Part shown: positions 1 to 34,186 of the stretch, piece after piece
Position numbering within the stretch: position 1 is the stretch's first letter
Layout of the letters: each line of letters opens with the position of its first letter
NCBI GenBank assembly: GCA_903929035.1
Contig: CAIYTF010000109.1
Span: 1 to 34,186, forward strand
DNA: 34,186 nt
Reading direction: 5' to 3'
Source: an uncultured Ignavibacteriales bacterium
Lineage (GTDB): Bacteria > Bacteroidota > Ignavibacteria > Ignavibacteriales > Ignavibacteriaceae
Notes under the pieces: model-generated
Seen by the model: only the letters and a program-made list of their open reading frames with translations
Told to the model about the DNA's origin: nothing
The model's database searches: none
Program-made: the position numbers and the translations under genes

Positions 1-107
1 AGAAAAGTATCGTGGCCTTTTCAATATCAAAATTATATTCATTTTTATTCATAACACAATTGTAACTATATTTTATGAACTGTTATCACTTATTTTTAAT
101 TCATTCC

Positions 108-202
108 TAAGTCCTTGTAAAGAAATAATCTTTACAACTTTTAAATCAAACCTTCGCGTCTTCGCGTGAGAAATTGTTAATGTCATTTCTGAACGAACCC
201 TT
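108..202 (-). repeat. Dispersed palindromic repeat, copy 1
   Basis: This is one of five related intergenic elements in the window, read here on the minus strand. It has the shared core CTCACGCGAAGACGCGAAGG (complement at about 151-170), flanked by imperfect inverted arms containing AGAAAT and ATTTCT, and it ends in the shared TTTACAAGGACTTA. It lies 3' of metG. The remaining bases of 1-267 are AT-rich. Positions 236-270 are a degenerate TTAAT/ATTAAC simple repeat, and I see no gene there. Confidence 0.85.
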
Positions 203-267
203 AATCCGTGATTCAGTCAATTTTCTAATACTTTCATAATTAATCATTAATAACTAACCATTAACAA

Positions 268-2322
268 TTATTTAGCCGTTGTTCCGGGAGCAATAGATTG
301 GTCTATCTCTATGACGCTTACCTTACCTGCCGCGCTATCAACAGCGAGAATCATTCCTTGTGATTCAAGCCCCATCAACTTTGCCGGCTGCAGGTTGCCG
401 GCTATCAACACATTTTTACCGATTAGTTCGTCAGGGGAATAACTCTTGGCAATGCCCGCTATAATTTGACGGGTAGAATCGCCAAGTGAAACTTTCAGTT
501 GAAGCAGTTTATCGCTTTTGGGCACGGGTTTAGCTTCTAATATTTTCACAACAATTAGTTTAACTTTCTTAAACTCATCAAAAGTTAGCAAAGGCTCCGC
601 CGGCTTCGCGTGTTCTTCAACAGATTTGCCGACTCCATCAACTAATTTTTGAATTGTTTCATCTTCAATTTTTTGAAATAGTATTTCCGGTGCATTCAAT
701 TGATGACCTTCCTCTAAGTTAAATTTTCCGCAGCTATCCCAAGAAACCGGTTTAGCATTCAAGAGAGAGAATATTTTTTCGCTTGTAAAAGGGATAACAG
801 GACTAAAAATCTCTGCAAGTGCATATATTGTCTGCAGGCATATATTAAGAGTTGTCGCGCATTGGTCAGTGTTTGCTTTAACAGTTTTCCAAGGTTCTGA
901 ATCGTTAAAATATTTATTTGCAGTTCGGGCAAGATTCATCATTTCCAAAACTGAATCTTTGATTTTGTATCTTTCGATCAACTCTCCAACTTTGACAGGC
1001 ACTGCCTCAAGCAAATTTAGCATCTCCGAGTCTCGTTCTTGCAATTCATAAAGAGACGGGACTTTTCCTTCAAAGTGTTTGAAAACAAATGTCATTGTTC
1101 TATTGATAAAATTACCGAGAATATCAGCCAATTCATTATTGTTGCGTGCCTGAAATTCTTTCCAATAAAAATCGGTGTCCCGCAGTTCCGGCAGATTAGC
1201 TCCTAATGAATAGCGAAGTGAATCACTTGAAAACATACTGACAAAGTCAATGACATCAATACCCCAGTTCTTGCTCTTGGAAAATTTTTTGCCTTCAAAA
1301 TTGAGAAATTCGTTGGCAGGGACATTCTCGGGCAGAACGTATTTTTCTTTATTGCTGTCATTCCAAGCCATCAACATCGCGGGGAAAATAATACAATGAA
1401 AAACGACGTTATCTTTCCCGATAAATGCAATATATCTTGTATTTTCGTCCTGCCAATAGGATTTCCATAGATCGGGAGTTCCTCTTTCTTCAAACAATTT
1501 CTTCGCGGCAGAGATATAACCCAAGACTGCCTCAAACCAAACATAGATTGATTTTCCTTTGGCATCGGCTAACGGAACAGGCACGCCCCAATCCAAATCG
1601 CGGGTAACTGCCCTATCGGTTAATCCATCGTGGAACCAGCCTTTGCAATATTGCAGAACATTGTCTTTCCATCCGGTTTTTTCATTTTGTACGGCAATGT
1701 ATTCTTTAAGACGGTTTTCGTATTTATCTAACGGGAAGAACCAGTGGGTTGTTTCTTTCAAAATAGGTTTTTCACCTGAAATTTTACTGACAGGTGATTT
1801 TAATTCGGATGGTTCGTAAAGCGAACCGCAATTTTCACATTCATCACTTCGCGCGCTCTCATTCCCGCACTTTGGGCAGGTGCCTTCAACATACCTATCA
1901 GGGAGAAACATTTTTACTTTCTCATCATAAAATTGAAGAGATGATTTCGTCTTCAGCAGACCTTCTTTATGAAATTCGCTAAAAAAATCCTGTGCTGTTT
2001 TGTAGTGAACGGCATAGCTTGTTCTGGAATAAATATCAAAACTCATCCCAAATTTTTCAAATGCTGTTTTGTTTTCGCCGTGGTAGCGGTCAATAATAAC
2101 CCGCGGGGTTACTCCTTCTTTATCGGCAGAAATTGTTATTGGTGCCCCGTGTTCATCAGAACCGCAAACGAACAAAATATCCGTGCCTTTTAGCCTATGA
2201 TATCTGACAAATATGTCTGCCGGCAAATATGCGCCCGCGAGATGCCCTAAATGGATTTTCCCATTTGCATAAGGCAATGCCGCGGATACAAGTATTTTTT
2301 CTTTTTTCAACTCTTTTTCCAA
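268..2322 (-). CDS. metG: Methionyl-tRNA synthetase
   Basis: This class I aminoacyl-tRNA synthetase charges tRNA-Met with methionine in the cytoplasm. The HIGH-type signature HLGH is at residues 24-27. A four-cysteine zinc knuckle has Cys149, Cys152, Cys162 and Cys165. The KMSKS-type loop reads KFSKS near residue 345. The last 100 or so residues are a fused tRNA-binding (EMAP/Trbp-type OB-fold) domain, as in many dimeric bacterial MetRS. The 684 aa length is normal for this form. The start is unusual: the first in-frame initiator is TTG (2320-2322), with another TTG at 2308-2310 that would give the more typical N-terminus just before KKEKILVSAALPYANGK. The nearby ATG (2331-2333) is out of frame by one base. 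The gene is divergent from the heptad-repeat gene, with 59 bp between them. The identification is firm; the exact start is not. Confidence 0.97.
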   Translation of the reverse strand: MEKELKKEKILVSAALPYANGKIHLGHLAGAYLPADIFVRYHRLKGTDILFVCGSDEHGAPITISADKEGVTPRVIIDRYHGENKTAFEKFGMSFDIYSRTSYAVHYKTAQDFFSEFHKEGLLKTKSSLQFYDEKVKMFLPDRYVEGTCPKCGNESARSDECENCGSLYEPSELKSPVSKISGEKPILKETTHWFFPLDKYENRLKEYIAVQNEKTGWKDNVLQYCKGWFHDGLTDRAVTRDLDWGVPVPLADAKGKSIYVWFEAVLGYISAAKKLFEERGTPDLWKSYWQDENTRYIAFIGKDNVVFHCIIFPAMLMAWNDSNKEKYVLPENVPANEFLNFEGKKFSKSKNWGIDVIDFVSMFSSDSLRYSLGANLPELRDTDFYWKEFQARNNNELADILGNFINRTMTFVFKHFEGKVPSLYELQERDSEMLNLLEAVPVKVGELIERYKIKDSVLEMMNLARTANKYFNDSEPWKTVKANTDQCATTLNICLQTIYALAEIFSPVIPFTSEKIFSLLNAKPVSWDSCGKFNLEEGHQLNAPEILFQKIEDETIQKLVDGVGKSVEEHAKPAEPLLTFDEFKKVKLIVVKILEAKPVPKSDKLLQLKVSLGDSTRQIIAGIAKSYSPDELIGKNVLIAGNLQPAKLMGLESQGMILAVDSAAGKVSVIEIDQSIAPGTTAK

Positions 2323-2381
2323 GTCTTTTTCATAAATTTATATTTTGTATTTAAATATACAGAAATTAGAAGATTTATTAA

Positions 2382-3701
2382 TTGCATTTGGAGCTTATTC
2401 TGCGTTTCTACTTAAAACTATTTGTAATAACTATTTTATTTACTTCAGCACTTTATTCTCAAGTGGCAGTTGAGGATAAAATATCTGTTGCCGAGAATAA
2501 AGTATCGGAAGCTAAAAAGAAGTTATCCGTGACAGGGAACAAAGTATCCGAGTCTGAAAATAAAATATCGGAAACCGAGAACAAAATATCGGAAACTGAC
2601 AGCAAGATATTCGAGACCGAGAATAAAGTATCTGAGACTGAGAACAAAGTCTCCGAGACCGAGAACAAAGTCTCCGAGATTGAGAACGAAATATTTAAGA
2701 CTGAAAAGAAAATATCCGAGATTGAGAACAAGCTTTCCAAGACCAAGAGCAAACTTACCGAGGTTGAAAACAAACTATTAAAGACCAAGAGCAGACTATC
2801 TGAAATTGAGAATAAAATATCGAATACTGAAAACAGTATATTAAAGAGTGAAAATAAAATAGCGGAGATTGACAACAAAGTATTAGAGATTGAGAACGGA
2901 AAAACAAAGGAACTTATATATTTCCCTGCAGGGCTGCATTTTCTGCCGCTCCGCGCGAATATAGCGGAGGCTAAATTTGGCGTGTTTTATATGAGCGATA
3001 ATGCCAACTTGAAAGTTGATATTGGCAATGCAATGGATTTAATCAAAATCACGTTTCCGGATTCAGATGTAGTGAGCGCGGGTGTTGAATTTATGGCTTA
3101 TGCCAATGCAATCAGTTACAGCGGTTACAGGCTGCAGATAAGTGCTATTGACGGATTATTCGGGGGCAATATCACGTATTCTACAAATATTTTTGGAATC
3201 CGTTACTATGAGCGGTTTCGATATATGCACAACAGTGCTCACCAGGTTGACGGCTATTATAACGGTGCAGCCGGCACTTGGATAAATAACAGAGAACCAA
3301 TCCCCTTTACGCGCGACTATGCCGAATTAACAGGAGCTGCTGAAATGCAAATCGCGGACTATTTCGTACGTCCTTACGGTGCATTTTCTTACGCGGTTAG
3401 ACAAAGACCAAAAATATTTGAACGCTCTCAAGCATATATGGGAACAGAAATTCATACCGGAGAATCAAGCCTAAACCCGTCACTCCCTTTCACCTATTTC
3501 GGCGCGTTCCAAACTTCCGTATCAGGTATGCCGAAGTATCAATTTTCACTTCACATCCAGCTTGGAATAAAATTCGGTAAATGGGAATCCAAGGGAACAC
3601 TGTTCTATGTATCCTATTTTCAAGGGACAAATTACTTTAATGAATTTTACGATACACAGATTAACCGTTTTGGTTTAGGCTTTTTTGTTGATTTTCCTTG
3701 A
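2382..3701 (+). CDS. Secreted heptad-repeat protein with DUF1207-like C-terminal domain
   Basis: The 439-aa product starts with a hydrophobic signal segment (about residues 5-27, ending near LYSQ). Residues 32-171 are 20 uninterrupted seven-residue repeats of the type N-K-(I/V/L)-S-E-(T/I)-E, predicted to form a long parallel coiled coil. From about residue 175 the sequence changes to an aromatic- and glycine-rich domain starting FPAGLHFLPLRANIAEAKFG and ending GLGFFVDFP. The terminal Phe/aromatic pattern suggests an outer-membrane barrel. From memory the PLRANIAE-type opening resembles DUF1207 proteins, but this needs a profile search. No ATG is available, so translation probably starts at TTG 2382 or TTG 2388, preceded by a purine stretch AGAAG. 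It converges on hisS with 4 bp between the stop codons. Function is unknown; an envelope spacer or adhesin-like role is an inference. Confidence 0.75.
   Translation: MHLELILRFYLKLFVITILFTSALYSQVAVEDKISVAENKVSEAKKKLSVTGNKVSESENKISETENKISETDSKIFETENKVSETENKVSETENKVSEIENEIFKTEKKISEIENKLSKTKSKLTEVENKLLKTKSRLSEIENKISNTENSILKSENKIAEIDNKVLEIENGKTKELIYFPAGLHFLPLRANIAEAKFGVFYMSDNANLKVDIGNAMDLIKITFPDSDVVSAGVEFMAYANAISYSGYRLQISAIDGLFGGNITYSTNIFGIRYYERFRYMHNSAHQVDGYYNGAAGTWINNREPIPFTRDYAELTGAAEMQIADYFVRPYGAFSYAVRQRPKIFERSQAYMGTEIHTGESSLNPSLPFTYFGAFQTSVSGMPKYQFSLHIQLGIKFGKWESKGTLFYVSYFQGTNYFNEFYDTQINRFGLGFFVDFP
2475..2894 (+). repeat. Coding 21-bp tandem repeat (20 heptads)
   Basis: Twenty consecutive degenerate 21-bp units inside the 2382-3701 gene encode exact heptads with no insertions. 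The most homogeneous units are near 2625-2680, where GAGACCGAGAACAAAGTCTCC-like units recur almost unchanged. This suggests recent unit duplication in the middle and older, diverged units at both ends. The complementary strand is also open here as a by-product of the repeat. Confidence 0.9.
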
Positions 3702-3705
3702 GAAT

Positions 3706-5256
3706 TTAGCTCTTCAAAATATCCAAAACAGCAGAAATTAGCCCTGCAAGCGGCACTTGCTGCTGAGCCTTTGCTTTCCATTCATCTTTATTTTGAATAT
3801 CACCTGACATTCGCGTGCCAAGATTCAGGTTGCGGATAGTTACTACTCCCGCTTTCAGTTCATCTTCACCTAACAGAATCGCGATGGGTGACTTAATGCT
3901 GTCCGCATACGCGAGCTGCTTTTTCAAGCCCTTCTGCACTCCATAATAAACTTGTACCGGAATATTATTCGCGCGCAATTCCCTTGCTATTTTCTGGTAT
4001 TCAGTCATCAGGCTGTTGTCGAATACAGTAATGAGAACCGGACCGGAATATTCAATCTTGCTGATTTCGCTAAGCGTGAGAATTTCAGCAAGCCGATCAA
4101 CTCCTATTGAAGCACCTGTCGCGGGAACATCCACGCCCAGCAATCGTTTCACTAAACCGTCATATCTGCCCCCGCCGCAAATAGAGCCAACCCCGCGTTT
4201 ATTTCCCTTTGCATCGGTATATGAAAGCAGCGATTGAACTTCAAAAATCGGCCCTGTATAGTAAGCCATTCCCCTAACGAGCGAGGGATCGAATACGATT
4301 CCATCACTGCCGTAACCAAGTGAATTGAGCAATGAATCAATTTCCTGCAATTCTTTTAGTCCGGCGGCATAGATTTCATTGTTTGAAAATTCGTTTGACA
4401 GCAAATCAATCATCGCGCCGCGTGGCTGACTTATTCCGTTGATTGACAGAAATCCTATAAGTTTATCAATACTATTAATATCAAGATTTATTCCCTGTAT
4501 GAATGCTCCCGATGGGTCCTTACGGCCATTTGCAAGTTCAGCTTTTACGCCGTCAATACCAATCTTATCGAGTTTATCGATGATGCGTGTTACGGCAGCT
4601 TCTTTTTCTCCGGTGATATTAAGCTCGTGGAATAAGCCTGAAAGAATTTTTCTGTTATTTACCTTGATAACATACGAACTTTTGTCAAGCCCGATCGCGT
4701 TGAGAGCATCTGACAGGATCATACATATTTCAGCATCCGCGGCAATGTCGCTCGTGCCGACTGTATCGAAATCAATCTGCCGGAATTCTCTAAATCTGCC
4801 GGGGTCTAATTTAGCTTCAAAACGATAGACAGTTCCGTATTGATATCTGCGGAATAACGGCGGTTTGAAACTGCTGATTTGACCGCTGAAAGAACTGTTC
4901 CAAAGTTTTTCCGCGTAGTGGCGGGAGAGCGGCGCGGTAAGGTCATAACGCAATGAAAGAAAATGATTCTCCATAAGGAAATTGCCATCGGTATCGGCTA
5001 CGCGGTTCCCTTTTTCATCGAGTACAGGTTCCTGCTCGGGATTGCGAAAAGAATACACGCCCTCGGCAGCTGAATCGGCATCAGGCATATACTTACCAAG
5101 ACAATCGGCGTATTCTAACACGGGAGTATCCCACTGCTCGAATCCGTAATTTTTGTAAACTTGTCCGGCTTTTTCTATAATGTGCTGATGAAGCTGATTT
5201 TGCAGGGGGGTAATATCCCTGAAGCCTTTTATTTTCTGAGGAATGATGCCGCGCAT
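3706..5256 (-). CDS. hisS: Histidyl-tRNA synthetase
   Basis: This class II synthetase charges tRNA-His. Visible signatures are the motif 2 region RYQYGTVYRFE followed by GRFREFRQIDFDTVG, the histidine-specific motif RGMAYYTGPIFEV, and GGGRYDGLVKRLLG near the end of the catalytic core. A C-terminal anticodon-binding domain begins around residue 400. The motif 1-adjacent LRYDLTAPLSR and the 516 aa length (usual bacterial forms are about 420) place it in the longer, eukaryote-like branch that is also found in Bacteroidota and alphaproteobacteria. The ATG at 5254-5256 is followed by MRGIIPQKIKGFRD, the expected N-terminus. It converges on the 2382-3701 gene. Confidence 0.96.
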   Translation of the reverse strand: MRGIIPQKIKGFRDITPLQNQLHQHIIEKAGQVYKNYGFEQWDTPVLEYADCLGKYMPDADSAAEGVYSFRNPEQEPVLDEKGNRVADTDGNFLMENHFLSLRYDLTAPLSRHYAEKLWNSSFSGQISSFKPPLFRRYQYGTVYRFEAKLDPGRFREFRQIDFDTVGTSDIAADAEICMILSDALNAIGLDKSSYVIKVNNRKILSGLFHELNITGEKEAAVTRIIDKLDKIGIDGVKAELANGRKDPSGAFIQGINLDINSIDKLIGFLSINGISQPRGAMIDLLSNEFSNNEIYAAGLKELQEIDSLLNSLGYGSDGIVFDPSLVRGMAYYTGPIFEVQSLLSYTDAKGNKRGVGSICGGGRYDGLVKRLLGVDVPATGASIGVDRLAEILTLSEISKIEYSGPVLITVFDNSLMTEYQKIARELRANNIPVQVYYGVQKGLKKQLAYADSIKSPIAILLGEDELKAGVVTIRNLNLGTRMSGDIQNKDEWKAKAQQQVPLAGLISAVLDILKS

Positions 5257-5424
5257 AAACTATATAATCTTTTGTTAAAAATTGAAATAAATAATTATCT
5301 AAATATAAGTGATTTCAATGACGCGGGGGGTATGAAAAATTCGGTTATATATCGGATAGCGCGGGTGATTACTATTTGCCTATGAAATAAGAAGATATTT
5401 CGTCCAATATGGAACTTTTAGTGT

Positions 5425-5456
5425 TTTGACCATTTTTATTGATCAGTTTATTTTTG
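5425..5456 (+). promoter_or_regulatory. Bacteroidota-type promoter for the cation ATPase
   Basis: TTTG (5425-5428) is separated by 20 nt from TATTTTTG (5449-5456), matching the Bacteroidota housekeeping consensus TTTG-N19/20-TAnnTTTG. It would start transcription near 5463, giving a leader of about 65 nt before the ATG at 5528. The rest of 5257-5527 shows no gene. Confidence 0.5.
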
Positions 5457-5527
5457 TATTTTTCGTGTAGAGTTGTTTTTAAATTGAGAGCATATATACT
5501 TAACTTCATAACAATGCACGAAGAAAT

Positions 5528-8242
5528 ATGAACACTAAAACTATCGCTATAAAGCAAGAACATAAAGATTGGCATACCTTTTCTATTGAGAAAACGTATC
5601 AAGAACTAAATTCGAGCATAACTGGATTAAGTCAGGAAGAAGCACGAATCAGGTTAACTACCTATGGCCCAAACGAATTAGGCGGTGAACAAAAAGAATC
5701 TGCTATTCTGCTTCTGCTTGGACAGTTCAAGAGTATGCTTATAATCATTCTTCTGATTGCAGCTTGCATTTCGTATTATTCCGGAGATATACTTGAAGCT
5801 TTTGCAATTATTACAATTGTTCTTTTGGCAGGGGTTCTTGGATTTATACAGGAATTTCAGGCGGGGAAAGCTATCGAGTCGCTGAAAAAAATGGCATCTC
5901 CCCGCGCTCACGTTATACGCGATGATGAAGAATCAGAAATTAACTCAAGCGATTTAGTCCCCGGTGACATTATGCTTCTCAAGACGGGGGATAAAATTGC
6001 TGCCGATGCGCGAATCATTGAAGCACGCAACCTTAGAATAGAGGAATCTTCCCTTACAGGCGAATCAATAGCAGTTGAAAAAAATATTACAACCATCGAG
6101 AGCTCTTTAGCGGCACTTGGTGATCGTTTAAATCTCGTGTTTATGGGAACATCAATTTCGTATGGACGCGGTAAAGCGATAGTTGTTGCAACAGGTCACG
6201 CCTCTGAATTCGGCAAAATAGCCTATTTGCTGCAAAATACTGAAAACAGAAAAACCCCTCTTCAGAATAATCTAAATGAACTTGGTAAAAAATTAGGAGT
6301 ATTTTCGATAGTGCTGGCAATAGGGATGGCCTTAATTGGAGTTTGGCGCGGGCAGGAAATTGCAAAAATGTTTACCTGGGGTGTTGCTCTTGCTGTTGCT
6401 GTCATCCCCGAAGCTCTACCCGCGGTTGTAACTATCAGCCTCGCGCTGGGTGTCCGGCGTATGGTAAAGAGAAAAGCTCTTGTCCGTAAACTGACTGCTG
6501 TTGAAACCTTGGGTGCAACTAATATTATTTGTTCCGATAAGACGGGCACGCTTACTCAAGATGCAATGACAATAAGAAAAATATTTGCCGCGGGGAAAAC
6601 TATTGATGTAACCGGCGGTGGTTATAAACCTAAAGGGGAATTTCAAATAGAGGGCAAAACAATTAACCCGAATGATGAAACTACTATGATGGAACTTCTT
6701 CGATGTAGTGTTCTATGCAGCGATACTAAGCTGAAAATGATGGATAATGGAGATTGGGTTATTTTGGGCGACCCGACTGAAGGCGCATTCGTTGTGGCTG
6801 CAATCAAAGCAGGGCTTGATGATGAAAAATTAAGGTTAAATAACCCACGCGTTGATGAAATTCCATTCTCTTCTGAAACCAAACGTATGACTACCGTCCA
6901 TATTGTTAACGAGAAAACAGAAGTTTACAGTAAAGGAGCTGTTGAAGTTTTGCTGGGCAGCTGCGGCTATATTTTGGAAAACGGAATTGTGAGAGAAATT
7001 ACCGAAGCAGATATTGATACATTTACGCGCATCTCTTTAGAGTTTAGCGATAATGCTTTGCGCGTGATAGCAGTTACTAAGAAAGATTTTGATTCAAAAA
7101 AAGAAACTCTTGCCGATGCTGAAAAAGGAATGACTTTCATTGGTTTAGTCGGGATGTTTGACCCTCCCCGTCTTGAAGTTAAAACGGCAATAGACACTTG
7201 CTTCCAAGCAGGTATTCGCCCGATAATGATTACAGGCGATCATAAAGCCACCGCGGTCGCGATTGCACGCGAACTTGGAATATTAAAAAAAGAGAATGCT
7301 CTTTCCGGTGCAGAACTCGAAGTGATGAGCGAGAGGGAATTTCAAAACGCGATTCACGATACAGTTGTTTATGCAAGAATATCACCCGAGCATAAGCTGA
7401 AAATTGTTGAAGCACTTATGAACCAGGGGAACATTGTTGCTATGACCGGTGACGGCGTGAATGACGCTCCGTCTTTAAAGAAAGCCGATATTGGAGTTGC
7501 TATGGGAATAACCGGCACGGACGTAAGTAAAGAAGCCGCTGATATGATTCTCACCGATGATAACTTTGCCTCCATTGTCAGTGCTATTGAAGAGGGAAGA
7601 AGTATTTTTGAGAATATTCGTAAATATCTTCTCTTCCTTTTAAGCGGTAATATGGGAACTGTTTTTGCTCTCATTTTCACCTTGATGGCAACACTGCCAA
7701 TCCCGCTAAATGCAGTGCAAATTTTATTTATCAATTTTATTATGGATGGACTTATTGCCATTGCTCTTGGTGTTGAACCTCCTGAACCGGGCATAATGAA
7801 TCGCAAGCCAAGAAATGTAAGGGAAGGAATTCTTAACCGCGATACGTTAATTTATGTCGGATTTATCGGAGGTCTTATAGCATTTGTAACTGTTGGTGTT
7901 TACGTGTGGGGAATGTTCAGCATTAAAGGTCACGATGCAGAATCAAAAACAATGTTCTTTTATACTCTCATTTTCGCTCGGTTATTCAACGGGTTCAATT
8001 GCCGTTCACTTGACCAGTCAGTCTTTAAAATGAAGTTCTGGAGCAATAAATTACTTGTTGCAAGTGCATTAATATCCATTGTTTTTTCAGTTGCCTTGTT
8101 AAGCACTGCCACATTGCAAAAGGCTTTCGATGTTGTTCCGCTTTCATCAGTTGAGTGGACAGCACTGCTCATTTCGTCAATGTTCGTGCTTTTGGTGGTT
8201 GAACTATGGAAGATGCTTATGAGATCTCACACGAATTTGTAA
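5528..8242 (+). CDS. P2-type cation-transporting ATPase (Ca2+/Mn2+-like)
   Basis: This 904-aa inner-membrane P-type ATPase couples ATP hydrolysis to cation export. It has an N-terminal cation-ATPase domain (TYQELNSS to GPNEL), the actuator TGES (177-180), phosphorylation site Asp337 in DKTGTLT, hinge TGDGVNDAP (Asp642), and a ten-helix layout with four C-terminal membrane segments. Ion-site residues can be aligned with SERCA. Glu295 in M4 (PEALP) and Asn736/Asp740 in M6 (NFIMDGL) are kept, so site II looks intact. In M5 the motif reads GNMGT: Asn708 is kept but the SERCA Glu771 position is Thr711, so site I is probably missing, as in PMCA- and Pmr1-type pumps. The GVEPPEP after M6 resembles Pmr1. 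The ATG at 5528 is preceded by GAAG. It stands alone, with its own promoter. Ca2+ or Mn2+ specificity is inferred. Confidence 0.93.
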   Translation: MNTKTIAIKQEHKDWHTFSIEKTYQELNSSITGLSQEEARIRLTTYGPNELGGEQKESAILLLLGQFKSMLIIILLIAACISYYSGDILEAFAIITIVLLAGVLGFIQEFQAGKAIESLKKMASPRAHVIRDDEESEINSSDLVPGDIMLLKTGDKIAADARIIEARNLRIEESSLTGESIAVEKNITTIESSLAALGDRLNLVFMGTSISYGRGKAIVVATGHASEFGKIAYLLQNTENRKTPLQNNLNELGKKLGVFSIVLAIGMALIGVWRGQEIAKMFTWGVALAVAVIPEALPAVVTISLALGVRRMVKRKALVRKLTAVETLGATNIICSDKTGTLTQDAMTIRKIFAAGKTIDVTGGGYKPKGEFQIEGKTINPNDETTMMELLRCSVLCSDTKLKMMDNGDWVILGDPTEGAFVVAAIKAGLDDEKLRLNNPRVDEIPFSSETKRMTTVHIVNEKTEVYSKGAVEVLLGSCGYILENGIVREITEADIDTFTRISLEFSDNALRVIAVTKKDFDSKKETLADAEKGMTFIGLVGMFDPPRLEVKTAIDTCFQAGIRPIMITGDHKATAVAIARELGILKKENALSGAELEVMSEREFQNAIHDTVVYARISPEHKLKIVEALMNQGNIVAMTGDGVNDAPSLKKADIGVAMGITGTDVSKEAADMILTDDNFASIVSAIEEGRSIFENIRKYLLFLLSGNMGTVFALIFTLMATLPIPLNAVQILFINFIMDGLIAIALGVEPPEPGIMNRKPRNVREGILNRDTLIYVGFIGGLIAFVTVGVYVWGMFSIKGHDAESKTMFFYTLIFARLFNGFNCRSLDQSVFKMKFWSNKLLVASALISIVFSVALLSTATLQKAFDVVPLSSVEWTALLISSMFVLLVVELWKMLMRSHTNL

Positions 8243-8245
8243 ACC

Positions 8246-8351
8246 TGCTTAGGGCTTGTTACGAAATAACCTTATTACTTTCTCACGCGAAGACGCGAAG
8301 GGTTATTTGTTGGAGCATATGTAAAGGTTATTTCTTGATAAGCCATAAGCA
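8246..8351 (+). repeat. Dispersed palindromic repeat, copy 2 (best-preserved inverted arms)
   Basis: The left arm TGCTTAGGGCTTGTTACGAA (continuing to CCTT) and the complement of the right arm match at 24 of 28 positions, so this 106-bp copy could fold into a long hairpin. The loop carries the core CTCACGCGAAGACGCGAAGG, identical to copy 1. It begins 3 bp after the ATPase stop codon and lies between convergent genes. The remainder up to 8473 shows no recognisable gene. Confidence 0.88.
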
Positions 8352-8473
8352 GCTTTTCCTTGGAGGACCGAGAGACAGATTTCCGGAGAAGAGTGAAGCG
8401 GAAATCAAACAATTATATCTGGGGCGTTTAGAGAAATGTCACAACCGGAATTATTAAAGACAGTAAAAATGGC

Positions 8474-9327
8474 TTAATAGCTTATAACTACACGAAAACC
8501 AATATCGTACTCAGGGTAGTCCGGGTAGGCATTGCGTGTGTCGCGCATCTTCACACGACAGCCTCCCCTATAATTAAAGTACAACGTATAGCCGCGAACA
8601 ACACGAAAAAGACCGTGGCTTGGTCCTATCGGATTTGTCTGTGCGGTGCTACTGTAAGCCCCAAACCAATCCCAGCACCATTCATACACATTCCCGCTCA
8701 TATCGTATATGCCTAATTCGTTTGGTTTTTTCGTCCCTACAGGATGCGTTTTTCCTCCTGAATTACCGTGATGCCACGCAACTTCTTCTATATTATTACT
8801 TCCGCTGTATGTATAGCTATAACTCTGATTACCTCACCTTGCTGCATATTCCCACTCCGCTTCCGTTGGCAGTCTGTAGCCTTTCGCTGCAATATTTCGT
8901 ACAGGGTGATCTAACGATTCTATATCATCTGGCCATTTTGATGGGTCTGTTATTCCGTTTATACTATATAGGGGTCTTACTTTCTTTTATGCTCCGCTTA
9001 TTACAATAACTTAGGCAGTCATACCAACTTACATTCTCTACAGGTACATTATCGCCCACTTTCCGGAAACCGCTCGGGTTCCTGCCCATCACCGCTTTCC
9101 ACTGTCCCTGCGTTACTTCTGTCTACTAATATAATAACATAACTGCTTAGCGTTACTGAATGAGTAGGCGATGCATCATCTAACGAATCTGTACTGCCCA
9201 TAGTGAATGTTCCGCCTTCTACGAGAACAAAACCGTCAGGAACAGGCTTAGAATTTGCTCCATTAACATAACAGCCAAAAACCATAAGGATAAACATAAC
9301 ACTTTTAGAAAGAAGAACTTTTCTCAT
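8474..9327 (-). pseudogene. SUMF1/formylglycine-generating-enzyme-like protein, frameshifted
   Basis: Joining frames reconstructs a secreted protein of the FGE-sulfatase fold (PF03781). A signal peptide with a near-lipobox (VFGC) leads into PVPDGFVLVEGGTFTMGS. After frame changes near 9145 and 9120 come EVTQGQWKAVMGRNPSGF and VPVENVSWYDCLSYCNK. After a further change near 8965 come YRLPTEAEWEYAAR, GIYDMSGNVYEWCWDW and the terminal DIGFRVV. An in-frame TGA at 8834-8836 interrupts the last part, where GNQ follows AAR. With at least three frameshifts and one nonsense codon the gene is dead, unless the assembly is faulty. Only one of the two FGE active-site cysteine positions (GGCR) is seen near the C-terminus, so even the ancestor was probably not a sulfatase-activating enzyme. 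The intact family members in related bacteria are usually secreted and of unknown role. Confidence 0.88.
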
Positions 9328-9379
9328 ATAAACTAACTCCGAATATTTTTAATGGCAAACAATTATCAATCGAAAAATA

Positions 9380-9410
9380 CAAATATATTTTAATTTTACA
9401 AATAAACTAA
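9380..9410 (-). promoter_or_regulatory. Promoter-like site of the SUMF1 pseudogene
   Basis: On the minus strand TTAG (9407-9410) lies 19 nt before TATATTTG (9380-9387), an exact TAnnTTTG box with a near-consensus upstream element. It is about 50 bp upstream of the former ATG at 9327. Confidence 0.4.
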
Positions 9411-9428
9411 CTATGGACATCATTATTT

Positions 9429-9461
9429 CTTGGGGAAACTCAATTTTTATTATTATTTTTG
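9429..9461 (+). promoter_or_regulatory. Bacteroidota-type promoter for the DUF4384-like gene
   Basis: CTTG (9429-9432) lies 21 nt before TATTTTTG (9454-9461). The box is identical to that of the ATPase promoter. It predicts a leader of about 35 nt for the gene starting at 9503 or 9512. Confidence 0.45.
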
Positions 9462-9502
9462 AAGAGTGACAATAATTTAAGTAATATTCCATCAAATAAA
9501 TT

Positions 9503-10105
9503 ATGGTATGTATGGTACACAGGATTTTAGGTTTCGTAATATTCTTTTCATTACTTGTTTTCCCACAAAGCCCGATCAAGGCAAAGATTGGTGTTTTCGT
9601 GAATGACGCCGGCAAATTGCAGCTGCTTAAATCGAATGACAAGATGAAAGTGGGAACGCAATTCAGGGTATGTATTCAGAGTTTGGAGAAGGAATATATA
9701 TACGCTATCTACAGGGATAATAGTTTTACCTATCTCTTGAATAAAACGAACAGCACGACAATATACGAAGCAGATAAAAGCATTTTTCTTCCGTCAAAAT
9801 CGGAATTCTATTCGATAGATGATAAAAGCCCAAACATTCGGGTATTGGTTATATGCAGTAAAACAAAAATTGATGATATAGAGAAAACATTTGCCGGACA
9901 AAAAAAAATAGCAACATCTGAATGGACTGGATATGAAGAAAAGCTAATTAATTCCCGGAAAAATATTTCTGAGCCGTCAGCTAAACCATTCTCTATAGCC
10001 GGAAATGTGCGCGGTGTTGGAGGCGACAATGTTTTCGATAAACTCCCGGTTCTCAGTGGAAAAGAGTTATTCATACGGAAATATGAGATTGAAGTGCAAA
10101 AATAA
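9503..10105 (+). CDS. Secreted DUF4384-like protein
   Basis: This 200-aa protein has an N-terminal hydrophobic signal (ILGFVIFFSLLVF, cleavage near PQS). Residues about 45-140 follow the DUF4384 pattern as I know it: KMKVGTQFRVCIQSLEKEYI, then YAIY, then an extended strand with LPSKSEFYSIDDKSPN, and a terminal strand VLVICSKTKIDDIEKTF. DUF4384 domains are often found with caspase or CHAT proteases, which fits the operon starting 217 bp downstream. Either ATG 9503 or ATG 9512 may be used; no Shine-Dalgarno is visible. It has its own promoter and is separated from the operon by a palindromic repeat, so co-transcription is uncertain. The last 40 residues (after SRKNISEPSAKP) match nothing I know. 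Confidence 0.7.
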   Translation: MVCMVHRILGFVIFFSLLVFPQSPIKAKIGVFVNDAGKLQLLKSNDKMKVGTQFRVCIQSLEKEYIYAIYRDNSFTYLLNKTNSTTIYEADKSIFLPSKSEFYSIDDKSPNIRVLVICSKTKIDDIEKTFAGQKKIATSEWTGYEEKLINSRKNISEPSAKPFSIAGNVRGVGGDNVFDKLPVLSGKELFIRKYEIEVQK

Positions 10106-10115
10106 GAAATTTGCT

Positions 10116-10215
10116 AAGGGATATTATAAGAAATAACTTTAACATTTTCTCACGCGAAGACGCTAAGATCGCGATGCTTATCTTTAGGAAGATGTAAAAG
10201 TTATTCGTGGGCAAA
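10116..10215 (+). repeat. Dispersed palindromic repeat, copy 3
   Basis: This copy carries CTCACGCGAAGACGC followed by a diverged core. The inner arms AATAACTTTAACA and TGTAAAAGTTATT pair at 12 of 13 positions. It begins 10 bp after a stop codon. It is the most diverged copy: the outer right end lacks the ACAAGGACTTA seen in copies 1 and 4. Confidence 0.75.
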
Positions 10216-10321
10216 CACCTAGTCTCGTTTATAAATTAAGGAACGAATAACAATTGCTATCCTCCGGTTTCAATCCGGCAAAGATGGCTGTTGGTTTTTA
10301 AAAAATAATCTAAAGGAAAAT

Positions 10322-12106
10322 ATGTTACGTGCATTGTTTATTACTTTCTTGATGTTTTTTTCTGTCTTTCATTTCGATATTTTAGGGCAGAATAATTCGC
10401 TTAAAATTTCTGACAGGATTGATTTGCTTTCTTCCAAAATTACTAACCAAAGCACTGATCCGGAACTGAAAAAACAGTTGATCTTCGAATATATTAGTAT
10501 GGATGAGCCTGAATTGGCTCTATTGGAAATGAACGATCTGAACGGTAACAGCCAAATCAACTACGAGCTGATAGAAGCCGGAGCCGATATCCATTTCTAT
10601 ATGGAGAATTTTGAAGCAAGTTTGGCTAATTTCAAATCAGCTTATATATTTAACCCGACAACTGAAAATCTGAAGAAGATTTTATTACTTAATTATTTCC
10701 TTCAAAAAAAAGAAAGTATTCCGCCTATGCTTTCTGATTTGAAGAAAAGGGATACCGCGTTTGTAAAGAGTTTGGGACAAATCTTTCAGAAAGCTCATTT
10801 TAATAAGAAGATTATTCTGGCTGCAAAAGTCGAACGATTTATAAAAGAATACTGCGGTAATGAATATTCAGCAATTTTTCCCAACCCAACCGTTTCCATA
10901 ATTTCTCCGATGAAAAATGTTTCAACAAATTCACGTGCAATTCCATTGACATTTACGGTGAATCACGCCCGGCAGATACAGTCCATCACGGTAAATGGGA
11001 AAGCTGTCTATACTATTAAACCGGACGATGTCAATAAGCCGATATATTTTGAAAAGACATTCAATGTTCCTGTTGATTTGCACGAAGGGGAAAATACGAT
11101 CGGGGTAAAAGCTGAAGATGCTCTCGGGCTAAACGATCAGCAGCAAATTACTGTCTATTGTACCGATTTTCCGCGACTTGCCGAATGGACATCGGTGTAT
11201 TCTGATACCCTTACTAAGTACTTTCGCTATATAAAGAGTTTCGTTCCTGATTCAAGTTATTCGCACGCGCACGCGGAGAATCAGAAGCTGATAGTCATTT
11301 CCACCTCGGAAGGTGCTGATATAGCCGCATTTCAAAAAGGGCTATTCTGGTATGATTTGTTTACACATCCATACTCGGGATTTGTTGATGAAAATAACAC
11401 TAAATTCATCAATATTGAACGAGCGACTACGGCAAATATTGATGTTGTTCTGAATGACTGGCTGCTGAAAAATATGACACTTCAAAGTATAACTAATGTT
11501 TACATTAACGCGGATTGGAAAATAAACGCGGCAGAATGGACTATCAAGATGAAAGACAATAGTTTTTACGATGCCCGGGCAATGATTAAAAAGATATCCA
11601 AGATTACTGCTTCCGGTTTGAATTTTATTATAGATGGGAAAATAGATAATCCGGAATTATTATATCGCGGAGTCGCGGAGATGGTGCAGGAAATCCGCAT
11701 CCCGTGCGCGATCATTTCGCTTTGCACGACAGATTATGTGCCGGTTTTGTGTAATATGATAGCAGCTCCGGATAGTATAGTAAGTGAAGAAAAAGAATTA
11801 TTGCCGGAGAATATGGCAGGTCATATCCCGCTTGCGCGATTATGGAAAAATGAATTTGTACAGCCGCGAATAATAACTAACGCTGCCGCGTTAGTCAGAA
11901 GCAGCTATGCCGAAATGCTTGCAGGGATAGATATAAAACTGAAACGAGATAAAGCCGGCGCGGCTCAGAAAAAAAAGATTCATACTTACATACAGGATTG
12001 GCGCAGATATAGCGAGGTAAGCCGCTACCTTTCAAATTCAATGAGCTTGCAGGACCTCTTAGACCACGCGGATGAGTATTTAACCAGAACAAAGGCGGAG
12101 AACTGA
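10322..12106 (+). CDS. Exported TPR/Ig/caspase-like protein, catalytic residues missing
   Basis: First gene of a five-gene operon, with a good ribosome-binding site (AAAGGA) before ATG 10322. Residues 1-22 are a signal peptide (ending ILGQ). Residues about 45-175 are helical and TPR-like. Residues 189-280 form an Ig-like domain of the type with PTVSIISP, SITVNGKAV and LHEGENTIGVKAEDALG, which in related bacterial proteins often precedes a caspase (C14) domain. Residues 322-470 then follow the caspase order: strand LIVIST, the segment ERATTANIDVVLNDWL, strand TNVYI and strand LNFIID. Where active caspases have SGHG this protein reads NADW (396-399), and where they have DxCxSG it reads DGKID (438-442). 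It would thus be a pseudo-caspase. The caspase relationship is my inference from pattern and architecture. Its neighbour CHAT protein has an intact related fold. It ends 2 nt before the next gene. Confidence 0.65.
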   Translation: MLRALFITFLMFFSVFHFDILGQNNSLKISDRIDLLSSKITNQSTDPELKKQLIFEYISMDEPELALLEMNDLNGNSQINYELIEAGADIHFYMENFEASLANFKSAYIFNPTTENLKKILLLNYFLQKKESIPPMLSDLKKRDTAFVKSLGQIFQKAHFNKKIILAAKVERFIKEYCGNEYSAIFPNPTVSIISPMKNVSTNSRAIPLTFTVNHARQIQSITVNGKAVYTIKPDDVNKPIYFEKTFNVPVDLHEGENTIGVKAEDALGLNDQQQITVYCTDFPRLAEWTSVYSDTLTKYFRYIKSFVPDSSYSHAHAENQKLIVISTSEGADIAAFQKGLFWYDLFTHPYSGFVDENNTKFINIERATTANIDVVLNDWLLKNMTLQSITNVYINADWKINAAEWTIKMKDNSFYDARAMIKKISKITASGLNFIIDGKIDNPELLYRGVAEMVQEIRIPCAIISLCTTDYVPVLCNMIAAPDSIVSEEKELLPENMAGHIPLARLWKNEFVQPRIITNAAALVRSSYAEMLAGIDIKLKRDKAGAAQKKKIHTYIQDWRRYSEVSRYLSNSMSLQDLLDHADEYLTRTKAEN

Positions 12107-12108
12107 AT

Positions 12109-12849
12109 ATGAACCGATTATTATTCATTATCGTTTTTGTTGTCTTATGCTATCAGCCCGTTTTTAGTCAACCTGTTATACATTCATTTGTCAGTTCCCA
12201 ATTTTTTCGCGTTAATGATCTGGGCAAATCAAGAGAAGATTACCGCGACCTGATGAAAGATATTCAAGAGCTTATGCCGCTTTTCGCGGGTAAGCAGCCT
12301 ATTTTCAATCATCTGTTTGTTGGTGATAGTGCATCTCCGAGGTTAGCACTTGATGAATTTGGACAAATCAGCCTGCAGACGGATTCAACTTCATTTGTTG
12401 TACTGCACTTTTTTAGTACTTGGTTCAAGAGACGCGATGAATGGAATTCTGAGGTATCAAAGGGTGAAGTCATTTCTCTTAAATATCTTGAATATTTCTC
12501 TGAATTTATCAAACCGGAAAGCGGATTAATTGTTTTGCTAAGCCCCGCGAATGAGGGACTTTTGCAGGATAAAATGTCGGAATCAGAATTTAACCTTAAT
12601 GGAGGGAAACAGCTTATGATTATTAGCTATCCTGCAGATATGTCTTACTTTGATGCAATGAAACAATATATTAAAGCATTGAGGTCGTGTACAAAGGATG
12701 ACGAAGCAGATTTAAATAAAGATCGTGTAATTACTTTTAGCGAAAGACTGCTTTCACTTAAAAAATATTTAAATGAACGCGAACTATCAGCAGTATTTTA
12801 TCAATTATATCCCGGTACCAACCCTGTTATCGGTGTACTGGATAAGTAA
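12109..12849 (+). CDS. Exported small caspase-like protein, catalytic residues missing
   Basis: Second gene of the operon, 2 nt after its neighbour. This 246-aa protein has a signal peptide (residues 1-20, ending PVFS). From residue 91 the strand order resembles the large subunit of secreted caspase/C13-like proteins: FVVLHFF (usually followed by SGHG, here STWF), GLIVLLSPANEG (where a DxCxSG would be expected), KQLMIISYPAD, and an Asp-rich segment EADLNKDRVITFSERL of the kind seen near the end of such domains. Neither the catalytic His nor the Cys is found. I see no other assignable motif. The family call is a hypothesis; the export signal and operon position are clear. The next ATG lies 1 nt after its stop codon. 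Confidence 0.55.
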   Translation: MNRLLFIIVFVVLCYQPVFSQPVIHSFVSSQFFRVNDLGKSREDYRDLMKDIQELMPLFAGKQPIFNHLFVGDSASPRLALDEFGQISLQTDSTSFVVLHFFSTWFKRRDEWNSEVSKGEVISLKYLEYFSEFIKPESGLIVLLSPANEGLLQDKMSESEFNLNGGKQLMIISYPADMSYFDAMKQYIKALRSCTKDDEADLNKDRVITFSERLLSLKKYLNERELSAVFYQLYPGTNPVIGVLDK

Positions 12850-12850
12850 T

Positions 12851-15676
12851 ATGAAAATATCAATATACATTTTTATCGTACTCTTTACAGGCGGGTTATT
12901 CTCGCAAAGCCAATATCACTTGACAATGAACGGGATTGATTTTAACCGATTTCCGCTTATAGATTTGTATTACACGATTTCGGATCCAAATGGCAACCCG
13001 CCGGATCCCGGTAAAGTAAAAAATCTATCGGGTTATGAAATTTCCCTGAATGACAAAAGTGTTGCTCCCGCGGAAGTTACTTCTATTTTGGATTTGAAAA
13101 CAGCATCTCAGACCGAATTGTATGTAGCATTGGTCTTTGATAATTCGGCATCGATGTATTCGAGGATAGACGCGTTAGAAGATGCTGCGCGGGTTTTCGT
13201 GAACGGGCTGCAGCAAGGGGATTACGCGTGCATTATTGATTTTGGTGATGAGGAAGTAACTCAGGAAATACCGGAATTTCCAAAGCCGATATTTTCTCGA
13301 ATGCGGCAGGATTTCAGTAATTCGCAGTTGATACTGAATAAAAAGATTAAAACCCCGACTTTTACTGCAAGTACCTATATGTATGATGCGCTTCTCTATG
13401 GTTTATCGGTGTTAAATACAACAAATGTTTTAGGAAAGAAAGCCTTGATTTTCTTTTCTGATGGAAATAATATTGGTTCTAAATCAGATTTTGACGCGGT
13501 GGAAAAGTATGCATTACAGTACGAGATACCGATTTACGCGATTGACCTGAACCAGCGGAAAAATCAGGTGCTTGAGCGTTTGGCGAAAGAAAGCGGAGGA
13601 GAGTATTTTTACGTGGAATCTCCGGAAGATTTACGACTGCTTTACGCTTCTTTAGTCAAGCAGCTTAGAAACCAGTTCCGTGTCGCGGTGAAGTCCCCCT
13701 TCGATTTCTTAAACACTAACCGGTATAGTGCATCAATACAAAAGGAGATAGACAGCAGCCAATTACGTGATACCAAAACTTTTACTGTTGATGGAGAAAA
13801 ACTGGGATATACAACTTTGGTTTACTTGGAAAGTACAGGTAAAGAAACAGCTAAGAATTATTTCGATTATCTGAACCGCTTTCCAAAGTTGTCATACAGG
13901 GATAATGTTGAATTGAGGCTGGGAGATTATTGGACTCGTCACGGGGAATACCCGAAAGCAATGTCTGTTTACAATCGTATTCTCAGGAATCCGCAGAGTC
14001 CTTCTTATGAACAGGCGGGCTTTCAGAAAGCAAAATTACTTGAGATGGCAAAGGACTATCAAGGCGCAAAAAATTTATATCAGAGCCTTTCACACAGCTC
14101 AACAGTTAATAACATTAAAGCCAAATCGAGTATCAGTTATGCAAACCAATTAGTGGTTGAGGGTAATTACAAGGTGGCTTATGATGAATATACCCGAATT
14201 ATAGCTGAGAATGAAGGAACTGATTATGCCACTGAAAGTTTGTATCGCCGCGCAGACCTGAATAAAAAAATGAAAAATCTCGATAAAGCCGTGGAGGACT
14301 ATACCACTCTCAATCAGCAATACAAGAACTCCAAGTACGCGAATGACGCGACATACGAGCTGGCGGATATCAACCTATCTAAAAAAAATTATACACAGTC
14401 AGAGACATTATTCAAGGAGCTGATTGGGAATACGGCAGAGCCGGATATTAAGGCTAACGGCTATATTAAACTGATTGAATTGTATGAATCCACAAAACAG
14501 TTTGAAAAGGCTGCAGTCGTAGCTGATACATTAGCTGCTACATCGCAGGTATTCGCATCAGACCCAAAGTATCGCGGTAAAAAGATAGAGTATGAATACA
14601 ATAATCAAAATTTTGCAAAAGGAAAGGAAGTATTCGAGAACAGCACACCGGAAATACAGCAGTCACTTAAGGCAAAATCTTTCTTGTTACCTGCTGAAAA
14701 CCCGCGGAAAACAGTTTTTTATAACGGGGCTTCTATTGGATTTATTGGCAGCTCCCAGGAGAAACCGCCGCTTAGCGGAGTCTATTCCTCGGAACTAAGC
14801 AAAAAGTATAAGCTCCTCGAGCCGGCTTATAACGTGGATACATCGCTTGGTACGCGTACATCCGACAGCCTTTCAGTAACAATTCCTATCCGCAAAGAAT
14901 GGGTTACTAATAAATTAATAGATCCCTCAACTGCCGGAATTTATTACGCGCGGGAAAATACAATGGAAGCAATACCCTCCCGGTTTAATGCCAAGGATTT
15001 AACCATTTCATTTGAACCGCGTGGAAATGGTCTATACGCGCTACTGACAGAGAAACCTAAGGTAATCACTCTTTATAATGTATATTTTGACCCAAATCAG
15101 GCAACCATTCGAAAGGATGCAGAAAAAAATCTTTATGAAATGATAGATTATCTAAAAAATTCGCCTGAACTTAGAATAGAGATTACAGGTTATACTGATT
15201 CAACAGGAACAGATGAGCGGAATATTCAATTATCAATGGAACGCGCAACATCAATACGCGATTTTATGGCAAAAAACGGTATTGATAAAGCACGGTTCAC
15301 GGTTCGCGGATATGGCAGCTCGTATCCGATTGCTGCAAATACAACAGAAGAAAACAGGCAAAAAAATCGGCGCACGGAATTCGCGATTCTCAGTACTTCA
15401 ATAAATACTACCGCTATTGCCTCCACGGCAAAAGATAGGCAAAGGTTTGCTGTTATTGTTAAAACTTTCGATGATATGAAAACTGCTTATGAGCAGCGGA
15501 GGTATTTTAACCAACGCGGTTATAAGTCATCCGTTATAATTAATCCAAAAGCGAACGGCAGCGAATTTGATCTTGTTTTATGTATCTTGAATACCGAAGA
15601 AGAAGCTAAGCAGGAAATCCGAAAATTTTCAGAAGAATATAAACAAGGTTATTCATTAAAAATAAAGCAGCTTTAG
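12851..15676 (+). CDS. VWA-TPR-OmpA-SPOR envelope protein
   Basis: The chosen start is ATG 12851, just after the preceding stop, because it gives a clean signal peptide (MKISIYIFIVLFTGGLFSQS); the frame is open further upstream. The product is 941 aa. Residues 89-275 are a von Willebrand A domain with a complete-looking MIDAS (DNSAS 97-101, TAST near 172-175, SDG 203-205). Residues about 350-600 are TPR repeats. Residues 737-848 are an OmpA-like domain (VYFDPNQATIR, TGYTDSTGTDERN, RRTEFAI) that binds meso-diaminopimelate peptidoglycan in known homologues. Residues 863-940 match a SPOR domain (RFAVIVKTFDDMKTAYEQRR with GSEFDLVLC), which binds denuded glycan strands. It is therefore probably a periplasmic scaffold attached to the wall by two domains and able to bind a partner through VWA and TPR. 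Confidence 0.85.
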   Translation: MKISIYIFIVLFTGGLFSQSQYHLTMNGIDFNRFPLIDLYYTISDPNGNPPDPGKVKNLSGYEISLNDKSVAPAEVTSILDLKTASQTELYVALVFDNSASMYSRIDALEDAARVFVNGLQQGDYACIIDFGDEEVTQEIPEFPKPIFSRMRQDFSNSQLILNKKIKTPTFTASTYMYDALLYGLSVLNTTNVLGKKALIFFSDGNNIGSKSDFDAVEKYALQYEIPIYAIDLNQRKNQVLERLAKESGGEYFYVESPEDLRLLYASLVKQLRNQFRVAVKSPFDFLNTNRYSASIQKEIDSSQLRDTKTFTVDGEKLGYTTLVYLESTGKETAKNYFDYLNRFPKLSYRDNVELRLGDYWTRHGEYPKAMSVYNRILRNPQSPSYEQAGFQKAKLLEMAKDYQGAKNLYQSLSHSSTVNNIKAKSSISYANQLVVEGNYKVAYDEYTRIIAENEGTDYATESLYRRADLNKKMKNLDKAVEDYTTLNQQYKNSKYANDATYELADINLSKKNYTQSETLFKELIGNTAEPDIKANGYIKLIELYESTKQFEKAAVVADTLAATSQVFASDPKYRGKKIEYEYNNQNFAKGKEVFENSTPEIQQSLKAKSFLLPAENPRKTVFYNGASIGFIGSSQEKPPLSGVYSSELSKKYKLLEPAYNVDTSLGTRTSDSLSVTIPIRKEWVTNKLIDPSTAGIYYARENTMEAIPSRFNAKDLTISFEPRGNGLYALLTEKPKVITLYNVYFDPNQATIRKDAEKNLYEMIDYLKNSPELRIEITGYTDSTGTDERNIQLSMERATSIRDFMAKNGIDKARFTVRGYGSSYPIAANTTEENRQKNRRTEFAILSTSINTTAIASTAKDRQRFAVIVKTFDDMKTAYEQRRYFNQRGYKSSVIINPKANGSEFDLVLCILNTEEEAKQEIRKFSEEYKQGYSLKIKQL

Positions 15677-15683
15677 GTGGGTT

Positions 15684-18600
15684 ATGAATATCATCCGGAT
15701 TCGTTCACGGTTAATGAGATTAATTATATTGGTCTTCATTTTATCTTCAGCAGTATTACCGCAGTCTCTAAGTGTAAAATGGGAAAAAGTTAATAATTTC
15801 TATGAAACAGAAGTTTATGATTCTGTAATTACAAATATGCCTGAGCTATTGAGGGATTTTGAGAATGCAAAGCTCGATTCTCAATTAGTAACAGCCTGCC
15901 ATTATTTGGAGATGTCTTTATTTAGGGCCGGGCAGGACAGGAGTGCTGATTCGATTCGGCAGACAGCGGAACTATTTGCACAAAAACATTCACTTTTGGC
16001 ATTGATGGCTGATTACATACAGGAGCGCAATTGGATACTCCTTGATATAGCCAGTGGTTTACAGAAACGGGATTCACGGACTAAACAGGTGACAAATTCC
16101 GGACGCGTGCTGGCTATATTGCATCGAATAATCATTACGCCGGATGATTCGCTTTCTTTAACACCGAAGTTACGTGCTTACGCGCTTTCAGGGCAGATAC
16201 TAAAAACGGCTAATCAGACGGCAGGTATTACTGACGCGCTTAAGCCGGCGTTGAAACTTGTTCACGCTGATGATACGGTAAATGTAAACGAGATAAAAGC
16301 AATTCTGCGGTTTCTTTCAGAGTCATACTTAACCCGTGGCGATATCGAGGAAGTTTACTTGTTGATGAATGATTTTGGCTATCGTCCAAGCTACAGGGAT
16401 ATTATAACTTATTCAGCCAAGTTTCTCAATTCTCCTAAAGGGAATGAATTTGATCGTTTGTTTACAAGCCTGCGTGATAACTATCTTTTTTCGCCTTATG
16501 ATTCCATTGCTTTCGATTATGTTATATCGCGTTTTGTAATGGAGTCCCGTCTTTATAATATTAATGCTGCAATTGACAGCCTGCAATCAACCATTGTATA
16601 TCTTGAAACATCGCGTGATACGACAGGAACTTTGTTGTTTAATGTTTATCAAATGTATATAAAGAAATGCTTAGAAAATTTTATGGTCGCGCAATCCGCT
16701 TGGGCATTTAACATACTCGAACGAAGATACACCAGCTCAACAATTTCCGGTGATTTGAGGTCCGCTTTGGTTTCACTGAAAGGAGATATTCTGGCAATAC
16801 GCGGGGAGTATATGGAAGCGGAAAAACTGTATTTAAAACAGCTGCCATCACTAAATTTACTCAAGCCTATAGAGCGGCTCTCGCTGTTGAATAACCTTGG
16901 ATTATGTCAAACGGCATTAGGGAAAGTACCCGAAGGCAGCGAGACATTTGGCTTGCTGAAAACGCAAGTTTCTCTTATTTCCGATACATCAGCAAGAATC
17001 AAGGAATTTCTTATCCTCGCGAATCTGAATGAAGGTATCCTCTTTCTTCGAAACGATAAGCCGGATAGTGCTATTACCCAATTTAAAGAGGGACAGCGTA
17101 TAGCAAAGGAGATGAATTTTTCTTCTTACACAGCCCTGTTTTATATTCGGTTAGCCGATGCTTTTCGTTCGAAAGGGTACACGCGGCAAGCATCGGAAAT
17201 GTTTGACTCATTACGCGCCACCCTGAATATATTAACCGAACCATTCAAAAAGATGCAGATATATGAGTCCCTTGCCGCTTTCGAGTCTGAAAAAGGAAAT
17301 ACAGAACAGAGCTTAGATTATTACAGCGAAGCTTTGCTGCTTGCAGAGCGCAATGCTTTCAGCGGCGCAAAGATTAATCTCGCGGGGAGCATCGCGGATG
17401 TATATTTACAGTGTGACAGTCTCAGGAAAGCACTCGGTCTTTTTCGTGTTGTCCGCGAAGCCGTTGAGCGAAATGGCAGTAAGGTTGACCGATATTATCA
17501 GAATCTAAAAATGGCTTTAGTCTTTTTGAATACGAATGAGTTTGATTCGTCAAGGACTTACATCGGGAATTGTTTTAATCTTCTAACTGATAGATCGAAT
17601 CCTAATATTGATTCACTTGCATCGTTAAAAGTTCAATATCCTTACCTTTTGACTTTAACGATTAGTTTGCTTGCCGAGGTAAATTTTTATGAAGGACAGA
17701 CGTATGCCGATTTCAGGAAAATAAAGCTTGCTTATAGTCAGGCGCAGCGCGCGGTGGAATATAATAAGGCAAATTTTGCTGATGTTTTTACTTACCAAGG
17801 CGAGTCAACCCAATTTTTGAAATCTGTCGATTGCTATAAGGTTCTCATTGAAATCGCGCTTCATTTGTATGAAAAGACAAATGACGATGAATATATGAAA
17901 GGGGCATTTGACGCGTGTGAAAATTCCCGTTCACAGGCATTTGTTTCTGAAATCGGCTCGAAAGTATTTTTCAACATACCTGAGACACAGGTTGATACAG
18001 CGGAAGTTGTTCAGCATATTAGCAAGACTATGAAGAGAAAAAAAAATCAGGTGATGGCAAATGCAGGTGAGATTAATCCGTATTCGCGCCGCAGGGATAT
18101 TGATGTCGTGCAAGATACAACAAGGGATGTTTTGAAAGAACAGCAGCAATACAACGAATATATTAACTCTCTCAAGAAAACCAATACAAAGACGGCAGGA
18201 TTGCTTTCGCCTGATGTAAACGTGTTAAGTATTAAAGGAATTGCAACATCCCTTGCGGAGGATGAAGTTTTATTAAACTATTATGTATCGCGAAACCGCA
18301 CTTATTTATTCTATATTACCAATTCGGATTCCCGCGTTATTTCAATTCCTTTGGATGAGAAAACAATAGCTGAAATGTGCGAAACTTACCGGATGGTGCT
18401 GCAAAACAAGGGAGATACGTCCGATATGTCGCGCGGGTTCAAGACTCTTGGACAGTCTGAAAATAAAAAAAAGATCGAGCAAAATATAGGGCTGAGCTGG
18501 CAGTTATATAATTATCTGATCGCGCCTGTTGAAAAAGATATTGTAAACAAAAAATTGTTGATTGTTCCGAGCGGTGCTTTGCACGCCATTCCTTTCAGTT

Positions 18601-19310
18601 CGCTAATGAATAAGCAGAAAAAATATCTTATTGAAACGAATTCTGTTTCCGTGTTGCCCAACGCGAGTGCCATTCAATTGATATTAAAAAATATAAAATC
18701 GGAAAGCAGCAGGAATGTACTTGCTTTTGGAAATCCGGATTGCGGTGATATTGCCTCTCCTTTACCGGGTGCAGAGGCTGAAGTAAATATGATAGCTTCA
18801 TATTTCCCAAAATCATCGGTTTTTATCGGGGCAGATGCCCAAGAGCGAAAAGTTAAAGACCTAATTTCTAATTATTCGATTATTCACTTTGCCTGTCACG
18901 GGGTTTTTAATGGCGACTATCCGCTGCTTTCAAGGCTGCTTCTTACGGCTGGGAATAATGAAGATGGGAATCTTGAACTGCGTGAATTGTATAACTTGAA
19001 ACTTAGCAAGTGCAATCTCGTGGTGCTATCGGCGTGTGAATCCGGATTGGCGAAAGTAAAAAAGAATGATGACTTGATAGGCTTGGTCCGCGGATTCCTC
19101 TATGCCGGTTCACCCGGTGTTATTGCAAGTTTATGGAAGGTTGATGACGCGGCAACTTCTTTTTTGATGGAGCGGCTTTATTTTTACTTGAGTAATAATT
19201 TTTCGAGGGGTGAAGCACTGCAGAAAGCGCAGATGGATACTATGCAGTCCCCATTATTTTCGCATCCATATTTTTGGTCGGCATTCCAGTTAAATGGTGT
19301 CGGGAGATAG
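15684..19310 (+). CDS. Exported TPR-CHAT protease
   Basis: This 1208-aa protein is the catalytic member of the operon. The N-terminal segment LMRLIILVFILSSAVLPQ is a signal peptide. About 800 residues of TPR-like helical pairs follow (for example LGLCQTALGKVPEGSETFGLL and ADAFRSKGYTRQASEMF). The CHAT domain (PF12770, a caspase-fold cysteine protease family) runs from about residue 855 to the end. It has LPGAEAEVNMIASYF, IIHFACHG with His1072, and LVVLSACESG with Cys1118, so the dyad is intact, and it ends HPYFWSAFQLNG, a typical CHAT terminus. AGGTGG lies only 3 nt before ATG 15684, so ATG 15714 (inside the same leader) is an alternative start. TPR-CHAT proteases include the CRISPR-linked Csx29, but this one is predicted to be exported and has no cas neighbours. 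Substrate is unknown. Confidence 0.88.
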   Translation: MNIIRIRSRLMRLIILVFILSSAVLPQSLSVKWEKVNNFYETEVYDSVITNMPELLRDFENAKLDSQLVTACHYLEMSLFRAGQDRSADSIRQTAELFAQKHSLLALMADYIQERNWILLDIASGLQKRDSRTKQVTNSGRVLAILHRIIITPDDSLSLTPKLRAYALSGQILKTANQTAGITDALKPALKLVHADDTVNVNEIKAILRFLSESYLTRGDIEEVYLLMNDFGYRPSYRDIITYSAKFLNSPKGNEFDRLFTSLRDNYLFSPYDSIAFDYVISRFVMESRLYNINAAIDSLQSTIVYLETSRDTTGTLLFNVYQMYIKKCLENFMVAQSAWAFNILERRYTSSTISGDLRSALVSLKGDILAIRGEYMEAEKLYLKQLPSLNLLKPIERLSLLNNLGLCQTALGKVPEGSETFGLLKTQVSLISDTSARIKEFLILANLNEGILFLRNDKPDSAITQFKEGQRIAKEMNFSSYTALFYIRLADAFRSKGYTRQASEMFDSLRATLNILTEPFKKMQIYESLAAFESEKGNTEQSLDYYSEALLLAERNAFSGAKINLAGSIADVYLQCDSLRKALGLFRVVREAVERNGSKVDRYYQNLKMALVFLNTNEFDSSRTYIGNCFNLLTDRSNPNIDSLASLKVQYPYLLTLTISLLAEVNFYEGQTYADFRKIKLAYSQAQRAVEYNKANFADVFTYQGESTQFLKSVDCYKVLIEIALHLYEKTNDDEYMKGAFDACENSRSQAFVSEIGSKVFFNIPETQVDTAEVVQHISKTMKRKKNQVMANAGEINPYSRRRDIDVVQDTTRDVLKEQQQYNEYINSLKKTNTKTAGLLSPDVNVLSIKGIATSLAEDEVLLNYYVSRNRTYLFYITNSDSRVISIPLDEKTIAEMCETYRMVLQNKGDTSDMSRGFKTLGQSENKKKIEQNIGLSWQLYNYLIAPVEKDIVNKKLLIVPSGALHAIPFSSLMNKQKKYLIETNSVSVLPNASAIQLILKNIKSESSRNVLAFGNPDCGDIASPLPGAEAEVNMIASYFPKSSVFIGADAQERKVKDLISNYSIIHFACHGVFNGDYPLLSRLLLTAGNNEDGNLELRELYNLKLSKCNLVVLSACESGLAKVKKNDDLIGLVRGFLYAGSPGVIASLWKVDDAATSFLMERLYFYLSNNFSRGEALQKAQMDTMQSPLFSHPYFWSAFQLNGVGR

Positions 19311-19314
19311 ATCA

Positions 19315-20904
19315 ATGATATTTATCTTGATGTTTATCAGTCTTTCATCAAGCATTTGGGCACAGCCGGATTGGGTATCCGGCGGCGGTATTTCGGTAGG
19401 TTTCCCAACTTCAACTTACATAACCGGCTTTGGTATTTGTAAGGTAACGGATTCGGTGGATAAAATAAAAGCACGGGCAATGGCTTTGGAAATCGCCCGC
19501 GGTAATTTAGCTGAAAAAGTACTGGTTACTATATCGAATAATATTACTTCAAAAAAGGAGGAGTCCGATGCACGAGTATCGGAATATTTTTCAAATGTAA
19601 CGCAATCGCGTTCAACGCTTCACGTTACAGGCTTGCAGGAAAAAGCACCTTACTATGACGAGGATGAAGAACAGTATTATGCTTTAGTTTATGCCGAAAG
19701 AGAAAACCTAATTAATTCTTATACTGATAACATAAATCAGCTGGCACTTGAGATTAAAAATAAAACTGCCGCGGGGAAAAAACTTGAGCAGGATAATAAT
19801 AATGAAGCGGCTCTGAAAGAATACCTTTCCTGTCTTTCGCTTTATTCCCAATATGATGAGATGGCTGCTATCCGAAAAGCACTTTCAACAGATGCCGTGC
19901 TAATGTTAGAGGAATCGGAACAAAAGCAGAATATTCAGGAATTCCCGCCGTCTATTGGCGGCATTAACGAGAGTATTGCACGAATCGTTAACCGTCCCAT
20001 AAAAACAATTGAAGATGTTATCTGGTATATCGTGCATTGTTTGGATGAAAAGATCGGTCACGGGCTTAAAAAAGTAATGGTTGATCCGTTTGTTTACGCG
20101 GATACCCGTATGTCGGGTTCGTTTTCAAGATATTGCAGAGAATCTTTGGAGCAATCTTTTGCTGTTAAACTTGGCTGGGATATTATTAAACTGAATCAAA
20201 ATAGTATAGAGCAAACTTTAGTATTGAGCAGCGGACAGAAACCGGATCAAGTTTGCGGGCATATTGTTTCAGGGTCGTTCTGGGAGCAGGGTGATAAAGT
20301 TGTCTGCAAAGCCCGCTGCGTAAGTACTGCCGAGAACAAGATAATTGCCGGTGTTGAGTTTTCCTTTGACAAAAAAATATTGGAAACAGCCGGAATGAGT
20401 TTGAAGCCTCAAAATTACCAAGAAGCTCTTATTGACCAAAAGATTTTCGCGCAGGGTGAAATCATTGACGGCGGTCTCCGCGTGGAAGTTATGACCAATA
20501 AAGGGGCTGACAATATTATATTTAATGAAAATGATTCTATGCGTGTATTCCTGCGCGTAAATTTGCCGTGTCATATCCGCCTAATCTATCACCAAGCCGA
20601 TGGCGCGCGCGTACTGCTGCTTGATGATTTATTTATTGATGAGGCAAAAGTAAATAAATGGTTCAATCCGCAGGGGGCATTGGGCACTTTTATATGCGCA
20701 GCACCGTTTGGTGCGGAAGTTTTGCAGGTAAACGCGCAAACCGCCGAGTTTGATAAGCTGGAAACAAAGCATATTGATGATTTAGCTGTAATCATAGGCG
20801 ACCTTAAAGAGGCAGTCAATTCAACCCGCGGTATGAAAAAGATGACGAATATGAAAATGCGTGCCGAGACACGGATAGTGATGACAACAATGGGGGAGAG
20901 GTAG
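19315..20904 (+). CDS. Exported LPP20/DUF4384-like protein
   Basis: Last gene of the operon. ATG 19315 is chosen over ATG 19294: GGGAG lies 8 nt upstream and the product then starts directly with the signal peptide MIFILMFISLSSSIWAQ. The product is 529 aa. Residues about 20-140 match the LPP20/FlgT-N type fold (YITGFGICKVTDSVDKIKAR, then EIARGNLAEKVLVTI). The middle part, about 205-375, resembles bacterial proteins that assemble a CsgG/TolB-like nucleotide-binding fold, though this is weak. Residues about 385-500 are DUF4384-like (ENDSMRVFLRVNLPCHIRLI, then DGARVLLL). The tail with TRGMKK and AETRIVMTTM is basic and methionine-rich. No lipobox cysteine follows the signal, so it is probably soluble in the periplasm or secreted. 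Confidence 0.78.
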   Translation: MIFILMFISLSSSIWAQPDWVSGGGISVGFPTSTYITGFGICKVTDSVDKIKARAMALEIARGNLAEKVLVTISNNITSKKEESDARVSEYFSNVTQSRSTLHVTGLQEKAPYYDEDEEQYYALVYAERENLINSYTDNINQLALEIKNKTAAGKKLEQDNNNEAALKEYLSCLSLYSQYDEMAAIRKALSTDAVLMLEESEQKQNIQEFPPSIGGINESIARIVNRPIKTIEDVIWYIVHCLDEKIGHGLKKVMVDPFVYADTRMSGSFSRYCRESLEQSFAVKLGWDIIKLNQNSIEQTLVLSSGQKPDQVCGHIVSGSFWEQGDKVVCKARCVSTAENKIIAGVEFSFDKKILETAGMSLKPQNYQEALIDQKIFAQGEIIDGGLRVEVMTNKGADNIIFNENDSMRVFLRVNLPCHIRLIYHQADGARVLLLDDLFIDEAKVNKWFNPQGALGTFICAAPFGAEVLQVNAQTAEFDKLETKHIDDLAVIIGDLKEAVNSTRGMKKMTNMKMRAETRIVMTTMGER

Positions 20905-21065
20905 AATGAATAGTGACGAGTGAACAGAATGATGGTGGAGAGGTAGTTCCGGCTATTCCTGTAAATGGCACGAAGAGTTTGTTGGCTTTATTAATATGAG
21001 AAAGTTATTTTTTTTACCATCCCTAATAATAAGGAATCAGGACAACCGGAATTGGCGTAATAGTG

Positions 21066-21168
21066 TGCTTAGGGCTTGTTCATAAATACCCTTAACACTT
21101 TCTCGCGCGAAGACCGCAAAGGTTAGATTTTGAAGATGTAAAGGTTATTTCTTTACAAGGACTTAATG
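21066..21168 (+). repeat. Dispersed palindromic repeat, copy 4
   Basis: It shares TGCTTAGGGCTTGTT with copy 2 on the left and ctTTACAAGGACTTA with copy 1 on the right. The core is CTCGCGCGAAGACCGCAAAGG. The inner arms AAATACCCTTAACA and TGTAAAGGTTATTT pair at 11 of 14 positions. Its last bases provide the TAA stop codon (21163-21165, minus strand) of the following convergent gene. The stretch 20905-21065 before it holds nothing I recognise. Confidence 0.88.
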
Positions 21169-22239
21169 ATAGTTTGCAGCTCCAATACCCAGGAAATACT
21201 TTGTTGAAATTCCCATCGTGAGGTTTCCGTTACTCCCGATAATACTCCATACTCCCGGAGAGAATGTACCATATTTTAGTACACCCGGATAAACATCAAT
21301 TGAACAAAAATACTCTTTTATACCGCAAAAAATAATTGAGCCTAATAGCGAATTTTTTCTGTCCCAGAAAGCACCAGCCTGCCAGCTTGTTTCAATTGTC
21401 CTTTCTCTTAATTCCGGATTTAAATCAACAAGGTGTTTTGTTCTAAACCCTATTCCAACTGAAAAATTATCCATATTTTCAAGTTTTTTTGAAAGACCAA
21501 ATAAAGCACCCATACCGAAGCGGTTAAAAAACGAGTAATCTTCAGAGAACGGCAGTTTCCATTTAATTGAAAAGAATTGACCGGCATTTATTCTGTAGGA
21601 AGGAGAAGAAACCGAGGCTTGAAGAGACCAATCCGATAGATTCAGTTTCTCGCTAAAAAATTCATTTATTCCATCAAAGCTAAAGAGAATGATCCCGCCT
21701 AAATCGAAAAGATAGATATCCGCTATTTCATCAACACTATATCCCTCGTAAGGACCTGTTTCCATCGTTTCATTCAGTAGATGCATAGTCATAAGTGTTG
21801 TCGCGGACATTAGCCAGGGGTATGGAAAATTATGCAGGTCATACCACTCTCGGACTGCAGTTGAGAGCATACCGCACCCCATTAGATGCAGTTGATAATT
21901 TGGTATCCAGGGAGCTGTTTCTTTTGACATTGCAGTTGGGAACAGTTCCTTAATAAATTTAGATGTACCATAGTATTTTATCCGCGGGAACGGATCACCG
22001 AGATTCAGGAGTACATTATGAAACATTCTACCGTACAGGTGGTCACCCAAACGATTTGAAACCGATTGTAGTTGAGTAATGTCAAATCCGCCATTTATAA
22101 TAACCGTTAAAGGGTTTAATAATGATTCGCTGCCATACTCTTTACCGGTATAGAAATAATATTTCTTTTGAGCAGTTAGTTTTGAATTCATCATTAGAAA
22201 ACAAAAAAATGCAGCGAGAATAAAACCGGTATATTTCAT
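21163..22239 (-). CDS. Unknown exported protein with probable membrane-associated segments
   Basis: The start at ATG 22239 gives a 358-aa product with a signal peptide (MKYTGFILAAFFCFLMM to LTAQ); an upstream TTG at 22272 would fall inside a small repeat and is less likely. The central segment is distinctive: LHLMGCGMLSTAVREWYDLH, then MHLLNETMETGPYEGYSVDEIADIY and FDLGGIILFS. I remember a group of uncharacterised Bacteroidota proteins with a similar H-G-G-x-E-E-W and N-E-x-x-E plus D-x-I-A-D pattern, but no named function. The C-terminal third is rich in aromatic and glycine residues in alternating strands (IKWKLPF, GIGFRTKHL, WQAGAFW, MGISTKYFLGIG), suggesting an outer-membrane barrel portion. 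Both ends abut repeats: copy 4 supplies the stop codon and the 56-bp element lies 9 bp before the ATG. Confidence 0.7.
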   Translation of the reverse strand: MKYTGFILAAFFCFLMMNSKLTAQKKYYFYTGKEYGSESLLNPLTVIINGGFDITQLQSVSNRLGDHLYGRMFHNVLLNLGDPFPRIKYYGTSKFIKELFPTAMSKETAPWIPNYQLHLMGCGMLSTAVREWYDLHNFPYPWLMSATTLMTMHLLNETMETGPYEGYSVDEIADIYLFDLGGIILFSFDGINEFFSEKLNLSDWSLQASVSSPSYRINAGQFFSIKWKLPFSEDYSFFNRFGMGALFGLSKKLENMDNFSVGIGFRTKHLVDLNPELRERTIETSWQAGAFWDRKNSLLGSIIFCGIKEYFCSIDVYPGVLKYGTFSPGVWSIIGSNGNLTMGISTKYFLGIGAANYH

Positions 22240-22248
22240 ATAAAAATT

Positions 22249-22304
22249 GTAATTGTTTAGGTCAATAAACAAAACATACTCGTTTTTTTAACCTAAACAG
22301 TTAC
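22249..22304. repeat. 56-bp element with 14-bp inverted ends (IS66-like ends)
   Basis: The left end GTAATTGTTTAGGT (22249-22262) and the right end ACCTAAACAGTTAC (22291-22304) are inverted copies that differ at one base. The same right end occurs exactly at 34047-34060 beside the IS66-like transposase remnant. From memory IS66-family ends begin with GTAA. The bases between the ends are AT-rich and non-coding. I see no flanking 8-bp duplication. The element contains the TAG stop of the glycosyltransferase gene at 22293. Confidence 0.65.
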
Positions 22305-23357
22305 AGAATTTAACCGTAAAAATTCTCTAAACTTGGAATACACTTCATCAAAAGGTATGCCCATTAATGTAGGCGCATTGGTAATTATTCCGTCAAATTT
22401 TGAACCATAGGGAGACCAAATCATATCGTTGGTGTTATATTTTACATACAGCCCGAACACGGGGACAGAATATATTGACGCGAGATGCACGGTTGATGTG
22501 TCAGGTGAGAATAATATGTTCAGGTGCTGCATCACCGCGACAAATTCATCAAACTTTGGTGTATAGAATATCTTGTCGCGTTCATCGGTTATTCTAAAAG
22601 CGTGTTTCAAATCGCGCGTTGTTGCAAGCAGTACAACGTCAAAATTATCTTTCTTCAGTTCAAGTATAAGTTTTCTGTATTTATCAGTTCCCCAAAAGCG
22701 GGCTTCACTTCCCGCGGAGATATTAACGCCGACAATAAATTTACTTTCAGGAAAGCGGGAATGAAAGAAATCTTTCACTTTTTGTTTGGATTCTTCTTCC
22801 GGTTCATAAACTACGCGGGCAGTTTCAGTATCAGCTTCAAAACCAAACAAAGTACTCATCTTCAGCACTCGCTCCACCACGTGCATTGTTTCAGGGTTGG
22901 GCTTTTCAATCGTGTGCGAAAACAATCCCGCGTTCTCTTTTTGCAACGCAAACTTATATGGTGACTGTATGAGTCTACATAGCAAACTTACCGTGAAAGA
23001 AACATCATCGTGCGTATCGACTATTATATCATAGTTTTCCTGATTTAACCGCGCGATCAGTTCGCGCGTAGGCTTCACGCCTTTTTCATATACAAAGAGC
23101 TTTCGGTGTGCCGGATGATTTCTGAATACAAAGTAGTTTTTTTCATCGGCAAGGATGTCAATAATACATCCTGTTTTTTCTTTAATGGCAGTAATCAGAG
23201 GGGTAGTAACTAAAGCATCGCCAATTCTGTTTAGACGTATGAACAGCACTTTCGTCTGCCGTGTAATTTCCGGCAGCGGCAAGTTTTGGTTTTGCTTTGC
23301 ACTTATGAGGAGGAATTTCAGTAAACGGTTTTTAAAAAATATCTCTGCGTTTTTCAT
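22293..23357 (-). CDS. Glycosyltransferase family 9 (heptosyltransferase-like)
   Basis: This 354-aa GT-B fold enzyme is of the ADP-heptose:LPS heptosyltransferase type (GT9). The N-terminal motif VLFIRLNRIGDALVTTPLI (about residues 36-54) and the C-terminal donor-site motif FSPDTSTVHLASIYSVPVFG are diagnostic. It probably adds a sugar to lipopolysaccharide core or a related surface glycan at the inner face of the cytoplasmic membrane. It overlaps the upstream GT9 gene by 26 nt, so the two are co-translated. The final codons Val-Thr-Val-stop are encoded by the inverted end of the 56-bp element, so the native C-terminus may have been trimmed. Confidence 0.92.
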   Translation of the reverse strand: MKNAEIFFKNRLLKFLLISAKQNQNLPLPEITRQTKVLFIRLNRIGDALVTTPLITAIKEKTGCIIDILADEKNYFVFRNHPAHRKLFVYEKGVKPTRELIARLNQENYDIIVDTHDDVSFTVSLLCRLIQSPYKFALQKENAGLFSHTIEKPNPETMHVVERVLKMSTLFGFEADTETARVVYEPEEESKQKVKDFFHSRFPESKFIVGVNISAGSEARFWGTDKYRKLILELKKDNFDVVLLATTRDLKHAFRITDERDKIFYTPKFDEFVAVMQHLNILFSPDTSTVHLASIYSVPVFGLYVKYNTNDMIWSPYGSKFDGIITNAPTLMGIPFDEVYSKFREFLRLNSVTV

Positions 23358-24426
23358 TTATGGGCAATATAATATTATAATTTACAAGTAATTGATTAAA
23401 CAACTCAAGCATACGCTCCCGTGTAAGACCGCGAAAGCATTCGTGCTTTTTTGGACAGTTCAGCAAATTGCAGCCAATGCAGTCTAATTCATCAAATCGG
23501 ACAAACATATTTTTATCCCCAAATGGACCTTGAAATTGGGGAATGGTCGGTCCGTGAATGCTCAAAACCGGTACTCCAAGCGCAGCACCTATATGCATAG
23601 GACCGCTGTCATTTGCAATAACCGCGATGCAGTTTTTCATAAGCGCACCCATTTCACGAATGGTGGAATTAGGGGAAAGTACAGCATCCACGCCAAGTCC
23701 GCGCGATATAGTTTCCGCGTCTTCCTTGTCGCCGGGACCCCATACTAATAGAAATTTCACTTTAAAAGCCTGTCTGATATGCAGGGCAAACTCAACAAAC
23801 TTATCCGCTTCACATTTTTTAGAATCCCAGCCGCCGCTTGGACTGATCGCGATCACTTTGTCTTCTGGTGCAAAAATACTAAAAAAGAAGTTCCGGGCAA
23901 AATCAATATCTTTATCTGTCAGTCCGAAATATAATTTTTTTTTGTCCGCGGGAATTCCTATATATTTTAATAACTCCAAATGAAGTAATGCCGCGTGCAT
24001 ACTGCCCCGCTCTATTGGTCCCTGCAAATTATAGGAGTATGCTCTTCCGCGATAAGGGAATCCCGCCCTATAACGCGCGCCGCTCAAATAAGTTACTAAC
24101 GCGGTGCGGGGATTGGAATACATATCAATGACCAAATCATACCGCTGCTTCATTACTTCCCAAATCAATTTCAACGCGGATGCAGGTTCTTTCTTCCTGA
24201 AAAGAATAACTTGGTTAATAAACGGGAGCGGTTCTAAAAGGGGCAGGCTTGGAGGCTCAGTCAGAAAGTCAATTGCAGCATCAGGGAAAGTTTCGCGTAA
24301 GTTATCAAACACGATTGTAGATAAAACAACATCGCCAATTCCCTTTAGTTTTATCAACAAAATTTTTCGAATGTCTCTCGGATTTATAAATGTCATTAGC
24401 AACATAAGGTATATAATAAATAGCAT
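23332..24426 (-). CDS. Glycosyltransferase family 9 (heptosyltransferase-like)
   Basis: This is a second GT9 enzyme (364 aa from the first ATG). Signatures are ILLIKLKGIGDVVLSTIVF near the N-terminus, ISPSGGWDSKKC in the middle, and VIANDSGPMHIGAALGVPVL in the donor site. A CxxC...C...C cluster (DCIGCNLLNCPKKHEC) near the C-terminus is common in this family. The first ATG (24426) gives a hydrophobic extension MLFIIYLMLLM before TFINPRD; ATG 24396 would remove it. With its partner it probably builds a surface glycan. It is divergent from prmC with 60 bp between the two starts. Confidence 0.93.
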   Translation of the reverse strand: MLFIIYLMLLMTFINPRDIRKILLIKLKGIGDVVLSTIVFDNLRETFPDAAIDFLTEPPSLPLLEPLPFINQVILFRKKEPASALKLIWEVMKQRYDLVIDMYSNPRTALVTYLSGARYRAGFPYRGRAYSYNLQGPIERGSMHAALLHLELLKYIGIPADKKKLYFGLTDKDIDFARNFFFSIFAPEDKVIAISPSGGWDSKKCEADKFVEFALHIRQAFKVKFLLVWGPGDKEDAETISRGLGVDAVLSPNSTIREMGALMKNCIAVIANDSGPMHIGAALGVPVLSIHGPTIPQFQGPFGDKNMFVRFDELDCIGCNLLNCPKKHECFRGLTRERMLELFNQLLVNYNIILPINEKRRDIF

Positions 24427-24445
24427 ATCAATTTACGATTTTATT

Positions 24446-24453
24446 TATATTTG
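24446..24453 (+). promoter_or_regulatory. TAnnTTTG box upstream of prmC
   Basis: TATATTTG matches the Bacteroidota -7 consensus and lies 33 bp before the prmC ATG. The expected TTTG about 20 nt upstream is not present, so support is limited. Confidence 0.3.
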
Positions 24454-24486
24454 ACTGTCCTGTTTTTATAATAGATTACCAATTGA

Positions 24487-25341
24487 ATGCACACTGTATT
24501 AGAATTATTACAACTAACCACCGGCTACTTTGAGAAGAAGCAGATTGAATCGCCGCGTTTGAATGCCGAACTTTTGCTTTCCCATACGCTTCTTTGCCGG
24601 AGACTAGACCTATATCTTATGTTTGATAAGCCGGTGAAAGAGACTGAACTGACAGCATATCGAGAATTCGTGAAACAGCGCGGTGAAAGGGTGCCGCTGC
24701 AATATCTTGTAGGAGATGTAGAATTTTACGGGCTGAAATTTAAGACCGCGAAAGGGGCACTCATTCCGCGCCCCGAGACAGAACTGCTTGTTGAAAAATG
24801 TCTTGAAGCCGCGGTATCATTTCCAGATGCACGGATATTAGACATTGGATGCGGTTCGGGAAATATTGTTATAAGCCTCTGCGCGAATCTGGAAAACTCG
24901 TCTATTACCGCGATAGATATTAGCGAAGATGCCTTATCTCTTGCCGTGGAAAATGCCAAAGCACATATACTTTCTGAAAGAATTTCATTCAAGAAAAAGG
25001 ATGTGCTGAATGAAGACTGTGCCGATTTAGGACAGTTCGATATAATTGTATCAAATCCACCGTATGTAAAACAAGCCGACTACGCGGCACTGCAGGAAGA
25101 AATAGTTAAATATGAGCCTTCAATTGCAGTTACCGATTACGCGGATGGCTTTACATTTTACCGGAGAATTATTACACTTGCTGAAAAGCTTTTGAATCCG
25201 CGGGGAATTTTGTTTTTTGAAATGGCACGAGATCAGACCGAAACAATTATGGAACTGATGCGTGAAAATAATTTTACGGACATTGCAGTATATAAGGATT
25301 TGCAAAGTATTGAAAGAGTTATCAGGGGAGTGAAACAATGA
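24487..25341 (+). CDS. prmC: Release factor glutamine methyltransferase
   Basis: PrmC transfers a methyl group from S-adenosylmethionine to the glutamine of the GGQ motif in release factors 1 and 2. The 284-aa product has the N-terminal helical release-factor-binding part, [12 protein letters not shown], the SAM-binding motif [14 protein letters not shown] (about residues 117-130) and the catalytic VSNPPYVK (near residue 188). The length is normal. The stop codon overlaps the dtd start (ATGA), indicating translational coupling. No clear Shine-Dalgarno precedes ATG 24487. Confidence 0.96.
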
Positions 25342-25793
25342 GAGCGGTTATCCAGCGCGTGAAACAAGGCGGAGTCACTATCGAAGCACAGGGCTACTCC
25401 GCGAAGATTATGCAGGGCTTTGTTATTCTGCTTGGCATTAAACAGGGTGACACTCTTGATGATGTAAAATTTCTCGCGGATAAATGTGCCGGTTCGCGGG
25501 TGTTTGAAGATTCGGAAGGAAAGATGAATCTTTCTCTATTGGATATTTACGGGGAGGCGTTAATTATTTCGCAATTCACTCTCTATGGCGATGCACGAAA
25601 AGGAAACAGGCCCAGTTTCATTCTCGCGGCACGCCCTGAAGAAGCAATCCCGCTCTATGAGGCATTCATTGCGCGAATGCAGGAACGGATTGGCGAGAAT
25701 AAAGTAAAGACCGGAATATTCGGCGCGATGATGCAGGTTGAGATTATCAATGATGGTCCCGTAACGATTATAATAGACAGCAGGCAAAAGTAA
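25338..25793 (+). CDS. dtd: D-aminoacyl-tRNA deacylase
   Basis: Dtd removes D-amino acids (and glycine from tRNA-Ala) that have been mischarged onto tRNA. The 151-aa product is full length. It has the N-terminal [15 protein letters not shown], the active-site SQFTLYGD near residue 78 and the NDGPVTI (Gly-cisPro region) near the C-terminus. It is second in the prmC-dtd-metalloenzyme operon, with a 4-nt overlap upstream and a 5-nt gap downstream. Confidence 0.96.
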
Positions 25794-25798
25794 ATCCT

Positions 25799-26704
25799 GT
25801 GTCTAAAGTTCTAATGATTTTTGTTGACGGTATTGGCATTGGGGAAGCGGATATAATCAATAATCCTTTTTTTACACATAGCTTTAAAACATTTACAGGG
25901 CACTTTGGCGCGCTGCCCTCGTTAGAAAATGCCGCGATGGAACGGGATGGGAAGTATCTTTTCCCTGTTGACGCGCTGCTTGGCGTGGAGGGTACTCCGC
26001 AAAGCGGCACGGGGCAGACAACCATTTTTTGCGGATTTAATGCCGCTGCTTTTATCGGGAAGCACTTTGGACCATTTCCTTTTTCAACTACGATCCCGCT
26101 CATTCAAGAACAAAATATATTTAAAGTGTTAAGCAGCAAAGGCAAGAAAGTATTTTTTGCCAATGCATATCCGAAAGTTTTTTTTGATTATCTGAAAAGC
26201 GGTAAGACCCGCGTAAGCACAACTTCGCTAAGCTATCGGTCAGCAGGATACAAACTAAATACAGTGAATGATGTCCGCAGGGCAAATGCTCTCACTGCCG
26301 AAATAACGGGCGAGCGGTGGAATAGAAAACTTGGCTATAAAATTCCCGTGATAACACCGGAGTCTGCCGCGCGCCGACTTGTACGAATCGCGCTCAAAAA
26401 CGATTTTACACTCTATGAATATTTCCTGACAGACTATATTGGACACGGCAGAATTGCCGATGAATTTCTCGCGATATTTCGAATGATAGATAATTTTCTA
26501 TTTGAGGTAATTGCTGCATTGCCGACTGATATGACACTATTAGTCGTATCCGATCACGGCAACCTTGAAGATATATCGAAGAAACAGCATACACTTAACC
26601 CGTCACTTGCAATAACAGCAGGCAAACACGCGCTCCAATTAAAAGAAAATATTAAATCGCTGATTGATGTACGCGATGCGGTTGATGAAGTTGTAATGAA
26701 GTAA
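25799..26704 (+). CDS. Metalloenzyme (alkaline phosphatase superfamily) protein
   Basis: This 301-aa protein belongs to the metalloenzyme group (PF01676-like) that includes phosphoglycerate mutases and phosphopentomutase. Metal- and nucleophile-site segments are visible: FVDGIGIGE (Asp10), PQSGTGQTTIFCG (probable nucleophile Thr71), LTDYIGHG and VVSDHGNLED. It is much shorter than iPGM (about 510 aa) and lacks that enzyme's inserted domain, so the substrate is unknown. GTG 25799 is the likely start; ATG 25814 would cut into the first strand. It is the third gene of an operon with prmC and dtd. The stop codon touches repeat copy 5. Confidence 0.85.
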   Translation: MSKVLMIFVDGIGIGEADIINNPFFTHSFKTFTGHFGALPSLENAAMERDGKYLFPVDALLGVEGTPQSGTGQTTIFCGFNAAAFIGKHFGPFPFSTTIPLIQEQNIFKVLSSKGKKVFFANAYPKVFFDYLKSGKTRVSTTSLSYRSAGYKLNTVNDVRRANALTAEITGERWNRKLGYKIPVITPESAARRLVRIALKNDFTLYEYFLTDYIGHGRIADEFLAIFRMIDNFLFEVIAALPTDMTLLVVSDHGNLEDISKKQHTLNPSLAITAGKHALQLKENIKSLIDVRDAVDEVVMK

Positions 26705-26791
26705 GGACTCGTTCAGAAATAACATTTTCTCACGCGAAGACCGCGAAGGTTAGATTTAGAAGTTATATGTTATTTCTTTAGAAGAACTTAA
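26703..26791 (+). repeat. Dispersed palindromic repeat, copy 5
   Basis: The left end starts within the stop codon of the metalloenzyme gene (TAAGGACTCGTTC). The inner arms AGAAATAACAT and ATGTTATTTCT are perfect inverted complements over 11 bp. The core is CTCACGCGAAGACCGCGAAGG. It lies between convergent genes. Confidence 0.88.
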
Positions 26792-26841
26792 CTGTTTTTA
26801 GGGCAGCTAACACGGCACTTTCAAAAGCATTTAAGTTTGTC

Positions 26842-27753
26842 CTATCCCAATCGCGACCGCTTTTGCAAATAGGAAAATAATGCTTTATCAAACGGCATTT
26901 CAGTATTAATTAAATTATATTCAATTCCGCCGGCGAGGCATTCTTTTTTCAGTTTGCCGGTGAACTCTTGCATTGCATCGCCATATACTTTTTGCAGGTG
27001 ATACGGTCGCGTGTGCATTTCTTCACCGGATTCCATATCAACAAATGTTGCATCTCCGCCGAAAGCAAAACTCATTTCAATCGGGTCGAGAATCTGAAAT
27101 ACTATTACTTCATCGCGTGTAAACCGGAAATGTTTTAACGCGCTGATCGTGCTTGCCGGGTCATCGAAAAAATCCGAAATAATAATAACCAATCCGCGCC
27201 GATTTATCTTTTCGGCAATCAGGGAAAGGCACTTTCCCGAATTTGTTTTGCCCTCAACTTTGGCATTTGCAATTGCTTTCAGCAATTCATTCAGATAAAT
27301 GCCGGAGGCACGCGGCAGGAGAGATTTGATAATTTCAGACGCGTATAACGTGATGCCTGCCGCGTCTTTTTGATGAATACTCAAATAGGCTAATGCTGCC
27401 GCGAGCATTGCACCGTATTCAAATTTGGGTATCCGGTTATTATACGCGAAACTCATAGAGTGGCTGCAATCCATCAGGATGTGCACTTTCAGGTTTGTTT
27501 CTTCTTCATACTGCTTAACGAAATAGCGGTCTGTTTTGCCATACACTTTCCAGTCAATGTCCTTTGGAGCATCGCCCTGCATATAAGGTCTATGCTGGCT
27601 GAACTCGATACTAAATCCGTGATAGGGGCTACGGTGTAAACCAAGCATAAACCCTTCGACAATATATTTAGATTTCAGTTCAAGCGAAGCTAGCCGCGAA
27701 ACAACCGCGGGGTCAAGATATTTCCGGTAGTCGTTCTGTACTTCTTTCTCCAT
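26842..27753 (-). CDS. DUF58 domain protein
   Basis: This 303-aa protein shows the DUF58 signature: IEFSQHRPYMQGDAPKDIDW followed by KTDRYFVKQYEEE, then a VWA-like strand with a partial MIDAS (ILMDCSHSM) and IIISDFFDD. DUF58 proteins usually act with MoxR-type AAA ATPases and Bat/aerotolerance proteins in envelope stress or complex assembly; no MoxR gene is next to it here. It has no signal peptide. Its ATG overlaps the TAA of the upstream lipoprotein gene (TAATG), so the two are coupled. Confidence 0.9.
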   Translation of the reverse strand: MEKEVQNDYRKYLDPAVVSRLASLELKSKYIVEGFMLGLHRSPYHGFSIEFSQHRPYMQGDAPKDIDWKVYGKTDRYFVKQYEEETNLKVHILMDCSHSMSFAYNNRIPKFEYGAMLAAALAYLSIHQKDAAGITLYASEIIKSLLPRASGIYLNELLKAIANAKVEGKTNSGKCLSLIAEKINRRGLVIIISDFFDDPASTISALKHFRFTRDEVIVFQILDPIEMSFAFGGDATFVDMESGEEMHTRPYHLQKVYGDAMQEFTGKLKKECLAGGIEYNLINTEMPFDKALFSYLQKRSRLG

Positions 27754-28259
27754 TATTCGGCTTCAGCCGTTTTTCTGCGGATAATTTCTTCCGGCGAAAC
27801 ACCGAGGTTATCTATTTCACTTTTCGCGCTTGAAACAAGCGGGTCATTCGGGTAGTCGCGAATGAATCGCTCGTATGCTTTTTTTGCTTCATCAAAGTTC
27901 TTCAGCTCGTTTGCCTCCAAAAAGCCTATGTTAAACAAGGCGGCGGGTGCTTGAGAGGATTTAGGGAACTTCTCGACTATTTGTTGATAGTATTCTATAG
28001 CTTTGCGGTCGGACTGTTCCATATCAAGCGCGAGAACCATTTTGTCCTGATAGATTCTGCCGAGATTATATAGAACAATAGAAGTATTCTCGCCATTTGG
28101 AAATTCTTTCAGAAAGTCTTCATAAGCTGCAATAGAACCGGCAGCATCCTGTTTTTTTATACATTCAGCAGCGACAGCAAGCATTGCTTTCTCGTCTTTT
28201 TTCTTGCAGCCGATAAAGTAAAATGCAAATAACGCGGCGAAAATCAATAATCTTTTCAT
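27753..28259 (-). CDS. TPR lipoprotein
   Basis: This 168-aa lipoprotein has signal peptide MKRLLIFAALFAFYFIGC with lipobox FIGC, so the mature protein starts at Cys18. Three to four TPR units follow (AAYEDFLKEFPNG, AIEYYQQIVEKFPKSSQAPA and AYERFIRDYPNDPLVSSA). The pattern resembles BamD/YbgF-type TPRs, but it is shorter than BamD (about 240 aa). It is probably anchored to a membrane and binds partner proteins. It is the first gene of a two-gene unit with the DUF58 gene. Confidence 0.85.
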   Translation of the reverse strand: MKRLLIFAALFAFYFIGCKKKDEKAMLAVAAECIKKQDAAGSIAAYEDFLKEFPNGENTSIVLYNLGRIYQDKMVLALDMEQSDRKAIEYYQQIVEKFPKSSQAPAALFNIGFLEANELKNFDEAKKAYERFIRDYPNDPLVSSAKSEIDNLGVSPEEIIRRKTAEAE

Positions 28260-28317
28260 AGTCTTCCGGTGTTAGAATAGTGATTAAAATATTATAATGA
28301 AATTTACAAATTAATTG

Positions 28318-28329
28318 ACAAATATTTGT
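28318..28329. promoter_or_regulatory. 12-bp palindrome between divergent genes
   Basis: ACAAATATTTGT is a perfect palindrome midway between the lipoprotein gene (-) and dnaG (+). It could be an operator or only AT-rich chance. No clear TAnnTTTG promoter is seen on either side. Confidence 0.25.
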
Positions 28330-28381
28330 AACTTTACAGTCTTAGATTTTACCCGACTAAACATATTTCGATAGAACATAA

Positions 28382-30241
28382 ATGAGAATTCCCGAAGAAA
28401 CCATTGAGATTGTCCGGCAAAGCCAGGATATTGCTGATTTGGTTGGGCAATATGTACCGCTCCGTAAAAAAGGTAAACAGCTATGGGGCGTATGCCCTTT
28501 CCATTCCGAAAAAACACCGTCATTCAGTGTTAATCAGGATAAACAGATTTTCTATTGCTTCGGCTGCCACGTTGGCGGAAATGTTTTCAAGTTTCTTATG
28601 GATTTTAAGAAAATCTCCTATATTGAAGCAGTCATTGAAATAGCGAAAGAAAATTCAATTTCGATTCAGTACGAACAGCAGGGCAATGCTTTGCCGCAGT
28701 CTGAAAAAGAACTTATGTTCGATCTCAACGAGGAAGTGGCAAGGCAATTTCTGAATAACCTTCATTCTTCTCCTGCAGCAAGTCACGCGCGCGATTATTT
28801 TGAAAAACGCAATCTCAAAACGAATACCCTGCGCGGTTTTGGATTGGGGTATGCTCCAAGTGACAGGCAATATTTGAGTAATCTTTTTTCCAAAACACCG
28901 GAAAAACTTGAACTTGCAATCAAACTCGGCTTGATTATTAAAAATGATTCGGGGGCACTTTATGACCGATTTGCCGGAAGAATTATTTTCCCGATATTTT
29001 CGCCTAACGGCAGAGTTATTGCTTTCGCGGGACGTACATTAGAGGAAGGCACAAATGCTGCTAAATATATGAATTCACCAGAGTCCGCTGTTTATACAAA
29101 AGGCAAGGTGCTTTACGGGCTTTCGCTTTCAAAGGATGACATTCGTAAAAATGATCGCGCCATAATGGTTGAAGGATATATGGATTTGCTATCGCTTTTC
29201 CAAAACGGGGTGAAAAATGTTATTGCTGTTTCCGGTACAGCACTCACCAATGACCAAACTGTTTTGCTCTCGCGCTATACAAAAAATATTACTGCCCTTT
29301 TTGATGCTGATGAAGCGGGCGTAAAGGCATCTATGAGGAGTGTAGAAATACTCCTCAAACGCAATATGAACATCCTCGTTGGCTCGCTTGGTGATAACGA
29401 AGACCCTGATTCCTTTATCAATAAGCACGGGAAAGATGCCTTACTTAATAAACTAAGCACGGCAACAAATTTTCTCGAATTTCAAACAGCATATTATTTT
29501 AACAAAGGGGCATTTAACGATCCGCAGAAGTCAGGCGAGGTGATTCGTGAATTACTGCGTCCGCTCGCGCTTTTGGAAGACCCGCTAAAGCAGGCGATGC
29601 TTATCCGCTCGATGTCCGAACGGTTTTCTTTACGCGAAAAACTTCTTGAAGACGAACTATCTGAAATTATCAGGAAATCTGATTCGAAACCAAAATCGGC
29701 GCGTCAAAATGCAGCTCCAAGCAAAGCTGTTGCCGCGAAGTCAGTTACTGTTTCAGCGGCTGCTCGATTTGCTCCTCTGGAAAAAGAACTCCTGCGTATT
29801 TTATGCGAAGGCAACAAATACACTACTTCACTTATAAAGAAACACATTTCCATTGATGAACTAAGCAGCAGCGATGCGAAACAAATTGTTAACATTATAT
29901 ATACCGCGCAAGAAAATGGTCAGGATACCTCGCTTGGTGCTTTAGTAGATAAAATTGAGAATCCGGAACTGGTAGAATATCTTACTTCTATTGCATCCTC
30001 AAATTACGTGGTAAGCGCAAAATGGGAAGAATATACGCCAACGCCGGATGATACCGAGAGACTGATTCGAATTACCAAAGATACCATTAAACGGGTCAAA
30101 CAACTGCTGATTGATCAAGAAGTAACCTTGTTGAAAGCAATGATTGCCGAAAATTCTCGAGACGAGAAAATAGGAGAATATCTCCGAAAAATTCAGCAGG
30201 CGGTTTATAGAAAGCAAGAAATTGAAAAAATGCTTTTTTAG
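28382..30241 (+). CDS. dnaG: DNA primase
   Basis: DnaG makes RNA primers for the replication fork. The 619-aa product has the N-terminal CHC2 zinc finger (Cys38, His41, Cys59, Cys62), the RNA polymerase domain with TOPRIM acidic residues Glu264 (MVEGYMDLL) and Asp308/Asp310 (LFDADEAG), and a C-terminal helicase-interaction region after a low-complexity linker near residues 435-460 (SKPKSARQNAAPSKAVAAKS). The RFAGRIIFPI and FAGRT motifs are typical. The start ATG 28382 gives the expected MRIPEETIEIVRQ. It stands alone rather than in the classical rpsU-dnaG-rpoD cluster. The 215 bp after it (30242-30456) are AT-rich without a gene. Confidence 0.97.
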   Translation: MRIPEETIEIVRQSQDIADLVGQYVPLRKKGKQLWGVCPFHSEKTPSFSVNQDKQIFYCFGCHVGGNVFKFLMDFKKISYIEAVIEIAKENSISIQYEQQGNALPQSEKELMFDLNEEVARQFLNNLHSSPAASHARDYFEKRNLKTNTLRGFGLGYAPSDRQYLSNLFSKTPEKLELAIKLGLIIKNDSGALYDRFAGRIIFPIFSPNGRVIAFAGRTLEEGTNAAKYMNSPESAVYTKGKVLYGLSLSKDDIRKNDRAIMVEGYMDLLSLFQNGVKNVIAVSGTALTNDQTVLLSRYTKNITALFDADEAGVKASMRSVEILLKRNMNILVGSLGDNEDPDSFINKHGKDALLNKLSTATNFLEFQTAYYFNKGAFNDPQKSGEVIRELLRPLALLEDPLKQAMLIRSMSERFSLREKLLEDELSEIIRKSDSKPKSARQNAAPSKAVAAKSVTVSAAARFAPLEKELLRILCEGNKYTTSLIKKHISIDELSSSDAKQIVNIIYTAQENGQDTSLGALVDKIENPELVEYLTSIASSNYVVSAKWEEYTPTPDDTERLIRITKDTIKRVKQLLIDQEVTLLKAMIAENSRDEKIGEYLRKIQQAVYRKQEIEKMLF

Positions 30242-30456
30242 GGGAGTTATTTTTTCAGCTAAACTATCAGGATGATTAGTTACCGCAAAAAAGTTTTTTT
30301 ATTTGGAGTAATATATTTTATTTTAGAATTATGCAAAGAAAAAAATGCATATTAGAAAACTATATGGAAAGTTTTTTTGGTGGCGGTGTTAGCCGCGAAA
30401 ATAAATTCCCCGTGTGTTATCGATTAAATTAATTAAGTTTAGAATAGGAAGCAGCT

Positions 30457-33400
30457 ATGGAACATATTGATAGTGAATCAGAATCGGCGAACCTCCGCGA
30501 GGAAGCAGAAGAGATGCGGAAAAAGGGGGCTGCCCAAATAGTTTCCCGGCTTACTGAGTCTGCTATGAAACTTGTTCAGGAACTGCAGGTGCAAAAAACC
30601 GAGCTTGAACTTATGAACGATGAATTCAGGGTGGAAAAGGAGCGTGCCGAAGCTGCCTCAAAGACCGCGAAAGCCACTATCGATAAATATACTGAATTGT
30701 ATGATTTCGCTCCTTTTGGTTATTTTACTCTTTCCAAAGAAGGGAATATTGTTGAATTAAATCTAATGGGGGCGCAGCTGCTTGGCAAGGAACGCTCGCG
30801 TTTAATAAACAGCCGTTTTGGATTTTTTGTCACTGACGATACAAGACCGGCATTTAATCTCTTTCTAAAAAAAGTATTTACCGGCAAATCCAAAGTAAGC
30901 TGCGAGATAACATTATTGTTTAATGACAGCCTGCCAATGAATGTTTACATTGAAGGACTCGCTGCTAAAAATATAGAACAATGCATTTTATCGGTAGTTG
31001 ATATTACCGAGCAGACACGGATGAAAGCGGAGAAAGAGACCCTTTTATACAATCTCAACGAGAGGGTTAAAGAGCTGCAATGCTTATACAGGATTTCGTC
31101 AATTGTTGAAATTCCTAATATTTCATTTTCCGAAATGATGCAGCAAATAGTCGAGGAGATAAGGTCCGGATGGCAATTCCCCGATATTACTTGTGCCCGA
31201 ATAGTAATCGATATGGACGATTATAAGACCGCTAATTACAAAGAAACAAAATGGAAACAATCGTCCAAGATTAAGGTAAATAGTAAGGAAGCCGGCCGCG
31301 TTGAAGTATTCTATTTGGAAGAGAGAGCCGAAAGCGATGAAGGACCATTTCTAAAAGAAGAAAAAACCTTAATAAATGCCATTGCTCAAAGGTTAGGGCA
31401 CATCACCGAGGGCTACAAGGCAGAGGAACAAATTAAACAAACTGAAAACAGGCTGAAGAGTTTAGTGGAAATTCTTCAGTATGAATCAAATACTATACAA
31501 GAATTTCTTGATTATGCTCTCCACGAAGCCATAGATTTAACACTAAGTAAAATTGGCTATATATATCATTACAGCGAGGCGAAAAAGGAATTTATATTAA
31601 ATTCCTGGTCAAGGGAGGTAATGAAAGAATGTACTATCGTAGAAGCACATACTGTTTACGAACTTGATAAGACGGGGTTATGGGGAGAGGCTGTCCGCCA
31701 GCGAAAACCCATTATTGTAAATGATTTTCAATCACCGAATCCTCTTAAAAAAGGTTATCCTGAAGGCCATTCCCACTTGAATAAATACTTAACCGTGCCA
31801 ATATTCAGGGGCGTTGAAATTGTTGGTGTTGTGGCAGTTGGCAATAAAGAAACAGATTATATAGAATCCGATGTTATTCAGCTTTCTTTACTTATGGAGT
31901 CGGTATGGAAAGTTGTTGATAGGAAACAGGCAGCAGAAGATTTGCGGGAAAGTAATGAACGGCACCGTATTTTTATTGAACAATCGCCTATCGCCATTGA
32001 ACTTTACAATTCAAAAGGCTTGCTTGTGAGTGTTAATCAAGCGTGCATTGAATTGTTCGGGGTAATAGATGCAAACGAGCTTATGGGTTTTTCTCTTTTT
32101 GATGACCCGAATATATCTGATGAGCACAAAAATGAATTAAGACTTGGCAAAAATATCCGTTATCAGGCAGTTTTTGATTTTGATAAAGTAAAGAAATTAA
32201 ATCTTTATCAAACCATAAAATCAGGGCAAATCTTTATTGATACAATTATTACGCCAATAAAAGACAGCCGTGAAAAGATAAGTGAGTATTTGCTGCAGAT
32301 TCAAGACATCACCGAGCAAAAGAGGGATGAGTCTTATAGCGAGATGGGTAGAGAGGTGCTGCAAATTCTTAACGAGTCCGGTCCTCTGCAGGGTGCGATT
32401 CAGCGGGTACTTAACGCTTTGAAGACCGGTACGGGTTTCGATGCCGTGGGTATTCGGCTGAAAGAGGGGGACGATTATCCATATATGGTTCAGGAAGGTT
32501 TTTCAAATAGTTTTTTGATGTCCGAAAATACGTTAGTTGAGCGTGATGCAAACGGCGGGGTGTGCCGTGACAGCAGCGGCAATATAAGTTTGGAATGTAC
32601 TTGCGGGTTGGTGATTTTGGGCAAGACCGACCCTGCTAATTCTCTCTTCACTAGAGGCGGAAGCAGTTGGACTAACGATTCATTTCCTTTTCTTAAAGTT
32701 CCTGCCGATCAGGATCCGCGTCATCATCCCCGGAATGTATGTATTCACCAAGGATATGCCTCTGTGGCACTTGTGCCCATCCGTATGAAAGAAAAGATTG
32801 TTGGATTGCTGCAATTTAATGACCGCGGAAAAGGGCGTTTTTCTCTTGCCGCGATTGAACAGTTGGAAAGCATAGCCGTGCATCTGGGCGAGGCATTAAC
32901 GCGCAAACAGGCTGAAGAAGAAATTAGATTAAAAAACGAACAAATTATTGCTCTAAATTCTGAAGAAATCAGTGTAAAAAACAGCCAGCTGCAAGAACTC
33001 AATGCTTCCAAGGATAAATTATTCTCAATTATCGCGCACGATTTAAGAAGCCCGTTCACCGGTTTGCTTGGTTTATCGGAAATTATGGCATCCGAAAGTG
33101 ATTCATTCTCTTCAGCTGAAATAGCTAAATTCAGCAGCTCATTGCATACATCGATAGTAAATGTATATAAATTAATAGAAAATTTATTAGAATGGGCGCA
33201 ATTCCAAAAAGGCTTAATCCCGTTTACTCCAGTTGAACTCTGCCTGCTTGATGTTTATTTGGAAAGCAAAGAATCTATCAAACAAAGAGCATTGCAAAAG
33301 GGAATTACTATTATCAATGAAATTCCGGAAACTTATAAAATTTTCGCGGATGAAAATATGATTGATTCCGTCCTCAGAAATTTACTTTCTAACGCTGTAA

Positions 33401-33690
33401 AATTTACAAGTAATGGTGGAAAAGTTATCGGCAAAGCAAGAGAAGTAGAAGATGGGATGATTGAAATTTCGGTAACAGATACCGGCGTTGGTATTCCTGC
33501 AGATACTGTCGATAAGCTGTTCAAAATAGGTGAAAATGTGGGAACCACCGGAACCGATAATGAACCCAGCACAGGTTTGGGCTTATTGCTCTGTAAAGAA
33601 TTTGTCGAAAAGCACAGCGGTAAAATATGGGTTGAAAGCGAAGATGGCAAAGGAAGCACGTTTTTCTTTACACTCCCGAAAATTTGTTAA
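30457..33690 (+). CDS. Multi-sensor histidine kinase (PAS-GAF-GAF-PAS-GAF-HisKA-HATPase)
   Basis: This 1077-aa cytoplasmic sensor kinase has no predicted membrane span. Order: an N-terminal coiled coil (about 1-75), PAS (76-187), GAF-like (205-320), GAF (335-490), PAS (500-622), GAF (630-815), a short coiled coil, HisKA with phospho-acceptor His861 (SIIAHDLRSPFTG), and HATPase_c with N-box RNLLSNAVKF (Asn979), DTGVGIP and GLGLLLC. The third GAF contains a cysteine set (Cys703, Cys714, Cys716, Cys762) within the conserved blocks GVCRD, LECTCG and NVCIHQGYASVA. I know this block pattern from other multi-sensor kinases. The cysteines could bind a metal or sense redox state. There is no receiver domain or adjacent response regulator, so it is an orphan kinase. 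AGGAAG 5 nt before ATG 30457 supports the start. Confidence 0.93.
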   Translation: MEHIDSESESANLREEAEEMRKKGAAQIVSRLTESAMKLVQELQVQKTELELMNDEFRVEKERAEAASKTAKATIDKYTELYDFAPFGYFTLSKEGNIVELNLMGAQLLGKERSRLINSRFGFFVTDDTRPAFNLFLKKVFTGKSKVSCEITLLFNDSLPMNVYIEGLAAKNIEQCILSVVDITEQTRMKAEKETLLYNLNERVKELQCLYRISSIVEIPNISFSEMMQQIVEEIRSGWQFPDITCARIVIDMDDYKTANYKETKWKQSSKIKVNSKEAGRVEVFYLEERAESDEGPFLKEEKTLINAIAQRLGHITEGYKAEEQIKQTENRLKSLVEILQYESNTIQEFLDYALHEAIDLTLSKIGYIYHYSEAKKEFILNSWSREVMKECTIVEAHTVYELDKTGLWGEAVRQRKPIIVNDFQSPNPLKKGYPEGHSHLNKYLTVPIFRGVEIVGVVAVGNKETDYIESDVIQLSLLMESVWKVVDRKQAAEDLRESNERHRIFIEQSPIAIELYNSKGLLVSVNQACIELFGVIDANELMGFSLFDDPNISDEHKNELRLGKNIRYQAVFDFDKVKKLNLYQTIKSGQIFIDTIITPIKDSREKISEYLLQIQDITEQKRDESYSEMGREVLQILNESGPLQGAIQRVLNALKTGTGFDAVGIRLKEGDDYPYMVQEGFSNSFLMSENTLVERDANGGVCRDSSGNISLECTCGLVILGKTDPANSLFTRGGSSWTNDSFPFLKVPADQDPRHHPRNVCIHQGYASVALVPIRMKEKIVGLLQFNDRGKGRFSLAAIEQLESIAVHLGEALTRKQAEEEIRLKNEQIIALNSEEISVKNSQLQELNASKDKLFSIIAHDLRSPFTGLLGLSEIMASESDSFSSAEIAKFSSSLHTSIVNVYKLIENLLEWAQFQKGLIPFTPVELCLLDVYLESKESIKQRALQKGITIINEIPETYKIFADENMIDSVLRNLLSNAVKFTSNGGKVIGKAREVEDGMIEISVTDTGVGIPADTVDKLFKIGENVGTTGTDNEPSTGLGLLLCKEFVEKHSGKIWVESEDGKGSTFFFTLPKIC

Positions 33691-33734
33691 TTAATAACTC
33701 ACGTTATGCAAAATGGGGCTAAAGCCATAATTAG

Positions 33735-33960
33735 AGACAGAACACCAAAACCGAAAAGGAAAATGTCCAAGTTGAGGTCAGATGCAATACAGCGATTTTC
33801 CGGAAGAGGTTGATGTTCCGGCACAATATGGAAACAGCGTAAAAGTATTGACAACAATTTCAAGTAAAGCTAAATCAAAACAAATCAGGTTGTTTTCGCG
33901 CTTTTCACGGAGCATAAGTTTAGGCTGTATAGAAAGGTATCTTTCCTACTTTAAGAAAAA
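33735..33960 (+). pseudogene. IS66-like transposase (TnpC) fragment, decayed
   Basis: One frame reads RTPKPKRK then CPS-stop-GQMQYSDFPEEVDVPAQYGNSVKVL, which resembles the zinc-finger and following region of IS66 TnpC (xDFPEGVxxPVQYGxxVKAL). Further on RLFSRFSRSISLGCIERYL resembles the LFxxxFxxxISEGTIxxxL stretch. A stop codon before the FPEEV block and the loss of everything downstream show it is a remnant. The IS identity rests on motif memory. The stretch 33691-33734 holds nothing I recognise. Confidence 0.5.
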
Positions 33961-33987
33961 ACAAATTCAATATTTTCGAAGAACTAT

Positions 33988-34031
33988 CCAATGTTTTCTC
34001 TTCTTCCAATGTTTTCTCTTCTTCCAATTTT
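33988..34031. repeat. 18-bp tandem repeat
   Basis: Two exact copies of CCAATGTTTTCTCTTCTT (33988-34005 and 34006-34023) are followed by a partial third (CCAATTTT). The repeat lies between the transposase remnant and its putative right end and probably arose by slippage. Confidence 0.85.
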
Positions 34032-34040
34032 GATTTCTCT

Positions 34041-34060
34041 AATACGACCTAAACAGTTAC
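34041..34060. repeat. Putative right end of the IS66-like remnant
   Basis: The sequence reads, in complement, GTAACTGTTTAGGTCGTATT. Its first 14 bases equal one end of the 56-bp element at 22249-22304. It lies about 80 bp beyond the transposase remnant. The last 126 bp of the window (34061-34186) contain no recognisable gene. Confidence 0.5.
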
Positions 34061-34186
34061 CCTTTTTAAAAGAAAGAGATTTTTTTTTGAGTGAACTCAT
34101 CTAATTTTTCTTTGTCTATTATATTGTTTCATTAAAACATACAAATATAGTAACTACTCAGCCTGTTCTTGAATTTGTCCCAAAGG

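Follow-up and report, generated by a model that had tools for sequence, protein, structure and literature searches.

What does a CHAT protease do in the company of two caspase-like proteins that have lost their catalytic residues, when all three appear to be exported to the cell envelope? Bacterial CHAT and caspase-type proteases are known mainly from cytoplasmic defence or cell-death systems. The locus that raises this question belongs to an uncultured Ignavibacteriales bacterium (GCA_903929035.1, contig CAIYTF010000109.1); the whole stretch of 34,186 nt that was analyzed is referred to below as the window. Six genes, designated U, A, B, C, D and E, form a co-directional run on the plus strand, bounded by a frameshifted remnant on one side and a pair of glycosyltransferase genes on the other. 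The first-pass annotation of this DNA had described A to E as an operon of five genes separated by 1–7 nt. All five ORFs were present where it had placed them, at 10322..12106 (A), 12109..12849 (B), 12851..15676 (C), 15684..19310 (D) and 19294..20904 (E). The spacing held for A-B (2 nt), B-C (1 nt) and C-D (7 nt), but D and E overlap by 17 nt, or are 4 nt apart if E starts at the internal ATG at 19315. The start of C was set at 12851, which gives a protein with a signal peptide; a longer ORF from 12773 overlaps B.

The products of U and A–E all displayed a signal-peptide-like N-terminus by hydropathy (6/6), as did nearly all of their orthologues. In each of A–E a hydrophobic core of 11 residues lies close to the N-terminus (mean Kyte-Doolittle value 2.5–3.7), and in most of them, orthologues included, a cleavage-like small residue was found ahead of Gln. 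These starts are in agreement with the earlier view that the five products are exported. Sec export was called from hydropathy and cleavage-like ends rather than by a dedicated predictor, and localisation is to be read as predicted throughout. In this sense A–D and U are predicted Sec-exported proteins.

The only member of the run with an intact protease dyad, D, comprises a signal peptide, a long TPR region and a C-terminal CHAT domain (Pfam 4.6e-74, 249.9 bits against a cut-off of 24). The TPR-CHAT assignment and the catalytic pair His1072/Cys1118 named in the first-pass annotation were both borne out, and the dyad and its flanks were invariant in 6/6 orthologues. The CHAT region was the best-conserved stretch of D, 44–51% identical across orthologues versus about 30% for the whole protein. 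In C, a signal peptide is followed by VWA, TPR and peptidoglycan-binding OmpA domains, all above the Pfam cut-offs. Its MIDAS residues were intact, and MIDAS and OmpA residues were invariant in seven orthologues, so that C stands as a candidate wall-anchored scaffold, as had been proposed. The SPOR-like C-terminus attributed to it was not detected by Pfam in the window protein but was present in 4/7 orthologues (best E 8e-9). The exported protein encoded by E did give the LPP20-like and DUF4384-like matches claimed for it, but below the curated Pfam cut-offs. A homologue of E was identified in only one same-genus genome, at another place, and none was found in the A–D operons of the relatives; E was dropped as a member of the unit.

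Neither A nor B matched the Pfam caspase profile (C14) at E values up to 1, and their assignment depended on predicted structure. In A, the signal peptide is followed by a TPR region (about residues 31–185), an Ig-like domain (189–279; Pfam Glucodextran_B, 7.4e-8), a caspase-fold domain (about 290–510) and C-terminal helices; the TPR region was seen in the AlphaFold model and gave a weak MamA match. The product of B consists of a signal peptide and one caspase-fold domain. AlphaFold models, each built from an alignment of six sequences, reached a pLDDT of 81 for A and 63 for B. A Foldseek search of the PDB with the low-confidence model of B returned caspases, metacaspases or MALT1 as all of its top 50 matches (best E 5e-5, probability 1.0). 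With full-length A the list was dominated by TPR- and Ig-bearing structures and also included Arabidopsis metacaspase-9 (E 1.4e-3) and Dronc (E 3.3e-3), and the order of strands and helices in residues 321–509 of the model fitted a caspase. The fold similarity of the first two genes to caspases, which had been set beforehand as the check on this claim, was thus found for both. A weak sequence bridge was obtained for A: its profile scored 1.3e-3 against caspases in hhalign (unrelated controls about 0.1), and at most loci positions 345–398 of the profile matched the region before the GHG motif in active WD40-Ig-caspases from within the class, at 18–32 bits. When the B profile was compared with caspase profiles, no score reached significance, and the assignment of B therefore relies on the fold. 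B also carries an EF-hand-like D-N-D...I..SE loop near its C-terminus, which resembles a loop near the end of active caspases.

The catalytic His (of GHG) and Cys (of DxC) were absent from the aligned sites in all eight A and seven B sequences. The His site is occupied by D, E, P, S or R in A and by A, T, G, C or P in B, where GxW usually replaces GHG, as it does in the window; the Cys site is occupied by K, E, L, S or Y in A and by A, R, K, M, G or P in B. Since both catalytic residues are gone from what is predicted to be a caspase fold, we regard A and B as pseudocaspases, B on weaker grounds, as the first-pass annotation had supposed.

The genes A-B-C-D were found in one order and on one strand in the window and in five further loci (L021/L044, L022/L047, L023/L048, L024/L045 and L033/L049), while the fifth gene of the set envisaged earlier was missing from the relatives. 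Partial loci comprised C-D at a contig start (L046), A at a contig end (L034) and CYC-A-B-C (L035; CYC is the cyclase gene described below), the last adjoining a different, convergent CHAT gene. Identities to the window proteins were 20–28% for A, 15–20% for B, 32–39% for C and 28–32% for D, and the flanking genes differed among most A–D loci. Because the order has been kept at 15–39% protein identity in differing surroundings, A–D are selected as a unit. Neither chance nor recent common descent comes near to accounting for the shared order of this operon-like unit, and for A–D the first-pass proposal thus survives the second of its own checks, conservation of order, as well as that of fold similarity. 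Its distribution was patchy, with A–D in 8/391 genomes of the class and 2/396 in the phylum sample, many of the surveyed genomes being fragmented metagenome bins. In named records, orthologues of D belonged to Ignavibacteriales and Melioribacteraceae metagenome bins. A contig scan of genomes with the D sequence alone gave no match; that with the D alignment was limited to two short patterns, and absence outside Ignavibacteria is not thereby proven. The other CHAT loci from the alignment scan (Aminicenantes and others) contained no A, B, U or CYC, and a single weak match to C of 21 bits fell in the TPR region.

Upstream of A lies U (9503..10105), which encodes an exported DUF4384-type protein of about 200 aa. 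The DUF4384 match was sub-threshold in the window and reached 1.3e-13 in a distant family member from the WD40-caspase group. The window U was 34–37% identical to its operon orthologues. The gap of 216 nt between U and A (10106..10321) contains no cyclase. In relatives this is the site of CYC, which according to Pfam combines a CHASE2 membrane sensor and a class III adenylate cyclase in one protein, and the complete arrangement U-CYC-A-B-C-D was found in four of them (L044, L047, L048 and L049). The window genome possesses a CYC-family gene as well, alone on another contig (L042:1856-4066, minus strand); it shares about 46% identity with one of the operon copies across 637 residues. The metal-binding Asps, the substrate Lys/Asp and the Asn/Arg pair were conserved throughout, this copy included, so that CYC can be classed from its sequence as a CHASE2 class III adenylate cyclase with intact catalytic residues.

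Phylogenetic analysis placed the CYC of the window genome inside a clade with the operon copies (support 100/100). The branching within this clade was not settled and other copies apart from A–D exist (G001, G003, G010 and G035), so that a CYC that moved out of the locus and one that was always separate are equally in accordance with the tree. In L045, A–D were kept and U and CYC were located on another contig. Taken with the window, where U has no adjoining CYC, this indicates that A–D and U-CYC are separable. Solitary copies of U or CYC were seen in some genomes, among them G010 and G035, in which U stood alone.

The pair U and CYC was further identified in a second context. When 294 genomes of the class were searched with U, 22 gave a match, and in 14 of these, as well as in G015, a WD40-Ig-caspase with intact GHG and DxC motifs was directly followed by U and then CYC on one strand. 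The order of this trio was constant in all 15 genomes, with pairwise identities down to 17–24% and a cyclase that was full-length in 14 and cut by a contig end in one. Most of the trio caspases begin with a signal peptide, a few called ORFs starting too early to judge; in G019, caspase genes were found nearby. The trio shares with the A–D system homologous U and CYC in matching order and an exported caspase-fold partner, in which, as in A, an Ig-like domain precedes the caspase domain. Unlike the A–D system, the trio has one caspase, which keeps its His and Cys and bears a WD40 propeller, and it lacks CHAT, B and the VWA-OmpA scaffold.

The first-pass annotation had recognized no named system here, and none emerged from PADLOC or the open-access literature. 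PADLOC gave no match for A, B, D, E or U, only generic matches of the OmpA domain of C to ZorB and of the CYC domain to PycC (9e-24). PycC is the cyclase of Pycsar, where it stands beside a PycTM or PycTIR effector; the CHASE2 architecture of CYC differs from it. D resembles Csx29 of the type III-E CRISPR Craspase in combining TPR and CHAT (NCBIfam Csx29, 4e-12, far below the cut-off), but is predicted to be exported and is accompanied by neither Cas7-11 nor a CRISPR array. Pfam found no Cas genes among the window genes scanned. The pseudo-orthocaspases of Cyanobacteria and Alphaproteobacteria, in which Tyr-Ser or Gln-Cys replaces His-Cys, are matched by caspase profiles, and DUF4384 accompanies one of their clades in Alphaproteobacteria (PMC6426788). 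They are like A and B in having a caspase fold without the His-Cys dyad, and some bear DUF4384; A and B are beyond the reach of Pfam C14, display other replacements and have a CHAT protease as partner. In the open-access literature, supplements aside, we found no description of the A–D/U/CYC or trio arrangement, and an earlier description is possible.

A live caspase-fold protein and two dead ones are predicted to be exported together, with a recurrent tie to a CHASE2 adenylate cyclase. The set points to extracytoplasmic proteolysis whose outcome is reported inward through cAMP. We tentatively read U, A–D and the cyclase as an envelope protease module coupled to cAMP signalling, at somewhat less than even confidence. 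The regulated proteolysis proposed in the first-pass annotation, which had missed U and CYC, would then more likely mean proteolysis coupled to a second messenger. Beyond the predicted export and the co-inheritance of the set, we infer complex formation, cleavage of a given substrate and regulation of the cyclase as follows. C would bind peptidoglycan via OmpA and display its VWA and TPR surfaces, and D would be the sole active protease. The dead A and B could serve as the decoys or adaptors suggested earlier, binding a substrate or partner and either holding D inactive or handing over its substrate. An envelope signal such as damage or a foreign protein or peptide would release D, which would cleave U, an A/B/C complex or the CHASE2 sensor and so change the activity of the cyclase in the cytoplasm. 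If the link is functional, orphan exported caspases gain a testable output in cAMP, and the locus may represent a bacterial case of a pseudo-protease governing a live relative, as cFLIP controls caspase-8.

A cAMP output is plausible in view of precedents. In Sinorhizobium meliloti, the CHASE2 cyclases CyaD1/CyaD2/CyaK respond with a rise in cAMP to a plant protein sensed via the outer-membrane protein NsrA, and in Trichodesmium a metacaspase is fused to CHASE2 (PMC13001267; PMC3501461). By their description, the Sinorhizobium cyclases resemble CYC in carrying CHASE2, and they convey a protein event on the envelope side to cAMP, as is proposed here for CYC; they differ from the A–D system in that neither a caspase nor a CHAT partner is named for them (PMC13001267). 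A–D may have arisen as an elaborated trio, in which the active slot passed to CHAT, dead caspases stayed as adaptors and C tethered the assembly to peptidoglycan. Possible, yet on the doubtful side, is the broader reading of a class-wide envelope cassette that wires an exported caspase-fold protease to a fixed DUF4384-CHASE2-cyclase pair. The protease slot would be interchangeable, filled by an active WD40-caspase in most lineages and, in some Ignavibacteria, by CHAT together with a wall anchor and a pair of dead caspases, and signals would pass from caspase to cAMP and from periplasm to cytoplasm.

The separability of U-CYC, its solitary copies, the rarity of A–D and the different CHAT gene of L035 were counted against the cAMP-coupled module. 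In a rival reading, A–D would be a machine for envelope maintenance or assembly, for instance one that processes proteins of the surface or outer membrane or repairs wall stress, with D cutting clients docked by A, B and C and U/CYC being neighbours with a separate sensing job. C does resemble wall-bound OmpA scaffolds, A–D lack adjacent U/CYC in L045 and probably L034, and U/CYC occur without A–D. However, U-CYC-A-B-C-D is whole in four divergent loci, and the tie of U-CYC to an intact caspase in 15 genomes is unexpected of a merely accidental neighbour; we consider this explanation rather unlikely. That the CHAT domain binds rather than cuts, A, B and D being a non-catalytic envelope scaffold, would suit the catalytic loss in two of the three caspase-fold members, but few parts of the operon are as well conserved as the dyad of D and the sequence around it, which makes this reading very improbable.

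Craspase and gasdermin systems employ TPR-CHAT and caspase-type proteases, and together with the patchy distribution (8/391) this brings to mind a module for cell death, competition or defence, in which D would be a lethal exported protease that A and B restrain as long as no threat is perceived. We judge it quite improbable: apart from the lack of PADLOC matches, the window contains no CRISPR-like repeats (no 24-mer occurs in three or more copies), no gasdermin or other effector was matched by Pfam among its genes scanned, and the neighbours are housekeeping genes (methionyl-tRNA synthetase, a HisRS-like protein, P-type ATPase, PrmC, DTD and DnaG). A cytoplasmic phage signal is unlikely, since all products look exported.

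Concerning the position of CYC, a genome-wide repeat has a copy in the gap between U and A. It was absent from the 12 kb around the present CYC site, which is near a contig end, and a role of the repeat as mover of CYC was unsupported. In G024, three tandem copies of U and a CYC interrupted by TAG were located on a contig apart from its A–D.

The four genes of the operon, which encode an exported TPR-Ig-pseudocaspase (A), a small pseudocaspase (B), a VWA-TPR-OmpA-SPOR protein (C) and a TPR-CHAT protease (D), are flanked by copies of an interspersed repeat around CTCACGCGAAGACGC, and one further copy lies inside the gap between A and the upstream exported DUF4384-type gene (U). The copies in the window are at 156-171, 8281-8296, 10148-10163, 21101-21116 and 26728-26743. 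Allowing at most one mismatch, 102 matches were found genome-wide, while the reversed control gave 0; on other contigs the copies were spaced about 100 bp apart in places.

The broken remnant of a gene resembling formylglycine-generating enzyme/sulfatase-modifying factor was identified by eye upstream of the operon (8400-9340, minus strand). The pieces EGGTFTMGS, LPTEAEWEYAAR and GIYDMSGNVYEWCWDW are still recognisable, are scattered across two or three frames and are accompanied by stops.

The exported WD40-Ig-caspase, the DUF4384 protein and the CHASE2 cyclase form a conserved trio in genomes of the class Ignavibacteria (L146, L147, L148, L166-L176 and L143). Directly 3' of the trio in L143, the gene at 10333-10701 encodes a protein that has an H-type lectin domain and begins with a signal peptide-like segment. 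At L144 (258-4373), three tandem copies of U precede a CHASE2 cyclase gene, which is split by an in-frame TAG.

The locus L035 carries the cyclase gene followed by A, B and C without D, and a different, convergent CHAT gene (6225-7304) is located right after C, with the motifs HIATHG and SACETG in its visible part. Two TPR-CHAT genes of about 1000 aa each, lying on opposite strands and separated by a few kb, were observed mostly in Aminicenantes-type genomes (L053, L054, L056, L059-L064, L066, L067, L069-L071, L075 and L084).

Follow-up and report, generated by a model that had tools for sequence, protein, structure and literature searches.

Catalytically dead caspase relatives include the caspase-like domain of Raptor, which is a substrate-recruiting scaffold, and FLIP(L), a cytosolic human protein. 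The heterodimer of FLIP(L) with caspase-8 is active and energetically favoured (PMC7586951). Csx29, the TPR-CHAT protein of type III-E CRISPR systems, is separase-like and joins a pseudo-caspase half, CHAT1, to an active half, CHAT2 (PMC10028731). In one survey, pseudo-orthocaspases make up 8.6% of bacterial caspase homologues (Bacteroidetes, 10/1078); they were found by p20 homology, 90% of them belong to the Alphaproteobacteria and Cyanobacteria, and most carry Tyr-Ser type replacements (PMC6426788). Bacterial pseudo-caspases are known, then, either singly or as the built-in half of Csx29.

The locus considered here lies in a window of 34,186 nucleotides, contig C109 of a 222-contig Ignavibacteriales genome (Table). 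Genes A, B, V, C, and E follow one another closely, with gaps of 1–7 bases or with overlaps: B starts 2 bases past the end of A, and E overlaps the end of C. Hydropathy and inspection by eye identify a hydrophobic amino-terminal stretch of the signal-peptide type in all five proteins and in the upstream protein D. Two other genes in the window may be recorded. One encodes a long GAF/PAS histidine kinase (1077 aa, 30457-33690), unrelated to the A-B run; the other is a 369-aa open reading frame on the minus strand (21163-22272), which has no Pfam match at E<=1e-3 and adjoins two glycosyltransferase-family-9 genes.

Table. Features of the gene run, in window coordinates
Feature	Description	Position	Strand	Basis
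Gene D	Predicted exported, DUF4384-like (below cut-off, E 0.016)	9503..10105	+	Pfam
Stem-loop	Terminator-like, between D and A	10275..10294	+	Pattern match only
Gene A	594 aa: predicted export signal, TPR-like helices, Ig-like domain, caspase-like pseudoenzyme domain, C-terminal helices	10322..12106	+	Open reading frame
Ig-like domain of A	Residues 189-279; Glucodextran_B, PF09136	10886..11158	+	Pfam E 7.4e-8, over cut-off
Caspase-like pseudoenzyme domain of A	Residues 319-525 (model range about 39-245)	11276..11896	+	AlphaFold2, Foldseek, VIA-align
Lost His site of A	NADW, residues 396-399, with D398 in place of the His and W399 in place of the Gly after it	11507..11518	+	Alignments
Lost Cys site of A	D438-G439-K440, with K440 in place of the Cys	11633..11641	+	AlphaFold2 model, alignment
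C-terminal helical region of A	Contains invariant W560	11897..12103	+	Homologue alignment, AlphaFold2 model
Gene B	246 aa, predicted exported second pseudo-caspase	12109..12849	+	AlphaFold2, Foldseek, VIA-align, alignment, hhalign
His-Gly site of B	T104-W105	12418-12423	+	hhalign, alignment
Cys site of B	P146	12544-12546	+	hhalign, alignment
Gene V	941 aa from ATG at 12851; predicted exported VWA-TPR-OmpA protein	12851..15676	+	Pfam OmpA E 4.2e-25, VWA E 2.5e-8
Gene C	1208 aa, predicted exported TPR-CHAT protease	15684..19310	+	Pfam CHAT E 4.6e-74, TPR_12 E 2.2e-10
Gene E	Predicted exported, LPP20-like and DUF4384-like (both below Pfam cut-offs)	19294..20904	+	Pfam

A preliminary description of this DNA had proposed that protein A carries, behind an Ig domain, a caspase-like domain lacking both catalytic residues. 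The peptides on which that proposal was built all occur in the 594-aa reading frame: LIVIST (residues 323-328), ATTANIDVVLNDWL (368-381), TNVYI (391-395), NADW (396-399), LNFIID (433-438), and DGKID (438-442). The Ig assignment is confirmed by the Pfam match ahead of the caspase-like region. The TPR-like helices are matched by Pfam in two homologues of A (L002 and L003), and in the window protein itself they are not.

Sequence profiles are silent about the caspase-like domain. The Pfam C14 model (PF00656), against which the preliminary description had suggested aligning the domain, detects neither A nor B in the window at E<=1, nor any of six homologues of A at E<=10. Scans of A and B with NCBIfam gave no caspase match, and profile searches of the PDB with A or B returned no caspase. 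Profiles alone would not have revealed the domain, and the caspase reading therefore required a structural test.

That test, also suggested in the preliminary description, supports a caspase fold. Residues 281-594 of A were modelled with AlphaFold2 from an alignment of eight homologous sequences (mean pLDDT 86.4 and pTM 0.82 for the best of five models; the other four, 73-83). The predicted order of elements, beta1-alpha-beta2-alpha-beta3-hairpin-alpha-beta4-alpha-beta5-alpha-beta6, is that of caspases. A Foldseek search of the PDB yielded 12 matches at E<=1e-3, and every one is MALT1, Arabidopsis metacaspase 9, or Dronc. With VIA-align, the best solved match is metacaspase 4 (6w8r; Z 14.2, 192 residues aligned at rmsd 3.0 Å). 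A Geobacter protein, 3bij, is a bacterial match (Z 13.0, rmsd 3.0 over 179 residues), and 303 of the 1000 aligned chains reach Z >= 8. Residues 319-525 are thus predicted, with good confidence, to adopt the caspase-haemoglobinase fold of clan CD. The span first proposed (11285-11735, ending at residue 470) was too short, as the range aligned by VIA-align extends it to about 319-525 (11276-11896).

Active C14 peptidases carry the histidine of an (S/A)GHG motif after beta3, and the cysteine of a DxCxSG motif after beta4. In the model of A, the strands beta3 and beta4 run as far as residues 396 and 438, respectively, where caspases bear these residues. The replacements originally read there, NADW for SGHG and DGKID for DxCxSG, fall at just these points: NADW sits where beta3 stops, and DGK where beta4 does. 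Profile alignment (hhalign) of A with five bona fide C14 domains encoded in carrier genomes also sets NADW on AGHG, weakly (E 0.0074, probability 5%). Loss of the catalytic residues is well supported as a property of the whole family. Both are missing in 8/8 homologues of A, with D, P, P, S, E, R, E, and E at the His position and K, E, E, L, E, Y, K, and S at the Cys position; W399 is kept in 5/8. The Tyr-Ser type of replacement, common but not defining among pseudo-orthocaspases, is absent in A, which has D and K in the window protein and variable residues in its homologues. By predicted fold and by residue loss, A is a pseudo-orthocaspase in the published sense of a p20-type domain without the His-Cys dyad (PMC6426788); its p20 homology is undetectable by Pfam, so this membership rests on the predicted fold.

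By its predicted structure, B is a second, more diverged pseudo-caspase. The AlphaFold2 model, built from seven homologues, is of moderate confidence (pLDDT 70.7, pTM 0.73, with some loops below 50). Foldseek returned 101 matches at E<=1e-3, and all 50 of those listed belong to clan CD, including caspase-9, MALT1, and a fungal metacaspase. VIA-align again places metacaspase 4 first (Z 11.7, rmsd 4.1 over 186 residues). The moderately confident model thereby has the clan CD caspase fold. Profile comparison of B with C14 (hhalign E 7.5e-4, probability 25%) aligns T104-W105 with the His-Gly pair and P146 with the Cys. Neither W105 nor P146 varies among the seven homologues, all of which lack both catalytic residues, and the active C14 arrangement is consequently absent from 8/8 sequences of A and 7/7 of B. 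At the place of the Gly-His-Gly of active enzymes, A and B share a tendency to Gly-x-Trp. Profile comparison of the two (E 0.1) does not show a common origin, and this tendency is their only shared trait.

Protein C has the composition of a TPR-CHAT protease: a CHAT domain with its His and Cys, and TPRs ahead of it. The catalytic motifs are intact (H1072 in HFACHG, C1118 in LSACES) and are kept in all six aligned homologues; to judge from these motifs, C is apparently a working protease. The occurrence of pseudo-caspase B and this intact TPR-CHAT protein in the same run had escaped the preliminary description. V is predicted to anchor in peptidoglycan through its OmpA domain. The run was also considered as a known anti-phage defence system, and this was ruled out. 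PADLOC models gave no match to A, B, C, D, or E at E<=0.01, and in V only the OmpA/MotB-type domain is matched, by the ZorB MotB models.

Relatives were sought in four overlapping genome samples: the order (164 genomes), the class (391), the phylum (395), and the order of genome G450 (98). A full-length homologue of A is present in 7/164 genomes of the order. The class sample gave 8/391, the same seven plus G450, where the copy of A ends at a contig edge; the phylum sample gave 2/395, both among those seven, and the G450 order 1/98, G450 itself. These homologues are only 20-28% identical to the window protein. At E<=1e-3 the A profile reaches 23/164 genomes: the seven full-length matches (>=415 bits) and 16 short stretches of 18-27 bits. 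Twelve of the short matches cover TPR-region positions only. The other four were discarded by eye as unrelated, being an alpha-amylase-like and three glycosidase-like proteins (L023, L025, L026, and L028). One further short match, of 28 bits, was found in the class sample (G339). Searching genome contigs with patterns from A found no relative; a search with a two-sequence alignment found two, both in Ignavibacteriaceae/Ignavibacteriales metagenome-assembled genomes that are the query genomes or their equals. Viral contigs, plasmids, and phages contained no relative of A, and hence there is no sign of a mobile element.

Comparison of these genomes establishes that A, B, V, and C are one conserved gene run in Ignavibacteria. 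B occurs in the same 7/164 genomes as A. Full-length V is likewise found in these seven, and 40 of the 47 genomes with any match to V are matched only around the OmpA domain. C, scored at E<=1e-60 among the best first-look candidates, is present in six of the seven carriers and in no other of the 164 genomes. In four relatives (G007, G032, G053, and G139), a small gene and then a cyclase gene precede A, B, V, and C, in that order. In G024 the A-B-V-C run has no adjoining cyclase. In G003, a cyclase gene clipped by the contig end precedes A, B, and V, and the best first-look candidates include no CHAT protein at E<=1e-60. The G003 run (L011, G003:C35, 3666-7306) is followed by an opposite-strand gene in place of the CHAT gene. 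As only those candidates were scored, a distant CHAT protein may be encoded in G003. As D does in the window, small genes for predicted exported proteins precede A in some relatives; those of G053 and G139 are DUF4384-like, below cut-off, and that of G007 has only a sub-threshold match to DUF7131. No counterpart of E was seen beside the relatives' runs.

The cyclase carries CHASE2 and cyclase domains, confirmed by Pfam in the G007 copy. CHASE2-cyclase genes are present in 16/164 genomes of the order, including all seven carriers of A (hypergeometric 2e-8, a value that ignores kinship). The gene adjoins A in 5/7 carriers, the exceptions being G024 and the window genome. The copy in the latter is on contig C127 (G000:C127:1922-4051; 43% identity), near a gene on the other strand that is LexA-like by eye. 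G139 has two such genes (G139:C6:48937-51063 and G139:C29:55322-57364), one in the run and one elsewhere.

A and B share this gene cluster with an apparently working caspase relative, and the pair therefore probably controls or positions C. This suggests a model for an envelope-anchored assembly. V would use its OmpA domain to tether the assembly to the cell wall, and A and B would dock through their caspase folds, together with the TPR and Ig domains of A. The docked pair would then serve as regulatory or substrate-positioning partners of C, the sole intact protease, much as FLIP(L) acts on caspase-8, or as the pseudo-caspase half CHAT1 acts on the active half of Csx29. The CHASE2-cyclase, a periplasmic-sensing protein whose gene adjoins the run in most relatives and stands apart from it in the window genome, probably couples envelope state to cAMP. 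We infer regulation of C by A and B from gene neighbourhood, from co-occurrence, and from the FLIP(L) and Csx29 precedents; complex formation, the direction of regulation, the substrate, and the cAMP link likewise belong to the inferred part of the model. That the A-B pair regulates or positions the CHAT protease within such an assembly is judged slightly better than an even chance. A more specific version is put forward tentatively, at somewhat less than even chance: an exported caspase control module, in which A and B hetero-assemble on a wall-anchored VWA-OmpA platform, located at the cell surface or in the periplasm, and there switch or aim the TPR-CHAT protease, with coupling to the CHASE2-cyclase.

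A strict role in regulating CHAT is challenged by G003, which keeps A, B, and V with no CHAT protein detected. The pseudo-caspases might not act on CHAT at all and might instead be ligand- or peptide-binding sensors in an envelope complex of A, B, and V. This complex would feed the CHASE2-cyclase, and CHAT would be an optional effector. The strictly co-occurring core is indeed A-B-V (7/7 carriers), G003 retains an adjoining cyclase along with it, and the cyclase is present in every carrier. Set against this, C accompanies the core in six carriers and is found in no other genome of the order at E<=1e-60, and the cyclase also occurs in nine genomes without A, so that it is independent of A. A purely sensory function is accordingly rather unlikely, and regulation or positioning of C remains the preferred reading.

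Alternatively, A or B might still be an enzyme that uses other residues of the old caspase groove. Purifying selection on the domain could be read in this way, as could the D438-G439 pair of A, which is mostly conserved (D438 in 6/8 homologues, G439 in 7/8). However, the His and Cys positions of A each hold five residue types, the Cys position of B is an invariant Pro, and the caspase part of the A alignment has no invariant column at all. Nor does A have a conserved His or Cys to replace those lost: no column of the eight-sequence alignment has Cys in >=3 rows, and the sole column with His in >=3 rows is residue 529, outside the caspase core. The two observations that would have overturned the preliminary description, a predicted fold unlike that of caspases and a catalytic His/Cys pair elsewhere in the domain, were both looked for, and neither turned up. 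Retained catalysis by A or B is thus quite improbable.

The missing Pfam C14 match and the weak profile links might be taken to mean that the domain has some other three-layer alpha/beta fold, unrelated to caspases. This was rejected for both proteins on the Foldseek and VIA-align results, and is considered very improbable: clan CD accounts for 12/12 matches to A at E<=1e-3 and for all 50 listed for B, and Z scores of 14.2 and 11.7 exceed 7-8, the usual level when a model has no clear match. Moreover, homologue L018 contains LALVIGN, IIYYSGEL, and TVILD in order.

Substitution patterns bear on whether A is being maintained. They were taken from the closest pair, G007 and G032, which is 56% identical and has saturated synonymous sites (pS 0.78-0.89 across the domains of A); the caspase part of A has pN 0.33 versus pS 0.79, and B has pN 0.34 versus pS 0.84. 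The catalytic sites of A are lost in 8/8 homologues, yet its frame is open and pN is well below pS; A is therefore a pseudoprotease, as first proposed, and a kept one, with the gene retained under purifying selection. A neutral, decaying remnant of an Ig-caspase gene, to which the loss of both residues and the rapid divergence of the caspase part (the fastest-evolving in A, at 49% identity versus 61-63% elsewhere) might point, was rejected as scarcely credible in view of open frames in every homologue found, an unchanging arrangement with B and V, and a pN much lower than pS.

Regulatory or positioning partners of C, as A and B are most readily understood, can be set beside several described proteins. 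Similar in layout are secreted, active-looking orthocaspases of two carrier genomes, L046 of G007 and L045 of G450, in which Ig-like repeats (by eye) precede a C14 domain. They have YSGHG and DACFSG in the former and FAGHG and DACHSG in the latter. The class thus includes active-looking proteins with the Ig-caspase layout, in agreement with the architecture invoked in the preliminary description. A resembles them in placing an Ig-like part ahead of a caspase domain; unlike A, they have intact SGHG/AGHG and DAC motifs, are detected by PF00656, and lie in other genome regions. At E<=0.01, that model matches 5/8 carrier genomes and has no match in the window genome.

Like the pseudo-orthocaspases, A and B have a bacterial caspase fold of p20 type in which the dyad is replaced, and are presumed inactive; extra domains are possible in both groups. 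They differ from the proteins described in that survey in being invisible to C14 profiles, in the residues that replace the dyad, and in being paired in one run with a CHAT protease (PMC6426788). A and B escape these profiles, and surveys based on profiles therefore probably undercount such pseudoenzymes.

Csx29 offers the same ingredients of TPRs, a dead caspase half, and an active half (PMC10028731). C itself matches the Csx29 model only below threshold (E 4e-12, 45.8 bits versus a cut-off of 300). Unlike the parts of Csx29, A and B are separate proteins, all parts have predicted export signals, and there is no Cas gene among the window proteins scanned.

With FLIP(L), A and B share a dead caspase domain kept by selection beside an active relative; FLIP(L) differs in its recruitment through death-effector domains and in having a C14 caspase as partner, the partner and regulation of A and B being putative (PMC7586951). 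The likeness of B to Raptor, which is eukaryotic, is one of fold only: VIA-align lists the caspase-like domain of Raptor (PDB 5wbk, 7ux2) among the structures that match B (Z 11.1, 194 residues at rmsd 7.7).

Titles and abstracts retrieved by searches of the open-licence literature contain no description of such an A-B-V-C run, and the accessible part of PMC8195603 describes no pair of separate exported pseudo-caspases with an intact TPR-CHAT protein. What appears to be new here is the combination: a conserved run that joins an intact TPR-CHAT protein to two separate pseudo-caspases, both profile-invisible and predicted to be exported. If the control module exists as proposed, the envelope would have its own counterpart of caspase-8/FLIP(L) or of the pseudo-protease half of separase, split into separate proteins. 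The A-B-C run allows the idea of dead caspases as dedicated regulators of live ones to be tested directly, in the envelope rather than in the cytosol.
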